Part shown: positions 1 to 64,000 of the stretch, one piece after another
Position numbering within the stretch: position 1 is the stretch's first letter
Layout: each line of letters begins with the position of its first letter
Assembly: GCA_030706735.1 (NCBI GenBank)
Contig: JAUZNZ010000010.1
Coordinates: 62,001-126,000 of the forward strand
Reading direction: 5' to 3'
DNA length: 64,000 nucleotides
DNA from: Bacteroidota bacterium
GTDB lineage: Bacteria > Bacteroidota > Bacteroidia > Chitinophagales > Chitinophagaceae
Notes under the pieces: generated by a model
Databases searched by the model: none
What the model saw: the letters and a program-made list of their open reading frames with translations, nothing else
What the model was told of the DNA's origin: nothing
Position numbers and translations under genes: made by a program

Positions 1-888
1 GACGCCCTCCAGGGCGAGATCGGTATTGGGGAAGACTTCCCGGGCCTCCTGCTCAAAAAGGTCCAGCTTTTCATATTTGGAGCTGAAATGGCCGATCAGC
101 AGGCGTTTAGCCCCGGCCCGGCGGGCTACCGTAGCAGCTTGTACGGTGGTGCTGTGGAACCTTTTGCCTGCCCGTTCCTCGAGTTCCTTCAAATAGGTCG
201 TTTCATGGTATAAGAGATCGACGCCCCGAACTTTTTCGATGATGCGTTCATCGAAAAGCGTATCGGATGAATAGGCATAGGACCGGGCATGCGGGGCCGG
301 ATCGGTGACCGAGACATTGGGGACGACCTGGCCGCTCTGCGATTGATAATCTTCTCCTTTCTTGAGCCGGTCGAAGAAAGAAGAAGGGACATCGTATTGC
401 CTCGCCTTTTCCGGATTAACCCGGCGCAAGGGCCTGATCTCGCGGAATCGGAAGCCCCAGCATTCGATCCGGTGGTAAACATGAAAGGCGCTGACCTCGA
501 ATTTCGGCTCGCTGACAATGACGCCTTCGCCTAAAAGAGGGTGGAAATGCAAGGGATAAGGCAATTCGATATTGGCGACCTTCAACTGGAGTTCGACGAT
601 GGCCTGAAGAACAGAGGGTGCATAGATATGCAGATCCTGGGTTCGGCCCAGCAGGCCCATACTGGTCAGCAATCCGATGAGCCCGAAATAATGGTCGCCA
701 TGCAAATGGGAGATAAAGACATGATTGATCTTGGAGCGGCGGATCTTGTACTTGGCCATCTGCATCTGGGTACCTTCGCCGCAATCGATCAGGAATATAT
801 GTTCCTCCATCGTAACCACCTGGGAAGTGGGGTGACGATCGAAAGCAGGAAGCGCAGAATTATTGCCCAAAATAGTGACGGCCAGCAT
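1..888 (-). CDS. rnz: Ribonuclease Z (3' end outside window)
   Basis: Metallo-beta-lactamase-fold endonuclease that matures tRNA 3' ends. The translation opens MLAVTILGNNSALPAF, a typical start for Bacteroidota RNase Z, and the metal-binding motif HLHGDH lies at residues 61-66. Later motifs include DLLYHETTYL and a C-terminal LLIGHFSS histidine motif. 296 codons are present and the family is usually about 300-310 residues, so only a short C-terminal piece is missing beyond base 1. The start is the ATG read from 888-886; nothing earlier in frame looks better. It is transcribed in the same direction as the STAS gene 290 bases upstream. Confidence 0.93.
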   Translation of the reverse strand, partial: MLAVTILGNNSALPAFDRHPTSQVVTMEEHIFLIDCGEGTQMQMAKYKIRRSKINHVFISHLHGDHYFGLIGLLTSMGLLGRTQDLHIYAPSVLQAIVELQLKVANIELPYPLHFHPLLGEGVIVSEPKFEVSAFHVYHRIECWGFRFREIRPLRRVNPEKARQYDVPSSFFDRLKKGEDYQSQSGQVVPNVSVTDPAPHARSYAYSSDTLFDERIIEKVRGVDLLYHETTYLKELEERAGKRFHSTTVQAATVARRAGAKRLLIGHFSSKYEKLDLFEQEAREVFPNTDLALEGV

Positions 889-1178
889 TACGCGATTTTA
901 AAGATTACGATCCGTGTATAGACGACAGGCAACACTGATCTGCTGCATTTTACCCCAAAATAAGCAACTTAATCCAGTAACGCGGGAGGGGATGCCGGAA
1001 TTGTACCTCATGGGCTTTCAGCGTTGGGGCAATTGCCGGCGGCGGGTATTTATTCCCCGTGACCGGCCCCGGATGGCTGTCTTTCTGTCCGCCAACAACC
1101 TAAAAGCGCGATCGGATGGCAGCAAACGGGTGGGGAAACAGGCCCGGGAAGTCCGGAAGACACTTTGGAAAAAAGAAG
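889..1178. other. Intergenic stretch, nothing recognised
   Basis: This is the 290-base gap between the STAS gene and rnz, both on the minus strand. I found no convincing ORF, tRNA, TAnnTTTG element or terminator hairpin here. The promoter of rnz, if separate from the STAS promoter, is not visible to me. Confidence 0.4.
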
Positions 1179-1559
1179 TCAGAGGTCGTCCCCATTCAGG
1201 AGTTCCCTTTCGACCTCCTCCATCTGGACGATGTCTCCGGCCTCGCTGGCGGTCGGGACGACGTTCAAAAGCTCGAGCAGGCCTGTGTTTTCAAGCGTTT
1301 TCTCCACCTCGGGGCTCAGTTCACAGATGACGAAAGACGCCCCGCTGTCGTAAAAAGCATCCTGGATGCCGACAAGCCGCCTGGCCGCAGCATCCTCTAC
1401 GATTTGGATGTCTTTAAGTATGAGTACCACGTTTTTCACGTCATTTTGGAGGATCGGCAGCAAATTATCATCCAGGGCCGCTGTCATATTAGCAGCAAGA
1501 TGCTCCTCCAGGATCGTAATGGCATGGAATTTTTCCTTGGTATCAATTTTGACTTGCAT
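1179..1559 (-). CDS. STAS-domain protein (anti-sigma factor antagonist-like)
   Basis: A 126-residue protein starting MQVKIDTKEKFHAITILEE. Its pattern of an N-terminal strand, a central hydrophobic strand (NVVLILKDIQ) and a later GASFVICELS strand resembles the single STAS domain of SpoIIAA-type anti-anti-sigma factors. The usual phosphorylatable serine after the central strand is not obvious, because the segment reads KDIQIVEDAAARR. I use the ATG at 1559; the longer frame would start at a GTG at 1565 and add only two residues. It is divergent from clpC and upstream of rnz on the same strand. A role in partner switching is inferred from the family; no cognate kinase is in the window. Confidence 0.65.
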   Translation of the reverse strand: MQVKIDTKEKFHAITILEEHLAANMTAALDDNLLPILQNDVKNVVLILKDIQIVEDAAARRLVGIQDAFYDSGASFVICELSPEVEKTLENTGLLELLNVVPTASEAGDIVQMEEVERELLNGDDL

Positions 1560-1653
1560 ATACACTTAAAGCATTATAATGGCCGTTAATAACTTAGCCG
1601 AAACATAAGTCAAAAATATTCGTTATTATTGTATAAAGCTCAATTACTTAAAA

Positions 1654-4179
1654 ATGGATAATAATTTTTCAGCCCAGGTAAAGGAGATCATATCATTCAG
1701 CAGGGAGGAGGCTTTGCGACTGGGGAACGATTTTATCGGTACGGAGCACTTGTTGCTGGGCCTGATCCGTGAGGGAGATAATACAGCGGTTCGCATCCTG
1801 AAGAGTTTCAATGTGGACCTGTATGAATTGCGCAAGGAGGTGGAGATGGCAGTAAAAGACAAGACCGGTAAGAACATCGCCAATATAAACAGCCTACCCC
1901 TGACCAAACAGGCGGAGAAAGTGATACGTGTCACCGTACTGGAGGCAAAGGCTCTGAAGAGCCCGACAGTCGAGACTGAGCACCTGATGCTCTCGATCCT
2001 CAAGAACAAGGAAAATATCGCAACACAAATCTTAAATCAATTTGACGTGGATTACGATTTATTCAGGAACGAACTGGGCGTTGTTAAAAGCAATGAAGTG
2101 CGCAGCGAATATGCGGAAGAAAATGACGATGATTTCGACGAAGAGAAGAAGTATTCACAACAAAAGGCCCGTGCTGCAGGCAACGCAAAAAGCAAGACCC
2201 CCGTACTCGATAATTTCGGAAGGGATATCACCCGTCTCGCCGAGATGGGCGCCCTGGATCCGATCGTAGGCAGGGAGGAGGAGATCGAGCGCGTTTCGCA
2301 GATCCTCTCACGACGGAAGAAGAATAACCCCATCCTGATCGGTGAACCCGGCGTGGGTAAGACGGCGATCGTGGAAGGACTGGCCCTCCGCATCGTGCAG
2401 CGGAAGGTCTCGCGCGTATTGTTCGACAAGCGCGTGATATCCCTGGACCTGGCGGCGCTCGTGGCCGGCACCAAGTACCGCGGTCAGTTCGAAGAAAGGA
2501 TGAAGGCGATCATGAATGAATTGGAGAAGAACAGGGACGTGATCCTGTTCATCGACGAGATACATACGATCGTCGGCGCCGGCGGCGCCAGCGGTTCGCT
2601 GGACGCCTCGAATATTTTCAAGCCGGCCCTGGCGCGTGGCGAACTGCAATGCATCGGCGCGTCGACCCTCGATGAGTACCGGATGTATATCGAAAAGGAC
2701 GGCGCCCTGGACCGTCGCTTTCAAAAAGTGATGGTCGATCCGCCGAGCGTCGAAGAGACGATCCAGATCCTCAACAATATCAAATCCAAGTACGAAGATT
2801 ACCATAATGTCACCTACTCCGATGAGGCGATCGACGCATGTGTGAAATTGTCCGACCGGTATATGACCGATCGTCTTCTGCCGGACAAGGCTATCGACGT
2901 GCTCGACGAGGTGGGCGCAAGAGTGCACTTGAAGAACATCAACGTGCCGCAGAATATCGTCGACCTCGAAAAGAAGATCGAGGATGTGAAGAACGAAAAA
3001 AATAAAGTCGTCAAGAGCCAGAAATTCGAAGAGGCCGCCTCTCTCCGCGATACGGAAAAGCGCCTCCAGGAAGAACTCGAAAAAGCCAAGAACGAATGGG
3101 AAGAGGAAAGCAAACACAAACGCTATCCCATCGACGAAGACAATATTGCCGAAGTGGTCAGCATGATGACCGGCATTCCTGTTAAACGGATGGTGCAGGC
3201 GGAAAGCGAAAAACTGCGCAACATGTCCACAGACATGGCCGGCATGGTGGTCGGACAGAATGAAGCGATCTTAAAGGTCGTTAAGGCCATCCAGCGCAAT
3301 AGGGTGGGATTGAAGGACCCTAAGAAGCCTGTAGGAAGCTTCATCTTCCTCGGGCCGACCGGTGTAGGCAAGACCGAACTGGCCCGCGCCCTGGCCCGGT
3401 ATATGTTCGACGCCGAAGATGCATTGATCCGCATAGACATGAGCGAATACATGGAGAAATTCACGGTCAGCCGCCTGATCGGAGCGCCTCCCGGCTATGT
3501 CGGGTACGAAGAAGGAGGCCAGCTGACGGAGCGGGTACGGCGCAAGCCTTATTCGGTGATCCTGCTGGACGAGATCGAGAAGGCGCACCCGGATATCTAC
3601 AATATCCTGCTGCAGGTACTGGACGACGGGCAGCTGACGGACGGACTGGGCAGGAAGGTGGATTTCAAGAATACCCTGATCATCATGACGTCCAATATCG
3701 GCGTTCGTCAGTTGAAGGACTTTGGGGACGGAGTGGGTTTTGCCACGGCAGCGCGTACGCAAAACGCCGACGAGAACAACAAGGCGGTGATCGAAAAAGC
3801 ACTTAAGCGTACGTTCAGCCCTGAGTTCCTGAATCGTATCGACGATATCGTGATCTTCAATTCCCTGAATAAGGAACATATCTTCCAGATCATCGATATC
3901 CTGATGAAGGGCGTTCTGAAACGTCTCAATACGCTGGGCTTTACCCTGGAGTTGACCGAGGAGGCCAAGAGCTTCATCGCCGACAAGGGCTATGACGCAC
4001 AGTTCGGCGCCCGCCCCTTGCACAGGGCCATCCAGAAGTACCTCGAAGATCCCCTGGCAGAGGAGATCCTGACGATGAATATCAAGAATGGGGACGTGCT
4101 TATCGCCGACCTCGACAAGGAAAATTCAAAGATCAGGTTTACCCTGAAAGAGAAGGCAAAGGAAAAATCAGAGGCGTAA
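1654..4179 (+). CDS. clpC: ATP-dependent Clp protease ATP-binding subunit ClpC
   Basis: Class I Clp/Hsp100 AAA+ unfoldase of 841 residues, which feeds substrates to ClpP in the cytoplasm. The N-terminal double Clp repeat spans about residues 1-145, and an acidic linker follows ([10 protein letters not shown]). The first AAA module has Walker A GEPGVGKT at 230-237 and Walker [14 protein letters not shown]-like coiled region with FEEAASLRD lies near 455-480. The second AAA module has Walker A GPTGVGKT at 567-574. This architecture, including the UVR motif, separates ClpC from ClpB and ClpA. The ATG at 1654 follows an AT-rich stretch with a weak TATTATTG element at about 1624-1631. A hairpin terminator directly after the gene separates it from cmk. 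Confidence 0.96.
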
Positions 4180-4203
4180 GGTCAACGCAAGAACCTATTT
4201 TAT

Positions 4204-4240
4204 GCCCCGGCCCCGACAGCATTCGGACCGGGGCATTTTT
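4204..4240 (+). terminator. Rho-independent terminator after clpC
   Basis: GCCCCGG and CCGGGGC arms flank a short loop and are followed by a run of five T. It lies 25 bases after the clpC stop. A longer in-frame cmk start at 4202 would sit inside this hairpin, which argues against that start. Confidence 0.85.
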
Positions 4241-4258
4241 CAAGCACCTGCTGCAGAC

Positions 4259-4945
4259 ATGGAAAAGAAGAAAAAGATCATTATTACCATCGACGGCTGG
4301 TCCTCATGCGGCAAGAGCACTCTCGCCAGGCAAATGGCCCGCGAACTGAACTATGTGTATATCGACAGCGGGGCGATGTATCGGGCGATCACGCTTTATT
4401 TCCTGCGCAATCACGTGGATTGGACCAAGCCGGCCGCTGTTAAAAAAGCATTGAAGAACATCGTATTGGAATTTGTCCCCAATACCAAGACCGGACAGAG
4501 CGAGATGTGGCTCAATGGAGAAAATGTGGAATATGTGATCCGGGACCTCGTTATCGCCGAAAAAGTGAGCGAGGTGGCCAGCGTTCGGGCGGTGCGCGAG
4601 TTTGCCGTGAGGCAGCAACAGGCGATGGGCAAAGGGAAGGGTATCGTCATGGACGGCCGGGACATCGGCACGGTCGTCTTCCCCAAGGCAGAACTGAAGA
4701 TCTTTATGACGGCGGACAATAAGGTTCGCGTGGAGCGGAGGTTCAAAGAACTCTTCGAAAAGAACCCCAATATTACCCTGGATGAGGTGAAGCATAACCT
4801 GGAAATGCGGGACTATATCGATTCACACCGGGAGATCAGCCCCCTGCGAAAAGCCAGGAATGCCATCGAGCTGGATAACTCCCACCTGACGATGCGGCAA
4901 CAACTGGAGATAGCCATGAAGTGGGCCAGGGAGCAAATGAAATAA
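4259..4945 (+). CDS. cmk: Cytidylate kinase
   Basis: Phosphorylates CMP and dCMP with ATP in pyrimidine nucleotide salvage and synthesis. 228 residues. It starts MEKKKKIIITIDG with the P-loop GWSSCGKST at about 13-21, then YIDSGAMYRAIT, the family signature for nucleotide-kinase substrate binding. GIVMDGRDIGTVVFP is the conserved GRDIGT motif, and the C-terminal RRFKEL and SPLRKA segments also fit Cmk. I chose the ATG at 4259 because an upstream alternative lies inside the clpC terminator. Length and motifs are normal for the family. Confidence 0.95.
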   Translation: MEKKKKIIITIDGWSSCGKSTLARQMARELNYVYIDSGAMYRAITLYFLRNHVDWTKPAAVKKALKNIVLEFVPNTKTGQSEMWLNGENVEYVIRDLVIAEKVSEVASVRAVREFAVRQQQAMGKGKGIVMDGRDIGTVVFPKAELKIFMTADNKVRVERRFKELFEKNPNITLDEVKHNLEMRDYIDSHREISPLRKARNAIELDNSHLTMRQQLEIAMKWAREQMK

Positions 4946-4964
4946 GGCCCCGCGGAGCGGGGCC
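4946..4964. terminator. Probable bidirectional terminator between cmk and glnA
   Basis: An eight-base-pair stem, GGCCCCGC/GCGGGGCC, with a GGA loop starts immediately after the cmk stop codon. The flank on the minus-strand side reads TTATTTCATTT, so it could also end the convergent glutamine synthetase transcript. The T-rich tail is weak on the plus side. Confidence 0.6.
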
Positions 4965-4997
4965 TCAATATGTAAACGTCTTCGCGCACTGTCTACC

Positions 4998-7190
4998 TTA
5001 GCGCAGGAACAGCAGTTCGCGGTACTTTGTAAGAACCCACTCATTGTCATCCACCAGCAGTTCCAGCTTATCTACGTGATAACGGATCTCATCGAAGAAA
5101 GGTTCCTTGACCTGGCTGGTATACGCGATAGCCTTGGTCCGGGTATCCGCCATCGCGTTGGTGACCTTCCGCGCTTCGATCATCTTGGCCACCAGCTCGC
5201 TTACCTTTGAAATGTGCTCGGAGATCTTCTCCAGGATCTGCTTCTGGTTGGCATAAGCGCTCTCTTTCAATCCGATCGTCTTCAGCCCGTTGATATTCTC
5301 GATCAGCGTGTTCTGATATTTAATGGCCGCCGGAAGGATATGGCTCGTGGCCAGTTCTCCCATAATGCGGGCCTCGATCTGTACGCGCTTAATATATTTT
5401 TCCAGTTCGATCTCATGGCGCGCCTCCAGTTCAACATGGGTATAAACGCCATTGCTTTCGAACAGATGCTTGGCCTTCTTGGTCACCACGGCATCCAGGG
5501 CCAGCGGGGTGGTGCGAACGTTCGGCAGCCCGCGCCTTTCCGCCTCATGGTGCCATTCCTCGCTATAGCCATCTCCCTCGAACAACACTTTTTCGCTGCC
5601 GACCACATATTCACGGATGACGTGCATGATGGCGATCTCTTTCTTTTCGCCTTTGTCGATCAGCGCATCCACATCCTTCTTGAACTTCTTCAGCGTTTCG
5701 GCAAGGATGGTATTGAGCGCGATCATCGCATTGGCGCAGTTGGCATTGGAGCCCACGGCACGAAACTCGAACTTATTGCCCGTAAAAGCAAAGGGGGAGG
5801 TCCGGTTACGATCGGTATTGTCAAGCAGCAATTCGGGAATGCTGCGGTGGAGGTCCAGCTTGAGAATGGCCTCGTCCTGCTCGTCAAACTTGTCGCCGAC
5901 CCGTTCCTTCACATCAGCCAGGACCTTGCTCAGGTATTCACCGATAAACACGGAAATGATGGCGGGAGGCGCCTCGTTGGCGCCCAGACGGAAGTCATTG
6001 CCGGCAGAAGCGATGGACGCACGCAGCACATCCGAATAGTCGTAGACGGCCTTGATGGTGTTGACGAAAAAGGCCAGGAACATCAGATTCGTTTTCGGTG
6101 TCTTGCCGGGCGCCAGCAAATTTACGCCCGTGTCGGTGGCCATGCTCCAGTTATTGTGCTTGCCGCTGCCGTTGATGCCGGCAAAAGGCTTTTCATGCAG
6201 CAATACACGCAGGCGGTGGCGCCTCGCCACGCGATCCATCACGTCCATGAGAAGAATATTGTGATCCACAGCCACGCTGACCTCCTCGAAAATGGGGGCG
6301 CACTCGAACTGCGCCGGGGCCACTTCGTTATGACGGGTGCGGAGCGGAATGCCGAGTTTGTAGGCCTCCTGTTCGTAGTCCCGCATGAACGCATAAACCC
6401 TTTCCGGGATGCTGCCGAAATAGTGGTCCTCCAACTGCTGTCCTTTGGCAGGCGAGTGGCCAAAAACGGTCCGACCGCTCAACACCAGGTCGGGACGAGC
6501 AGTGAACAAGCCTTCGTCCACCACAAAATATTCCTGTTCCCATCCGAGGGTGGCCGTCACCTTGGTCACATTCTTATCGAAATAATGGCATACCTCGACG
6601 GCAGCCTTATCCAGCGCCGCAAGGGCCTTGAGCAGGGGCGCCTTATAGTCCAGGGACTCCCCGGTATAACTGACAAAAATGGTAGGTATGCAAAGCGTTT
6701 TTCCGGCGCCGATCTCCATGATAAAAATAGGCGAGGAGGGATCCCAGCCGGTATAGCCCCTGGCCTCGAACGTAGCCCTCAGGCCGCCGCTGGGGAAGGA
6801 CGAGGCGTCCGGTTCCTGCTGAATGAGTGCATCCCCTTCGAATTGCTCGATGGGTGTTCCGTCGCTTTTTATAGTAAAGAAGGAATCATGTTTTTCAGCG
6901 GTAGTCCCTGTCAGGGGCTGGAACCAGTGCGTAAAATGGGTCACTCCTTTGCTCTCCGCCCATTGGCGCAGGCCGGCGGCGATCTGGTTGGCCACGGTAC
7001 GGTCGATCCGCTTGCCGCCTTTAATGGATGCGACAAGGCTCTTATAGGCCTCATCGCTGAGGAACTCACGGGCTGTCTTCTGGGTGAAAACGTTTTCGCC
7101 GAAAATGGCGGTTATTTTCGCTGAACCGGGTAGTTCAGTGGCAGGTGAAGTATTAAGGTTGTCGATAGCTTTAAATCTTAATGATGACAT
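4998..7190 (-). CDS. Glutamine synthetase type III (GlnN family)
   Basis: Makes glutamine from glutamate, ammonia and ATP. At 730 residues it is far longer than GSI (about 470) and matches the GSIII class common in Bacteroidota and cyanobacteria. Recognisable features are the N-terminal GSIII region (ENVFTQKTAREFLSDEAY), the catalytic-core segment around GSGKHNNWSMATDTG, WEQEYFVVDEGLF, and the DNTDRNRTSPFAFTGNKFE segment. The start MSSLRFKAIDNL at 7190 is preferred over the frame opening at 7259, whose extra 23 residues (MPPQCQKNC...) look non-coding. It is monocistronic and convergent with cmk. Regulation is not visible in the 163 bases upstream. Confidence 0.96.
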   Translation of the reverse strand: MSSLRFKAIDNLNTSPATELPGSAKITAIFGENVFTQKTAREFLSDEAYKSLVASIKGGKRIDRTVANQIAAGLRQWAESKGVTHFTHWFQPLTGTTAEKHDSFFTIKSDGTPIEQFEGDALIQQEPDASSFPSGGLRATFEARGYTGWDPSSPIFIMEIGAGKTLCIPTIFVSYTGESLDYKAPLLKALAALDKAAVEVCHYFDKNVTKVTATLGWEQEYFVVDEGLFTARPDLVLSGRTVFGHSPAKGQQLEDHYFGSIPERVYAFMRDYEQEAYKLGIPLRTRHNEVAPAQFECAPIFEEVSVAVDHNILLMDVMDRVARRHRLRVLLHEKPFAGINGSGKHNNWSMATDTGVNLLAPGKTPKTNLMFLAFFVNTIKAVYDYSDVLRASIASAGNDFRLGANEAPPAIISVFIGEYLSKVLADVKERVGDKFDEQDEAILKLDLHRSIPELLLDNTDRNRTSPFAFTGNKFEFRAVGSNANCANAMIALNTILAETLKKFKKDVDALIDKGEKKEIAIMHVIREYVVGSEKVLFEGDGYSEEWHHEAERRGLPNVRTTPLALDAVVTKKAKHLFESNGVYTHVELEARHEIELEKYIKRVQIEARIMGELATSHILPAAIKYQNTLIENINGLKTIGLKESAYANQKQILEKISEHISKVSELVAKMIEARKVTNAMADTRTKAIAYTSQVKEPFFDEIRYHVDKLELLVDDNEWVLTKYRELLFLR

Positions 7191-7353
7191 GCTGTAAAGT
7201 TTAGGCGAAACTAAACGATTGAGGGTAATTAAACAATTTTTTTGACATTGTGGCGGCAAAAATGAAAAATCGACAGAGAAAAATGCAAAATAATCGACTT
7301 TTAGGTATTTATTTCTCTGATTTTTAGAGGTTTTATATTGATGATGAATTAAT

Positions 7354-8619
7354 TTAATTCGTGCCCCCGGGCGCCTGGCGCAGGATCAGCCGGCCAAGCC
7401 CGTTGTCGAGTTTTTCAAAGAAGGGGAAGCGCCTGAGGACAAATAGGGCCGGGGCGAGCAGAAAAGGCAGAAACACACTGCGATACCGCACGATCGTGCC
7501 TGCAAATGGGATGGTATAGCCGATCAGGAGCATGCCTGAGAGAGCGAAAAAAAGGCAGCATAGGCAGAAACCGGGAGCAGGAGACCCGGGGGGTAGGCTG
7601 GAACGCAGGCTGGGTCGCGTGGCGATCAGATACCCCGATGCCATGAGAACAAGGGCCCATATAAGGATCAGCTCCACAGAAGCAGCCAGGTAGATCGGCT
7701 GGCCTCCGGCTCCGGGCAGCGGTCCAAGGCAGCCATTCAAAGCGGCATAGGGCAGGACCTGCCAAAGGCCTGCCAGGGTCGGGGACAACCAGGGCAGGGA
7801 TAGGCGTGAATGCCCCTCCAGCGACTGGAACTCCTTTTGTCTGTCCGCCAGGTATTGAAGGATCCCCGTATGCAGGGTAGGCAGCAGGATGATCAGGATC
7901 AGCACGGCCGCAGCCAACACGCTTATGATCATGCGAACGCGCCGCCGAACCATCACGGCCCGCCATAGCAACAAGGCAGGCAACAGGGTGACGAGCATAT
8001 TGCCGCGGAAGAAGGTGGCGCCCAGAAACAGGGCGGCGCAGGCGGCGACACGCTTGATCGTCCATCCCAGCGTGATCCCCCGCTGCAGGTGATAGAAGAA
8101 GAAGCCGAGTAACAGGTAGACCACCCCATCCTTTAACATGCAGGCGGTCCAAAACAGGGTCGATGGGATCAGCAGGGTAGTGGCCGCGCCCGAGACACCA
8201 GTCTTTAACAGGCCTTTGAATGCGTGGAACAGGGCCACGGCTCCGCCGAAAACGCAAAACGAAAATAATAAGGTATTGATGTAGAGATTGTCCACGGACA
8301 AAAAATTGAACAGGAGGTGCGTAAGGATGATAACGTTGTATGGCAAATAGGCCCAGGGCGAATTGTCCTGTACAAAGCGATGGAAGTCGGTGAACAGTTC
8401 ATGGCGCGAATCGAGGCTTGCCTGAAAGAATACCCAGATATCTCCATGGTTGGGAAAATAGCGCCAGGCGATCAGATTGTGCAGGCACCCAACGCCGATG
8501 CGAAGGGCGAAGAGCAGGAGCAGCACAGAAGGCTTGAGCCCGCTGTTCCGGAAAAAAGGGATCCGCAGGATCGCAAAGCTCAGTAATCCGGCATATAGAA
8601 CGAACAATAGAATATGCAT
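7354..8619 (-). CDS. Polytopic membrane protein, possibly polysaccharide polymerase or GT-C-like
   Basis: A 421-residue protein with about ten hydrophobic segments, beginning MHILLFVLYAGLLSFAILRI. Charged loops such as FPNHGDIWVFFQASLDSR lie after the second segment. I do not recognise a named family. Size, topology and position suggest an oligosaccharide polymerase or lipid-linked-sugar transferase. Its start lies 1 base after the stop of the upstream glycosyltransferase gene, so the two are almost certainly translated from one mRNA. A role in surface glycan assembly is inferred from this pairing only. Confidence 0.6.
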   Translation of the reverse strand: MHILLFVLYAGLLSFAILRIPFFRNSGLKPSVLLLLFALRIGVGCLHNLIAWRYFPNHGDIWVFFQASLDSRHELFTDFHRFVQDNSPWAYLPYNVIILTHLLFNFLSVDNLYINTLLFSFCVFGGAVALFHAFKGLLKTGVSGAATTLLIPSTLFWTACMLKDGVVYLLLGFFFYHLQRGITLGWTIKRVAACAALFLGATFFRGNMLVTLLPALLLWRAVMVRRRVRMIISVLAAAVLILIILLPTLHTGILQYLADRQKEFQSLEGHSRLSLPWLSPTLAGLWQVLPYAALNGCLGPLPGAGGQPIYLAASVELILIWALVLMASGYLIATRPSLRSSLPPGSPAPGFCLCCLFFALSGMLLIGYTIPFAGTIVRYRSVFLPFLLAPALFVLRRFPFFEKLDNGLGRLILRQAPGGTN

Positions 8620-8620
8620 A

Positions 8621-9751
8621 TCAATGGCCCAGGAGCGACTTTATTTTATCCAGAACTATTCCTACGACGATCTCTCTTTCATATTTTGCCTTCACGCGTT
8701 CTCTGCCGGCCATCCCCATCCGCGTTTTTTCCTCGGGAGGGAGGCTGACATATTTCTTCATTTTTTCCGCCAGGTCTTCGCCGTCTTTCAACCGGCAGAG
8801 GTAGCCATTGCTGCCTTCCCGCACGACCTCGCGGCATCCTGCCGTGTCCGTAGCGATCAAGGCCTTACCCATGCTGGCGCCTTCGAGCAGGCTCAGGGGC
8901 ATCCCTTCCCGGTAAGAAGGCAGTACCACGCAATCGGCTCCGGCAATATAAGGGGCTACATCGTCCGTCGAGCCAAGATATCGGATACTCCCCCGTTGAA
9001 CCCATTGGTCCACTTGTCGTTCGGATATGGCCACCGGATTGCCTGCATCGAAGAAACCCAGCAAGCTGCATTGCACGTTCATGCCTTCACTGCGAAGAAT
9101 GTCCGCGGCCTGCACGTATTCGTAAATACCCTTGTGCCGGATGACGCGCCCGATCAATAAAAAGCGTATGGGACCTTCCCCCGCCTTAAACGGCGAAGGG
9201 GAAAAAAGTTCCGTATCGACGCCTTCCCCGGGCAATATAAAACTGCGTTCGCTCCGGACCAAATTCTCGCGCAGGAAGACCTCACGGTCGTCGGCGTTGA
9301 GGAACCAGACTTCGGCATTTTTTCTGAGCGAGCGTCGGTAAAGGAGCTTGGCAGCCGCCTTGAGCAGGCCATCGCCTGCAAATACATAACCCAGGCCGGT
9401 GATCACGCTTATCGAGGGACGTCGTGTCCGGGCCGCCGCCCAGGAGCCGAAAATATTTGCCTTGATGGTGTAATGAAAAATGAGATCGGGTTGAATGCGG
9501 CGGTAATGACGCAGCAATTCCCGGTAGAGCGCGAGCGCGGCGAACGGGGACATGCTCTTGCCGCGGAATTTCAGCAGTTCAATATAGGTCAGTCCCCCGA
9601 GGGATTCAAAATGCGCGGTATAGGCGTCCCTTGGCGCCAGGACAAAGATGCGATAACCGTATGCCAATAATTTTTTGATGAGATAAAGCCTGAATTTGTA
9701 TATGCTCCAACTGGTGTTGGCGACGAATGCAATACTGTTCTTTTCGGGCAT
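8621..9751 (-). CDS. Glycosyltransferase family 4
   Basis: A cytoplasmic GT-B enzyme of 376 residues that transfers a sugar from a nucleotide sugar, probably onto a lipid-linked surface glycan. The N-terminal Rossmann half begins IAFVANTSWSIYKFRLYLIK. The C-terminal nucleotide-sugar half contains FLLIGRVIRHKGIYEYV and the EX7E signature in EGMPLSLLEGASMG near residue 285, followed by GKALIATDTAGCREVV. This pattern resembles capsule and O-antigen enzymes that act on HexNAc acceptors, but the sugar cannot be told from sequence alone. It is coupled to the downstream membrane protein. The start at 9751 lies 81 bases from the divergent purL start. Confidence 0.88.
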   Translation of the reverse strand: MPEKNSIAFVANTSWSIYKFRLYLIKKLLAYGYRIFVLAPRDAYTAHFESLGGLTYIELLKFRGKSMSPFAALALYRELLRHYRRIQPDLIFHYTIKANIFGSWAAARTRRPSISVITGLGYVFAGDGLLKAAAKLLYRRSLRKNAEVWFLNADDREVFLRENLVRSERSFILPGEGVDTELFSPSPFKAGEGPIRFLLIGRVIRHKGIYEYVQAADILRSEGMNVQCSLLGFFDAGNPVAISERQVDQWVQRGSIRYLGSTDDVAPYIAGADCVVLPSYREGMPLSLLEGASMGKALIATDTAGCREVVREGSNGYLCRLKDGEDLAEKMKKYVSLPPEEKTRMGMAGRERVKAKYEREIVVGIVLDKIKSLLGH

Positions 9752-9809
9752 AGTCGCAAACCTACATATTCATCTGCAAATAAGATGCTTTTTTTAGGGC
9801 CCGGACACG

Positions 9810-9817
9810 TAATTTTG
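9810..9817 (+). promoter_or_regulatory. Promoter -7 element of purL
   Basis: TAATTTTG matches the Bacteroidota primary-sigma -7 consensus TAnnTTTG. The purL ATG follows 15 bases later, which supports the start at 9833 and excludes the longer frame that begins upstream of this element. Confidence 0.7.
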
Positions 9818-9832
9818 CCTTTTTACAAAACC

Positions 9833-12073
9833 ATGGAAGTAACCGTCAAGACAGCCGAACAACTCAGACTCACCGCGGAAGAATTCGAATCGATCAGGCA
9901 AAAGCTTGGTCGCACTCCCAATTTTACGGAACTATGCGCATTCAGCGCGATGTGGAGTGAACACTGCAGTTACAAGAATTCCATCAAATGGCTGAAGACG
10001 CTGCCCCGTGAAGGCAGCAAGATGCTGGTAAAAGCAGGAGAAGAAAATGCGGGCCTGATGGACATCGGTGACGGTTTTGGAGTGGTCTTCAAGATCGAAT
10101 CCCATAATCATCCATCGGCGATAGAGCCTTTCCAGGGTGCGGCCACCGGCGTCGGCGGCATCCACCGCGATATCTTTACCATGGGTGCCCGTCCGATCGC
10201 CTCGCTGAACTCGTTGCGATTTGGGGACCTGAAAGAGGCAAAGACACAGCACCTGCTGGCCGGCGTAGTGCACGGCATCGGCCATTATGGGAATTGCTTC
10301 GGCGTACCTACCGTAGGGGGCGAGATCTACTTTGAGCCCTGCTACCACACCAACCCGCTGGTGAATGCGATGAGCGTCGGCATATTGAAGAACGGGGAGA
10401 CGATCTCCGCAACGGCAAAAGGGAAAGGCAATCCCGTGGTATTCGTTGGCAGCGCCACGGGAAAGGACGGCATCGGCGGAGCGTCGTTCGCATCCGCGGA
10501 CATTACCGCCGAAAGCACCGAAGAACTTCCGGCAGTACAGGTCGGAGACCCATTCCAGGAAAAAAAACTGCTGGAGGCCTGCCTGGAAGTGATCAAGACC
10601 GGCGCCGTAGTGGGCATGCAGGATATGGGCGCCGCAGGGATCATTTGCTCGACGGCCGAAATGAGCGCGAAGGGTGAGGCGGGCATGCGCATCGACCTGG
10701 ACAAAGTGCCGGCCAGGCAGAAGAACATGAAGGCCTGGGAGCTGCTGCTCAGCGAAAGCCAGGAGCGCATGTTGATGGTCGTTACCAAGGGCCGGGAGCA
10801 GGATGTGATCCGCATTTTCGAAAAATGGGACCTGCCTGTAGCCGAGATCGGAGAAGTAACGGACGACAAGATGCTGCGGTTCTATATGCATGGCGAACTG
10901 GAAGCGGAGATTCCCGCATACGAGCTGGTGCTTGGAGGCGGGGCCCCGCAATATGATCGGCCTTACCGGGAACCGGCCTACCTGCAAAAGGTGAGAGCGT
11001 TCGATCCCCTGGACATAGAAGTGCCGGATGATCTCCGCGCGGTGGCCGGGGAATTGATCGCCATTCCAAACATCGCCTCCAAGAGGTGGATCTCGGTACA
11101 ATACGACAGTACCGTCGGTACGGCCAATTCCTCGACCAATCAACCCAGCGACGCGGCCATCGTGCTCGCGAAGGGAAGTTCAGGACGAAGCGCTCAAAAG
11201 GCGCTGGCGATAACGACGGATTGCAATAGCCGGTATGTATTCGCCGACCCGTATACCGGTGCGATGATCGCCGTCGCAGAGGCGGCGCGTAATATCGTAT
11301 GCAGCGGCGGGCAGCCGCTCGGCGTTACCAATTGCCTCAATTTCGGCAATCCCTACGATCCCGAAGTCTATTACCAGTTCGTCCATGCCATTAAAGGCAT
11401 GGGGGATGCCTGCAGGCGATTCGGAACTCCCGTTACCGGAGGGAACGTGAGCTTCTATAATCAGCATCCGGATGGAGCTGTCTATCCGACGCCGACGATC
11501 GGGATGGTCGGATTGCTGGACAACGTGAATGATAAGATGACGCTTGACTTCAAAGAAGAAGGCGACATCATATTCCTGCTGGGCAAGGGCCGGGATGATA
11601 TCCGATCCTCCGAATATCTTCACAAGCTCTGTGGGGTCGAGTTCAGTCCCGCCCCCCACTTCGATATCGAGGAAGAGTGCTTGCTGCAATCCGTGCTGGC
11701 CGGGCTCATCAGGGGAGGGCTGATCCGTTCGGCCCATGACGTCAGCGAAGGCGGCTTGTTCGTGAGCCTGGCGGAGTCCGCATTCCCCAACGACCTGGGA
11801 TTCGACGTGGTAGCGGCGGATGCCGGGCTCAGAAAGGACGGCTATTGGTTCGGTGAAGCGCAGAGCCGCGTGGTCGTGAGCGTCAGACCGGACGAAGTGC
11901 CGGCTTTCAGACAGGCCCTCGGTAATTTTCCCCATGAAGAACTGGGCTTTGTCACAGAAGGCTCGATTGAAGTGGACGGGATGGATTGGGGAAGGGTGGC
12001 GGAATGGAAAGAAAAGTATGATACCTCGATCGAAAAGCACCTCAGCGCCGACGCGATCGCGGACGGGATTTAG
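9833..12073 (+). CDS. purL: Phosphoribosylformylglycinamidine synthase subunit PurL
   Basis: Fourth step of de novo purine synthesis: FGAR plus glutamine and ATP gives FGAM. 746 residues is the size of the small PurL type that works with separate PurQ and PurS, not the 1300-residue fused enzyme. Motifs seen: MWSEHCSYKNS near the N-terminus (catalytic His region), VVFKIESHNHPSAIEP, GGIHRDIFTMGARP, and in the second half NSSTNQPSDAA and GNVSFYNQ. The start MEVTVKTAEQL is set by the promoter position. The 3' end overlaps the convergent acyltransferase gene by 32 bases. purQ and purS are not in the window. Confidence 0.96.
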   Translation: MEVTVKTAEQLRLTAEEFESIRQKLGRTPNFTELCAFSAMWSEHCSYKNSIKWLKTLPREGSKMLVKAGEENAGLMDIGDGFGVVFKIESHNHPSAIEPFQGAATGVGGIHRDIFTMGARPIASLNSLRFGDLKEAKTQHLLAGVVHGIGHYGNCFGVPTVGGEIYFEPCYHTNPLVNAMSVGILKNGETISATAKGKGNPVVFVGSATGKDGIGGASFASADITAESTEELPAVQVGDPFQEKKLLEACLEVIKTGAVVGMQDMGAAGIICSTAEMSAKGEAGMRIDLDKVPARQKNMKAWELLLSESQERMLMVVTKGREQDVIRIFEKWDLPVAEIGEVTDDKMLRFYMHGELEAEIPAYELVLGGGAPQYDRPYREPAYLQKVRAFDPLDIEVPDDLRAVAGELIAIPNIASKRWISVQYDSTVGTANSSTNQPSDAAIVLAKGSSGRSAQKALAITTDCNSRYVFADPYTGAMIAVAEAARNIVCSGGQPLGVTNCLNFGNPYDPEVYYQFVHAIKGMGDACRRFGTPVTGGNVSFYNQHPDGAVYPTPTIGMVGLLDNVNDKMTLDFKEEGDIIFLLGKGRDDIRSSEYLHKLCGVEFSPAPHFDIEEECLLQSVLAGLIRGGLIRSAHDVSEGGLFVSLAESAFPNDLGFDVVAADAGLRKDGYWFGEAQSRVVVSVRPDEVPAFRQALGNFPHEELGFVTEGSIEVDGMDWGRVAEWKEKYDTSIEKHLSADAIADGI

Positions 12074-13160
12074 GCAGGAGACGCGATCGCAGCGCGTTCA
12101 AAAGGGGAAACTCAACCCACTTATAGAACAGGACGCCACCTGCCGCCGCTACGGCCAGCTGCACCCAGATCGCAAGGTCCGGGTTGAGGAAGAACCCGAA
12201 CCGGATATACAGGGAATCGAACAGCAGGAAAACGGTGAGATGGATCAGGTAGATCGAATAGGAGGCATCCCCGGCAAGCATCGCGACACGATTTTTCCAG
12301 AGAGCCTTCCATGCTCCGCATTGTTCGAGTCCGACACAACCCGCCACCAGTAAGGCTGATGGGATGCCCCACCAGAGCAGCCGGCTTGCGGACAGGCTGC
12401 CGTCCAGGGTCCGCTCGGCTTCGGAGATCCCACCGGTACCGGTAACTACCTCATAGGCGTAAGTGCAAATCGCCGCCAGAACCAGCAGCAACGAGAGGTT
12501 CCTGTGTATTCCCGGCTGCCGGTAGAACCAACAGATCAGCACGCCCAGCCCGAACTCCACGATCAATGGATTGGTCACGAAAATGAGCCTTGGGTCGGTG
12601 AGTTGACCATGTCCCCGGAGCATGATGCCGAAGATGACCAGGCCGCCCAGTATCAGCAACATCCAGCCTGCTTTGCGTTTTGCCTTGTCCAGGATGAGTA
12701 CCAGGAAGAGCAGGTAGAAGAGCCATTCGAAGGCCAGCGTCCAGCAGATGCCCAGATAGGGCGATATCCATTGTCCATGATCGGCAAAAGGCAGGATGAG
12801 GATCGTCTTGAGCAGTATCCCCGGCGTCAGATGCATGGGGCCGCCCGTCTTCAGCGAATGGACCAGGTTCGGCAGGAAATAAAGGACCGTGGCGATATAG
12901 TAAACAGGATTGATCCGCAGGAATCGCTTGAGGAGGAACCGGCGGCCGGCTTTCAGGCCGCTGTCTGACCGTGCGGTATAGGAGATGATAAAGCCGCTCA
13001 GGATGAAGAAAATATCGACTCCGATCGCGCCGAAGTTCTGGAGATGAAAGAAATGCTGTTCGCCCGAGATGGCGTACTTCATTTGCAAATCGATGCTATG
13101 TGCGTACACCACGAATAGCGCGGCCATGGCGCGCAGGAATTGAATGGATTGGTACTTCAT
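12042..13160 (-). CDS. Acyltransferase family 3 (OafA/YrhL-like)
   Basis: An integral membrane O-acyltransferase, probably acetylating a surface glycan. 372 residues with about ten membrane segments. The N-terminus carries the family hallmark YQSIQFLRAMAALFVVYAHS, including the conserved arginine and histidine, followed by GVDIFFILSGFIISY. There is no C-terminal SGNH domain. I start at MKYQSIQF (13160), since the eleven upstream codons read as intergenic. It is divergent from hldD, 38 bases away. The substrate is unknown; nearby glycan genes suggest lipopolysaccharide or exopolysaccharide. Confidence 0.88.
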   Translation of the reverse strand: MKYQSIQFLRAMAALFVVYAHSIDLQMKYAISGEQHFFHLQNFGAIGVDIFFILSGFIISYTARSDSGLKAGRRFLLKRFLRINPVYYIATVLYFLPNLVHSLKTGGPMHLTPGILLKTILILPFADHGQWISPYLGICWTLAFEWLFYLLFLVLILDKAKRKAGWMLLILGGLVIFGIMLRGHGQLTDPRLIFVTNPLIVEFGLGVLICWFYRQPGIHRNLSLLLVLAAICTYAYEVVTGTGGISEAERTLDGSLSASRLLWWGIPSALLVAGCVGLEQCGAWKALWKNRVAMLAGDASYSIYLIHLTVFLLFDSLYIRFGFFLNPDLAIWVQLAVAAAGGVLFYKWVEFPLLNALRSRLLPKSRPRSRRR

Positions 13161-13174
13161 AGCCGGCCAAAGAG

Positions 13175-13182
13175 TATATTTG
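13175..13182 (+). promoter_or_regulatory. Promoter -7 element of hldD
   Basis: TATATTTG is an exact TAnnTTTG match 16 bases before the hldD ATG, in the 38-base gap between divergent genes. Confidence 0.7.
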
Positions 13183-13198
13183 CAAATTAACAAGGTTT

Positions 13199-14182
13199 AT
13201 GGTCAGGAAGAATGAAAATATTGTGGTTACCGGCGCTGCCGGCTTTATTGGGAGCTGTCTGGTCGGGTACCTGAATGAGAAGGGGTATAATAATCTCATC
13301 CTGGTGGACGATTTCAGCCGGAGCGATAAGGCGCCGAATCTAGCGGGAAAACATTTTGATGTGAAGGTCGAGCGGGAGGTCGTGTTCGAGTGGCTGACCG
13401 AACAAAAGCCGCCGGTCCGTTTCTTTTTTCATATCGGCGCGCGGACAGACACGACGGAATTCAATTACGCGATCCACCAACACCTGAATGTGGAGTTTTC
13501 CAAGCAGGTCTGGCAATATTGCGCGACGAACCATATCCCGCTGGTATATGCGTCATCGGCGGCGACCTATGGCGCCGGCGAATCCGGCTATGAGGATCGT
13601 CATGACATCGTCCCTTTGCTGAAGCCCCTTAATCCCTATGGACTGTCCAAGAATGAATTCGACAAGTGGGTCCTCAGGCAAAGCAGCCAGCCGCCATTCT
13701 GGGCCGGGCTAAAGTTCTTCAATGTTTATGGCCCCAATGAGAACCATAAGGGTCGCATGGCCAGTGTGATCTATCATTCGTTCAACCAGATCCGGAATGG
13801 AGGTGTGGTGCGCTTATTCAAGTCGCACCGGTCCGACTATGCAGACGGCAGGCAGCTGCGGGATTTCATCTATGTAAAGGATGTGCTGCAGGTCTGTTAT
13901 TGGTTGATGGAGTACCGGCCGGAATCGGGCATTTATAATCTGGGTACGGGAAAGGCGAGGGCATTTGAAGACCTGGTAAAGGCGGTTTTCTCCGGCCTGG
14001 ATCTTCCTCCGCAGATACAATACATCGATATGCCTGAGGATCTGCGTTCGACCTATCAGTATTTCACGGAAGCCAATATGAGCAAGCTGCGGGCGGCGGG
14101 TTATAAAGATGAATTCCAATCGCTGGAACAGGGAGTCGACGACTATGTGCGTAATTACCTGGCGAAAGGAACCCACTACTGA
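13199..14182 (+). CDS. hldD: ADP-L-glycero-D-manno-heptose-6-epimerase
   Basis: Last step in making ADP-L-glycero-beta-D-manno-heptose for lipopolysaccharide inner core. 327 residues, short-chain dehydrogenase/epimerase fold. NAD(P)-binding VTGAAGFIGS is near residues 9-18. SSAATYGAGESGY carries the conserved serine/threonine region, and the catalytic YxxxK is in NPYGLSKNEFDKW. KFFNVYGPNE and HKGRMASV match HldD and RfaD closely and separate it from GalE. It has its own TAnnTTTG promoter, and proC follows 16 bases after the stop, so the two may be cotranscribed. It fits the surface-polysaccharide theme of the preceding genes. Confidence 0.92.
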   Translation: MVRKNENIVVTGAAGFIGSCLVGYLNEKGYNNLILVDDFSRSDKAPNLAGKHFDVKVEREVVFEWLTEQKPPVRFFFHIGARTDTTEFNYAIHQHLNVEFSKQVWQYCATNHIPLVYASSAATYGAGESGYEDRHDIVPLLKPLNPYGLSKNEFDKWVLRQSSQPPFWAGLKFFNVYGPNENHKGRMASVIYHSFNQIRNGGVVRLFKSHRSDYADGRQLRDFIYVKDVLQVCYWLMEYRPESGIYNLGTGKARAFEDLVKAVFSGLDLPPQIQYIDMPEDLRSTYQYFTEANMSKLRAAGYKDEFQSLEQGVDDYVRNYLAKGTHY

Positions 14183-14198
14183 ACATCAATTCCATACT

Positions 14199-14996
14199 AT
14201 GAACAAGAAGATTGCCATCATCGGCGGAGGAAACCTTGGGACGGCCATTGCAGAAGGACTGATACAGAGCGGGTTTGTGCACCCCGACCACATCATCGTG
14301 ACCAAGCGGAATATCCGCACGCTGACCGGCCTGGAAGAGCGGGGCGTCCTGGTAAGTGATAAAAATCAGGAGGCCGTACGCTACGCAGATCTCGTGATCC
14401 TTGCCGTGAAGCCCTTCCAGGTCGACGACATACTGCATCACCTGAAGGATGACTTCAGGGAAAAAACCCAGGTACTGGTATCGGTCGTTACGGGCGTCAG
14501 CATCGAACATATCGCATCATGTCTGGGAAGGAAGGTCCCCATCGTACGGGCCATGCCCAATACCGCCATTGCCATCCAGGAAAGCATGACCTGCATTGCC
14601 GCCAGGCATGTTTCGGAGGAGCAAATGCAGTATGTTCATGACCTGTTCGCGCAACTGGGCAAGGTGGTCCGGATCGAGGAAAAGTTAATGGATGCGGCCA
14701 CGGTGCTGGGGGCTTGCGGAACCGCCTTCGCCATGCGATATATCCGGGCTAACATTCAGGGGGGGATCGAGATCGGGTTTGACGCGGCTACGGCGAACCT
14801 CATTGCTGCCCAGACGGTGAAGGGGGCTTCCGAACTCCTGTTGAAAAAGGGCACCCATCCCGAACAGGAGATCGACAAGGTGACGACCCCCAAAGGGTGC
14901 ACGATTGCCGGCCTCAATGAGATGGAACACCAGGGTTTCAGCTCTTCGCTCATCAAAGGCCTGGTGGCCAGTTATGAGAAGATCGCAAAAGATTGA
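14199..14996 (+). CDS. proC: Pyrroline-5-carboxylate reductase
   Basis: Reduces 1-pyrroline-5-carboxylate to proline with NAD(P)H. 265 residues. Rossmann motif IAIIGGGNLGTAIAEG lies at the N-terminus. VRAMPNTAIAIQESMTCI is the conserved active-site region. The C-terminus has TTPKGCTIAGLNEMEHQGF, the ProC signature for substrate binding and dimerisation. The start at 14199 gives the normal N-terminus; the upstream extension overlaps hldD in another frame. It follows hldD by 16 bases. The opposing catabolic enzyme, proline dehydrogenase, is encoded at 52492-53724. Confidence 0.95.
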   Translation: MNKKIAIIGGGNLGTAIAEGLIQSGFVHPDHIIVTKRNIRTLTGLEERGVLVSDKNQEAVRYADLVILAVKPFQVDDILHHLKDDFREKTQVLVSVVTGVSIEHIASCLGRKVPIVRAMPNTAIAIQESMTCIAARHVSEEQMQYVHDLFAQLGKVVRIEEKLMDAATVLGACGTAFAMRYIRANIQGGIEIGFDAATANLIAAQTVKGASELLLKKGTHPEQEIDKVTTPKGCTIAGLNEMEHQGFSSSLIKGLVASYEKIAKD

Positions 14997-15220
14997 GGGA
15001 CTGCCCGCTCAATTAAATAGTGTAATAGTATAATATGTAGGATATTGTATATGATGACACATTAAAAACACATTAAAAAGAAACGCGCCCAAACGGGCGG
15101 TTCGGCGCGCGGGGTTTTGGAGGCAAAATAAAATGCTGTATCTTGCGTTTAATTAACTCGGAAACCTAAAGCACACTTAATCAAGTCCTAACGGAAAACC
15201 CTTAAAATCCAAGTTGTACC

Positions 15221-15409
15221 ATGAAAAAAGGTAAGAACCGTACTATGCTCGTTTTGGCCCTGGAAATTGCCGCAATCGTCATCCTCCATGCGGTTAAGCT
15301 TAATCAGACCGAAAAAATGGCTGCCAATAAGGAAACCATCCATAATTCTGCTGCGAACCAGACAGAAACACGGATTAATGCCCCCTATTCTCTCGCAGCT
15401 ATCAAATAG
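15221..15409 (+). CDS. Small putative membrane peptide
   Basis: 62 codons. A basic start (MKKGKNRT) is followed by one hydrophobic segment (MLVLALEIAAIVILHAV) and a polar tail rich in Asn, Thr and Ala. This is the layout of a single-pass membrane peptide or uncleaved signal anchor. I recognise no family. Support for a real transcription unit: a good hairpin terminator 29 bases after the stop, and a weak TATCTTG element at 15139-15145. The preceding 14997-15220 is AT-rich with a short direct repeat (ACACATTAAAAA) and a CGCCC/GGGCG hairpin near 15089 that may end proC transcription. It could still be chance. Confidence 0.4.
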   Translation: MKKGKNRTMLVLALEIAAIVILHAVKLNQTEKMAANKETIHNSAANQTETRINAPYSLAAIK

Positions 15410-15438
15410 CTATATAACATATTGAAAATCAAATTTTT

Positions 15439-15481
15439 AAGGTGGTTTAGGAGGAATCCGGAACCGCCTTATCACTTTTTA
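15439..15481 (+). terminator. Rho-independent terminator upstream of pyrG
   Basis: AAGGTGGTT (15439-15447) pairs with AACCGCCTT (15462-15470), including one G-T pair, and a T run follows at 15475-15481. It lies after the small ORF and before the pyrG promoter, so pyrG is transcribed separately. Confidence 0.65.
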
Positions 15482-15525
15482 TCCACATCAAAGTTTCCCG
15501 ATTTTTCCGGGATCGAAATTTGCCT

Positions 15526-15533
15526 TAGTTTTG
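15526..15533 (+). promoter_or_regulatory. Promoter -7 element of pyrG
   Basis: TAGTTTTG matches TAnnTTTG. It lies 107 bases before the pyrG start, which implies an untranslated leader of about 100 bases, longer than the other leaders in this window. Confidence 0.55.
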
Positions 15534-15619
15534 TATGACCTCTTGGAATTTCTTCTCTTTGTCGGTTTTCAGCAGGTCAACTTAAATTAAGATCGGGGAA
15601 TTTATAGAACAGGGGCTGA

Positions 15620-17293
<1,674 letters not shown>

Positions 17294-17300
17294 AGAGCCT

Positions 17301-17395
17301 CAAGCCCGTAGCTTGCCGTCCGCCCGTCTTTCCCCCCCTTCCACCGGGAAAGTCCGACCGGTCGCCTGATGCTTTTAGCTTGTCGCTTGAAAAGC
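17301..17395. repeat. Two AGCTTG-type inverted repeats before yidC
   Basis: CAAGC/GCTTG (17301-17305 and 17311-17315) and GCTTTT/AAAAGC (17371-17376 and 17390-17395) form hairpins built from AGCTTG and GCTTG words. Related hairpins precede rpsQ and rplN in the ribosomal cluster. They look like copies of a short dispersed intergenic repeat. Confidence 0.45.
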
Positions 17396-17398
17396 CCC

Positions 17399-17406
17399 TA
17401 TATTTG
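17399..17406 (+). promoter_or_regulatory. Promoter -7 element of yidC
   Basis: TATATTTG is an exact TAnnTTTG match 22 bases before the yidC ATG. It excludes the longer frame that starts at 17369, upstream of the promoter. Confidence 0.7.
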
Positions 17407-17428
17407 CACTTCCAAAAAAACAATTCTA

Positions 17429-19255
17429 ATGGGATTCGATCGTAATACAGTGATCGGTTTTGTGCTGCTCGGACTCCTTCTATTTATCTACCTGTTCACC
17501 TCCACCCGAAATAGCCAGACTCTGGAACGCCAAAGACGGCTTGCCGAAGATTCCATCGCCAATGTCAAGGCCCGTCAGCAGGCTGCGGCAAAGCTTCAGG
17601 ACACGGCCCACGTCAAACCCGTCCCGATGGATACTGCGGTCGGATTCAACAGGGCATTGACCGGTCCGGAGCAATTGCTGACCGTCGAAAATGACCTGAT
17701 GAAGGTCGTCTTCAGCAATCACGGCGGACAACCCGTCCAGGTCCGGCTAAAGGAATTTTCGGCCTATGACAGCACGCCCGTGAACCTGGTAGAGCCTGCT
17801 ACGGGCAACTTTATCACCTATCCCATCAATACCGGGGCAAAGCAAACCGCCGAGGTCAGCGAATTGTTTTTCGAGGCAGGGAAGGTGGTCAACAATGCGG
17901 ACGGCAGCCAGACGGTGAGTTTCCGGCTGCCTGCTCCGTCAGGGGTTTCCCTGGTACATGAGTTCACCATACATCCGCACGCCTACCTGATCGACTGGAA
18001 TGTCAACATGAATAATCCGGGCGCTTTGTTGACCGAAAATAATTTCAATCTCGTCTGGCACGATCACGTTCGCAAAACGCAGAAGAATATCATGGATGAG
18101 CGGCGATACGCCAGCATCTGCTTTTATGAAGACAATGCATTTGACTATATGCAGCGTGGCACCGACAAGACATTCGACAAGCCCGTGCAATGGGTGTCTG
18201 TTTGCCAGCAATTCTTCAATACCGCGCTGATCGCCAAACAAAATTTCAACTCGGGGTCGGTTGCCGCCCATTGGATCCGCAGCGACGATGATTCCACCAA
18301 TACGGTCGGCACGGTCGATGTCAGCCTGCAGGCGAAGGTGACGCCCGGTTCTTCGGCTACCCTGTCCTTTCAACTCTATTATGGCCCGAATGATTATTCG
18401 ATCCTGAAAAAACAGGCACCGGGAATGGACAAGATCATCGACCTGGGCAGGGGCATGTATTCCTTCGTGCGCCCGCTCAACGTCTATGTTATCATGCCGG
18501 TATTTAATTTCTTCAAGAAATTCATCAAAAGCTACGGGCTCGCCATCATGCTCCTCACTATTTTCATCCGCCTGATCACTTCACCGCTGGTCTATACGAG
18601 CTACCTGAGCGGGGCGAAGATGAAGGCCCTGCGGCCCGAGATCGAGGCCATGAAGAAGCGGGTTGGCAATGACCAGCAGCAGGTGGGCATGGAGCAAATG
18701 AAGCTTTTCCGGGAGGCAGGCGTGAATCCCTTAGGGGGGTGTATCCCGGCTCTTTTGCAGATACCCATCTTCTTCGCTTTGTATAGTTTTTTCAGCTCGA
18801 ACATCGCGTTGCGGGGCGAACATTTTCTCTGGTCCAAAGACCTGTCCACCTTCGATTCTGTATTGAATCTTGGCTTTTCCATCCCGGGATATGGAGATCA
18901 TGTCAGCCTGTTTGCCTTGCTGGCCGTTGCGACGAGCTTTCTGATCACCCTGTACGGCATGAGCATGACGCCTGACCAGAGCAACCCGGTGATGAAGTAC
19001 ATGCCGTATATCATGCCCGTAATGCTTCTCCTATTCTTTAACCGGCTGTCTTCTGCATTAACCTGGTATTATACCGTGTCCAACGCCATTACGCTGATCA
19101 TACAGTTCGTGATCCAGAACTATATCATCGATCATGACCAGATCCTTGCGAAGCTGCAGCAGAACAGGAGCAAGCCGAAAACCAAAAGTAAATGGCAGGA
19201 GCGCCTGGAGCAAATGCAGGAGGCGCAAAAGAAGGCGCAGCAGTCCAGGAAGTAG
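17429..19255 (+). CDS. yidC: Membrane protein insertase YidC
   Basis: Inserts and folds inner-membrane proteins, alone or with SecYEG. 608 residues. The N-terminal signal-anchor helix is TVIGFVLLGLLLFIYLF. A periplasmic beta-supersandwich domain spans about residues 50-340. The conserved Oxa1-like core follows from about 365: FIKSYGLAIMLLTIFIRL with the conserved arginine, the cytoplasmic hairpin MKALRPEIEAMKKR, GGCIPALLQIPIFFALY, and two later helices. The C-terminus is basic and glutamine-rich (QKKAQQSRK), as is usual for ribosome docking. An unknown exported protein gene follows 56 bases later. Confidence 0.96.
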   Translation: MGFDRNTVIGFVLLGLLLFIYLFTSTRNSQTLERQRRLAEDSIANVKARQQAAAKLQDTAHVKPVPMDTAVGFNRALTGPEQLLTVENDLMKVVFSNHGGQPVQVRLKEFSAYDSTPVNLVEPATGNFITYPINTGAKQTAEVSELFFEAGKVVNNADGSQTVSFRLPAPSGVSLVHEFTIHPHAYLIDWNVNMNNPGALLTENNFNLVWHDHVRKTQKNIMDERRYASICFYEDNAFDYMQRGTDKTFDKPVQWVSVCQQFFNTALIAKQNFNSGSVAAHWIRSDDDSTNTVGTVDVSLQAKVTPGSSATLSFQLYYGPNDYSILKKQAPGMDKIIDLGRGMYSFVRPLNVYVIMPVFNFFKKFIKSYGLAIMLLTIFIRLITSPLVYTSYLSGAKMKALRPEIEAMKKRVGNDQQQVGMEQMKLFREAGVNPLGGCIPALLQIPIFFALYSFFSSNIALRGEHFLWSKDLSTFDSVLNLGFSIPGYGDHVSLFALLAVATSFLITLYGMSMTPDQSNPVMKYMPYIMPVMLLLFFNRLSSALTWYYTVSNAITLIIQFVIQNYIIDHDQILAKLQQNRSKPKTKSKWQERLEQMQEAQKKAQQSRK

Positions 19256-19311
19256 CTTGCGCTTGGCGCTGTCAAAAGACTTTCTTATTTTACAGGATAG
19301 TTGCTGCAAAA

Positions 19312-19983
19312 ATGAAGAACTTACCTACTCACGCCGTCGTCGCAATCCTGTATCTGCTGGCAGCCGTTCCCGTAGACGCACAAAAGAAGGTTGCGGAACT
19401 GACGATCGTTTATGATTACTCGATCGGGCTGGAGGGCGCCGAACCGAAGCAGCCGGGAGGCAATGAAACGGCCATCCACACGATCTACATCAAGGGCAGC
19501 AAGAGCCGCTCAGAAATGACGAATGCCTTATTTTCTTCCACTACGTTTTACGATGCGAACACAGGGAGCGGAGTGATCCTGAAGGAGGTCAGCGGGCAAA
19601 AGCTGTTGATCCGCCTGACTGCCGACAATTGGGCGGAGAGAAATAACCTGTATGACGGACTGGTCTTTACCGATACCTCAGGAACCCGGGAAATTGCGGG
19701 GTATCATTGCGTCAAAGCGATAGGCAGGACGCGGTCAGGGGCTACGATAACGGTTTTTTATACGAAGGATATCCTTCCTCAGAACAGGGAATATGATCCG
19801 GCATTCAGAAGCCTGGCCGGCCTGCCATTGGAGTATGAGCTGGCAAATGGGAACGTGAAGATCAGGTACCTGGTCTCCAAGATCAACTTCAATCCCGTTC
19901 CCGCATCGAAATTCGATATTCCCAGGTCGGGCTACCGCGAAATGAATTACGAAGAAAGCAAGAAATCAAATTTGGGGGGATAG
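19312..19983 (+). CDS. Exported protein, LolA-fold or DUF4412-like
   Basis: 223 residues with a signal peptide ending near VPVDA/QKKVAEL. Features seen: ETAIHTIYIKGSKSRSEMT, REIAGYHCVKA and TVFYTKDILPQNREYDP. These resemble Bacteroidota periplasmic proteins of the DUF4412 / LolA-like type, where a strand carrying K-x-R-x-E/D-M is followed by an IAGYxCxKA turn. I am not certain of the family. The ATG at 19312 is the first that gives a signal peptide. It could be cotranscribed with yidC, 56 bases upstream. Function unknown; lipid or lipoprotein binding would be guesswork. Confidence 0.7.
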   Translation: MKNLPTHAVVAILYLLAAVPVDAQKKVAELTIVYDYSIGLEGAEPKQPGGNETAIHTIYIKGSKSRSEMTNALFSSTTFYDANTGSGVILKEVSGQKLLIRLTADNWAERNNLYDGLVFTDTSGTREIAGYHCVKAIGRTRSGATITVFYTKDILPQNREYDPAFRSLAGLPLEYELANGNVKIRYLVSKINFNPVPASKFDIPRSGYREMNYEESKKSNLGG

Positions 19984-20004
19984 TCGAAAACTAATCTGTC
20001 CTGG

Positions 20005-20400
20005 TTATTTGTGCATTTGGATCTTCAGATCCAGCACCTGCAGATTCGATTTGGCCGAAAGGTTAAGGTAGGGGGAAGTGGTCACCTTGTACTTATAAGG
20101 GAGGACAAAAAGGGTATTGCCTTTTTGGTAGGTTGATACCGTATTGAATGAGAGGCCATTGCGATCCCTCTGCTGGGATTGGAAATAGCTGCCGCTGAAC
20201 GAAGGGCCCGCTTTCAGGGTAAAACCGTTGCTCGTCCGGATCGGGGTGAAACTGTTCTTGAACGGATATTTCGGGGTAGCTTTCTTTTCCTTGCCTCCGC
20301 CCGTACTGGCAATGGCAATGCCGAAAACGGCAAGCAGGAACACGCTCATCAGGAGTTGACGCGTGAGACTGTTGATTCTTATGGGAGCCGGCTTAGACAT
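20005..20400 (-). CDS. Unknown exported or membrane-anchored protein
   Basis: 131 residues, no family recognised. It starts MSKPAPIRINSLTRQ, followed by the hydrophobic segment LLMSVFLLAVFGIAIAS, then a basic linker (GGGKEKKATPKYPFKN) and a strand-rich C-terminal part with Ser, Tyr and Thr. This suggests an export signal or anchor with a small periplasmic domain. It is convergent with the gene at 19312. An exact TATATTTG promoter element ends 7 bases before the ATG, which supports a real gene and suggests a nearly leaderless mRNA. Confidence 0.65.
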   Translation of the reverse strand: MSKPAPIRINSLTRQLLMSVFLLAVFGIAIASTGGGKEKKATPKYPFKNSFTPIRTSNGFTLKAGPSFSGSYFQSQQRDRNGLSFNTVSTYQKGNTLFVLPYKYKVTTSPYLNLSAKSNLQVLDLKIQMHK

Positions 20401-20407
20401 TACGGGA

Positions 20408-20415
20408 CAAATATA
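20408..20415 (-). promoter_or_regulatory. Promoter -7 element of the 20005-20400 gene
   Basis: Read on the minus strand the bases are TATATTTG, an exact TAnnTTTG match. Only seven bases separate it from the ATG, so the transcript would start at or almost at the start codon. Confidence 0.6.
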
Positions 20416-20600
20416 GTAAAATAAATTGGGTATTTTTTAACCGTTCGTCACTTATTTTAATAAACATTTAACGGATTGACCCCGAAAAAGTTACTTTTCA
20501 CCGTTAAATAATACGCCAGGGGGCTGAAAATGGTTGCCCGCGGGGGGCAAAAAATTTGCCGGAAGGGTATTATTCGGTAACTTACGCTAACCTTAAACGC

Positions 20601-22022
20601 ATGCAAGAAAATCCATCCCAACCGGATCGGGAAGAAATGAAGGAGTTGTTGAAGCAGTATCAGGATCTGAAAAACGGCCGGCGGCATTCCTTTATGGAAG
20701 AAGAGGCATTCGAGAAGATCATCGACTATTTTGACGATACGGAAGACCTTCCCCAGGCGATCGAGGCGGTGGAACTGGGCATGGAGCAATACCCTTACTC
20801 ATCGGCCCTCCTGATCAAGAAGGCAGACCTGATGATCGCCACCCGGCGCTACCAGGAGGCCCTGAACATCCTCGAAAGGGTGGAGTTGCTGGACAGTGCC
20901 GATATCAACCTTTACATACTGAAGACAGATGCCTACCTGGCCCTCGACCAGCAGGAAAAGGCCGTTGCCCTGCTGGAGAATGCCCTGTTGCATTTCCAGG
21001 GAGAGGAGCGGATCGAATTGTTATTCGAACTGGCGGACGTCTATGACGACTACGAGGAATTCGATAAGATCTTCGATTGCCTGAAACTGATCCTTGAGCA
21101 AGAGCCGGGGAATGAAGAGGCGCTCTACAAGATCTGTTTCTGGACCGACTTTACGGGCAGGAATGAAGAGAGCATTCGCCTTCACCAGCAGATCATCGAC
21201 GACAATCCGTACAGTGAGCTTGCCTGGTTCAACCTGGCCGCGGCGTTCCAGGGCTTGAAATTGTATGAGAAGGCGGTAGACGCGTACAAATATGCGCTGG
21301 CCATCGACGAGAAATTCGACTACGCGTACCGGAATATGGGGGACGCCTATATCCGCCTCCGCAAGTTCAAGGACGCCATCGAATCATTAGAAAAAGTGCT
21401 GGAACTCTCCCGTCCGGAAGATGTGATCTTTGAGGCCATCGGCCACTGCTACGACAAGTTGAATAATTATGCCCAGGCCCGCTTTTACTATCGCAAAGCC
21501 TCGCACCTCAACCCGGACGACAGCAAATTATATTACAAGCTGGCCTGCACCTACATTAACGAAGGGCAATGGACGCATGCCATCAAGCAGCTCGAAGCCG
21601 CCATGCGGATCCATACGACGCAGCCCGAATATAATCTGGCCATGGGAGAATGCAAGATGCAGCTGGGCGAATTCAAGGAGGCCATTCACTTCTTTTCGAA
21701 CGTAGTGAGAATGCGTCCCCGGAATATTTCCAGTTGGGAGGCCCTGATCCGTTGTTTGTACAATGCCGAGTTCTTCGAGGAGGCGCTCGAGCAAGTGCAG
21801 GCCGCGATCCGCATTACAAGCGGCAAACCCTTATTCATCTTTTATCTGAGCGCCGTTTATTTTGCGCTGGGTAAGTCGAAGGAAGGCCTTCTTCACCTGG
21901 AGCGGGCCATGATGGAAGCGCCGAAGCTGCTGAAAAAATTGCTGGAACTGAATCCAGTGATCCTTCAATATCAGCCCGTGGTGGACATCATCGCACGATA
22001 CAAGAAAAACAGGTCCATTTGA
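20601..22022 (+). CDS. Tetratricopeptide-repeat protein
   Basis: 473 residues made almost entirely of TPR helical pairs, about eleven of them, without a signal peptide. Typical units are DEKFDYAYRNMGDAYIRLRK, ARFYYRKASHLNPDDSKLYY and PLFIFYLSAVYFALGKSKE. It is probably a cytoplasmic scaffold for protein-protein contacts; the partner is unknown. The start MQENPSQPDREEMKE at 20601 is preferred to the frame opening at 20556. The only promoter candidate is AAAATTTG at 20551-20558, one mismatch from consensus. It is followed by comA with its own promoter. Confidence 0.85.
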   Translation: MQENPSQPDREEMKELLKQYQDLKNGRRHSFMEEEAFEKIIDYFDDTEDLPQAIEAVELGMEQYPYSSALLIKKADLMIATRRYQEALNILERVELLDSADINLYILKTDAYLALDQQEKAVALLENALLHFQGEERIELLFELADVYDDYEEFDKIFDCLKLILEQEPGNEEALYKICFWTDFTGRNEESIRLHQQIIDDNPYSELAWFNLAAAFQGLKLYEKAVDAYKYALAIDEKFDYAYRNMGDAYIRLRKFKDAIESLEKVLELSRPEDVIFEAIGHCYDKLNNYAQARFYYRKASHLNPDDSKLYYKLACTYINEGQWTHAIKQLEAAMRIHTTQPEYNLAMGECKMQLGEFKEAIHFFSNVVRMRPRNISSWEALIRCLYNAEFFEEALEQVQAAIRITSGKPLFIFYLSAVYFALGKSKEGLLHLERAMMEAPKLLKKLLELNPVILQYQPVVDIIARYKKNRSI

Positions 22023-22052
22023 TTTTTTCCTTTTTTTACATGCTGAGTTTCC

Positions 22053-22060
22053 TAAATTTG
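22053..22060 (+). promoter_or_regulatory. Promoter -7 element of the comA-like gene
   Basis: TAAATTTG is an exact TAnnTTTG match 55 bases before the start at 22116. It probably drives both the ComA homologue and aroE. Confidence 0.65.
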
Positions 22061-22115
22061 CGCCCTGAGCAGAGAGAGTGATGAGGCAATGGTCACGAAT
22101 TGAAATACTTACAGG

Positions 22116-22889
22116 ATGAATTTTAAACTTACGCAGATCCCGACGAGAATGTTGAAGCCGCGCCAGCATGGCATAACGATGGTCATGGATAAAGGACTGA
22201 GCATCGAGGAGACAAAGAACTTCCTGAGCGTGGCGCACCCGCACATCGATATCATCAAATTGGGCTTTGGTACCTCCTTTGTCACACCGAACCTGCGGGA
22301 GAAGATCGAGGTGTACCAATCTTACGACCTGCCGGTGTATTTCGGTGGAACGTTGTTCGAAGCCTTCCTTATCCGGAACCAGTTCGAAGATTATATTTCC
22401 GTGTGCAAGGAATATGGAATTGCGCATATGGAGGTCAGCGACGGATCCATCACGATTCCGCACGCTGAAAAATGCGGTTATATCGAAAAGCTTACCAAAT
22501 ACGGAATGGTGCTGAGCGAGGTGGGCAGCAAGGACGCCGAACACATCATCCCTCCGTATAAGTGGATCGAGCTGATGCGGGCGGAACTGAATGCCGGCGC
22601 TACCTACGTCATCGCGGAAGCAAGGGAGGCCGGCAATGTCGGCATTTACCGGGGCAGCGGGGAAGTCCGGGAAGGCCTGGTGCAGGAGATCCTGACCCAG
22701 ATCCCCGCGGAAAAGATCCTTTGGGAGGCGCCGCAGAAGGCTCAGCAATTGTATTTCATCGAATTGATCGGCTGCAATGTGAACCTGGGCAATATCGCTC
22801 CCACCGAGGTGATCGCCATGGAGGCCATGCGCGTCGGTCTGCGGGGGGATACCTTTCACCTTTTCCTGAACAAGGAGACTTCGCGATGA
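22116..22889 (+). CDS. Phosphosulfolactate synthase (ComA) homologue
   Basis: In methanogens this family adds sulfite to phosphoenolpyruvate, giving phosphosulfolactate for coenzyme M. 257 residues. The family pattern is clear: GITMVMDKGLSIEETKNFL, DIIKLGFGTSFV, PVYFGGTLFEAFLIRNQ, HMEVSDGSITIP and YVIAEAREAGNVGIYR. ComB and ComC partners are not in the window. The stop overlaps the aroE start by four bases (ATGA), so the two are translationally coupled. The role in Bacteroidota is not settled; supply of sulfonates for sulfonolipids is a possibility, not shown here. Confidence 0.85.
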   Translation: MNFKLTQIPTRMLKPRQHGITMVMDKGLSIEETKNFLSVAHPHIDIIKLGFGTSFVTPNLREKIEVYQSYDLPVYFGGTLFEAFLIRNQFEDYISVCKEYGIAHMEVSDGSITIPHAEKCGYIEKLTKYGMVLSEVGSKDAEHIIPPYKWIELMRAELNAGATYVIAEAREAGNVGIYRGSGEVREGLVQEILTQIPAEKILWEAPQKAQQLYFIELIGCNVNLGNIAPTEVIAMEAMRVGLRGDTFHLFLNKETSR

Positions 22890-23659
22890 AAAAATACGGC
22901 CTGATAGGCTATCCGCTGGGCCATTCCTTTTCACAACAATATTTTACGGAGAAATTCAAACGAGAACGCATCGAAGGATGCGCCTATTCCGCCTTCCCCA
23001 TTCCCGATATAAGCGGGCTTGGTACCCTCCTGGATGACGATTCCCTCTGCGGGTTGAATGTGACCATACCGTACAAGGAACAGGTCATTGCCTGGCTCGA
23101 CGAGCAGGATGAGGTCGTCAGGCAAATTGGAGCATGCAATTGCATTAAGATCGATCGGGCGGCGGACCTTCCCGGTCATCGGCGGGTGCGCGGATATAAT
23201 ACCGATGTCACCGGATTCGAACAATCGCTGGTCGGCAGGCTGCGGCCCCACCACGACCATGCCCTGATCCTGGGGACGGGCGGCGCCGCCAAGGCGGTGG
23301 AATATGTCCTGCTGCGGCTGGGGATCGCTTACCGGCATGTTTCGCGGAGCGCTCCCCCGGATTCGTCTGAGGCCGGCGATGGACGTCCGCTGAGCTACCG
23401 CCAACTCGACGAAGCGCTGCTGGGCAGGTACACACTGATCATCAATACTACCCCGGTGGGAATGCATCCAAACATAGACGAATGCCCGCCATTGCCCTAT
23501 GAGGCGATCACGTCCCGCCATTATTTGTTTGACCTGGTCTATAATCCGGCAAAGACCCTGTTCCTTCAAAAAGGCGAGGCAAGAGGCGCTACGACGGAGA
23601 ATGGCTATGATATGCTGGTGATCCAGGCAGAGGAGAGCTGGAAGATATGGAACGCTTAG
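22886..23659 (+). CDS. aroE: Shikimate dehydrogenase
   Basis: NADPH-dependent reduction of 3-dehydroshikimate in the aromatic amino acid pathway. 257 residues. The substrate-binding serines are in PLGHSFSQQYF, the catalytic lysine in NVTIPYKEQ, and the conserved aspartate in YNTDVTGFE. The nucleotide motif is ILGTGGAAKAV, and the C-terminal ENGYDMLVIQAEESW carries the conserved glutamine. It starts inside the stop of the comA-like gene and ends with a four-base overlap with the convergent thioesterase gene. Confidence 0.95.
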   Translation: MKKYGLIGYPLGHSFSQQYFTEKFKRERIEGCAYSAFPIPDISGLGTLLDDDSLCGLNVTIPYKEQVIAWLDEQDEVVRQIGACNCIKIDRAADLPGHRRVRGYNTDVTGFEQSLVGRLRPHHDHALILGTGGAAKAVEYVLLRLGIAYRHVSRSAPPDSSEAGDGRPLSYRQLDEALLGRYTLIINTTPVGMHPNIDECPPLPYEAITSRHYLFDLVYNPAKTLFLQKGEARGATTENGYDMLVIQAEESWKIWNA

Positions 23660-24084
23660 GACAAGGCCCGGAGGACGGGTTCCGGAACGGCTGCCACTTT
23701 TTTGGCCGTGTAATCAAAACAAACCATGCCTGTCTTGGCGAGAACCGCGGGTAACCACTTTTCCCCTTCCCCAAGCTCCAACTTATAGAACAGATCGAAA
23801 CCCACCCGCGTGAATTCTCCCGCCGCCACGGACGCACGCAGCCTATTCCCATAGAAGATCTCCTTTTTGAACTCGATGGCCACATCGCCCATAATGAGAG
23901 AAGTGCCGCCCAGTTCGAGTTCGCTATATCCGTATTGTCCCAGGAATTGCACGCGGGCCTCGTGCAGCAGGGACAGTATGGCGTCATTACCGACATGACC
24001 GCCGTAATTCAGGTCGGTAATGCGGACCGGAAGGAGAGTGGTAAAGGGGAAAAAATCCGGTAACTTGATCCTGATCCTTGCCAT
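23656..24084 (-). CDS. Acyl-CoA thioesterase, 4-hydroxybenzoyl-CoA type
   Basis: A small hotdog-fold protein of 142 residues. RITDLNYGGHVGNDAILSLLHEAR is the YbgC/FadM-like motif with the conserved aspartate and helix, followed by EFKKEIFYGNRL. It hydrolyses acyl-CoA thioesters; the physiological substrate cannot be read from the sequence. It starts three bases after the rdgB stop, as the third gene of a minus-strand unit. Its stop overlaps the aroE stop by four bases. Confidence 0.85.
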   Translation of the reverse strand: MARIRIKLPDFFPFTTLLPVRITDLNYGGHVGNDAILSLLHEARVQFLGQYGYSELELGGTSLIMGDVAIEFKKEIFYGNRLRASVAAGEFTRVGFDLFYKLELGEGEKWLPAVLAKTGMVCFDYTAKKVAAVPEPVLRALS

Positions 24085-24087
24085 GAG

Positions 24088-24690
24088 TTACGATTGAAGG
24101 GGTTGATGCGTTGATTGGGACCTCAGAAAGGCGACCAATTGGTCGGCCGCCTTACGCCGATGGCTATACGATGCTTTTTCCGCCAGGGTCATTTCGGCAA
24201 AACTGCGTCCTGCGCCGAAGGGAACGAAGACCGGGTCGTACCCGAACCCTTTATCGCCAGCCGGTTTGTCAAGAATGCTGCCTTCGCAGATGCCTTCGAA
24301 TAAATACTCCTTACCTTCCAGGATCAGGGAAATGACCGTGCGGAACCTGGCACGCCGATCCCGGCAGCCTTCCAGATTATGCAGCAGTTTTTCGATATTC
24401 TTCCCAAAAGACCGCCCCTCTCCCGCATAACGCGCGCTGTGTACGCCCGGCTCTCCTTGCAGGGCCGCCACTTCGAGGCCCGTATCCTCGCTGAAGCAGT
24501 TCATGCCGGTGAGCCGGTAAATGGTCGCCGATTTTTCCGAGGCATTGGCCTCAAGGGTGTCGTGGGGCTCGGGGATGTCGATGTCGATGCCCGCCTGCCT
24601 GAGAGAGATCACCTCAATTGAGCGGCCGATGGCGTTTTGGATCTCGTCCACCTTGTGTTGATTGTTGGTAGCGAACAGGAGTCGGTTCAT
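24088..24690 (-). CDS. rdgB: XTP/dITP diphosphatase (RdgB/HAM1)
   Basis: House-cleaning nucleotide pyrophosphatase that removes dITP, ITP and XTP. 200 residues. Family motifs in order are LLFATNNQHKVDEIQ, SEDTGLEVAALQGEPGVHSARYAG, the KGFGYDPVFVP loop and a C-terminal SHRRKAAD. The start at 24690 is preferred to the frame opening at 24798, which lies inside the upstream gene. Its first four bases overlap the stop of the upstream unknown gene, so the three genes 24687-25208, rdgB and the thioesterase form one unit. Confidence 0.95.
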   Translation of the reverse strand: MNRLLFATNNQHKVDEIQNAIGRSIEVISLRQAGIDIDIPEPHDTLEANASEKSATIYRLTGMNCFSEDTGLEVAALQGEPGVHSARYAGEGRSFGKNIEKLLHNLEGCRDRRARFRTVISLILEGKEYLFEGICEGSILDKPAGDKGFGYDPVFVPFGAGRSFAEMTLAEKASYSHRRKAADQLVAFLRSQSTHQPLQS

Positions 24691-25208
24691 AGTTGAAAAA
24701 GAGCTTTGAGACAGACCCAGAGCTTGGATTTGAGCAGCTTGCCCTCTTCGGTCGGGCGTCCGATCTCTCCGAGCGAAGGCGCACTGAGGTACGTACACCG
24801 GTCATATGCCTGCATCTTGAACATAGGGAAGTGCAGGGGCAATTCGATATCCGCCGGCCCGGGCCCGAACAACAATATGATCGTCGGAGAGAGCTGGGCT
24901 TTAAGGGCCGAAACCTTGACCGGAGCGCCGGCCAGATTGACGATCGCCACATCCCCGATTGTCAGCTTGCAGGCTTCGAGCATTTTTGTAAGGAAGGTGA
25001 GCTGTTCATCCGGCAGGAAAGGCGATTCCGGTGAGTCCACCAGGATCGTGATATTTCTCTTGTTGTCGCCCAGGCGCCGGTATGGGCCTTGCAGATCGGG
25101 CTCCCGCACATCGGGCTCCCGCACATCGGGCGTGCCGCCGACCAAAACGTCCCCCTTGTACAATTCGGAGATGGCCAGGGCCGGTAAATCAATATCGTTG
25201 AGGCTCAT
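24687..25208 (-). CDS. Unknown protein upstream of rdgB, faintly DNA polymerase III psi-like
   Basis: 173 residues, cytoplasmic, no confident family. Layout: an N-terminal helix (MSLNDIDLPALAISELYKGD), a variable proline-rich insert (PDVREPDVREPDLQGP), then alternating strands and helices with ITILVDSPESPFL, LTIGDVAIVNLAG, TIILLFGPGP and LPLHFPMFKMQAYD. This order faintly recalls the uracil-DNA-glycosylase-like fold of the clamp-loader psi subunit, but I cannot confirm that. It overlaps the rdgB start by four bases. A 15-base tandem duplication encodes the repeated PDVRE. The start at 25208 is chosen over 25259, whose extra codons look intergenic. Confidence 0.65.
   Translation of the reverse strand: MSLNDIDLPALAISELYKGDVLVGGTPDVREPDVREPDLQGPYRRLGDNKRNITILVDSPESPFLPDEQLTFLTKMLEACKLTIGDVAIVNLAGAPVKVSALKAQLSPTIILLFGPGPADIELPLHFPMFKMQAYDRCTYLSAPSLGEIGRPTEEGKLLKSKLWVCLKALFQL
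25095..25130 (-). repeat. In-frame 15-base tandem repeat
   Basis: The unit ATCGGGCTCCCGCAC (plus strand) occurs twice in a row (25095-25109 and 25110-25124), and the first six bases of a third copy follow. It adds the repeated PDVRE in the unknown protein and keeps the reading frame. It is probably a recent slippage product. Confidence 0.85.
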
Positions 25209-25309
25209 AATGATGCTTTTATGGGCATCTGTCCGTGCCCCGTGATTTTGCAGGCACAAAGATTGTTCGTTTCTTTGTATTCACAAAAATAAGACCCATG
25301 ATCGCTGCA

Positions 25310-26362
25310 ATGGACATCCAGATCACAAAGGCTTCGAGGAGCAGGATAAACGAGATCGATTTCAACAACCTTCCTTTCGGGAAGAACTTCACCGATCATA
25401 TGCTGGAGGTGGATTATTCCGATGGAGAATGGGGGCTCGTGAGGATCCGGCCCTTTCAATCACTGGTCTTGTCTCCTTCCCTTGCAGCGCTGCATTACGG
25501 ACAAGCCATCTTCGAGGGTATTAAGGCCTATCGGGACCCGGCAGGTAATGCGTTTATTTTCAGGCCCTTCGATAATTTTACGCGTTTTAATATCAGCGCG
25601 GCCCGGATGCGGATGCCTGCGGTTCCCGAAGAACTATTCATTGAAGGGATGCGAAAGCTCGTGGAATTGGATCGCGACTGGATACCCATGAAGAACGATT
25701 ATTCCCTGTATATTCGGCCCATCATGTTCGCCACCGATGAAGTGATCGGCGTGAAAGCCTCGGATAACTATAAGTTCATGATCCTGCTGAGCCCTACCGG
25801 TCCTTATTATGCCGCGCCCATGCGGATCTACGTGGAGGAAAAGTATACCCGTGCCGCACCGGGCGGGGTTGGGTTTGCCAAAACAGCCGGAAATTACGGC
25901 AGCGCAATGCAGGTCACGGCCGAAGCCCGGGAAAAAGGCTACGACCAGGTGCTGTGGATGGACGCCTTTGAACATAAGTGGGTGCAGGAGATCGGTACCA
26001 TGAACGTATTTTTCATTATCGGCAACAGGGCCATTACCCCCGATCTGAACTCAGGAACCATCCTGGCCGGGGTAACAAGGGACAGCGTCATCGAGATCCT
26101 GAAGGAATTGGGCTATTCGGTCGAAGAGCGGCCGATCCATATCGATGAGGTGATCGAAGCGCACCGGAACGGCGCCCTGAGAGAGATATTCGGCACGGGG
26201 ACGGCCGCCACGGTGTCGATGATCCGGGAATTGACCTACAAGGACTATAGCATGACCTTCGATACCGGGACCTGGACGGTGGCGCCTTCGGTAAAAAGCC
26301 TTCTGACAGACATTCGGGAGGGCCGCAAACCCGACAAACACGGCTGGATGTTCAAGGTTTAA
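25310..26362 (+). CDS. ilvE: Branched-chain amino acid aminotransferase
   Basis: PLP fold-type IV enzyme that interconverts Leu, Ile and Val with their 2-oxo acids. About 350 residues, the size of the long BCAT type. The probable PLP lysine is in GFAKTAGNYGSAMQ. Other motifs are AIFEGIKAYRDPAG, YIRPIMFATDE, EIGTMNVFFI and EIFGTGTAATVSMI. I start at MDIQITKAS (25310); an ATG at 25298 adds MIAA and is also possible. TTTCTTTG near 25270, with TTTTG about 19 bases upstream, could be a one-mismatch promoter. It is divergent from the rdgB unit and upstream of rpsL. Confidence 0.93.
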   Translation: MDIQITKASRSRINEIDFNNLPFGKNFTDHMLEVDYSDGEWGLVRIRPFQSLVLSPSLAALHYGQAIFEGIKAYRDPAGNAFIFRPFDNFTRFNISAARMRMPAVPEELFIEGMRKLVELDRDWIPMKNDYSLYIRPIMFATDEVIGVKASDNYKFMILLSPTGPYYAAPMRIYVEEKYTRAAPGGVGFAKTAGNYGSAMQVTAEAREKGYDQVLWMDAFEHKWVQEIGTMNVFFIIGNRAITPDLNSGTILAGVTRDSVIEILKELGYSVEERPIHIDEVIEAHRNGALREIFGTGTAATVSMIRELTYKDYSMTFDTGTWTVAPSVKSLLTDIREGRKPDKHGWMFKV

Positions 26363-26398
26363 ATCGTTATTTTATTTGTTTGTTTCCGTAACTAAAAC

Positions 26399-26406
26399 TA
26401 ATTTTG
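26399..26406 (+). promoter_or_regulatory. Promoter -7 element of rpsL-rpsG
   Basis: TAATTTTG matches TAnnTTTG, with TTTG 20 bases upstream as a possible -33 element. It lies 24 bases before the rpsL start and is the likely promoter for the two str genes. Confidence 0.7.
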
Positions 26407-26430
26407 CCATCCCAAAATAAACAGGGAAGA

Positions 26431-26829
26431 ATGCCGACCATACAACAATTAGTTAGAAAAGGAAGAGAGATCATTCGGGCGAAAAGCAAGTCCAGGGCCC
26501 TGGATGCCTGTCCGCAGCGCCGTGGGGTTTGCACCCGTGTCTACACGACCACTCCGAAGAAGCCGAATTCGGCCCTCCGGAAGGTGGCTAAGGTGCGTCT
26601 AACCAACAAGGTAGAGGTGATCGCCTATATCCCTGGCGAGGGCCACAACCTGCAGGAGCACTCCATCGTGTTGATCCGCGGGGGTCGCGTGAAGGATCTG
26701 CCCGGCGTTCGTTACCACATCGTACGAGGGAGCCTGGATACCGCCGGCGTAAAAGACCGCAAGAAAAGCCGCTCCAAGTATGGCACGAAGAAGGAAAAGG
26801 GGGGAGCTAAACCCGCTGCTAAAAAATAA
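26431..26829 (+). CDS. rpsL: 30S ribosomal protein S12
   Basis: Decoding-centre protein of the small subunit. 132 residues, starting [13 protein letters not shown]. The conserved loop [21 protein letters not shown] and the [10 protein letters not shown] and PGVRYH segments are intact. The lysines most often changed in streptomycin resistance are in their ordinary state as far as I can align them. The C-terminus is basic. It is first in a two-gene unit with rpsG, 48 bases upstream of it. Confidence 0.98.
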
Positions 26830-26877
26830 TTCAAAGCGGACCATTAGGTCCTGTATAACTAAGTAATTCCAAGGAAA

Positions 26878-27345
26878 ATGAGGAAAACGCAAGCCAAAAA
26901 ATTGCCTCTGGCGCCGGATGCCAAGTATAACGACAAGCTGGTTACCCGTTTTGTCAATAATCTGATGTGGCAAGGCAAAAAGAATACCGCCTACAATATC
27001 TTCTACGACGCCCTCGACAGGGTAAAGAAGCAGACCAATGAGGAAGGGTATGATATCTGGAAAAGGGCTTTGTCCAATGTGACTCCGGCCGTGGAAGTTC
27101 GCAGCCGCCGTATCGGTGGGGCCACCTTCCAGATCCCCGCGGAAGTTCGCCCGGACCGGAAGATCTCCCTCAGCATGAAATGGCTCATCCGATATAGCCG
27201 GGAACGCAACGGACGCAGCATGGCCGAGAAACTGGCCGGCGAGATCGTTGCAGCGAGCAAGGGCGAAGGCGGAGCGTTCAAGAAGAAAGAAGACACCCAC
27301 CGGATGGCCGAGGCTAACAAGGCATTTGCCCACTTCAAAGTATAG
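26878..27345 (+). CDS. rpsG: 30S ribosomal protein S7
   Basis: Primary 16S rRNA-binding protein that starts assembly of the 30S head. 155 residues, starting [41 protein letters not shown] and [21 protein letters not shown] are the S7 signatures. A strong hairpin terminator begins 26 bases after the stop, so fusA is not simply read through from here. Confidence 0.98.
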
Positions 27346-27370
27346 ATCGCCTATTTACCTTATACCGGGA

Positions 27371-27396
27371 ACCCTGCGCTGGTCGCAGGGTTTTTG
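27371..27396 (+). terminator. Rho-independent terminator between rpsG and fusA
   Basis: CCCTGCG/CGCAGGG with the five-base loop CTGGT is followed by TTTTT. It separates rpsL-rpsG from fusA, which has its own promoter element downstream. Confidence 0.85.
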
Positions 27397-27454
27397 TTAT
27401 CGGAGCGTTTACGGGAAACCCGCCGGAATTTGAGCATCGCATCAATAAATTTTG

Positions 27455-27462
27455 TACCTTTG
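27455..27462 (+). promoter_or_regulatory. Promoter -7 element of fusA
   Basis: TACCTTTG matches TAnnTTTG, with TTTG at 27429-27432 as a possible -33 element. It lies 42 bases before the fusA ATG. Confidence 0.7.
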
Positions 27463-27504
27463 CGCACCGAAATCGAAACGTTTAAAACTTCTTAATATAC
27501 GACA

Positions 27505-29658
27505 ATGGCAGACTTAAGATTTCAAAGGAATTTTGGCATCGCGGCGCATATCGACGCCGGCAAAACGACCACCACCGAGCGCATCCTGCGCTACACCGGA
27601 ATGATCCACAAGATCGGCGAGGTGCATGACGGCGCGGCGACCACCGACTGGATGGAACAGGAAAAGGAACGTGGTATCACGATCACCTCCGCCGCAGTAA
27701 GCTGCCAATGGAATTTCCCCACCGTAAAAGGAAAGGCGGACGCCAATACGAAGAAATATTATTTCAATATCATCGATACGCCCGGCCACGTGGACTTCAC
27801 TGTGGAGGTAGAACGTTCCATGCGCGTATTGGACGGGCTGATCGCCCTGTTCTCTGCGGTGGACGGGGTGGAGCCCCAATCCGAGACGGTATGGCGTCAG
27901 GCCAACCGCTACCGGGTGCCCAGGATCGGCTTCGTCAATAAGATGGACCGGGCCGGCGCGGACTTTATCATGGTGGTGAACCAGGTGCGGGAAATGCTGG
28001 GCGCGAAGGCCGTCCCGTTGCAACTGCCCCTGGGCGCGGAAGACGATTTTCGCGGCGTGGTGGACCTGATCAAAATGAAAGGCGTTATTTGGCATATGGA
28101 GACCGAAGGAATGACCTTTGACGAAGTGCCCGTTCCGGAAGACATGCTGGAGGAGGCCAATGAATGGAGGGCCAAGCTGGTCGAGGCCGTCGCCGAATAT
28201 GACGACAAACTGATGGAGAAGTTCTTCGACGATCCCAATAGCATTACCGAGGACGAAATGCACGAGGCCATCCGTAAGGCGACCATCGACCTGAGCATCG
28301 TTCCGATGATGTGCGGATCCTCATTCAAGAACAAAGGAGTGCAGACTGCCCTGGATGCCGTATGCCGTTACCTGCCCTCTCCCATCGATATCGAAGACAC
28401 ACTGGGCATTAACCCGGACACCGGCGAAACAGAAAGCCGTAAACCGGATGCCAAGCAGCCCTTCTGCGCGCTGGCGTTCAAGATCATGACCGACCCGTTC
28501 GTCGGCAGACTGGCATTCTTCCGCTGTTATAGCGGTCACCTCGATGCCGGTTCCTATGTCCTGAACGTCCGGAGCGGCAAGAAAGAGCGCATCAGCCGCA
28601 TCATGAAGATGTTTGCTAACAAGCAGAACCCGATCGACTTTATCGAAGCGGGGGATATCGGCGCCGCCGTCGGTTTCAAAGAGATCAAGACCGGAGACAC
28701 CCTTTGTGACGAGGATCATCCTATCACCCTGGAAAATATGTTCATCCCGGAACCGGTCATCGCGATCGCCGTGGAACCGAAGACCCAGGCCGACGTCGAT
28801 AAGATGGGCATGGCCATTGCCAAACTGGTCGAAGAAGATCCCACCTTGCGCGTGAACACGGATGAGGATACGGCGCAGACGATCCTGCGCGGCATGGGAG
28901 AGCTGCACCTCGAGATCATCATCGATCGCATGCGGCGTGAGTTCAAGGTAGAAGTCAATCAGGGCGCTCCCCAGGTTGCGTATAAGGAAGCGTTCCACAA
29001 TACCATCGAACACCGTGAGATACTGAAAAAACAAACGGGCGGCCGCGGTAAGTTCGCAGATATCCAATTCGCGATTGGACCGGCGGACGAAGAGTGGCTC
29101 AAGGAGAACGAAGGCAAGCACTTCCAGTTCGTGAACGATATCTTCGGCGGATCGATCCCTAAGGAATTCATTCCCGCTATTTCAAAAGGGTTCGAAACAT
29201 CCATGACCACCGGCGTATTGGCAGGGTACCCCATGCAGAACATGAAGGTCCGGATATTCGACGGAAGCTACCATGATGTGGACTCCGACTCGATGAGCTT
29301 TGAATTGTGCGCCAAATCGGGTTTCCGCGAGGCAGGCCGCAAGGCGAAGCCGATCCTGCTCGAGCCCATCATGAGGGTGGAAGTGCTCACGCCGGATCAA
29401 TACATGGGAGACGTGACGGGTGACCTCAACCGTCGCCGTGGCATCCTGGAAGGAATGGACAGCCGTGCCAATCTACAGGTGATCAAGGCAAAGGTTCCCT
29501 TGAGTGAAATGTTCGGGTATGTGACCCAGCTGCGCTCCATGAGCTCCGGCCGGGCCACTTCGACCATGGAATTTTCTCACTACGCCCCGGCTCCGAATAA
29601 TATTGCCGAGGAAGTGATCGCCAAGGTGAAGGGCAGCAAGGCCAAGGCCAATGCCTGA
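27505..29658 (+). CDS. fusA: Elongation factor G
   Basis: GTPase that drives ribosomal translocation. 717 residues. G1 is [15 protein letters not shown], with G3 DTPGHVDF and G4 NKMD. Domain IV and V segments such as [11 protein letters not shown] and [16 protein letters not shown] are present. It carries a short insertion before G3 ([15 protein letters not shown]). It is monocistronic here: its own promoter lies upstream and a strong terminator lies 31 bases after the stop. In many Bacteroidota rpsJ follows directly, but here two unrelated genes come first. Confidence 0.97.
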
Positions 29659-29689
29659 TGCCAGGTATTTTAATAATTATAATGTATAG

Positions 29690-29719
29690 GCCCCGTTTAC
29701 GTCGTAAACGGGGCTTTTT
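29690..29719 (+). terminator. Rho-independent terminator after fusA
   Basis: GCCCCGTTTAC/GTAAACGGGGC, an 11-base-pair stem with the loop GTC, is followed by TTTTT. This is one of the strongest terminators in the window. Confidence 0.92.
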
Positions 29720-29856
29720 GATGGCTATATCGAATAAATCCCCGGAACAGCCCGTTATTAGAAAAACCGGTGGGACGGCAGGGCATAGGATTTGTATTCC
29801 ATGATTAAACTTTGGCTTCAGATGGATTTCAAAGAGGCAATTTTAAAATCAAGCAT

Positions 29857-30159
29857 ATGAAGAAACATCTCGTCAGATTGGCCATGGCATTCGGGATCAT
29901 CATGGCCATATCGTTTACCGCATCGGCTCAGATCTATGTAAATGTTCGCCCTACGCCTCCGGTGATCGTTCGTACGGCGCCCCCGAGCCCAAGGCATGTC
30001 TGGATTGGTGAAGAATGGGAAACGCGCAATGGGGTTTATGTGCACACCGGCGGTCACTGGGCGATGCCTCCCCATCCGGGATGGGTATGGATCCCCGGAC
30101 ATTGGGCGCATGCGCATAGAGGACATTATTGGATCCCCGGTCATTGGAGAAGAAGGTAG
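29857..30159 (+). CDS. Secreted YXWGXW / WXXGXW-repeat protein
   Basis: 100 residues. The signal peptide is MKKHLVRLAMAFGIIMAISF with probable cleavage after TASA. The mature part is short, proline-rich (VRPTPPVIVRTAPPSPR) and then dominated by tryptophan units: HVWIGEEW, GGHWAMPP, HPGWVWIPGHW and HYWIPGHWRRR. These match the small WXXGXW / YXWGXW repeat family of envelope proteins, whose function is unknown. The start at 29857 gives the signal peptide. It is flanked by two terminators, so it is its own transcription unit. It lies between fusA and rpsJ. Confidence 0.85.
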   Translation: MKKHLVRLAMAFGIIMAISFTASAQIYVNVRPTPPVIVRTAPPSPRHVWIGEEWETRNGVYVHTGGHWAMPPHPGWVWIPGHWAHAHRGHYWIPGHWRRR

Positions 30160-30186
30160 CAGAAGTTGATAGTTATTGAATGATAG

Positions 30187-30214
30187 GCCCGGTCGTTAAA
30201 CCGGGCTTTTTTTA
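30187..30214 (+). terminator. Rho-independent terminator after the W-rich gene
   Basis: GCCCGGT/ACCGGGC with the loop CGTTAA is followed by a run of eight T. Confidence 0.9.
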
Positions 30215-30275
30215 TTACGGACGGAGCGCCACTTAAGGAAGAATGTCCTAATTTCCGCGCCTAAACAGTAATCGT

Positions 30276-32501
30276 ATGCTCCTCTTTTCAGGTTCGGTCA
30301 ATCGTGGTCTTCAGGTGTCAGCTCCGATGTTCCTGCTCGTCATTTCCATGGCGGCCAGCGGTCAGCCGGGGGCCGGCCGGTTGAAATGGACAACGGAAGG
30401 CAATGCCTATTTTAAGATTGAAAACGGCGGGATAGACCGGATCGACCTGCCGGACCGCAAGGAGACGGTGATCGTCTCCAGGGAAATGCTCACGCCCGCC
30501 GGACAGACCAAGGCCCTTGGAGTGCGCAACTTTGCCTTCTCAAATGACGGAAAGAAACTGCTCATTTTCACGAACACCAAACGGGTATGGCGTTATAATA
30601 CCCGTGGGGACTACTGGGTGCTCGACCTGGAAAGCAAACAGCTGAAGCAATTGGGCAGGGACAGGCCCGCCTCTTCGCTCCTGTTCGCCAAGTTCTCACC
30701 GGACGGCAGCAAAGTGGCCTATGTGAGCGAGCACAATATTTACCTGGAAGAGCTGGCAGCCGGCCCTGGCGACGCCGTCAAATGCCTGACCTCGACCGAA
30801 GGCACGCGCAAGCTGATCAACGGCACCTTCGATTGGGTTTATGAAGAAGAGCTCGATTGCCGCGATGGTTTCCGTTGGAGCCCCGATGGCCGGCATATTG
30901 CGTATTGGCAGATCGACGCCAACAAGATCAGGGACTACCTGATGCTGAATACCACCGACTCCCTCTATCCCTTTGTTGTTCCCGTCGAATATCCGACCGT
31001 GGGCGAGGCCCCTTCCCCATATAAGATCGGGGTGGTCGATGTCGGGACCGGCACGACCAAATGGATGGACATTCCGGGCGATCCCAGGCAAACCTACCTT
31101 CCGCGCATGGAATGGGCGGACAATTCGTCCCAATTGATCCTGCAGCAGTTCAATCGCAAGCAAAATGACGGCAAGATCCTCCTGAGCGACGTCGCCACAG
31201 GCGCTACGACCCAACTCTATGAAGAACAGGACAGCGCATTCATCGAGTGCAAAGGAGCCTGGCAGGATGGGGTAGTGGCGGGATGGGACTGGCTGAACGG
31301 AGGCAAGGAATTTCTCTGGGTGACCGAAAAAGACGGATGGCGTCATATCTACCGGATTAGCCGGGATGGGAAAAAAGAGACCCTGGTCACGAAAGGGAAT
31401 TATGACATCATCACAGTCAGCCTGATCGACGAAAAGAATAACTACGTCTATTTCATAGCCAGCCCGGCCAATGCGACACAAAAATACCTGTTCCGCACCC
31501 GGCTGGACGGGAAAGGGAAATTGGAAAGACTGTCACCGGAGAACGAACCGGGAACGCATGAATACGACATTTCTCCCAATGGGCTTTACGCCATGCACGA
31601 TTTCAGCAATGCCAATACGGAAGATGCCCAGGAATGGGTCAGCCTGCCCGGTCATGCTCCCATCGGCAAGAGTGCCGATATCCCGGCCAAGGTCGCGGAA
31701 GGAGCCGCTAAGAAAAAAGTGAATTTCTTCACGGTGCATACCGCCGATGGCGTGGACATGGACGGTTGGATCGTGAAACCTGCGAATTTCGACAGTACGA
31801 AGAAATATCCGGTACTCTTCTTTGTTTATGGCGAACCCGCATCCCAGACCGTATTGGACCGGTATGGTAACGGCAATAATTTCCTGTATGCCGGCGAGTT
31901 GTCCAGGGATGGGTATATCTACATCAGCCTGGATAATCGTGGCACTCCGGCCCCCAAGGGCCGGGCCTGGAGGAAGGCCCTTTACCGTCATATCGGGCGC
32001 TTGAATATCCGGGACCAGGCCATGGCCGCCCGGGAGATCATGAAATGGCCTTTCGTGGACACCAGCCGCATTGCCGTGTGGGGCTGGAGCGGCGGCGCAG
32101 CCACTACCCTGAACCTGATGTTCCAATACCCGGAACTCTACAAGACCGGGATCGCGGTGGCCGCGATAACCGATCAGGTCACCTATGACAATATCTATGA
32201 GGAGCGTTATATGGGGCTGGTCACGGAAAATCCGGAAGATTATACGGCGGCCTCCCCCCTGACCTATGCCAAAAACCTGAGAGGCAATCTTTTATATATT
32301 CATGGCACGGGGGATGACAACGTGCACTACAAGAATGCCGAGCTATTGCTGAATGCCCTGATCAAGTACAACAAGGTGTTTCAGTTCATGGCCTATCCAA
32401 ACCGCTCGCATGGTATTTTTGAAGGGGAGGGGACCCGCCGGCATTTAAGCACCCTGTATACGGAATTCCTGAAACGGAACTGCCCCGGTGGCGGCCGATA
32501 G
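30276..32501 (+). CDS. S9-family dipeptidyl peptidase IV-like enzyme
   Basis: Exported serine exopeptidase that removes N-terminal dipeptides, often after proline. 741 residues. A hydrophobic export signal lies near residues 18-30 (MFLLVISMAASGQ), then a beta-propeller to about residue 480, then an alpha/beta-hydrolase domain. The catalytic triad reads as Ser605 in GWSGGA, Asp680 in GTGDDNVH and His712 in NRSHGI. YEEEL around 189-193 carries the double glutamate that binds the substrate N-terminus in DPP-IV. Bacteroidota use such enzymes in the periplasm to process imported peptides. The start at 30276 is the most upstream ATG that keeps the signal. It sits between fusA and rpsJ. Confidence 0.92.
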   Translation: MLLFSGSVNRGLQVSAPMFLLVISMAASGQPGAGRLKWTTEGNAYFKIENGGIDRIDLPDRKETVIVSREMLTPAGQTKALGVRNFAFSNDGKKLLIFTNTKRVWRYNTRGDYWVLDLESKQLKQLGRDRPASSLLFAKFSPDGSKVAYVSEHNIYLEELAAGPGDAVKCLTSTEGTRKLINGTFDWVYEEELDCRDGFRWSPDGRHIAYWQIDANKIRDYLMLNTTDSLYPFVVPVEYPTVGEAPSPYKIGVVDVGTGTTKWMDIPGDPRQTYLPRMEWADNSSQLILQQFNRKQNDGKILLSDVATGATTQLYEEQDSAFIECKGAWQDGVVAGWDWLNGGKEFLWVTEKDGWRHIYRISRDGKKETLVTKGNYDIITVSLIDEKNNYVYFIASPANATQKYLFRTRLDGKGKLERLSPENEPGTHEYDISPNGLYAMHDFSNANTEDAQEWVSLPGHAPIGKSADIPAKVAEGAAKKKVNFFTVHTADGVDMDGWIVKPANFDSTKKYPVLFFVYGEPASQTVLDRYGNGNNFLYAGELSRDGYIYISLDNRGTPAPKGRAWRKALYRHIGRLNIRDQAMAAREIMKWPFVDTSRIAVWGWSGGAATTLNLMFQYPELYKTGIAVAAITDQVTYDNIYEERYMGLVTENPEDYTAASPLTYAKNLRGNLLYIHGTGDDNVHYKNAELLLNALIKYNKVFQFMAYPNRSHGIFEGEGTRRHLSTLYTEFLKRNCPGGGR

Positions 32502-32585
32502 GCGGATCATGGACATGAGCCCGGGAAAATCAGGGGTTTGGGGAAAAAAGATCCATCGATTTTTGAGGAATTAAAAACTAACGCA

Positions 32586-32593
32586 TACCTTTG
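32586..32593 (+). promoter_or_regulatory. Promoter -7 element of the S10 cluster
   Basis: TACCTTTG matches TAnnTTTG, with TTTTG at 32561-32565 as a possible -33 element 20 bases upstream. It is 30 bases before rpsJ and probably drives the long ribosomal cluster to map. Confidence 0.75.
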
Positions 32594-32623
32594 CATCCCC
32601 GTTCGAAAAATGGGATTTGGCGT

Positions 32624-32929
32624 ATGTCTCAACGAATCAGAATCAAATTGCAGTCCTACGATCACAATCTGGTGGATAAATCCGCCGAAAAGATCGTAAA
32701 GACCGTTCGCAGCACCGGCGCTGTCGTCACCGGGCCGATACCTTTACCGACCAGGAAGAAGATCTTCACGGTACTGCGTTCCCCCCATGTCAACAAAAAG
32801 GCGCGCGAACAGTTCCAGTTGCACACGCACAAGCGGTTGCTGGACATTTATACTTCGTCGTCCCGCACGGTCGACGCATTGTCTAAGCTGGACCTGCCCT
32901 CCGGCGTGGATGTTGAGATCAAGGCATAG
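32624..32929 (+). CDS. rpsJ: 30S ribosomal protein S10
   Basis: Small-subunit head protein that also acts in antitermination with NusB in other bacteria. 101 residues starting [40 protein letters not shown] and [10 protein letters not shown] are the family motifs. The start at 32624 is preferred over an upstream TTG inside the promoter. It is the first gene of the S10 cluster, but 368 non-coding bases separate it from rplC. Confidence 0.97.
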
Positions 32930-33297
32930 CTCTTTATTTTTCCATCTGCAAACTCCCGATGGCCGGGCCGCGTCCTGAATGTGGCCGGGCCGGGGTAAAA
33001 CCCGGGATAAAGCAGCGCTGGAATTGAACTTAGTAAACCTCTTGTCCGGCTGGCGCCGGACAAGATACATATGAACAAGCCATTCAGGGTTTGTTTACTG
33101 CCGGTACTTCTGTGAGCCCCGGCCCGCGCAAGGCGGACGAACGGGCGAACGACAAGAAAAGGTCGGCTGCAAACGAAGGATCGAGATCATAGACCGCTGC
33201 CGCAGGGCAAGGACGCCAAAACGTCCGGCGAATGCCGCCCCGCGAGTAAGTCTATCTGGTTGTCCTTACACCCGAGAAGGCGTAAATCTTAAATGAA
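32930..33297 (+). promoter_or_regulatory. Candidate structured RNA in the rpsJ-rplC gap
   Basis: This 368-base stretch holds no convincing gene. Stems seen by hand: CCGGG/CCCGG near 32990-33005. A perfect ten-pair hairpin at 33041-33064 (loop TGGC) is closed by AGTAAAC/GTTTACT (33032-33038 and 33093-33099). GCCGG/CCGGC starts at 33100. A branched element is closed by ATAGAC/GTCTAT (33189-33194 and 33250-33255) and contains CGCAGGGC/GCCCCGCG (33201-33208 and 33237-33244), GGACG/CGTCC (33211-33226) and GGC/GCC (33227-33236). A small CCTT/AAGG hairpin (33264-33280) lies just before rplC. I see no tRNA, tmRNA, SRP or RNase P signature. Regulation of the downstream ribosomal genes is my inference. 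Confidence 0.55.
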
Positions 33298-33915
33298 ATG
33301 AAAGGCATTATTGGTAAGAAGCTCGGGATGACCAGCGTCTTCAGTCCTGACGGCAAGCAAACGGCTTGCACGATCATTGAAGCGGGTCCTTGCGTGGTCA
33401 CACAAGTGAAGACTAAGGATACCGACGGTTACACCTCCCATCAATTAGCATTTGGCGACAAAAAAGAGAAACACACTACGGCAGCCGCCAAGAATCACTT
33501 CGCCAAATCCAACACTTCTCCCAAACAGTTCGTAAAAGAGTTCCGCGATTTTTCCATAGAAAAGAATGCCGGCGACACCGTCACCGTCGAAATATTTTCC
33601 GAAGGTGAAAAGGTGGAAGTTGTGGGTACATCTAAAGGCAAGGGCTTTCAGGGCGTCGTAAAGCGTCATGGGTTCCATGGCGTCGGTGGACAGTCCCATG
33701 GTCAGCATGACCGTTCGCGTGCCCCGGGTTCGCTGGGCAACTCTTCGGACGCATCCCGCGTCATGAAGGGCGTTCGCATGGCAGGCCGCATGGGTGGGGA
33801 CCGGGTGAAGATCAAGAGCCTGAAAGTGGTCAAGATCTTCCCGGAAAAGAACTATATCCTGGTTGGCGGATCGGTGCCCGGTCATATTGGGTCCATTGTA
33901 TACATTCAGAAGTAA
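33298..33915 (+). CDS. rplC: 50S ribosomal protein L3
   Basis: Early 23S rRNA-binding protein near the peptidyl-transferase centre. 205 residues, starting [15 protein letters not shown]. The central loop [22 protein letters not shown] and the [24 protein letters not shown] segment are the L3 signature. It follows the structured rpsJ-rplC gap, and rplD begins 21 bases downstream. Confidence 0.98.
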
Positions 33916-33936
33916 GAAACTTTTAATCGAATTAAG

Positions 33937-34578
33937 ATGCAAGCAGACGTATTAACGATAAAAGGAAAAAAGACCGGCAGAAGCGTTGAACTGCCCGAGG
34001 AGATATTCGGGATCGAACCGAACGATCACGTGATCTATCTGGCCGTCAAATCCTACCTGGCCGCACAACGTCAGGGAACGCATAAAGTGAAGACCCGTAT
34101 GGAGGTGAAAGGTTCCAGCAAGAAGCTTCATCGGCAAAAGGGTACGGGAGGCAGTCGTAAAGGCAACCTGCGGAACCCTTTGTACAAAGGCGGCGGTACG
34201 ATCTTCGGCCCGAAGCCCCACGATTGGGATATTAAGCTGAATCGCAAGGTGAAGGACCTGGCCAAAATGTCTGCCCTGGCGCACAAGGCGAAAGGGAACT
34301 CCATCTTCGTCGTAGAAGACATCAAGCTGGATGCGCCGAAGACCAAGTCGTTTACCGATGCATTGAAGGATCTGAAAATGGATGGCAAAAAGGTGCTGTT
34401 CGTTTTGCCAGAGTATGACGACAACCTGTACCTGAGCCTGCGCAACCTGCCGTCCGTGCAGGGGATGCTGCTGGCCGATATCAATACCTATGACATCGTC
34501 AATGCCGACGTATTGCTGTTGTCGGAAACGGCTGCCAAAGTATTCTCTGAGGACGTTGCGGAAGAAGTAAAAGCATAA
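33937..34578 (+). CDS. rplD: 50S ribosomal protein L4
   Basis: Large-subunit assembly protein, and in E. coli the autoregulator of the S10 operon. 213 residues. The conserved extended loop is present: QRQGTHKVKTRMEVKGSSKK, KGTGGSRKGNLRNP and the FGPKPHDWDIKLNRKVK segment. The C-terminal half has VLFVLPEYDDNLYLSLRNL. L4 could be the partner of the structured RNA upstream of rplC, but that is only an analogy with E. coli. Confidence 0.97.
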   Translation: MQADVLTIKGKKTGRSVELPEEIFGIEPNDHVIYLAVKSYLAAQRQGTHKVKTRMEVKGSSKKLHRQKGTGGSRKGNLRNPLYKGGGTIFGPKPHDWDIKLNRKVKDLAKMSALAHKAKGNSIFVVEDIKLDAPKTKSFTDALKDLKMDGKKVLFVLPEYDDNLYLSLRNLPSVQGMLLADINTYDIVNADVLLLSETAAKVFSEDVAEEVKA

Positions 34579-34601
34579 TTGAACATTTAAATATTTAAGA
34601 G

Positions 34602-34901
34602 ATGAAGCTCTCTGAAGTTTTGATCAAACCGATACTGACGGAAAAGGCGAACGCCCAGCAGGAAAAGCTGAGGAGATACGCTTTTCGCGTGAACCGCAAG
34701 GCCAATAAGCTGGAGATCAAGAAGGCCGTTGAAGATTTCTATGGGGTCAACGTGGTCGACGTGAATACGTCCGTGGTTCCGGGGAAGAATAAGACCCGCT
34801 TTACCAAGGCCGGTTATGTGCAGGGCCGCAAGCCGGCTTTCAAAAAGGCGATGGTGACGGTGGCCGATGGAGAGACGATCGATCTGTACGCTGCGATATA
34901 G
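34602..34901 (+). CDS. rplW: 50S ribosomal protein L23
   Basis: Binds 23S rRNA at the exit tunnel and docks trigger factor and SRP. 99 residues. MKLSEVLIKPILTEKANAQQ is the typical start. EIKKAVEDFYGVNVVDVNT is the family core, followed by RKPAFKKAMVTVADGETID. It follows rplD by 23 bases and precedes rplB by 29. Confidence 0.97.
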   Translation: MKLSEVLIKPILTEKANAQQEKLRRYAFRVNRKANKLEIKKAVEDFYGVNVVDVNTSVVPGKNKTRFTKAGYVQGRKPAFKKAMVTVADGETIDLYAAI

Positions 34902-34930
34902 ACATTTTTCATAAAAGAATACAACGAACA

Positions 34931-35770
34931 ATGGCACTAAGAAAATACAAACCGGTCACCGCCGGTACGCGTTGGAGGATCGGGAATGCCTATGCCGAGA
35001 TCACGGAAGATGTTCCGGAAAAGAGCCTGGTGGAAAAGGTAAAGTCTACCGCCGGAAGGAATTTCCAGGGCAGGAGATCGATGCGCTATATGGGCGGTGG
35101 TCACAAGAGGATGTATCGTATCATCGATTTCAAGCGTAATAAGAAGGAAGTACCCGGCACGGTGGCTTCCATCGAATATGATCCCTATCGCACGGCCTTT
35201 ATCGCCTTGCTCCATTATACCGACGGCGAAAAGCGCTATATCCTCGCACCGCAGGGATTGCAGGTGGGGGCGATCGTCCTGGCCGGAGACAATGTAGTGC
35301 CGGAGTTGGGAAATGCATTGCAACTGAAGAACATGCCCCTGGGTACGAATGTGCACAATATAGAAATGCAGCCCGGGCAGGGTGGTAAGCTGGTGCGCAG
35401 CGCCGGTACTTCTGCCCAGTTGACTAATAAGGAAGACAAGTATGCCGTACTCAAGATGCCTTCCGGCGAATTGAGGAAGGTACTGATCAATTGTTATGCT
35501 ACGGTGGGCGTGGTTTCCAACAGCGATCACAGCCTCCAGAGCATGGGCAAGGCAGGCCGTAACGTATGGAAAGGCATCCGTCCAAGGAACCGCGGCGTGG
35601 CGATGAACCCCGTGGATCACCCGATGGGCGGTGGCGAAGGAAAGGCATCGGGCGGTCAGCCCCGTTCCAGGAATGGCCAGTATTCGAGGGGCCTCAAGAC
35701 CAGGACAAAGGGCAAGGGCAGCGACAAACTGATCATTCAGCGCAAGAACGGAAAGAAATTATCAAAATAA
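34931..35770 (+). CDS. rplB: 50S ribosomal protein L2
   Basis: Peptidyl-transferase-centre protein required for subunit association. 279 residues, starting MALRKYKPVTAGTRWR. Characteristic segments are GRRSMRYMGGGHKRMYR, SIEYDPYRTAFIALL and the catalytic-loop region NPVDHPMGGGEGKASGG near the C-terminus, with the conserved histidine. Its length is normal. It precedes rpsS by 12 bases. Confidence 0.98.
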   Translation: MALRKYKPVTAGTRWRIGNAYAEITEDVPEKSLVEKVKSTAGRNFQGRRSMRYMGGGHKRMYRIIDFKRNKKEVPGTVASIEYDPYRTAFIALLHYTDGEKRYILAPQGLQVGAIVLAGDNVVPELGNALQLKNMPLGTNVHNIEMQPGQGGKLVRSAGTSAQLTNKEDKYAVLKMPSGELRKVLINCYATVGVVSNSDHSLQSMGKAGRNVWKGIRPRNRGVAMNPVDHPMGGGEGKASGGQPRSRNGQYSRGLKTRTKGKGSDKLIIQRKNGKKLSK

Positions 35771-35782
35771 AAGATCATAACT

Positions 35783-36055
35783 ATGGGTCGTTCAATTAAA
35801 AAGGGTCCTTATGTAGATGCCAACCTGGAGGATAAGATCCTGGCCATCAATGAAGGAACAGCCAAGAAGGGGGTCATCAAGACCTGGAGCCGCCGGTCGA
35901 CCATTACCCCGGATTTCGTGGGGCATACGCTGGCCGTCCACAATGGCAATAAGTTCATCCCCGTGTATGTGACCGAGTTCATGGTGGGGCATAAGTTGGG
36001 CGAGTTCGCGCCGACCCGCAATTTTAAAGGACATTCAAGCAAGAAAATCGCATAA
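35783..36055 (+). CDS. rpsS: 30S ribosomal protein S19
   Basis: Binds 16S rRNA in the 30S head with S13. 90 residues, starting [40 protein letters not shown] and [16 protein letters not shown] are the S19 motifs. One base separates its stop from the rplV start, so translation is probably coupled. Confidence 0.98.
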
Positions 36056-36056
36056 C

Positions 36057-36443
36057 ATGGAAGCAGTAGCTAAATTGAGGAATCACCCTACGTCGCCGCG
36101 CAAAATGCGCCTGCTGGCCGATGAGATCAGAGGGATCCAGGTAGAGAAGGCCCTTGCCTTGCTTGAGCACCATCCTCAGCATTCCGCCACGCCGTTGCAC
36201 AAGTTGTTGTGGTCCGCAGTAAAGAACTGGGAACAGAAGAATGAGGGACAAAGCGCCGCCGATGCCGGCTTGTTTGTTAAGACGGTGTTCGTCGACGGAG
36301 GAAGGACGTTGAAGCGTATGCGTCCCGCACCCCAGGGTCGCGGTTATCGCGTCCGCAAGCGCAGCAATCACGTGACGATCGTGGTCGATGCGCAGGCGGT
36401 TGCAGAAGACGTTAAAAACATTGATAAATCTGTTAAATCTTAA
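36057..36443 (+). CDS. rplV: 50S ribosomal protein L22
   Basis: Lines the exit tunnel. 128 residues. Motifs are [18 protein letters not shown] near the N-terminus and the tunnel hairpin [18 protein letters not shown] followed by [14 protein letters not shown]. The spacing to rpsS and to rpsC is one base on each side, so the three genes are tightly coupled. Confidence 0.97.
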
Positions 36444-36444
36444 T

Positions 36445-37272
36445 ATGGGTCAGAAAACAAATCCTATCGGCGCCAGATTGGGGATCATCCGCGGTTGGGA
36501 ATCCAATTGGTATGGCAGCAAAAAAGATTATGCCTTCAAGTTGATCGAGGATAATAAGATCAGGACCTACCTGAACGCTCGTATTAATAAAGGTGGGATC
36601 GCGAAGATCGTGATCGAACGTACCCTGAACAAGCTGATCGTGACCATCCATACCTCCAAGCCCGGGATCATCATCGGAAAGGGCGGCGGAGAAGTGGACC
36701 GCATCAAGGAGGAGTTGAAGAAGCTGACCGGCAAGGACGACGTCCAGATCAATATCCTGGAGATCCGCCGTCCGGAACTGGACGCGAATATCGTCGGCGA
36801 CACGATCGCCCGGCAGATCGAGAACCGTATCAATTACAAGCGCGCCATCAAGATGGCCATCGCTTCCGCCCTTCGTATGGGCGCGGAAGGGATCAAGATA
36901 AAAGTGGCGGGCCGTTTGGGCGGCGCCGAGATCGCCCGAACCGAGGAGATCAAGCAGGGCCGTACGCCGTTGCATACGCTCCGCATGGATATTGACTATG
37001 CGAACGTATTTGCTCTCACCGTATATGGCAAGATCGGCATCAAGGTGTGGATCTGTAAGGGCGAAGTGCTGGCCAAGAGGGATCTGAATCCCAACTTCGT
37101 CGGCGGCAAAACGGATGTAAGCGACCGCCGGGAGAGAAGGGACCACGAACATCATCGTGATGATCATCGCGATCGCCGTGGCGGCGGAGAGCGCAGAGGC
37201 GGCGGCGGTGGAGGCGGTGATAGAAGGATGCCGGGTGGCGGCGCTGGCAGGGCCGGACGGGATAGAAGATAG
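36445..37272 (+). CDS. rpsC: 30S ribosomal protein S3 with Arg/Gly-rich tail
   Basis: Part of the mRNA entry channel, with helicase function. 275 residues. The N-terminal [20 protein letters not shown] and the KH domain ([20 protein letters not shown]) are standard, and the S3 C-terminal domain ends near [12 protein letters not shown]. From about residue 224 a tail of about 50 residues follows, made of Arg, Gly, Asp and His ([14 protein letters not shown], then [16 protein letters not shown]). E. coli S3 has 233 residues, so the extra length is this tail. It looks like an RGG-type RNA-binding or disordered segment. The start at 36445 replaces a longer frame inside rplV. Confidence 0.96.
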
Positions 37273-37328
37273 GATGCGGCAGCCTGAAGGAATAAAATGC
37301 ATTTTTGAATTTTTCAAATTGACATAAG

Positions 37329-37763
37329 ATGTTACAACCGAAAAGAACAAAGCATAGGAAGGCACAAAAAGGACGCATTCGTGAAACGGCCAAGAGAGGC
37401 AGCACGATCGCCTTCGGTTCTTATGCTTTGAAGGCGATGGAAGCGATCTGGCTGACCAACAGGCAGCTGGAAGCGGCCCGCCAGGCCCTTACCCGCGCGA
37501 TGAAGCGTGAGGGCAATGTCTGGATCCGCGTCTTCCCCGATAAGCCGATCACGAAGAAGCCGCTGGAAGTGAGGATGGGTAAGGGTAAGGGCAACCCTGA
37601 GTATTGGGCGGCGGTCGTGGAGCCGGGTCGCATCCTGTTCGAGGCCGATGGCGTTCCCGAAGCGGTCGCCAAGGAGGCGTTGGAACTTGCGGCGCAGAAA
37701 CTCCCGATCAAGACGAAGTTCATCGTCCGCAGGGATGTGGTCGCCTTCGTAGCTGCCAAATAA
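37329..37763 (+). CDS. rplP: 50S ribosomal protein L16
   Basis: Organises the A-site side of the peptidyl-transferase centre. 144 residues, starting [41 protein letters not shown] and the [16 protein letters not shown] loop are the L16 signature. 56 bases separate it from rpsC, and rpmC follows 22 bases after its stop. Confidence 0.98.
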
Positions 37764-37785
37764 ATAAGAATTGAAAATATTTACC

Positions 37786-38034
37786 ATGTCAAAGAGAATT
37801 GATTTTGTCAAGAGCATCCAGGGCCTGAATGAGTCGGACCTGCAGTCGCGTATCAAGGAAGACGAACTGCGCCTGAAGAAGCTGGAGTTTACGCATGCGA
37901 TCTCTCCGCTGGAGAACCCGATGAGCATTCGGGCGCTGAGGAAGGATATCGCCAGGCTCAAGACGGCGCTTGCACAGAAGGCGGCAAGCCAGGAGGGCAA
38001 GGCTGCCGGCGCGAAGCTGCAAGCGGCAGGTTAG
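37786..38034 (+). CDS. rpmC: 50S ribosomal protein L29
   Basis: A small helical exit-tunnel protein. 82 residues, starting [17 protein letters not shown]. The two-helix L29 pattern is present ([14 protein letters not shown] and [18 protein letters not shown]), followed by an Ala/Lys-rich extension ([17 protein letters not shown]) beyond the usual 60-70 residues. The start at 37786 gives the canonical N-terminus. The 73-base gap to rpsQ carries an AGCTTG-type hairpin. Confidence 0.93.
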
Positions 38035-38066
38035 GCTATCAAATGGTTTGGAATTTATAAGTATAT

Positions 38067-38091
38067 GGCCTGAAGCTCGCAGCTTGAGGCC
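38067..38091. repeat. AGCTTG-type inverted repeat before rpsQ
   Basis: GGCCT-G-AAGCT and AGCTT-G-AGGCC flank the loop CGC. The stem has ten pairs with one G-G mismatch. No T run follows, so it is not an ordinary terminator. It resembles the hairpins before rplN and yidC. Confidence 0.6.
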
Positions 38092-38107
38092 CAAAAAACT
38101 CAGAACA

Positions 38108-38365
38108 ATGGTTGAAAGAAATTTGCGCAAGACAAGGATCGGAGTGGTGAAGAGCAACAAGATGGAAAAGACCATCACGGTGACCGTGGAAAGGAAAGTG
38201 AAACACCCGATCTATGGAAAGTTCGTCAAGAAGACGACAAGTTTCCACGCTCATGATGAAAAGAATGAGTGCACGGTGGGCGACGTGGTGAAGATCATGG
38301 AAAGCCGCCCGTTGAGCAAGACCAAGCGCTGGCGCCTGGTGGAAGTGATCGAAAAGGCCAAATAG
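38108..38365 (+). CDS. rpsQ: 30S ribosomal protein S17
   Basis: Primary 16S rRNA-binding protein of OB fold. 85 residues, starting [39 protein letters not shown] and the C-terminal [20 protein letters not shown] are characteristic. The start is the ATG at 38108, since longer frames run into rpmC. A hairpin repeat lies 16 bases upstream. Confidence 0.97.
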
Positions 38366-38391
38366 GCGTAGTATAGAATTAATAAAGAAAT

Positions 38392-38417
38392 TTCAAGCTT
38401 GCGACTTGCGGCTTGAA
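38392..38417. repeat. AGCTTG-type inverted repeat before rplN
   Basis: TTCAAGC (38392-38398) and GCTTGAA (38411-38417) form a seven-pair stem with the loop TTGCGACTTGCG. AAGCTAAAAGCTC follows, and a degenerate GCTAAAAGCTAAA lies before rplX. It appears to belong to the same repeat family as the copies before rpsQ and yidC. Confidence 0.55.
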
Positions 38418-38433
38418 GCTAAAAGCTCAAAAA

Positions 38434-38802
38434 ATGATCCAGCAAGAAAGCAGATTGAATGTAGCTGATAACAGTGGCGCGAAAGAAGTGTTATGCATCC
38501 GCGTATTGGGCAATAGTGGACAGGATTACGCCCATATCGGCGACAAGATCGTGGTAACTGTGAAAGACGCCCTCCCTTCCGGCGGTATCAAGAAGGGAAC
38601 GGTGACCAAGGCGGTGATCGTTCGCACGAAGAACAAGCTGCGCCGCAAGGACGGCTCTTATATCGCCTTCGACGACAATGCCGTCGTACTGCTGAACCAG
38701 GCCGACGAGCCCCGCGGCACACGTATCTTCGGGCCGGTGGCCAGAGAGTTGCGCGACAAAGGGTACATGAAGATCATTTCCCTGGCGCCGGAAGTATTAT
38801 AG
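38434..38802 (+). CDS. rplN: 50S ribosomal protein L14
   Basis: Intersubunit bridge protein. 122 residues, starting [19 protein letters not shown], the textbook L14 N-terminus. [21 protein letters not shown] and [20 protein letters not shown] complete the match. I use the ATG at 38434; an upstream ATG at 38413 lies inside the repeat. Confidence 0.98.
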
Positions 38803-38822
38803 AACAGCTAAAAGCTAAATAA

Positions 38823-39161
38823 ATGAGTAACCGATTCAAACCGAAGTTCAACATCAAGAAAGGCGATAACGTAGTCGTGATCGCCGGTGACGATAAGGAT
38901 CCCGGAAAGGCCAGGAAGGTCCTGAATATCTATCCGGACGAATCCATGGTGCTGGTTGAAGGCGTGAATATCGTCACCAAGCATACGAAGCCTTCCGCCC
39001 AGAACACGAAGGGCGGGATCGTGAAGAAAGAAGCCAAGATCCACATCTCCAACGTGCAGTTGTGGGATGCCAAATCGGGCAGCGGCAGCAAGATCAGTCG
39101 TTCGAGGGAGAACGGGAAATTAGTTCGCATCGCTAAAAAATCAGGGGAGGTCATTAAATGA
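38823..39161 (+). CDS. rplX: 50S ribosomal protein L24
   Basis: Assembly initiator for the 50S subunit. 112 residues. The KOW motif is in [20 protein letters not shown], followed by [20 protein letters not shown] and the [10 protein letters not shown] strand. Its stop overlaps the rplE start by four bases (ATGA), so the two are coupled. Confidence 0.97.
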
Positions 39162-39727
39162 GCACTGAGAAATACATTCCGCGTCTGGCAGACAAGTACA
39201 AGAAGGAAGTTGTACCTGCCCTAATGAAGAAGTTCGGCTATACATCCATCATGCAGGCGCCGAAACTGGAGAAGATATGCCTCAACCGCGGCGTAAACGG
39301 CGCGGTGACGGATAAGAAGCTGGTGGAGGTTTCCCTGGACGAGTTGACGCTGATCACGGGCCAGAAGGCCGTCTCGACGCTGTCTAAGAAAGATATTTCC
39401 AACTTCAAGCTCCGTAAGGCCATGCCGATCGGCGCGAGGGTGACCCTGCGTGGAGTGAAGATGTACGAGTTCCTGGATCGCCTGGTATCCACGGCGCTGC
39501 CGCGTGTGCGCGACTTCAAAGGCGTGAACGAGAAATCATTCGACGGCCGCGGGAACTATACGATGGGCATTACCGAGCAGATCATCTTTCCGGAAGTGGA
39601 CATCGACAAGGTGAACAAGATCACCGGCATGGACATTACGTTCGTGACGACCGCTAATACCAACGAAGAGGCATTCGAACTGTTGAAAGAACTGGGTATG
39701 CCCTTCCGCAACGCTAAAAAAGATTAA
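39158..39727 (+). CDS. rplE: 50S ribosomal protein L5
   Basis: Binds 5S rRNA and contacts the P-site tRNA. 189 residues. [21 protein letters not shown] is the N-terminal signature, with [19 protein letters not shown] and the [19 protein letters not shown] loop. It starts within the rplX stop and precedes rpsN by 21 bases. Confidence 0.98.
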
Positions 39728-39748
39728 CACTTAAAAATTCGATAACTC

Positions 39749-40018
39749 ATGGCTAAAGAGTCAGTAAAGGCCAGACAAAGGAAAAGGGAAGCATTATCGG
39801 TCAAATTTGCCGAGAAACGCGCCGCTTTAAAGGCCGCAGGAGATTATAAGGCATTGGACCTGCTGCCCCGGAACTCGTCTCCGGTACGTCTGCATAATCG
39901 TTGCCAGTTGACCGGCCGGCCCAGGGGATATATCCGTTATTTCGGGATCTCCAGGGTGATCTTCCGGGACATGGCCCTGCAAGGCAAGATACCGGGGGTC
40001 AGAAAGGCGAGCTGGTAA
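39749..40018 (+). CDS. rpsN: 30S ribosomal protein S14
   Basis: Head protein of the small subunit. 89 residues. It is the zinc-independent long form: there is no CxxC pair, and the C-terminus reads [19 protein letters not shown] then [20 protein letters not shown]. The N-terminus has [20 protein letters not shown]. It sits in its usual place between rplE and rpsH. Confidence 0.97.
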
Positions 40019-40074
40019 GCCCGTCTCCGTGGCCGTATGACAATCAATTAGATCAAAAATTTAACAGTATAAAC

Positions 40075-40473
40075 ATGGTTACTGATCCTATAGCAGATTT
40101 TCTGACAAGAATCCGCAATGCGCAGATGGCGAACCACCGTATCGTCGAGATACCGGCGTCCAACCTGAAAAAGCGCATGACCGAGATCCTGTATGATAAG
40201 GGGTATATCCTCAAGTACAAGTTCGAGGACGACAGCAAGCAGGGCGTCATCAAGATCGCGTTGAAATACGATCCGTCCAGCAAAGAGCCGGCTATCAAGT
40301 CACTCGAAAGGGTGAGCCGTCCCGGTCTGAGGCAGTATGCCAGCCCTGCCGAGTTCAAGCGCGTGAAGAATGGCCTTGGCGTGGCGATCATTTCCACTTC
40401 GAAGGGCGTGATGACGGATAAAGAGGCCAAGACCCAGAATGTGGGCGGAGAGGTCCTTTGTTACGTTTATTAA
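40075..40473 (+). CDS. rpsH: 30S ribosomal protein S8
   Basis: 16S rRNA-binding protein, and the spc-operon regulator in E. coli. 132 residues, starting [40 protein letters not shown] and the [17 protein letters not shown] motif with the conserved STSKG are present. The start at 40075 replaces a longer frame that overlaps rpsN. Confidence 0.97.
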
Positions 40474-40494
40474 ACAGTAAAATCGTAAAGTATT

Positions 40495-41049
40495 ATGTCT
40501 CGTATAGGTAAAAAACCGGTGACGCTCCCCAAGGGAGTGACGGTGACGGTAGGATCGGACAACGTGATCGTGGTCAAGGGGCCGAAGGGTGAATTGAAGC
40601 AGGCCATCGACCGGGATATCACCGTGGAAATAAAGGACGACCAGGTGGAATTCGGCCGCCCTACAGACCAGATCCGCCATCGTGCGCTGCACGGGCTGTA
40701 CCGTTCGCTTGCTTCCAATATGGTGAAGGGCGTTACGGAAGGATATAAAAGACAGCTGGAGCTGATCGGCGTGGGTTTCAAGGCCTCCAACCAGGGTAAC
40801 CTCCTGGACCTGGCCCTCGGTTATTCACATAACATCATTTTCGAGATCCCGAAAGAGCTGAAATTGGCTACCGCGCAGGAAAAAGGCGAGAACCCCAAGA
40901 TCACGCTCGAAGGCGTCGACAAGCAGCTTATCGGTCAGGTGGCCGCCAAGATCCGTGGCCTGCGCAAGCCTGAACCGTACAAGGGCAAGGGCGTTCGTTA
41001 TGTTGGTGAGATCGTCCGTAAGAAGGCGGGTAAAGCGGCCGGCAAATAA
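40495..41049 (+). CDS. rplF: 50S ribosomal protein L6
   Basis: Binds near the sarcin-ricin loop. 184 residues, starting MSRIGKKPVTLPKGVTV. The two L6 domains are seen, with LYRSLASNMVKGVTEGYKRQL in the middle and the C-terminal signature KIRGLRKPEPYKGKGVRY. It follows rpsH by 21 bases, and 55 bases separate it from rplR. Confidence 0.98.
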   Translation: MSRIGKKPVTLPKGVTVTVGSDNVIVVKGPKGELKQAIDRDITVEIKDDQVEFGRPTDQIRHRALHGLYRSLASNMVKGVTEGYKRQLELIGVGFKASNQGNLLDLALGYSHNIIFEIPKELKLATAQEKGENPKITLEGVDKQLIGQVAAKIRGLRKPEPYKGKGVRYVGEIVRKKAGKAAGK

Positions 41050-41104
41050 TCATCCCCATTAACAGGCGCTCCGGCCAGGGCAGGGGCGCTGAAAACAAGA
41101 TAAT

Positions 41105-41458
41105 ATGGATACGAAAGCACTCAGGAGACAGAAGATCAGGCACGGCATCCGCCGGAAGATCAACGGCATCGGGCAGAAGCCCAGGTTGTCCGTGTTCAGG
41201 AGCAACAGCGACATCTATGTCCAGCTGATCGACGACGACAAGAGCCTGACCCTTGCCTCTGCATCATCCCGCGACAAGGAGTTCGCAGGACAAAAATCGA
41301 CCAAGGTGGAAAAGAGCAAACTGGTCGGCGCAGCCATCGCCAGAAAGGCGGCGGAACTTGGTTTGACCGAAGTGACCTTCGACCGCGGCGGATACCTGTA
41401 TCATGGCCGGGTGAAGGCGGTTGCGGACGGAGCGCGCGAGGGCGGATTGAAATTCTAA
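41105..41458 (+). CDS. rplR: 50S ribosomal protein L18
   Basis: Binds 5S rRNA with L5. 117 residues. RRQKIRHGIRRKINGIGQKP, the RLSVFRSNSDIYVQLIDDD strand and the C-terminal FDRGGYLYHGRVKAVADGA are standard L18 features. It precedes rpsE by 30 bases. Confidence 0.97.
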   Translation: MDTKALRRQKIRHGIRRKINGIGQKPRLSVFRSNSDIYVQLIDDDKSLTLASASSRDKEFAGQKSTKVEKSKLVGAAIARKAAELGLTEVTFDRGGYLYHGRVKAVADGAREGGLKF

Positions 41459-41488
41459 TTTCTAAATCGTAATTCGTAAATAGTTACA

Positions 41489-42007
41489 ATGTCAAAAGCA
41501 ATCTTAAACAGAGTTAAAGCCGGCGACCTGGAGTTGAAGGAGAAGGTAGTGGCTATCAATCGCGTGGTCAAGACGACGAAGGGCGGGCGTGCTTTCAGCT
41601 TCTCCGCACTGGTCGTGGTGGGCAACGAGAACGGGGTGGTCGGCCATGGGCTCGGAAAGGCCAAGGAAGTGCAGGAAGCCATCACCAAAGGGATCGAGGA
41701 CGCCAAGAAGAACCTGATCAAGGTTCCCGTCATGCATGGCACCATCCCGCATGACCAGCTCGCCAAGGAAGGCGCCGCCAAGGTGCTGATCAAACCCGCG
41801 GCACATGGTACGGGCGTTATCGCCGGAGGCAGCATGCGCGCCGTGCTGGAAAGCGCAGGCGTAACGGACGTGCTGGCGAAATCCCTCGGCTCCGCCAACC
41901 CGCATAATGTCGTGAAAGCGACTTTCAAGGCGCTGGCGATGTTGAGAGAACCGCTGCAGGTGTCCAGGACACGGCATTTATCATTAAAGAAAGTCTTCAA
42001 CGGATAA
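41489..42007 (+). CDS. rpsE: 30S ribosomal protein S5
   Basis: Decoding fidelity and mRNA entry-channel protein. 172 residues. [20 protein letters not shown] and [20 protein letters not shown] are the double-stranded RNA-binding part, and [19 protein letters not shown] is the conserved glycine loop. rpmD follows 11 bases after the stop. Confidence 0.98.
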
Positions 42008-42018
42008 AATCTTTAAGT

Positions 42019-42207
42019 ATGGGAAAGATCAGGATCACGCAGGTAAAGAGCGGTATCGATAGACCGGAACGTCAGAAATTGACGCTCAAGGCGCTCGGCC
42101 TGAAAAAGATGCACGCCAGCCGGGAAGTGGAAGCGACCCCGCAGGTGCTTGGAATGGTACGTAAGGTGGAACACCTGGTAAAGGTGGAAAACGTTAAAAA
42201 CAAATAA
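42019..42207 (+). CDS. rpmD: 50S ribosomal protein L30
   Basis: A small two-domain 5S-proximal protein of 62 residues, MGKIRITQVKSGIDRPERQK, with LTLKALGLKKMHASREVEAT in the middle. Its position between rpsE and rplO is the conserved spc order. One base separates it from rplO. Confidence 0.96.
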   Translation: MGKIRITQVKSGIDRPERQKLTLKALGLKKMHASREVEATPQVLGMVRKVEHLVKVENVKNK

Positions 42208-42208
42208 A

Positions 42209-42658
42209 ATGAACTTACATTCGATCAAGCCTGCCAAGGGCGCTACGCATAAAAAGAAACGTTTGGGACGCGGTGAAGCTTCCGGTAAGGGGGGCACATC
42301 CACCAAGGGCAACAAGGGCGGCCAGAGCCGTGCCGGTTACCAGCGCAAAATGGCGCACGAGGGCGGCCAGATGCCGATCCAGCGCCGGTTGCCCAAACGC
42401 GGGTTCAAGAATATTCATCGCATCGAGTACAAGGTCTTCAACCTCGGTCAGATCGACCAGCTCGCGGAGAAGTACGGCATCACGGAGTTTTCTACGGAGA
42501 ACCTGTATATCAACGGATTGATCGGCCAGACGGACAAGGTGAAAGTGCTCGGCAACGGCGAGCTGAAGAAGAAGCTCAACTTCAAGGTCAGTGCAGTGAG
42601 CGAAAAGGCGAAAACAGCCATCGAAGGACTGGGTGGAACGATCGAGATTCTGAAGTAA
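42209..42658 (+). CDS. rplO: 50S ribosomal protein L15
   Basis: Late-assembly core protein. 149 residues, starting MNLHSIKPAKGATHKKKRLG. The glycine and arginine-rich N-terminal extension (GRGEASGKGGTSTKGNKGG) and GGQMPIQRRLPKRGFKN are diagnostic. secY begins 38 bases downstream. Confidence 0.98.
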   Translation: MNLHSIKPAKGATHKKKRLGRGEASGKGGTSTKGNKGGQSRAGYQRKMAHEGGQMPIQRRLPKRGFKNIHRIEYKVFNLGQIDQLAEKYGITEFSTENLYINGLIGQTDKVKVLGNGELKKKLNFKVSAVSEKAKTAIEGLGGTIEILK

Positions 42659-42696
42659 TTTTTGTGTAACTTGCATAGACGCATATACCACATTCC

Positions 42697-44031
42697 GTGA
42701 AGAAATTTATTCAAACACTTAGAAATATCTGGAGCATCGAGGATTTGAGGAGCAAGATTCTTGTGACGCTCTCGCTGATATTCGTATACCGTATCGGTAC
42801 CTTCATCGTGTTGCCCGGGATCGACGCCAATAAGTTAAGTGCGCTTAGCGGTGCAAAGACCGGGGCGCTTGGCCTGATCGATGCGTTTTCCGGGGGCGCC
42901 TTCTCACAGGCTTCCATACTGGCGCTCGGGATCATGCCCTATATCTCGGCGTCCATCTTCATGCAGCTCATGACGATCCTCGTTCCGCAAATGCAGAAAG
43001 TGCAGAAGGAAGGGGAAAGCGGACAGAAAAAGATCAATCAATGGACCCGCTATCTGACGGTGATCGTCACCTTCGTGCAGGCCTATGCATACGTCACTTA
43101 CCTGAAGAGCCTAGGTAAGGATGCGGTGCTGGATTCGTTCAGCACGTATTTCTGGCTTACGACGCCCATTTTGCTGACGGCAGGCACCCTGTTCGTCATG
43201 TGGCTCGGTGAAAAGATCACCGATAAAGGGTTGGGGAATGGAACCTCGCTGATCATCATGATCGGCATCCTCGCCCGTTTTCCAAGAAGCATCCAGCAGG
43301 AATGGGATGCCAAACTGGCCATCGGCAGCGGAGGTATCCTGATCTTCGTCATCGAGGTCGCCATCATGGTGGCCATTATCATGGGCCTGATCGTACTCAT
43401 CCAGGGCGTGCGCAAGGTGCCCGTGAACTACGCCAAGCAGATCATCGGGAACCGGCAGTTCGGGGGCGCCCGCCAGTTCCTCCCCCTCAAAGTGAATGCC
43501 GCCGGCGTCATGCCGATCATTTTTGCGCAGGCCATTATGTTCCTGCCTACTATTTTCGCCAATTTCGACTCTACAAAGGGTATCGCCAGAATATTCTCCG
43601 ATCCGCGTGATGTCGTCCATATGATCTTTTATGGCGTCGTCGTGATCGGCTTCACCTTCCTCTATACGGCACTTATTTTCAATCCCAAGCAGATCGCCGA
43701 CGACCTGAAACGCAATAACGGGTTCATTCCGGGCGTAAAGCCCGGCCAGCCCACCGCGGACTATATCGGGTCGGTCATGGATAAGATCACGTTGCCGGGA
43801 GCCTTCCTCCTTGGGATCGTGGGTATCCTGCCGGGCTTTGCCCAACGGCTGAATGTCACCCAGGGATTCGCCTCCTTTTTCGGCGGCACGTCCTTGCTGA
43901 TCATGGTGGCTGTTATCCTGGACTCGCTGCAGCAGATCGAAACCCAGCTGCTGATGCGCCAGTACGACGGTCTCATGAAGAGCGGGAGGATACAGGGACG
44001 TCAATCCTCCGTATCCAACGCGGTGATCTAG
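42697..44031 (+). CDS. secY: Protein translocase subunit SecY
   Basis: Channel-forming subunit of the inner-membrane Sec translocon. 444 residues with ten membrane helices. Landmarks are LRSKILVTLSLIFVYRIGTF, the plug and helix 2 region ASILALGIMPYISASIFMQL, VRKVPVNYAKQIIGNR (the cytosolic loop that binds ribosome and SecA) and NAAGVMPIIFAQAI. It starts at a GTG (42697), which gives the expected MKKFIQTLRNIWSIEDL N-terminus; no ATG fits better. It lies between rplO and map. Confidence 0.97.
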   Translation: MKKFIQTLRNIWSIEDLRSKILVTLSLIFVYRIGTFIVLPGIDANKLSALSGAKTGALGLIDAFSGGAFSQASILALGIMPYISASIFMQLMTILVPQMQKVQKEGESGQKKINQWTRYLTVIVTFVQAYAYVTYLKSLGKDAVLDSFSTYFWLTTPILLTAGTLFVMWLGEKITDKGLGNGTSLIIMIGILARFPRSIQQEWDAKLAIGSGGILIFVIEVAIMVAIIMGLIVLIQGVRKVPVNYAKQIIGNRQFGGARQFLPLKVNAAGVMPIIFAQAIMFLPTIFANFDSTKGIARIFSDPRDVVHMIFYGVVVIGFTFLYTALIFNPKQIADDLKRNNGFIPGVKPGQPTADYIGSVMDKITLPGAFLLGIVGILPGFAQRLNVTQGFASFFGGTSLLIMVAVILDSLQQIETQLLMRQYDGLMKSGRIQGRQSSVSNAVI

Positions 44032-44054
44032 TCGGGAAATGCATATTTCGGATC

Positions 44055-44852
44055 ATGATCCACTACAAAACAAAGGAAGAGATTGCCTTGATGCGTGAAA
44101 GCGCTCTGCTCGTGAGTCGTACCCTCACGGAAGTGGCAAAGGTGCTGAGGCCGGGCGTCACGACCTTACGATTGGACAGCCTGGTGGCCGAATTTATCCG
44201 GGACCACGGGGGCGTTCCTTCCTTTCTTCATTACCGTGGTTATCCATTCAATTCCTGTATGTCCGTCAATGACGTGGTCGTTCATGGCTTCCCAAATGAG
44301 GAGCCGTTGCGCGAGGGCGATATCCTGACCGTGGATATCGGCGTGGTCAAGAATGGCTACCATGGGGATCACGCATATACCTTTGCGATCGGCGATCCCG
44401 GAGCAGAAGTGCGTCAATTGATCCGGGTAACCAAAGAGTCACTCTACAAGGGCATCGAGCATGCCGTGGCCGGCGCCCGTGTGGGCGATATTGCCTTTGC
44501 GATCCAGGAACACACCGAAAAAAAATACGGATACGGAGTAGTGCGTGAACTGGTCGGGCACGGCCTCGGCAGGCAGCTGCACGAAGACCCGCAGGTACCC
44601 AATTATGGTCGCCGGGGCACCTTGCAAAAATTAAAAGAAGGGCTCGTCCTGGCCATCGAACCGATGATCAATCTGGGCAAGCGCGATATTTACACGGAGA
44701 GCGACGGATGGACGGTGCGCACGGCGGACCACAAGGCCTCCGTCCATTTCGAGCATGACGTATGCGTACAAAAAGGAAAGGCCGATATCCTGTCGGACTA
44801 TTCCATCATCGAAGCGGCGGAAGCAGCCAACCCGGAACTTTTCACCGAATAA
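44055..44852 (+). CDS. map: Type I methionine aminopeptidase
   Basis: Removes the initiator methionine from new proteins. 265 residues without an N-terminal zinc-finger extension. The five metal ligands fit the family: Asp in LTVDIGVVKNGYHGD and in HGDHAYTF, His in VGHGLGRQLHEDPQV, Glu in LAIEPMINLG and Glu in HFEHDV. The substrate histidine is in VNDVVVHGFP. It follows secY by 23 bases and is the last translation-related gene of the cluster; infA and rpmJ, which usually come next, are absent. Confidence 0.97.
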   Translation: MIHYKTKEEIALMRESALLVSRTLTEVAKVLRPGVTTLRLDSLVAEFIRDHGGVPSFLHYRGYPFNSCMSVNDVVVHGFPNEEPLREGDILTVDIGVVKNGYHGDHAYTFAIGDPGAEVRQLIRVTKESLYKGIEHAVAGARVGDIAFAIQEHTEKKYGYGVVRELVGHGLGRQLHEDPQVPNYGRRGTLQKLKEGLVLAIEPMINLGKRDIYTESDGWTVRTADHKASVHFEHDVCVQKGKADILSDYSIIEAAEAANPELFTE

Positions 44853-44872
44853 CCTCATTATCCACTTATCGG

Positions 44873-46228
44873 ATGACGACCGCCAAACAATCCCGGAAAA
44901 ATATCGTGGTGATCGGCGGCGGCGCCGCGGGACTTTTCTGCGCGGTCAATGCGGCCAGGATGACGCATGAAGCCGGCATCAGGGCTAGTGTCATCGTTTT
45001 GGAGAAAACCTCCAGGCTATTGACCAAGGTGGCGGTGAGCGGCGGCGGCCGGTGCAATGTCACACATGCCTGTTTTGAGATCGGCGAAATGGCGGCAAAT
45101 TATCCCCGTGGCGGCCGGTTTGCGGCAAGGGCTTTTTATAAATGGTTCACGACCGATACGATCCGGTGGTTTGCTGAACGCGGCGTGGCGCTGAAGACGG
45201 AAGCCGACGGACGCATGTTCCCGGTGAGCGATTCATCGCAAACGATCATCGATTGCCTCATAGCGGAAGCCAACCGATACGGAGTGGAAATATGGACCAG
45301 GGCCGAGGTGGCGGAGGTCGGAGTGGCTGCCGCGGCGACTGCAGACACAATGGAAGTCGGATCGGATGAGGGCGCACGATTCCGGGTGAAGCTTGCCGAT
45401 TCCCGCGTGATCGGCTCGGATCATGTTTGCATTGCCTGTGGAGGATATCCCAAATCCGCCCTGTTCGAATGGGTGCGACGATTGGGCCATACGATCGAAC
45501 CGCCGGTGCCTTCTCTCTTTACATTCAATATGCCGGGTCATCCCATTACGCAATTGATGGGCATCAGCGTCCCGGATGTGAAGGTCAGGATCATCTTGCA
45601 GACGGCCGGCGCGCGGGGTTCAAAGCTGACTGAACGCGGTCCGCTGCTGATCACGCATTGGGGATTGAGCGGCCCGGTGATCCTGCGCTTGTCCGCCTGG
45701 GGAGCGCGGGAGCTTGCGGCCGTCGGCACACCCGGATCGCGACCTGCCTACACGTTCAGCATCCTGGTGAATTGGCTGCCTTCTCTGAGCGAACAGGCGC
45801 TGCGCGATGAAATACATTCGCTTCGTCAGGAACTGGCAGGGCAAAAGATCATGTCGAAGAGCCCTTTCGGACTGCCCCAACGGCTATGGGAATTCCTGCT
45901 GCTGCAAGCGGGGATCGGCGAAGGGATGCGCTGGGCTGAACTGCCATCGCGCGAACAGAACAGGTTGCTGCAAACCCTTGCTGCCACCGGATTCGATATT
46001 AAAGGGAAGACGACCTTCAAGGAGGAGTTCGTTACGGCCGGCGGCGTGCGGCTGACGGAAGTCGATCCGCTCAGCATGCAAAGCAAAAAAGTGCCCGGAC
46101 TTTATTTTGCCGGAGAGATCCTGGACGTGGACGGCATCACCGGCGGGTTCAATTTCCAGCATGCCTGGACCAGCGGCTGGATCGCGGCGAAAAGTATGGC
46201 GGCGTCAATAGGCGGCCGGGCCGGTTAA
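44873..46228 (+). CDS. FAD-dependent oxidoreductase, HI0933/BaiN family
   Basis: A flavoprotein of 451 residues. The dinucleotide-binding motif IVVIGGGAAGLFCAVNAAR is near the N-terminus. LLTKVAVSGGGRCNVTH is the HI0933 signature, with IACGGYPKSALFEWVRRLGH in the middle and the C-terminal FAGEILDVDGITGGFNFQHA that closes the FAD site. The substrate is unknown; most members are uncharacterised. I start at 44873 because an earlier frame opens inside map. It lies 20 bases after map and could be cotranscribed with the ribosomal cluster. The usual neighbour here would be infA. Confidence 0.92.
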   Translation: MTTAKQSRKNIVVIGGGAAGLFCAVNAARMTHEAGIRASVIVLEKTSRLLTKVAVSGGGRCNVTHACFEIGEMAANYPRGGRFAARAFYKWFTTDTIRWFAERGVALKTEADGRMFPVSDSSQTIIDCLIAEANRYGVEIWTRAEVAEVGVAAAATADTMEVGSDEGARFRVKLADSRVIGSDHVCIACGGYPKSALFEWVRRLGHTIEPPVPSLFTFNMPGHPITQLMGISVPDVKVRIILQTAGARGSKLTERGPLLITHWGLSGPVILRLSAWGARELAAVGTPGSRPAYTFSILVNWLPSLSEQALRDEIHSLRQELAGQKIMSKSPFGLPQRLWEFLLLQAGIGEGMRWAELPSREQNRLLQTLAATGFDIKGKTTFKEEFVTAGGVRLTEVDPLSMQSKKVPGLYFAGEILDVDGITGGFNFQHAWTSGWIAAKSMAASIGGRAG

Positions 46229-46234
46229 GCGGGA

Positions 46235-47128
46235 CTATCTCTTTGTATAGTAATACCTGATGAGTTGACTAACCCTACCCTTATCTGACCGGCGGAATTC
46301 ATATAGCGGGCCACCCGGATCATAAACGTATTTATCAAGCCTGGGCCAATAGTCGACCCGATCATAACCTAGCGTACGGGAAATAGTGCTGGCATTTTCC
46401 GGCTCATTTACATACTTTATGCAACGGTTCAAGCTGTCATAAAAGTGAATGCCCATGAACAATGGCTTCTTTTTCCCTTCCTGTCTGAACGTAGTCCTGG
46501 TTCTTGCCGCATGATCGTAGGTGTATACGTTAGCATATTCGAATTCCCCTTTGATATTATAGAATCTTTCTTCTTGCATGTCTCCGCCGGCATCATATGT
46601 GTAATGCGCGCAAGGAAGCCATTCCCCCTTTCCGAATTTCACAACGGAGCCAACAGGACGCCTTTTTTCGTCATAAACCATCTTCTCAACCCTTATATAG
46701 GTCGTGTCTTCATTAATGGTATAATTTACATCCTCCATACCTGCACTGTCATAAAAGAATTGCTGTTTCAATTGAACTGCCTTTGGCCATTCGACATTTT
46801 CGTTCATGCAAAAAATACGCCCTGAGTCATCATATTGATATGATTTACTGGACATAACCAAACTGCTGTCTCTGAATTCCGTTTTGTGCTGGATCCCGCC
46901 GGCAGCGTCAAAATCGATTATGGCCTGCAGGGTTGAGTCCTCGAACTTTCCCGACATGACTTCAAAATTGTAGACGAATTCCCTCTTGATCCTTTGCCCC
47001 TGAACTATTGCCTTTGACGGAATAAAATAATCGCCGAAATAGGTAACGTGATCCTGTGCGCTCGCCAGAGTGGAGAGGGTCGATAGTGCAAGGATCGGCG
47101 GGTAGTATAGGCGAAAGACGTTAATCAT
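46235..47128 (-). CDS. Secreted YD-repeat-like protein
   Basis: 297 residues with a signal peptide (MINVFRLYYPPILALSTLST) cut near LASAQ. The mature part has loosely repeated strands of the type YQYDDSGRIFCMNENV, MVYDEKRRPVGSVVKFG, YTYDAGGDMQEERFYN, YTYDHAARTRTTF and YVYDPGGPLYEFRRSDKG. These resemble the YD/RHS strand unit (Y-x-Y-D-x-x-G-R), without the RHS core or toxin domain. It is probably a small envelope beta-structure of unknown role. It is convergent with the flavoprotein gene, seven bases apart. Confidence 0.75.
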   Translation of the reverse strand: MINVFRLYYPPILALSTLSTLASAQDHVTYFGDYFIPSKAIVQGQRIKREFVYNFEVMSGKFEDSTLQAIIDFDAAGGIQHKTEFRDSSLVMSSKSYQYDDSGRIFCMNENVEWPKAVQLKQQFFYDSAGMEDVNYTINEDTTYIRVEKMVYDEKRRPVGSVVKFGKGEWLPCAHYTYDAGGDMQEERFYNIKGEFEYANVYTYDHAARTRTTFRQEGKKKPLFMGIHFYDSLNRCIKYVNEPENASTISRTLGYDRVDYWPRLDKYVYDPGGPLYEFRRSDKGRVSQLIRYYYTKR

Positions 47129-47227
47129 TTAAAATCAGATAATTATATAACCGTGTCCTTCCATTTTACGAGCCGGCGCGGAAGCCCCGGCGCAACTCTA
47201 ATTTACTCGTTTTTTAGAGTTTTTTCG

Positions 47228-47235
47228 TATCTTTG
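47228..47235 (+). promoter_or_regulatory. Promoter -7 element of rpsA
   Basis: TATCTTTG matches TAnnTTTG and lies 36 bases before the rpsA ATG. A TTG at 47233 would extend the frame but sits inside this element, so it is not the start. Confidence 0.7.
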
Positions 47236-47271
47236 CAACCCCGAATTAAAAAGCTTCGGGATCTCTATTTT

Positions 47272-49194
47272 ATGTCTGAAAACAATATTGTTAACTCAAA
47301 CGCTGAAACACAGGAGTCACCGGCAGTGGCGGAAGCAACGGCCGAGGCTACAGCGTCACCAAAAGCACCTGTGTACGTGCAGACTGCGCACGATGATTTC
47401 GATTGGACGATCGACAAGCGGAATGTAGCCGCTTATAACAAGGAAGAAAAGGAAAAGTACGACCGCGTCTATGACAACACTTTCGTCGCCATTACGGACG
47501 GCGAACTGGTCAAGGGCCTGGTCGTGGCCATGACCAAGACGGATGTGGTCGTGAACATCGGTTTCAAGAGCGATGGACTGGTATCCCTCAATGAATTCCG
47601 TGACCTGCAAAGCCTCAAGACAGGCGATGAAGTGGAAGTCATGGTGGTCGAAAAGGAGGACAGGGAAGGACACCTTCACCTGAGCCGTAAACAAGCGCGC
47701 ATCACGCGGGCCTGGGAGAAGATCGTGGAAGTGCACCGCACCGGAGAAGTGGTCACGGGTACCGTAACCAGCAAGACCAAGGGCGGCCTGATCGTCGACG
47801 TGTTCGGCATGGAGACCTTCCTGCCCGGATCCCAGATCGACGTCAAACCAGTCACCGACTATGACCAGTTCGTGGGTAAGACCATGGAGTTCAAGGTGGT
47901 CAAGATCAACGAAGCGATCAAGAATGCGGTTGTGTCGCACAAGGCCCTCATCGAGAGCGATATCGAAGCGCAGCGCGCCGAGATCATCAGCAAGCTGGAG
48001 AAGGGTCAGGTGCTCGAAGGCACGATCAAGAATATTACCGATTTCGGGGCCTTTATGGATCTCGGCGGCCTGGACGGTCTCCTGTATATTACCGATATCA
48101 GCTGGGGACGTATCAGCCATCCGAGCGAAGTGCTGAAGCTGGATCAGAAGTTGCAGGTCGTCGTTTTGGATTTCGACGATGGAAAAAAACGCATCAGCCT
48201 TGGCCTGAAGCAACTGACCCCCCATCCCTGGGACGTGCTGCCTGAGAATATCAAGGAGGGCGCGATCATTAAGGGTAAGGTCGTCAATATCGAAGACTAT
48301 GGCGCCTTTCTCGAGATCATGCCGGGCGTAGAAGGCCTGGTTCACGTAAGTGAGATCACCTGGGCAAATACGCCGATCAACGCAAAGGAATTCTTCAAAC
48401 TGGGCGACGAGCATAATGCGAAAGTGGTGACCCTCGACAAGAATGCACGCAAGATGAGTCTGTCGATCAAGCAACTCAGCGAAGATCCCTGGAATACGAT
48501 CGAGACTAAATTCCCGCAAGGCAGCAAACATACGGGTCTGGTGAAGAATATTACACCCTATGGCGTATTCGTCGAACTGGCTCCCGGCATCGGCGGTATG
48601 ATCCATATCAGCGACCTCAGCTGGTTGAAGCGTTTCAACCACCCCTCCGAATACACGAAGGTCGGTCAGCACATCGAAGTGATGATACTCGGTATCGACA
48701 AGGACAACCGCAAATTGCAGTTAGGGCACAAACAACTCGAAGAAGATCCCTGGAACGCACTGGAAGAAACCTTTGCGGTGGGTTCCATTCACGAGAGTAC
48801 TGTCATTCGCAAAGATGATAAAGGCGCCATCGTGCAGCTGCCCTATGGGCTCGAAGGCTTCGCTCCCAACCGCCACCTGATGAAGGAGGACGGCAAGCAG
48901 ATCGTGGCCGATGAGACGGCGAAATTCATGGTGATCGAATTCGATCGGAATGAAAAACGCATCGTCCTGTCGCACACACGCTTGTGGGAACAGGCGAAGA
49001 ACGACGAAAAAGAGGCCGCCAGAAAGGAAGCCCGGGTCGATGCGGACAAGACACGCAAGGCCGTGAAAACGATCCAGAACAAGGTGGAAAAACCCACCCT
49101 GGGAGATCTGGGTGCGCTGGCATCCATCAAGGAGAAATTGAAACAGGAGGAGAAAGGACAGGGTGGAGAAGCTCCCCAGGCGCCTCAGCAATGA
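47272..49194 (+). CDS. rpsA: 30S ribosomal protein S1
   Basis: Binds mRNA upstream of the start site and delivers it to the 30S subunit. 640 residues. After an Ala, Thr and Glu-rich N-terminal segment there are six S1 (OB) domains, opening near GELVKGLVVAMTKTDVVV, GEVVTGTVTSKTKGGLIV, GQVLEGTIKNITDFGAFM, GAIIKGKVVNIEDYGAFL, GSKHTGLVKNITPYGVFV and GSIHESTVIRKDDKGAIV. A charged C-terminal tail follows. In Bacteroidota, which mostly lack Shine-Dalgarno sites, S1 is thought to matter greatly for initiation. It has its own promoter and a strong terminator. Confidence 0.96.
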   Translation: MSENNIVNSNAETQESPAVAEATAEATASPKAPVYVQTAHDDFDWTIDKRNVAAYNKEEKEKYDRVYDNTFVAITDGELVKGLVVAMTKTDVVVNIGFKSDGLVSLNEFRDLQSLKTGDEVEVMVVEKEDREGHLHLSRKQARITRAWEKIVEVHRTGEVVTGTVTSKTKGGLIVDVFGMETFLPGSQIDVKPVTDYDQFVGKTMEFKVVKINEAIKNAVVSHKALIESDIEAQRAEIISKLEKGQVLEGTIKNITDFGAFMDLGGLDGLLYITDISWGRISHPSEVLKLDQKLQVVVLDFDDGKKRISLGLKQLTPHPWDVLPENIKEGAIIKGKVVNIEDYGAFLEIMPGVEGLVHVSEITWANTPINAKEFFKLGDEHNAKVVTLDKNARKMSLSIKQLSEDPWNTIETKFPQGSKHTGLVKNITPYGVFVELAPGIGGMIHISDLSWLKRFNHPSEYTKVGQHIEVMILGIDKDNRKLQLGHKQLEEDPWNALEETFAVGSIHESTVIRKDDKGAIVQLPYGLEGFAPNRHLMKEDGKQIVADETAKFMVIEFDRNEKRIVLSHTRLWEQAKNDEKEAARKEARVDADKTRKAVKTIQNKVEKPTLGDLGALASIKEKLKQEEKGQGGEAPQAPQQ

Positions 49195-49221
49195 TCCGAC
49201 TAAGCAATGAGATCTGCATAA

Positions 49222-49250
49222 CGCTCCGGAAGTTCCGGAGCGTTTTTATT
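49222..49250 (+). terminator. Rho-independent terminator after rpsA
   Basis: CGCTCCGGAA and TTCCGGAGCG pair into a perfect hairpin and are followed by TTTTTATTTT. It overlaps the last bases of the convergent phosphatase gene. Confidence 0.9.
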
Positions 49251-49905
49251 TTAGCGCGTCAAATTGGGTTTCTCCGAATTCCAGGAGCGAACCGAGCTTC
49301 AGATCGGCGGCTCCCCATTTGGCCAGCTGGACCTGATCCTTAGTCGGAATAATGACACATTTCATCCTGGCCGCCTTGGCGGAGATCAGCCCATTGAACG
49401 AATCCTCAAAGCATAGGCATTCCACGGGGTTCACTCCCAACTGCTCCGCGCAGTTGAGATAGACCTGGGGGTGAGGCTTGCTGAAGGACAGTGAACCCGC
49501 CGAGGAGATCGCTTGCACCAGGGCTCCTATGCGAAGCTTGTTGACGACGGTGTCGACAAGTTCGAGCGGAGAAGACGTAGCGAGCCCGATCCGGAATCTT
49601 CTTTGCCTGAAAAAAGAAAAAATATGGTCGATGCCGGGCATCGGCTCGGCTTTTGCATGGATCTTTTCAATGGCTTTGGCGACAATGGCATTTTCTGCTC
49701 CGACGGCATAGGTCTTACTGATCCCGAATTGAGTGAACCAATGGTCGATCCATTCTTTGGTCCGGAGGCCTGTCGTAAAGTGATATTGTTCCAGCGTAAG
49801 CGTGATATCGAATTGCTGCATCGTTTCCATTCCGGCCTCCTGCCAGTAGGGTTCGGAATCGATCAGCAGTCCGTCCATGTCGAAAATAACCGAGTTCAAT
49901 GGCAT
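49246..49905 (-). CDS. HAD-superfamily sugar-phosphate phosphatase (HxpB/YniC-like)
   Basis: A haloacid dehalogenase-fold phosphatase of 219 residues, similar to 2-deoxyglucose-6-phosphatase and beta-phosphoglucomutase-like enzymes. Motif I is VIFDMDGLLIDSEPYW (nucleophile Asp and acid-base Asp). Motif II is GLATSSPLELVD, the lysine is in LSFSKPHPQVYL, and motif IV is CLCFEDSFNGL. A helical cap lies between motifs I and II. I start at 49905; a longer frame begins upstream of the TATCTTTG promoter at 49933-49940, which makes it unlikely. The substrate is inferred only at family level. Confidence 0.88.
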   Translation of the reverse strand: MPLNSVIFDMDGLLIDSEPYWQEAGMETMQQFDITLTLEQYHFTTGLRTKEWIDHWFTQFGISKTYAVGAENAIVAKAIEKIHAKAEPMPGIDHIFSFFRQRRFRIGLATSSPLELVDTVVNKLRIGALVQAISSAGSLSFSKPHPQVYLNCAEQLGVNPVECLCFEDSFNGLISAKAARMKCVIIPTKDQVQLAKWGAADLKLGSLLEFGETQFDALK

Positions 49906-49932
49906 ATGTCCGGGAATTGGTTCGCGAGGCTC

Positions 49933-49940
49933 CAAAGATA
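49933..49940 (-). promoter_or_regulatory. Promoter -7 element of the HAD phosphatase gene
   Basis: Read on the minus strand the bases are TATCTTTG, an exact TAnnTTTG match 27 bases before the chosen ATG. Confidence 0.65.
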
Positions 49941-50000
49941 AGAGCCCCGGTGTAAATTGTAACGACAAATCCGTACTTTCGAACAGGCAGCCAGATCAAA

Positions 50001-50765
50001 ATGAATCACATGGGCAGAGTGCTGGAACGATTGAAGAAATTTCGCTTCGTCCGTAAGATAGTGTATGCTATTGTGGGAATAGCATCCTACCCTGGACTGA
50101 CGATGGTTAACCGCCTGAAGATCTCGGGTACGGAGCATCTTCGGGGGCTGCCCCGCAACAACGTCCTCTTCGTGAGCAATCACCAGACTTATTTTGCAGA
50201 TGTCATTACCTTTCTCCACATTTTCAGCGCCGTCAAGTGGGGAAAGAAGGACCGGCTCGGGCTTCCCTTTTATCTGCTGAACCCATTCACGGATGTCTAT
50301 TACGTGGCGGCGGAAGAAACCATGAAGAGCAGTTGGGTCAGCCGTCTGTTCACGCTGGCGGGGGCGCTGACCGTCAAAAGAACCTGGAACAAGGCTGCCG
50401 GCGAGACGCGCAAAGGCCTGGATCCTTCCGATACACGAAAGATCACGCGCGCCCTGGCAGACAGTTGGGTGATCACCTTTCCGCAAGGCACGACTACACC
50501 CTTCGCTCCGGGGAGGAAGGGGACGGCGCTGATCATAAAACAGAATAATGCCGTTGTCGTGCCCGTCGTGATCGGTGGCTTTTGGAGAGCTTTTTCGAAA
50601 AAGGGTCTTCGGTTTAAAAAGAGAGGGACGACACTTTCCGTAAGGTTCAAGGCGCCGCTGACCATCGATTATTCTGCCCCCACAGAGGCCATCCTGGCGC
50701 AGGTGATGGATGCGATCGAACAGAGCAAAGAATTTAAGATGAAGCCCCCCCCTCATGCGGGCTAG
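50001..50765 (+). CDS. PlsC-like lysophospholipid acyltransferase with unusual motif spacing
   Basis: A membrane-associated acyltransferase, probably for phospholipid or aminolipid synthesis. 254 residues. FVSNHQTYFADVITFL holds the catalytic motif, with His61 and Asp67. That is H-x5-D, one residue more than the usual H-x4-D of PlsC. Block III reads FPQGTT at 160-165 in place of FPEGTR. GRKGTALIIKQNNAVVVPV is the usual following segment. A hydrophobic stretch near IVYAIVGIASYPG may anchor it. Its stop overlaps the convergent thioesterase by four bases. Confidence 0.85.
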   Translation: MNHMGRVLERLKKFRFVRKIVYAIVGIASYPGLTMVNRLKISGTEHLRGLPRNNVLFVSNHQTYFADVITFLHIFSAVKWGKKDRLGLPFYLLNPFTDVYYVAAEETMKSSWVSRLFTLAGALTVKRTWNKAAGETRKGLDPSDTRKITRALADSWVITFPQGTTTPFAPGRKGTALIIKQNNAVVVPVVIGGFWRAFSKKGLRFKKRGTTLSVRFKAPLTIDYSAPTEAILAQVMDAIEQSKEFKMKPPPHAG

Positions 50766-51283
50766 CCCTTCACGAAAAAAGCCCGAAGCTCGCCGGCATC
50801 TTCCGGTTTCATTTTGCCGCCCAGGATCAATCGCAATTGCCTTCGGCGCAAGGCTCCCTCGAATAATTTTTTTTCCTCCTCCGTTTCCGCGATCAATTCG
50901 GGGACCGGCCGCGGCCGGCGATTGGGGTCGAGGGCGACGAAAGTTAGGTAAGCTTCATTGCTCTTGTACTTGTATTGCTGCGTATGGTCTTCGCCCCAGA
51001 CCTTCAGGTGCACCTCGATCGAGGTATTAAAGGTGCGGCTCACCTTCGCCTCGATATGCACGACATTCCCCAGCTTGATGGGATTCTCGAAGGAGATATT
51101 GTCGACCGAAGCGGTTACGACGGGCGCATTGCAGTGCTTGCCGGCGGATAGCGCGGCGGCTATGTCCATCCAATACATGAGCCGGCCACCCATCAGGTTG
51201 CCGAATACGTTGGTATCGTTTGGCAATACGACTTCGGTCATAATGATATTCGACTCCTTGGCTGTTTTAGCGTGGGTTGACAT
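50762..51283 (-). CDS. Acyl-CoA thioesterase (YciA/BACH-type hotdog)
   Basis: Hydrolyses fatty acyl-CoA. 173 residues. The hotdog signature is TEVVLPNDTNVFGNLMGGRL followed by MYWMDIAAALSAGKHC. A second hotdog strand set starts at VVTASVDNISFENPIKLGNV. A charged C-terminal helix follows (ETEEEKKLFEGALRRRQLR). The start at 51283 is placed by the promoter TATATTTG at 51302-51309. It follows the dipeptide epimerase gene on the same strand but appears to have its own promoter. Confidence 0.9.
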   Translation of the reverse strand: MSTHAKTAKESNIIMTEVVLPNDTNVFGNLMGGRLMYWMDIAAALSAGKHCNAPVVTASVDNISFENPIKLGNVVHIEAKVSRTFNTSIEVHLKVWGEDHTQQYKYKSNEAYLTFVALDPNRRPRPVPELIAETEEEKKLFEGALRRRQLRLILGGKMKPEDAGELRAFFVKG

Positions 51284-51301
51284 CCGGTTGATTAATTTTG
51301 G

Positions 51302-51309
51302 CAAATATA
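51302..51309 (-). promoter_or_regulatory. Promoter -7 element of the acyl-CoA thioesterase gene
   Basis: Minus-strand TATATTTG is an exact TAnnTTTG match 18 bases before the ATG, in the short gap after the epimerase gene. Confidence 0.65.
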
Positions 51310-51314
51310 GCGGA

Positions 51315-52412
51315 CTAAACGGTGGTCTTTTCACATTTTTCCAGCCAGGCGTCTCCGGCATCGGCGCCAATCCCGGGGACATTGGGCGTATCCAGGAAGT
51401 AGCCTTTGTATTGGACTCCGCCCGTTACCGGATCGGCGGTATGGCCCAGCAGACAGGTGTCCATATCGTGAAAAATGATATTGTCGGACGCCAACGCGAA
51501 ATGGGCGAAGGCCGTAAGGGCGATCCGGCTTTCCAGCATGCCGCCCATCATGCAGGGGATGCCATGCCGTTCGCAAAGGGCATTGATGCGTGTCGCTTCC
51601 AGGATACCTCCTGACTTGGCAAATTTGATATTGACATAGTCGCAGGCTTTTGCATCGATGAGCCGTTGGGCGTCGTGGTGATCGAAGACGCTTTCATCGG
51701 CCATGATCTTGATCGGGGACAATTTCCTGAGCTCGGGGAGCCGGTGATCCTGCCAACGACGCATAGGCTGCTCGCAAAACTGGATGCGATAAGGAGACAT
51801 CTCCCGAAGCGCATGAGCAGCCGTTTCAAAATCCCATCCCTGGTTGGCGTCTATGCGCAATACGGGCTCTTCTCCGATAGCGAGACGGATCTGCCTGATC
51901 CTTTCCAGGTCTTGTTTGCCGTCCTTGCCCAGTTTAACCTTGATGATCCGCACGCCGTCGTTTCTGAAGCGAACGGCCTTGGCGGCCATATTTTCGGGCG
52001 TATCGATGCCGATGGTGAGGTCTGTTTCCAGCAGGCGGTGATTGCCGCCGAGACGGCGATAAAGGGGAACGCCGGCCGCCCGGGCGGACAGGTCATACAA
52101 GGCCATATCGAAGGCGCTCTTTGCCGTGGCGTTAAAGGCCGTGTAATCATGTAATTCGTTCATGCGCTCTTCTATCGCAAAGGCGTCCTTGCCTTTCCAC
52201 AAGGCGGCAAAATCCCTGGCCATTTCGAAACAGGTGGCTTGCGTCTCTCCGACGATCATCGGGAAGGCCGAACATTCGCCGACCCCGTAATAGCCTTCGT
52301 CGACGTGGATGCGGATAAAAAGGTTCTGCGCGTAATGCATCGTTCCCGTAGCAATGGTGAACGGATGCATCGGAATGCTGAAGCGAAAGATATCGGTGCG
52401 AAGGATCTTCAT
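51315..52412 (-). CDS. Dipeptide epimerase (enolase superfamily, MLE subgroup)
   Basis: Probably epimerises L-Ala-D/L-Glu or related dipeptides, as in murein peptide recycling. 365 residues. The N-terminal capping domain starts MKILRTDIFRFSIPM. The barrel has the catalytic KxK in RIIKVKLGKDG, metal ligands Asp, Glu and Asp in LRIDANQGWDF, IQFCEQPM and IMADESVFD, and the second catalytic Lys in YVNIKFAKSGG. The C-terminal GGMLESRIALTAFAHFA fits this subgroup. Substrate specificity cannot be fixed by reading. The start at 52412 drops six extra upstream codons. It is divergent from proline dehydrogenase. Confidence 0.88.
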   Translation of the reverse strand: MKILRTDIFRFSIPMHPFTIATGTMHYAQNLFIRIHVDEGYYGVGECSAFPMIVGETQATCFEMARDFAALWKGKDAFAIEERMNELHDYTAFNATAKSAFDMALYDLSARAAGVPLYRRLGGNHRLLETDLTIGIDTPENMAAKAVRFRNDGVRIIKVKLGKDGKQDLERIRQIRLAIGEEPVLRIDANQGWDFETAAHALREMSPYRIQFCEQPMRRWQDHRLPELRKLSPIKIMADESVFDHHDAQRLIDAKACDYVNIKFAKSGGILEATRINALCERHGIPCMMGGMLESRIALTAFAHFALASDNIIFHDMDTCLLGHTADPVTGGVQYKGYFLDTPNVPGIGADAGDAWLEKCEKTTV

Positions 52413-52491
52413 GGCGCAAAAGTTAGTCATTTTAGCAGAATTTTCCTTTACTTTGCGACCAAATACTAACGCTCGTTCGTATCAATAAAAT

Positions 52492-53724
52492 ATGGAAGCC
52501 ATATCATTCGACAATACGGAGAACGCATTTGCGTATAAGTCAGACAAGGAATTAAAAAAAGCAAATCTCCTTTTTTCCACCATGGGCTACCCGGCATTGG
52601 TCGGCCTGGGTACGAGGGTTACGCCCTGGATCATTCGGGCCGGTCTTCCGGTAAAGGGATTGATCCGGAAAACGATCTTTTCCCAATTCGTGGGAGGGGA
52701 AACGCTGGAGGAAACGGCCCTTGTGGCCCGGCGGCTCGGTGGCTACCATGTGCAGATCATCCTGGACTATGGCGTGGAAGGCGGCGACGAGGGGGAGAAA
52801 GGGTTCGAGCAGGCCTGCGACGAATTCATCCGCGTGATCGACTATGCCGCAACGCAGCCTAATATCCCCTTTATGAGCGTCAAGGTGACGGGCATCGCCC
52901 GGTTGGGCCTGCTGGAAAAGCTGGATCGCTCCGTCGGCGATCATGCCGGTTCCCTGATGCGCCGCTACGCCAACGCGCTTCAATCGCTGACCGGGCCGGA
53001 GGCATCGGAATGGCAAAAAGTGCAGGACAGGATGTTGCGTATATGCCGCGCGGCCGAAGCCAGGAATGTCGGCGTGCTGATCGACGCGGAGGACTCCTGG
53101 ATCCAGGACCCCGTGGATGTCCTGACCATCATGATGATGGAACAATTCAACCGGGGACATGCGGTAGTATATAATACCCTTCAGCATTACCGTTCCGACC
53201 GCCTGAATTTTCTGAAGGATTGCCTGGAGGCGGCAGAACAGCGTGATTTTATTCTCGGGGCGAAGCTGGTGCGGGGCGCCTACATGGAAAAGGAACGAAA
53301 GCGCGCGGCGTATCTCGGCTATCCTTCGCCTATCCAACCTGATAAAGAGGCGACTGACCGTGACTACAACGAAGGGGTGGCTTATTGCATAGAACATATC
53401 GACCGGATCGCCCTGATCGTCGCTTCGCATAATGAGTACAGTAATCTCCATGCCGTCGAATTATTACAGCAAAAAGGGCTGCCCCTGGACCATCCCCATA
53501 TCCATTTTTCCCAACTTTATGGGATGAGCGACAATATCACTTTCAACCTGGCAAAGGCGGGGTGCCCCGTCAGCAAATACCTGCCGTTCGGGCCTATTAA
53601 GGACGTCATCCCTTACCTCATGCGCAGGGCCCAGGAGAACAGCTCCGTGTCCGGCCAGACCGGACGCGAACTCGGATTGATCAGGAAGGAGTTGCAAAGG
53701 CGGAAGGCGATGGCGTCACGTTAA
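52492..53724 (+). CDS. Proline dehydrogenase
   Basis: FAD enzyme of proline catabolism that gives 1-pyrroline-5-carboxylate. 410 residues, a single-function enzyme without the P5C dehydrogenase domain of PutA. The barrel motifs are DAEDSWIQDPVD, VVYNTLQHYRSDRLNFL, AKLVRGAYMEKERKRA and the C-terminal active-site segment KYLPFGPIKDVIPYLMRRA followed by QENSS. Upstream, TTACTTTG near 52448 resembles a promoter element but not exactly. It is followed by tRNA-Val. Together with proC at 14199 the organism can both make and break down proline. Confidence 0.95.
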   Translation: MEAISFDNTENAFAYKSDKELKKANLLFSTMGYPALVGLGTRVTPWIIRAGLPVKGLIRKTIFSQFVGGETLEETALVARRLGGYHVQIILDYGVEGGDEGEKGFEQACDEFIRVIDYAATQPNIPFMSVKVTGIARLGLLEKLDRSVGDHAGSLMRRYANALQSLTGPEASEWQKVQDRMLRICRAAEARNVGVLIDAEDSWIQDPVDVLTIMMMEQFNRGHAVVYNTLQHYRSDRLNFLKDCLEAAEQRDFILGAKLVRGAYMEKERKRAAYLGYPSPIQPDKEATDRDYNEGVAYCIEHIDRIALIVASHNEYSNLHAVELLQQKGLPLDHPHIHFSQLYGMSDNITFNLAKAGCPVSKYLPFGPIKDVIPYLMRRAQENSSVSGQTGRELGLIRKELQRRKAMASR

Positions 53725-53769
53725 ATGCCGGCCGGCTTATTTTTCTATTCATAAGTCTGGGAAAATCTT

Positions 53770-53777
53770 TACTTTTG
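53770..53777 (+). promoter_or_regulatory. Promoter -7 element of tRNA-Val
   Basis: TACTTTTG matches TAnnTTTG, and the tRNA begins 14 bases later. Confidence 0.7.
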
Positions 53778-53791
53778 GGCCCGTATTTTTA

Positions 53792-53865
53792 GGGTCTTTA
53801 GCTCAGTTGGTTAGAGCGCTTCCTTGACATGGAAGAGGTCGCTGGTTCGAATCCAGTAGGACCCA
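53792..53865 (+). tRNA. tRNA-Val (GAC)
   Basis: A full cloverleaf is readable. Acceptor stem GGGTCTT/AGGACCC has one G-T pair. D arm GCTC/GAGC encloses AGTTGGTTA. Anticodon stem CTTCC/GGAAG encloses the loop TTGACAT, giving anticodon GAC for valine codon GUC. T arm GCTGG/CCAGT has a G-T pair at its end and encloses TTCGAAT. The discriminator is A, and CCA is not encoded. It has its own promoter and a terminator six bases downstream. Confidence 0.97.
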
Positions 53866-53870
53866 CGAAT

Positions 53871-53897
53871 AGGTGCATTAACGGCACCTTTTTTTTA
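53871..53897 (+). terminator. Rho-independent terminator after tRNA-Val
   Basis: GGTGC and GCACC pair around a short loop and are followed by a run of T. Confidence 0.8.
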
Positions 53898-53999
53898 TTC
53901 CGTTTACGCGAGCCCCAAAATAGGCAATAACCTTAGTATTCCCTCGTTTACAGCTGATCCTCCCTTATAATCTATCAGCTTACCCCTAAAGTCAATACT

Positions 54000-56036
54000 A
54001 TGAAAAAGGCCTTATTGCTCTGGCTTGGTACCTATTGTGCCCTTCTGCTCTTTGCCCAGCCCTCCATCCAGACCAGCTTCATGACAGGCATTTCATTGCC
54101 TGTGAGCGGCAATGCGGTAAATGGCACCCATGCCGGCAGCGGCATTCATTTTGGGAACCACCTGGATTATTTAATGGGCAACGGACCGTTACGATTCGGG
54201 ATCGGCGCCTATATCGGGTTTTTAAACGGATTGGGCACGAACGATAAATATCTCAAAACCGGGCAGGATATTGCAACCCGGAACGGTATGCAGGCTTCCC
54301 AACTCCAATCCACGCAGTCTTCCTTTAAAAGCACCCATATCCTCCTTGGACCCGTGGCCTCGGTCCGATCCGGCAACTGGGATGCCAGCCTGTGGATGAA
54401 AGGAGGCTATGGGATGAATGAACCGGGGAACTATGCTGTGGTCTATAAAGCAAATGGCGTCGTCAACAATATCTATATCAATCAGGCAGGGGATAATAAG
54501 AACGGGTTGGCCTATAGCCTGGGCGGAGCCATTCGCTTTGCTATATCGGAATATGCGGGGCTGCAATTGGCGGCCAATTATTTTGGCACACAGACGGATC
54601 AGGTCAATTATAATTTTGAACGGGAGAAGGGATTGGCGCCGCTGTATAGTACCGCTTCAAATGCCTATCTGCAGGCTTCGGTCGGCCTGGTATTTACGAT
54701 CGGAAAAATCACAGGCAAGCCTGAGGTCAAGTCTGCGGTCGCTTACGATCGGGCAGCAGAAGCAAGAAATATAAACAAAGAAAACAGGAATGGAGAGCAG
54801 CATTCCGATTCACTTTATTTCTCTCCGGAAAGACTTACAATAAAAGGTACCCGGCAAACACAAAGCCCGACCTTCGGATCCATGGTAAGAACGCCTATGC
54901 AGTCTGTAAATAACTATCTCACGGGCTTCGTGTACCAGGGCAGTAAAGGACCGGTCCTGGGTCAATGCGGCGCGAGTGAAATGGCAAGCGATCCGATCCC
55001 CGGCGTCGATGTTCGTCTGATGTGCGAAGGTTGCAGCAGTCCCTGGTTGGGCCGCACAAATGCAGATGGAAGTTTCTCGATCAGCAATATCCCACCCGGC
55101 AATTACCAGGCGGTCATCAATAAGGATACGCTTGCCGTTAGGATAAGCAACATTTCCGGCAATAACAGCGGGCTCAGCGTGCTGGAATTGCCCTTAAATG
55201 AATGCAGCATGGCCAACAATATACTCTATGCCGAAAATAAAGTGTATGTGGAGGTCATTTCTGCCAGGGAGACTTCCAGTGGGATGGCCAGCGGGAGAAG
55301 AACCCTTGCCGGTCCTTCCAGTGTGATGACCGTTACAAATACATCATTCGAAGTAAACTGGAAAAATATCATTAGTAACGAGGGTAAGCTCTACGCCGAA
55401 GTAATGACGGCCAGAGAGGCGAGCACGGGAATGGCAACGGGAAGAACCCTTATTACGGGTGACCTCGATGGGGACGGCGTCGCGGAGTATGCTTCCGTGC
55501 ATATGGCAACGGAGCACGGATCGGGTATGGCAAGCGGTTTGACGGATATCGTACATCTTCATAAAGAGGGGATCATTCATAGGGATCTGGCTGCCAGGAG
55601 CATGCTCACACCGGACGGCGGTCAAAATGCGGGCGAGGCAGCGGTAAGCAACCCTTTGTATCAAGGTTCCGGCAGCAGCGGTCACAATCCCTTTTTCGAA
55701 AGCAAGGACGCCATTCAGGTCAGCGGCAGCAATGGAGTAGATCATTCCCTTTTCCTGCCATCGACATTGGATCTGAAGACAGCGGTAACTGCCAACACGG
55801 GCCCGGGGAATAGTTTTGATTGCTGGCCCATCAGGTGGATGCCCGGCAGTCATAAGACCGATAACAATTCAAATACGTTGCGGGCCAGCATCAATACGAC
55901 CCGCTCCAATATTAAGCACGTAAGCCGGATAAACTGCACAGGAGGCAGTTGTAATGTCGAATGTGTCGTGGAGATGAATGGCCAGGAATACGATGCCGTT
56001 CTTATCGGTGCGTTTAAGAGGTCTGTTGCTCCCTGA
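54000..56036 (+). CDS. Large exported protein: barrel-like N-terminus, CarboxypepD-like domain, repeats, kinase-loop-like peptide
   Basis: 678 residues, not recognised as a named protein. The signal peptide is MKKALLLWLGTYCALLLFAQ. Residues 25-235 alternate strands like a Bacteroidota outer-membrane barrel or porin-like domain. Residues 333-385 look like a carboxypeptidase-regulatory-like fold (IPGVDVRLMCEG, DGSFSISNIPPGNYQAVI). Residues 413-438 and 462-487 are near-identical repeats (VYVEVISARETSSGMASGR and LYAEVMTAREASTGMATGR), and a weaker third copy lies near 497-515. DLDGDG at 488-493 resembles a calcium loop. HKEGIIHRDLAARSML at 521-536 resembles a tyrosine-kinase catalytic loop, but no DFG, VAIK or glycine loop is visible. 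It is preceded by tRNA-Val and its terminator. Function unknown. Confidence 0.8.
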   Translation: MKKALLLWLGTYCALLLFAQPSIQTSFMTGISLPVSGNAVNGTHAGSGIHFGNHLDYLMGNGPLRFGIGAYIGFLNGLGTNDKYLKTGQDIATRNGMQASQLQSTQSSFKSTHILLGPVASVRSGNWDASLWMKGGYGMNEPGNYAVVYKANGVVNNIYINQAGDNKNGLAYSLGGAIRFAISEYAGLQLAANYFGTQTDQVNYNFEREKGLAPLYSTASNAYLQASVGLVFTIGKITGKPEVKSAVAYDRAAEARNINKENRNGEQHSDSLYFSPERLTIKGTRQTQSPTFGSMVRTPMQSVNNYLTGFVYQGSKGPVLGQCGASEMASDPIPGVDVRLMCEGCSSPWLGRTNADGSFSISNIPPGNYQAVINKDTLAVRISNISGNNSGLSVLELPLNECSMANNILYAENKVYVEVISARETSSGMASGRRTLAGPSSVMTVTNTSFEVNWKNIISNEGKLYAEVMTAREASTGMATGRTLITGDLDGDGVAEYASVHMATEHGSGMASGLTDIVHLHKEGIIHRDLAARSMLTPDGGQNAGEAAVSNPLYQGSGSSGHNPFFESKDAIQVSGSNGVDHSLFLPSTLDLKTAVTANTGPGNSFDCWPIRWMPGSHKTDNNSNTLRASINTTRSNIKHVSRINCTGGSCNVECVVEMNGQEYDAVLIGAFKRSVAP

Positions 56037-56122
56037 GCCACGTGAGGACGGAGCCGGCTTCCCGGTTTGACAACGGGTGGAACATCGGACCGTTCCATGG
56101 AACCACCCTCAGGAATTATGAC

Positions 56123-56130
56123 TAGATTTG
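56123..56130 (+). promoter_or_regulatory. Promoter -7 element of the MscS-like gene
   Basis: TAGATTTG matches TAnnTTTG and lies 21 bases before the first possible GTG start at 56152. Confidence 0.6.
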
Positions 56131-56151
56131 CCGGTAGGAGCATAGATCGCA

Positions 56152-58692
56152 GTGGTGAAAAATATACCGATTAAAAATATCCTGCTTTCCGCAATCTTTA
56201 TCGTTTTCGGAACGATGGGGGTAAGCGCCCAGCATGTGCCGGACACGGTAACTCCCCACGGCCAAAGGCCAGTCAGCACGCAGGATACGGCAATAGCCGG
56301 GCGGCGCAACCCGTCTCAGACAAGGCTTGGCGGAAAGAATGGCCGCGGGCGGCCGGGTGTCACCCTGTCCAGGGCGAAAACCGAGCGGCGTAAATTCGAT
56401 TCTACACTGTTTACGACGGCCAGTGAGCCCACTTCGGGCGATTACCTCGAAAGCCTGGAAAAGGTTTTCCAGTTGCTGAGCGCTGTGCCCGTTACTATTT
56501 CCTCCTTCACCCGCCTTGAGGAGATCCATGAACAGTTTGACGCGGAAGACTCTGTCCTGGATCTGGTAAAGAACCGGTTGACTGCCGGTGACGAACGCGA
56601 CCTGAACATACGTAATCTCCAGATGTTCAATACGCTGCTCGATCAGCTGGATAAGAGTACCGGCAGGTACGCTGACTATTTGCAGACGTATGATAAGAAA
56701 ATGGACGGCATCAGGGGGGACATCGCGGGTCTCAAGAAAGATACGCTGATGTTGCTTATATTCAGGGATTCTACGCTAAAAGCCACTTTTGAGCCTCAGT
56801 TGCAGGATATAAAATTAAAATGGCGGCAGGCTGACAGCCTGATCAAGTTGAACCTCGAGGAAATAAACGATCTGAAGGCGCGGGCCTCGGCGAACACGAT
56901 CACCATTTCAGACCTTCTTTACCGGGTAGACACGGACCTGGAGGACGTTGGCAGAAAGGCGTTCGGAAAAGAAAAAAAATATCTCTGGGAGTCAGGCGTC
57001 CCGGCGATCGCGCCACATCAGCCCTTCATCAGCGAACAGCAACTGGCCAGGTATTATTTCGCCAATTCCCGCGGCAAACGTGTATGGCTGATCTTGACCG
57101 GGCTGGTCTTCTTCTTCTGGAACTGGCTTAATTTTCGGACACTGAGGAGGCTTCATAGCCTGAAATCCGTTGAGATCTTTCATTTTCGGCATATCCAACC
57201 CTTTCCTCTTACCGCTTCTCTTTTATTCATCCTTAACCTGGCGCCTCTTTTTGATCTCTATGCTCCGGCGATCTATATTGAATCCATCCAGTTCTTCCTC
57301 ATGGTGCTCCTGACGATCGTGTTGCGCAATCAGCTTCCGCGGGGACATTTTTACGGATGGTGTGTTTTTATTGTTTTATTCTTATTCGTGCCGGTAATCC
57401 GAATTCTTGGTCTCCCGGAGGGCACGCAGCGTTGGATGGACTTTATCCAGAGTAGTCTGTCCGTGGCATTTGGGCTGGTCTTGCTATTTGGGTCGAACGT
57501 AACGAATCTCAACAAGTTATTCGGCTCATCGGATCTCCCCGTTAGTTCAACGATATCCGGAGGTACAAAGCTGGTGTTCTATGCCGGAGGATTATATGTC
57601 TTCCTCAACTTATTGGCGCTCGGATGCAATCTGGCGGGCCGTGTTACCCTGTCGAAAATATTTGGTGCGACCGGCGTGTATGCTTTTGCGCAGACCGTCA
57701 GCCTGATCATATTTGTTCAACTGGTCGTTGAGGCCTTTCTGCTCCAGATACAGACCAGCAGGGTCCGCAAGCGATACCCGGAGAACTTCGATGTTCCCGG
57801 AGTCACGCGTTCCATCTATCGCGTTGCCGCCGGCCTTGCCATTTTTCTATGGCTGATCGTGTTTTCATCGAATCTAAACCTGTTCGATGCGCTAAACGAT
57901 CTGTTGACCAGTTTACTAACCAGTCCGAGGCATGTTGGGAGCTTTTCATTTACGCTTGGCGGGATCCTTTTGTTCATGGCCATTATCTGGACGGCCAATT
58001 TCTTGCAGCGTTATATTACTTTTTTCTTTGGCGATACCGGGGACGATGCGGCTATTGACGACAAAGGGCAGCGATCCAAGCTGCTGGTTACCCGGCTTAT
58101 CTTGCTGACGGCCGGCTTTCTGCTTGCGGTGGCTGCATCCGGGCTGCCGCTGGACAAGATCACCGTCATCCTGGGAGCCCTGGGCGTCGGTATTGGCCTT
58201 GGTTTGCAGAGTATCGTGAACAATTTCGTCTCCGGGATCATTTTGATATTCGACAGGCCGCTTAGGATCGGAGATATGGTGGAGATCGGGGATAAAAAGG
58301 GTAAAGTGAAGGAGATCGGCATCCGTTCCAGCACCCTGCTCACCGATGATGGTGCCGAAGTGATCATCCCGAACGGGGATGTACTCTCCCATAATATTGT
58401 TAATTGGACGCTTAGCAATAATCACGTGCGCGTAGCCTTAACGTTCACTATTGACAAGCCTGCTCATGCCGAAGCGATTCAGACGGAGGCAATAAAGGAG
58501 ATCGTCAAGGGCAACCCGAATGTGCTGGACAGCAGGGAACCTGAGGTCAGCCTGAATATGGTCAGTTCCAAGACCATTGAAATCAAGGTGCTTTTCTGGT
58601 GTAAGGACTTCGGCAAGACTTCTTCTACCTCCGTGGATGTCCGATCAGCTATTTATCAATATCTGGACAAACAGGGAATTACCGTAGAATAA
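56152..58692 (+). CDS. Large MscS-family mechanosensitive channel
   Basis: Inner-membrane channel that opens under membrane tension. About 846 residues. A signal peptide (NILLSAIFIVFGTMGVSA) is followed by a coiled-coil-rich periplasmic region to about residue 300, several membrane helices, and the MscS core: ITVILGALGVGIGLGLQSIV (pore helix TM3), then NNFVSGIILIFDRPLRIGDM, VEIGDKKGKVKEIGIRSSTL and IPNGDVLSHNIVNWT. This is the layout of the long MscK/YbdG-like group. Two adjacent GTG codons (56152 and 56155) are possible starts; no ATG fits. It follows the exported protein after 115 bases. Confidence 0.92.
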   Translation: MVKNIPIKNILLSAIFIVFGTMGVSAQHVPDTVTPHGQRPVSTQDTAIAGRRNPSQTRLGGKNGRGRPGVTLSRAKTERRKFDSTLFTTASEPTSGDYLESLEKVFQLLSAVPVTISSFTRLEEIHEQFDAEDSVLDLVKNRLTAGDERDLNIRNLQMFNTLLDQLDKSTGRYADYLQTYDKKMDGIRGDIAGLKKDTLMLLIFRDSTLKATFEPQLQDIKLKWRQADSLIKLNLEEINDLKARASANTITISDLLYRVDTDLEDVGRKAFGKEKKYLWESGVPAIAPHQPFISEQQLARYYFANSRGKRVWLILTGLVFFFWNWLNFRTLRRLHSLKSVEIFHFRHIQPFPLTASLLFILNLAPLFDLYAPAIYIESIQFFLMVLLTIVLRNQLPRGHFYGWCVFIVLFLFVPVIRILGLPEGTQRWMDFIQSSLSVAFGLVLLFGSNVTNLNKLFGSSDLPVSSTISGGTKLVFYAGGLYVFLNLLALGCNLAGRVTLSKIFGATGVYAFAQTVSLIIFVQLVVEAFLLQIQTSRVRKRYPENFDVPGVTRSIYRVAAGLAIFLWLIVFSSNLNLFDALNDLLTSLLTSPRHVGSFSFTLGGILLFMAIIWTANFLQRYITFFFGDTGDDAAIDDKGQRSKLLVTRLILLTAGFLLAVAASGLPLDKITVILGALGVGIGLGLQSIVNNFVSGIILIFDRPLRIGDMVEIGDKKGKVKEIGIRSSTLLTDDGAEVIIPNGDVLSHNIVNWTLSNNHVRVALTFTIDKPAHAEAIQTEAIKEIVKGNPNVLDSREPEVSLNMVSSKTIEIKVLFWCKDFGKTSSTSVDVRSAIYQYLDKQGITVE

Positions 58693-58751
58693 TGTTCAAC
58701 GGGCGATCGATAGCACTTGACATTCGACCCTGATTTCCCGCGACCGGCGCT

Positions 58752-59603
58752 TCAATTGATTGTCGCGCTATGCGCCCGCCTGAAAGCGAGTGGAGTTACT
58801 TTGAATTCCTTCTTAAATAGCCGGATAAATGAACTTTGGTTTTCGAATCCACAAGAGACCATGATCAGACCGACCGGGCGTTTGGTCTTTTTCAACAAGC
58901 GACAAGCCTTTTTCAGACGGAGCCGTGTAAGATACTCCCTGGGCGTGGCTTCATACGCGCTCTTGAATAATCGCAGAAAGTGGAAGGGAGAGATATGGCA
59001 AACCCTGGAAAGCGTTTCCAGCGTAATGTCTTCGTCGAGGTGGTCCTTCATATGCTTGACCGCCAATCTCATCCTCTTGTGCAGGTCGGCCTTCGTCTCC
59101 TTGCCCGTAGCCTGGACCCGGTTGACGGTCTTGTACTGATCCAATTCGAACCATGGTTTGGCAGGGCGGGTGGAGGGATACCCGTTATCCTGCCGGAATT
59201 TTTTCCGTTCATGGGTAAAATCCCACCAATTTCTGGGACTTTCCGGGTGTTCGGCGAAGTGAACGACCAGGCGAAATTGATCTTCCACGCAGGGATCGAT
59301 CCATGCGCCCGCCAGTAGCTCCAGTTTATTGAATAACTTCGCCGGGTCCTTTCCCTTCAATTCATGCAGAGAGTAAAATCCCAATTGGATCAGGTCATGG
59401 GCGAATTTGGCGCCAATCGAGGGTAGGCTTTGGAACTCGGACATCGCTCTGAGCTCCATGGCCCTGATCCCGGAAACATTTAGCACGTCCTTCAGGCTGC
59501 GTACGGAATGACGGTGAATTTCATTCAATTTTATTCCTTCTGCCCGGAGCTTTCTTTTTTCGGAAACCAGGATTTCCAGCCTGTTTGGTTTGGATTCATT
59601 CAT
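58752..59603 (-). CDS. Cdd1-like helix-hairpin-helix domain fused to AraC-type HTH
   Basis: 283 residues with two domains that are usually separate. Residues 52-130 look like the Cdd1 (pathogenicity-locus) HhH domain: MSEFQSLPSIGAKFAHDLIQ, LHELKGKDPAKLFNKL, then DPCVEDQFRLVVHFAEHP and NWWDF. Residues 176-277 form a double helix-turn-helix of the AraC/XylS family: ITLETLSRVCHISPFHFLRL, FKSAYEATPREYLTRLRLKK and SCGFENQSSFIRLFKKEFKV. It is probably a DNA-binding regulator; the ligand, if any, is unknown. Its ATG overlaps the stop of the degraded VOC gene upstream. Confidence 0.85.
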   Translation of the reverse strand: MNESKPNRLEILVSEKRKLRAEGIKLNEIHRHSVRSLKDVLNVSGIRAMELRAMSEFQSLPSIGAKFAHDLIQLGFYSLHELKGKDPAKLFNKLELLAGAWIDPCVEDQFRLVVHFAEHPESPRNWWDFTHERKKFRQDNGYPSTRPAKPWFELDQYKTVNRVQATGKETKADLHKRMRLAVKHMKDHLDEDITLETLSRVCHISPFHFLRLFKSAYEATPREYLTRLRLKKACRLLKKTKRPVGLIMVSCGFENQSSFIRLFKKEFKVTPLAFRRAHSATIN

Positions 59604-59899
59604 TTTCTGCGAATGTTAGCATGTAATTGTTGATGTCTCTGATGGAAAATTCAGTGGCTCCGTAAAAGGTCTTCTCTAGCCCGTGCAAGACCGTCACTTT
59701 CTCATTTAGCTCTTCGTACAAAGGTTATGCCGCCGCAACGCATGAGGGCAAAAATGGGGTCTCCTTTTTCGGGTACGGTGGTTATTATTTCGAAGCCCAG
59801 CTGTTTGTAAAAATCGGTGGTTAGGTTGAGATCCTTTACATAAATGGTCGGTGCCATGCTTTCCATAGCAAAGGGGCGACCGGATGGATGTTGTTTCAT
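59596..59899 (-). pseudogene. VOC/glyoxalase-family gene broken by internal deletion
   Basis: The open part (59702-59899) gives MESMAPTIYVKDLNLTTDFY, then LGFEIITT and DPIFALMRCGGITF, the first half of a VOC (glyoxalase/bleomycin-resistance) fold. It then runs into RRAK and a stop. In another frame from about 59710 the sequence continues YEELNEKVTVLHGLEKTFYG and TEFSIRDINNYMLTFAENE, the normal C-terminal end of a VOC protein, to a stop at 59596. About 30-40 middle codons seem to be missing and the frame is shifted. The promoter is still present. The ancestral stop overlaps the start of the regulator at 58752-59603, so the two were once coupled. Confidence 0.75.
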
Positions 59900-59910
59900 T
59901 TTTTTTCTTA

Positions 59911-59918
59911 CAAAAGTA
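59911..59918 (-). promoter_or_regulatory. Promoter -7 element of the VOC pseudogene and regulator
   Basis: Minus-strand TACTTTTG matches TAnnTTTG and lies 11 bases before the VOC ATG. It probably still drives the Cdd1-AraC gene. Confidence 0.6.
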
Positions 59919-59973
59919 GAAGCGCCGGCGAGGTAAAATGTGCCGAAATTGCTATTATCGAACGGGAATGAGC

Positions 59974-60009
59974 AAAAAAAGCCCCGGACAAATGGCTAAA
60001 TGCCGGGGC
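59974..60009 (-). terminator. Minus-strand terminator with no obvious gene in front of it
   Basis: GCCCCGG and CCGGGGC pair (59981-59987 and 60003-60009). On the minus strand the stem is followed by seven T. It sits in a divergent region upstream of the VOC promoter, where no minus-strand gene is visible. Confidence 0.65.
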
Positions 60010-60066
60010 ATGATATTGGTAACTGGTGGTCCTTGGATTATCGATCAATAAAATAAACACCTACAT

Positions 60067-60651
60067 ATGCGTATTAAAACACCCGGAAGGCTGACCTGTT
60101 TTTGCATTCTCGCCGCTTTTGGTTTCTATGGGCTGGCCGGCTGCAATAGCGATGGCGATTCCAAAACTGCCGGTTCGTCCTCGGATAGCACGGTACAGAC
60201 GGCCGGAACAACGGACAGCGCTTCTAAAGACAGTATGGCCACGGCGTCCCGGTCCGCAAAGAAAAAGAGGAAGGCCTCCGTTTCGATAGCCACACCCGAC
60301 AACGACAAGATCGTCAGGGACAAAGAAGGCGTTTATAACAGGGCGGAAGTAATGCCCGAATATCCCGGAGGGCAGAATGCCTTGTCAAACTATATCAACG
60401 ATCAATTCGGTTCCAGCCAGACTACCATCGATGACAACACGACCGGTACCGTAAGAGTGTCGTTTATAGTGGATGAGAAAGGAAAGGTCACGGATGTCCA
60501 TTTACTGGGCGATCGCAGATCGGCTACAAGTTTGGATGACCAGGTGGTAAAAGTGATCAGCAATATGCCGGCCTGGACGCCGGGAAAAGTAAAGGGAAAG
60601 AATGTAAAGACAAGGCTTGAACTCCCGATCGTCTTCGAATTGGAAGGATAG
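60067..60651 (+). CDS. Lipoprotein with TonB C-terminal domain
   Basis: 194 residues. The lipoprotein signal has the lipobox LAGC, with Cys26 as the lipidated residue. A Ser, Thr and Lys-rich linker covers about 27-90 (SAKKKRKASVS). Residues 91-194 form a TonB C-terminal-like domain: VMPEYPGGQNALSNYINDQF, GTVRVSFIVDEKGKVTDVHL and WTPGKVKGKNVKTRLELPIV. True TonB has an N-terminal transmembrane helix that contacts ExbB; here a lipid anchor replaces it. The role is unclear. It is convergent with the nuclease gene, 15 bases apart. Confidence 0.88.
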   Translation: MRIKTPGRLTCFCILAAFGFYGLAGCNSDGDSKTAGSSSDSTVQTAGTTDSASKDSMATASRSAKKKRKASVSIATPDNDKIVRDKEGVYNRAEVMPEYPGGQNALSNYINDQFGSSQTTIDDNTTGTVRVSFIVDEKGKVTDVHLLGDRRSATSLDDQVVKVISNMPAWTPGKVKGKNVKTRLELPIVFELEG

Positions 60652-60666
60652 GGCAGGCTATTTCCT

Positions 60667-61788
60667 TCAATCCTTCACCGTGATCTGCCCCGGATCGGTC
60701 ACGATGATCTCCGGCTTGCCGCGGTATTCGGTGACCACTCCTGTCACGCAAATGCTCTTATTGGCGTAGGCGGTTTCAGGGGCGACCTTGAATTTGCCTC
60801 TGTCTTCTCCCTTGATCATGATCGTCAGTTTCTGGTTGGGATACGCTGCGCCAACATTCAGGAGCGTCATTTGGGAGGATTCGAAATATCTCGTCGTGTA
60901 GACCTTATCGCAAAGGGTTGTTGTCGAGCCGGGCGAAAGGGAGGAGGCCGGAGAGGAGGAGGCCGGAACCGCGGACGTACTATTGGATACGGGCCCGGAA
61001 GGCGGCGGAGCGGTAAAAATACTGTTTAGCACTCCCGCGAGCCGGATTCCTGCCTGTTCAATGCGTCGCGCAATGACCGGGAGGTGCGCCTGATAATAGG
61101 CCTCGTCAAAATTTGGGTTTCGGGCAGCGTCCGCATACAGCTCCGCGCTGACCTGATAGGATTCGAAAAGCCATTTCATCAGATCGTCCGATTGCCATTT
61201 CCGGATCTGTTCGGGCGTCGCGCGATCATATCGTTCTGCCAGTTGCTCGAAGGAGAGGTTTTGATGTTCGATCAAACGCGAATCCCAAAGGCTGTGGAGA
61301 TTGGCATCCTGTCCTTCGAAGGTCACCTTGATGGAATTGCCGCCTTTGTCCTCCGCGCGGCTCACATGCATGGGCTGATGCAGATCGCCGACCAGATGAA
61401 TGACAAATTTCAGGGCAAACGCCTTTTCGTCCTTCGAGCGCGTGGGGTCGCGCAGATCGGTCTCACATTTGAGCAAAGCCTTGTAGACATTGTCTTCCTT
61501 CATCTCCCGAACCGCATTGGAGAATTGTTGATAGGTATAGCCCATCGGCAAGTCGATATAATGCCAGGGACCGGTATATCGGAATTCTTCATGTGAACGG
61601 ATCTCGTCCGCATAGGTGCTGACTTCCGGCATCGTCTGGTCTCCCAGGTAATAGTGAACATTCAGTCTGGCATTGGCCGTCAGGTGGGCTTCCGCGATCT
61701 TAGCCACGGTACGGTGGCCCAGTACTCCCCATGACACTAAAAGGACCGAGCACAGGACCCAGGGGGTAGTGGAGAACAGCTTTTTCAT
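60667..61788 (-). CDS. S1/P1 nuclease with extra C-terminal domain
   Basis: An exported zinc-dependent nuclease of 373 residues. The signal peptide ends so that the mature protein would start at Trp20 (WGVLGHRTVAKIAEAHL), whose amino group is a zinc ligand in this family. Further zinc ligands are in WHYIDLP, FVIHLVGDLHQPMHV and ANLHSLWDSRLIE. A Pro/Ser-rich linker (APPPSGPVSNSTSAVPASSS) leads to a domain of about 80 residues ending CVTGVVTEYRGKPEIIVTDP, which looks like an OB-fold nucleic-acid-binding module. The start at 61788 gives the best signal peptide. TATATTTA near 61809 (minus strand) may be a promoter. Confidence 0.88.
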   Translation of the reverse strand: MKKLFSTTPWVLCSVLLVSWGVLGHRTVAKIAEAHLTANARLNVHYYLGDQTMPEVSTYADEIRSHEEFRYTGPWHYIDLPMGYTYQQFSNAVREMKEDNVYKALLKCETDLRDPTRSKDEKAFALKFVIHLVGDLHQPMHVSRAEDKGGNSIKVTFEGQDANLHSLWDSRLIEHQNLSFEQLAERYDRATPEQIRKWQSDDLMKWLFESYQVSAELYADAARNPNFDEAYYQAHLPVIARRIEQAGIRLAGVLNSIFTAPPPSGPVSNSTSAVPASSSPASSLSPGSTTTLCDKVYTTRYFESSQMTLLNVGAAYPNQKLTIMIKGEDRGKFKVAPETAYANKSICVTGVVTEYRGKPEIIVTDPGQITVKD

Positions 61789-61895
61789 GATAAATATTGA
61801 GGCCATAAATATAGTGAACTATTTTTTAGCACATTTAGTTCGCAGCTATTTGGTAAGAATAGAATATTTTTAGGAACACGTAAATCAGCAGCCAT

Positions 61896-63209
61896 ATGGA
61901 ACGACGCAACTTTCTCAGGAATACCACGCTCGCGACGGCAGGGGTCACGGTGCTCAATTTTCCCATATTCGGCAAACAGGCTCCCAGTAATAAAGTCGTA
62001 TTGGGCGTAATGGGGCTGAATGGCAGGGGCAGTTATCTCGCGAACTGCTATGCGCATCTGCAGAATGTGGAGGTCGGTTACCTGTGCGATATCGAGGAGG
62101 GAGCTATCAAGCGGGGGTTTGATGCGGTAAAGGATCTGCCCAGGAGGCCTGAACTGATCAGGGATATCCGTAAGCTGGTAGAACGGAAGGATATGGACGC
62201 GCTGATCGTCGCAGCGCCGGATCATTGGCATACGCCTGCGGCCATCCTGGGTTCATCACATGGCAAGCATGTTTATGTAGAGAAGCCTTGCGGGCAAAAT
62301 CCATATGAGGGCGAGCTGATCGTCCAGGCCATGCATAAATTCGGCAAGCATATTCAAATGGGAAATCAGCGCCGGTCGATGCCGACCTTGATCGAGGCCG
62401 TCAGGCAGGTACGCGATGGGATCATCGGCGATGTCTATTTTGCCAAGGCCTGGTATACCAACAACCGGAAATCCATCGGCAAAGGCAAACAGGTCGCCGT
62501 GCCTTCGACCCTGGACTTTGACCTTTGGCAGGGTCCGGCGCCAAGGCGCCCTTACCAGGATAACCTCGTACATTATAACTGGCATTGGTTCTGGCATTGG
62601 GGAACAGGCGAATCCTGCAATAACGGCACCCATGAATTGGATTGTTGCCGTTGGTTCCTGGGGGTCGATTTTCCCACCAAGGCGACTTCCGCGGGCGGCC
62701 GGTACGCATTTAGCGACGATTGGCAAACCCCCGATACCCAGGTTGCTTCGTTCGAGTTTGGGGACAAGGCCAGCATAACCTGGGAAAATCGCAGTTGTCA
62801 GAATTTCCCGGTGGAAGGTTCGGGTCGGGGATTTGTGATCTATGGTAAGAAAGGCACCCTGGTAAACCACGGAGGCGGCGATTACCAGATCTTCGATATT
62901 GACAACAAGCTCCAAAAGGACGTGAAGTCTGAAGTTGCCGCCGATCCAAATAATACCCTAAGCGCCACGGGCAATCTCGACTTGTATCATTTTAATAACT
63001 TTGTCAATACGATCCGCGGGGACGCCAGATTGAACGCGCCGGTGGACGAGGCGTATAAATCCGTCTTATTGTGCCATCTGGCTAATATTGCGCAACGTAC
63101 AGGGGAAACCCTTCTGTGCGATCCATCGAACGGCCACCTGTTGAACAGCACAAATGCAATGAAATTATGGAGAAGAACCTACGAACCCGGCTGGGAGCCG
63201 GTCGTGTGA
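61896..63209 (+). CDS. Gfo/Idh/MocA-family oxidoreductase with Tat-like signal
   Basis: An NAD(P)-dependent sugar oxidoreductase family member of 437 residues. It begins MERRNFLRNTTLATAGVTVL, a twin-arginine-like export signal. The Rossmann part has VVLGVMGLNGRGSYLANCYA, DHWHTPAAI and HVYVEKPCGQNPYEGE (the EKP motif). The catalytic half has NWHWFWHWGTGESCNNGTHE and LDCCRWFLGVDFP. This type acts on sugars or glycosides, often in the periplasm of Bacteroidota. The exact substrate cannot be given. It overlaps the next gene, a TIM-barrel isomerase, so the two act together. Confidence 0.88.
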   Translation: MERRNFLRNTTLATAGVTVLNFPIFGKQAPSNKVVLGVMGLNGRGSYLANCYAHLQNVEVGYLCDIEEGAIKRGFDAVKDLPRRPELIRDIRKLVERKDMDALIVAAPDHWHTPAAILGSSHGKHVYVEKPCGQNPYEGELIVQAMHKFGKHIQMGNQRRSMPTLIEAVRQVRDGIIGDVYFAKAWYTNNRKSIGKGKQVAVPSTLDFDLWQGPAPRRPYQDNLVHYNWHWFWHWGTGESCNNGTHELDCCRWFLGVDFPTKATSAGGRYAFSDDWQTPDTQVASFEFGDKASITWENRSCQNFPVEGSGRGFVIYGKKGTLVNHGGGDYQIFDIDNKLQKDVKSEVAADPNNTLSATGNLDLYHFNNFVNTIRGDARLNAPVDEAYKSVLLCHLANIAQRTGETLLCDPSNGHLLNSTNAMKLWRRTYEPGWEPVV

Positions 63210-64000
63210 TCATCATGGCCTTGTTGATCCCCATCGGGCACGTCGCCTTCGCCCAGTCGGTGAAGCCATTATTTCCGCAAAAGCCCGGCATGGTATCTTA
63301 TACTTTCCGAAAATATTTCGAAAAGGATGTACCCTCCACGCTGGACACGATCAGGCGATACGGCATCACGGATATGGAGTTTTCGAACCTTTTCGGAAAA
63401 ACGGCCGCCGAACTCCGCTCGATGATCGACGCGAAGGGCATCCACTGTTCGTCATTTGGCGTGGGGTATGATGACCTGATGAACAAGGCCGATGTGGTGG
63501 CACAAAATGCGATAACGTTGGGAGCGCATTATGTACGGGTCTCCTGGATACCTCATAAGGGACCATTCACCCTTGAAGACGCGAAGAAGGCGGCAGAGGA
63601 CTTCAATCGCGCCGGCAAATACCTGAAGGAGAAGTATGGCCTGGGTTTCATCTATCATAATCATGGATATGAGTTCGAGCCCTGGCAGGACGGGACATTA
63701 TACGACTACATCCTCCGGAATACGGATCCGGCCTATGTGAGCTACGAACTGGATATCCTTTGGGCTTTTTTCCCCGGACAAGACCCGGCAGCGATGCTGA
63801 CCAAATATGGTAGCCGCTATAAATGCGTGCATTTGAAAGACCTTCGCAAGGGAGTAACCGGCAACCTGAGCGGAGGCACTCCCCCCGACAATGACGTGGC
63901 GCTGGGAACAGGGCAGATCGATATCCCCGCCATCCTGAAAGCGGCGAAGAAAGCGGGGGTCGAACATTATTATATCGAAGACGAAAGCGATCGCGTGCTC
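63167..64000 (+). CDS. Exported sugar-phosphate isomerase/epimerase-like TIM-barrel protein (3' end outside window)
   Basis: An xylose-isomerase-like barrel. The N-terminus from the ATG at 63167 reads MEKNLRTRLGAGRVIIMALL, then IPIGHVAFAQ, a good signal peptide. A GTG at 63206 forms a four-base overlap with the upstream stop but would lack the basic n-region. Family features are LDTIRRYGITDMEFSNLFG, GFIYHNHGYEFEP (metal and substrate side chains), VSYELDILWAFFPGQDP and CVHLKDLRKGV. 278 codons are present and the frame is open to the window edge. The pairing with a Gfo/Idh/MocA enzyme suggests sequential steps on one sugar. Confidence 0.88.
   Translation, partial: MEKNLRTRLGAGRVIIMALLIPIGHVAFAQSVKPLFPQKPGMVSYTFRKYFEKDVPSTLDTIRRYGITDMEFSNLFGKTAAELRSMIDAKGIHCSSFGVGYDDLMNKADVVAQNAITLGAHYVRVSWIPHKGPFTLEDAKKAAEDFNRAGKYLKEKYGLGFIYHNHGYEFEPWQDGTLYDYILRNTDPAYVSYELDILWAFFPGQDPAAMLTKYGSRYKCVHLKDLRKGVTGNLSGGTPPDNDVALGTGQIDIPAILKAAKKAGVEHYYIEDESDRVL

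Follow-up and report, generated by a model that had tools for sequence, protein, structure and literature searches.

A conserved two-part RNA between rpsJ and rplC, a candidate ribosomal-protein leader in one family of Bacteroidota

The S10 operon of E. coli is regulated by uL4 from a structured 5' untranslated region, according to the parts of a 2024 review that are drawn on here (PMC10931766); the same parts describe control of the E. coli spc operon by uS8 at rplE, an internal cistron, and report that Bacteroidota make no use of Shine-Dalgarno pairing (PMC10931766). Members of this phylum must balance the synthesis of their ribosomal proteins without such pairing. In the portion of Eckert and Weinberg's paper used here (PMC7247131), ribosomal leaders of Bacteroidota are given for L13, S4, S15 and S16, and also for L19, and Table 1 includes a borderline L4 leader candidate from Archaeoglobi that precedes rplC, rplD, rplW, rplB and further genes, with L4 assigned as the ligand by prior knowledge. 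Within that portion, Table 1 holds no Bacteroidota leader for rplC (PMC7247131). Subscription papers and supplementary files aside, our literature search yielded no description of an rplC leader from Bacteroidota and, with the same scope, no account of feedback on their large S10 operon.

The window (the whole 64,000-nt stretch of DNA that was analysed) contains a gap of 368 nt between the end of rpsJ at 32929 and the start of rplC at 33298, exactly as a preliminary description of this DNA had claimed; the next five gaps, from rplC to rplV, measure 21, 23, 29, 12 and 1 nt, and no convincing open reading frame was found within the 368 nt. The gap strand folds with a minimum free energy (MFE) of -146.7 kcal/mol, compared with -123.4 +/- 5.8 kcal/mol for shuffled sequences (z -4.0; 0 of 100 shuffles as low). 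The element found there is a single copy in the window's own genome and consists of two parts, a hairpin (P1) and an added domain (P2, P3, P5 and P6) that lies between P1 and rplC. A terminator scan of 32500-33400 returned no terminator-like site. Further upstream, about 3 kb (29659-32623) separates fusA from rpsJ and holds a short open reading frame (29812-30159) and one of 741 aa that by eye resembles a peptidase of the DPP IV kind; rpsJ has a promoter-like site of its own at 32560-32593, which resembles what we take to be the Bacteroidota promoter consensus. At the other end of the gap, positions 33293-33301 read AUGAAAUGA, in which a reading frame of two codons ends with a stop that overlaps the start codon of rplC. 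The features are as follows.

32560..32593, + strand: promoter-like TTTTTG-N20-TACCTTTG, read in the sequence; likely drives rpsJ and the operon
32624..32929, + strand: rpsJ (uS10), the gene 5' of the element
32928..32935, + strand: 5' box AGCUCUUU, family form AG[UC]UCUU[UA]; overlaps the rpsJ stop codon in the window
32940..33023, + strand: P1 hairpin, from covariation, RNAalifold and the MFE fold; has a homologue in compact leaders
32940-32944 with 33019-33023, + strand: P1 outer helix, UUCCA/UGGAA
32945 opposite 33016-33018, + strand: P1 asymmetric internal loop, U opposite CGC; general form one base opposite C-K-C
32946-32949 with 33012-33015, + strand: P1 inner helix, CUGC/GCAG
32954-32958 with 33003-33007, + strand: P1 distal stem, UCCCG/CGGGA
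33024..33071, + strand: variable linker, not conserved; contains the ten-pair hairpin 33041-33064
33072..33097, + strand: P2 hairpin, UGAACAAGCC (AUUCAG) GGUUUGUUUA; near-invariant, loop NUUCNN
33098..33169, + strand: P3, CUGCCG (33098-33103) with CGGCUG (33164-33169)
33104-33107 with 33159-33163, + strand: P3 invariant internal loop, GUAC with AAGGU
33108-33111 with 33155-33158, + strand: P3 upper helix, UUCU/AGAA; encloses the variable P4
33176..33267, + strand: P5 proximal, AAGGA (33176-33180) with UCCUU (33263-33267); loop UCG opposite G33262
33189-33194 with 33250-33255, + strand: P5 distal, AUAGAC/GUCUAU; interior variable
33270..33286, + strand: predicted P6 and tail, CC (33272-33273) ... 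GG (33279-33280), then GGCGUAAA, directly before the start codon; from the tail alignment
33298..33915, + strand: rplC (uL3), the first gene 3' of the element
33937-34578, + strand: rplD (uL4), after rplC

Alignment of the relatives' gaps gave a core consensus of UGAACAAGCC-NUUCNN-GGUUUGUUUA followed by CURCYG-GUAC-UUCY ... RGAA-AAGGU-CRGYNG; in the window's own sequence P3 carries a U-U mismatch and is missing from the MFE fold. The complementary stretches that the preliminary description had drawn as nested stems were all present where looked up, but the fold as drawn is not conserved. Its ten-pair hairpin (33041-33064) falls in a variable stretch, and the AGTAAAC/GTTTACT stem supposed to close it is likewise not shared by most relatives, GTAAAC being found there in 6 of the 27 same-genus sequences and in 3 of the 102 others; GTTTACT (33093-33099) covers the end of P2, a near-invariant hairpin, and the first bases of P3. 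The branched element fared better in one respect, its ATAGAC/GTCTAT stem being the distal P5 stem, but its inner branches are private to this genome: GGACG/CGTCC is found in one of the 27 same-genus sequences, among which the window's own is counted. A two-state switch had also been suggested, in which AAGGAC (33209-33214) would pair with GTCCTT. Because the partner of TCCTT (33263-33267) is AAGGA at 33176-33180, and AAGGAC stands at the proposed place in one of the 27 same-genus sequences and in none of the 102 others, this switch is unsupported. The preliminary description had not picked up P1, the P2/P3 core or the 5' box.

The covariation test that the preliminary description proposed was carried out on 127 of 132 distinct gap sequences, each cut into helices, with an in-house re-implementation of the R-scape idea in which the substitutions of each column were redistributed over the rplC tree to give 200 null alignments; the five rows dropped were two that could not be segmented (L194 and L195), one with a mis-set rplC start (L095) and two with a short rplC. 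Nine helical pairs reached E below 0.05, four in P1 (2-15, 3-14, 9-6 and 10-5), two in its distal stem, the top pair of P3 and two in distal P5, so that P1, P3 and distal P5 are supported. The P1 pairs 9-6 and 10-5 are paired in 127/127 sequences and changed on both sides on 18 and 19 branches, respectively, and two further P3 pairs (4-12 and 5-11) have E = 0.075. The registers first tried for the distal stems of P1 and P5 failed, and the significant ones emerged from a scan of all pairs. The outermost P1 pair (1-16) is unsupported, with 39% of the 127 sequences paired. No significant covariation was found among these sequences for P2 or proximal P5, largely because both are nearly invariant: four of the five proximal P5 pairs are 97-100% paired and the outermost 55%, none of the five having an E below 1, and one A-U pair of P2 is replaced by U-A in 9 of the 127 sequences.

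Two further pairs with E < 0.05 are non-helical and join position 1 of the P2 loop with positions 6 and 5. Bases 1 and 6 of this loop (33082-33087) vary together as C...A versus R...G, and base 1 also covaries weakly (E = 0.08) with a base of the tail hairpin (33270-33286), so that a tertiary contact between the P2 loop and the tail hairpin is possible.

RNAalifold, unaided, predicted the same P1. On alignment A3, made from 56 of the 104 different short stretches of P1, 89.7% of the cells are paired compared with 70.4% after shuffling, the covariation score is 0.621 versus 0.263, and all slid versions of the structure remain below 45% paired. From 37 cores (alignment A1) the same program recovered both the P2 hairpin and P3, and at five pairs both bases are changed in one or more sequences; here 96.6% of the cells are paired, against 93.6% in shuffles and at most 54.1% in slid versions. 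For both P1 and the core, paired cells and covariation score exceed those of all 500 shuffles and all slides. Among the 127 sequences 28 of the 55 core columns are invariant, including the UUC loop and the GUAC/AAGGU internal loop, and mean identity is 0.85 in the core, 0.71 in P1 and 0.45 in the variable loops, with 0.84, 0.92 and 0.48 at rplC codon positions 1, 2 and 3. The gap holds a structured RNA, of two parts, that is conserved, covarying and fixed in position.

A DNA search gave matches in 28 of 33 same-genus genomes, and a covariance model of the core (R1), used for the genome searches, detected it, within the window's family, in 190 of 294 sampled genomes, spread over 64 of 95 genera; a subset of 30 weaker positives was recovered in full on a second search. 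All 70 matches among the 298 genomes of an order sample lie within the family, as do eleven of the 12 matches among 392 genomes of a phylum sample. The twelfth, a weak match in G878 (L168; E 2e-5), has no S10, uL3, uL4 or EF-G genes nearby and was attributed to chance. A subset of the core-negative family genomes, 24 in number, was searched again with laxer filters; weak matches appeared from E 0.0077 up, and none of the 19 that were fetched adjoins rpsJ or rplC, one (L212) adjoining an EF-G gene. One core per genome is the rule, with two matches in 2 of the 190 positives (G207 and G244). Located by the P2 pattern, the core is found between rpsJ and rplC, in the orientation of these genes, in 107/107 fetched family loci with a significant match (57 + 30 + 20, from 105 genomes). 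The named records with a core include Flavihumibacter, Sediminibacterium and Hydrotalea, and on the strength of the named records we take the family to be Chitinophagaceae, to which the element appears restricted as far as sampled.

This spread leaves next to no room for a strain-specific insertion, a degraded gene or a chance fold, the first two of which the preliminary description had named as fatal to its reading: the P5 interior and ten-pair hairpin of the window's copy are indeed lineage-specific, but the core recurs in 190/294 family genomes and covaries, and the gap contains no open reading frame of note.

A homologue of P1 is kept in genera that lack the core. A search of core-negative genomes located rplC in 28 of 29, preceded by rpsJ in 28/28 with gaps of 70-249 nt, and with 12 named loci whose uL3 is 71-76% identical to the window's, and which were taken as family members, these make up 40 compact loci. 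A strict P1 pattern, A-[1 nt]-C facing G-C-[GUA]-C-U with flanking helices and a score of 7 or more, was matched in 33 of the 40, each match being equalled by 0 or 1 of 200 mononucleotide shuffles; two of them (L256 and L262) have only two outer pairs and match in a register unlike that of alignment A2. The remaining seven (L010, L011, L018, L238, L247, L249 and L258) have by eye a P1 in which the closing pair is swapped or the loop differs, L011 being judged from its gap sequence. The strict pattern was found in 0 of 45 gaps from other Bacteroidota, many of which are too short to hold P1; a different scan, which dropped the C-G closing pair but required four pairs on each side, gave P1-like matches in 98 of 159 family loci and 4 of 58 others. 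Chitinophaga, Ferruginibacter, Taibaiella and Flavipsychrobacter are the named records with P1 only. P1 ends 12-17 nt before the rplC AUG in 28 of the 33 strict matches and 60-107 nt before it in the other five.

On an rplC protein tree of 181 rows, quickly built from the single gene and with 77 of 174 inner branches weak, the extended and compact states require two changes, and the extended state may have arisen once. P1 stands 107 nt before the rplC AUG in L254, L260 and L261 (genus g31) and 93 nt before it in L259 (g2). In the three g31 loci P1 is followed by ACAUAAAACAA, a GGGAUUG/UCCC-like or GAGAUUG/UCUC-like hairpin and UUGUAAUAA, a stretch that may be what is left of P2 and P5 in reduced form.

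The position, strand and partner genes of the element suggest cis control of the rplC operon. A cis-acting ribosomal-protein leader, one of the possibilities raised in the preliminary description, survives as the best reading of a conserved, covarying structure on the gene strand directly before rplC, and we assign a probability of roughly 0.68 to its being a leader that represses rplC translation and serves the rplC-rplD-rplW-rplB... portion of the S10 operon. Under this model an excess of a large-subunit protein encoded by the operon would bind the leader RNA and block initiation of rplC translation, and the later genes would be affected through coupling. The absence of a terminator-like site from the scanned region, together with compact P1 hairpins that adjoin the start codon, points to translation as the likely control step. 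P1, with its internal loop of one base opposite CKC, would be the ancestral binding hairpin, and in compact leaders it usually ends 12-17 nt before the AUG, which would place it within the footprint of the initiating 30S subunit. In the window's lineage, the near-invariant core of the extra domain would probably add a second contact and relay the signal to the start codon. The most likely ligand would be uL4, followed by uL3. Under the 'prior ligand' rule of Eckert and Weinberg (PMC7247131), uL4, the product of the second gene, would be the first candidate here, and under the 'closest gene' rule it would be uL3.

Ribosomal leaders often, although not obligatorily, mimic the rRNA site of their protein. 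Neither P1 nor the core gave convincing mimicry when compared with one rRNA locus of the family (L266): P2/P3 had no match there by profile or covariance model, and the P1 loop had three poor ones. The best match of the compact P1 profile lies upstream of 23S, presumably in 16S, and was equalled by 25 of 500 permuted profiles. A resemblance of compact P1 to the 23S uL4 site, seen first, ranked about 175th among the scanned positions and was discarded.

The added domain allows other readings of the leader. Tentatively, the leader could be a composite, in which an ancestral protein-binding P1, present across the sampled genera, was joined by a near-invariant P2-P3/P5/P6 domain placed downstream, perhaps once, as a second sensor. 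Such a leader would integrate two signals, the second not necessarily a ribosomal protein, in setting the translation of most ribosomal proteins. We consider it unlikely that the P2-P3 domain responds to an input other than a ribosomal protein (a metabolite, an ion or an assembly factor) behind an old P1, giving the operon two inputs. The 28 invariant core columns, with the UUC loop and GUAC/AAGGU among them, are in our judgement numerous for a leader that binds protein, and a small-molecule sensor would account for them as well; the presence of the core in 64 of 95 sampled genera, with P1 alone in other genera of the family, also speaks for this reading. Against this, no Rfam family matches, there is neither a terminator nor a clear expression platform, and riboswitches usually control several kinds of gene, whereas significant matches here precede rplC only.

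The Rfam search suggested in the preliminary description produced no known family: at the gathering threshold, Rfam 15 matched only a tRNA elsewhere in the window, and below it the gap gave four matches, the lowest E being 0.67, far below gathering. Among 20 relatives the only match to Rfam 15 was the DUF805b RNA, which lies outside the rpsJ-rplC gap (L252:2964-2999, minus strand).

The preliminary description had also entertained a separate small RNA. In a broader form, such an RNA, or an element at the boundary of rpsJ and rplC that affects processing or stability, would tune the ratio of uS10 to the other proteins without sensing anything, and we regard this as distinctly improbable. A conserved box does sit exactly at the 5' edge, where the conservation of the element begins with AG[UC]UCUU[UA]: of 129 extended sequences, 112 have G[UC]UCUU in the 70 nt that precede P1 (2.9 in shuffles), and of 40 compact gaps 31 have it at some place (1.3 in shuffles). 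Inspection by eye showed no consistent pairing between the box and other parts of the element. An internal promoter at the box was considered and rejected, since neither TTG nor TTTG recurs at a set spacing upstream and a -33 TTG is not conserved there. In L193, L196, L197, L198, L233, L236 and L237 the rpsJ stop is followed, ahead of the box, by a hairpin and T-run that by eye resemble an intrinsic terminator and would part rpsJ from the rplC operon; their presence in at least seven loci raises the question of an internal promoter, and the one locus put through the terminator scan (L196) did not have this site on its list. These features would suit a distinct transcript or a processing site, but the window's region has no terminator-like site, and the element is linked to rplC in all 107 fetched loci, with P1 adjoining the AUG at 12-17 nt in most compact forms.

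Control of rplC by attenuation through a short leader peptide (AUGAACAAGCC..., possibly MNKPF...) is highly improbable: an AUG stands at the start of P2 in 48 of 127 sequences, the window's included, but UA or AA replaces UG in the other 79, P3 changes follow base pairing, and the P2 loop of L104, otherwise of six bases, carries a one-base deletion. The absent AUG and this deletion led us to reject the peptide.

Returning to the ribosomal-protein leader, the locus offers a defined RNA and a natural series, P1 alone and P1 plus domain, in which ligand binding and control of the start site are directly testable, and its leader differs by a whole domain between related genera with its place in the operon unchanged. 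Like the E. coli S10 leader, the element is a structured RNA on S10 operon genes that include rplC and rplD, with feedback by a ribosomal protein likely. It differs in lying between rpsJ and rplC, whereas the leader of E. coli type precedes the first gene, rpsJ, and has an attenuation terminator, of which none was found here in 32500-33400; no Rfam family matches the element. The spc operon of E. coli is alike in position, its uS8 control point also falling inside a string of ribosomal genes, with a different protein and a different site, as far as the review parts used here describe it. The Archaeoglobi L4 candidate, as given in the part of Table 1 used here, shares the place before rplC and the gene order but is archaeal and likened by position alone. 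The L13, S4, S15, S16 and L19 leaders of Bacteroidota, again from that portion of the paper, come from the same phylum and have the same kinds of evidence (covariation and constant position), but belong to other operons, and their structures were compared by Rfam scans only. With a structure backed by covariation and a place upstream of rplC on the same strand in 107/107 fetched loci, as is characteristic of ribosomal leaders, the element is best classed as a candidate for a new type of ribosomal leader, the added domain being what is unusual about it.
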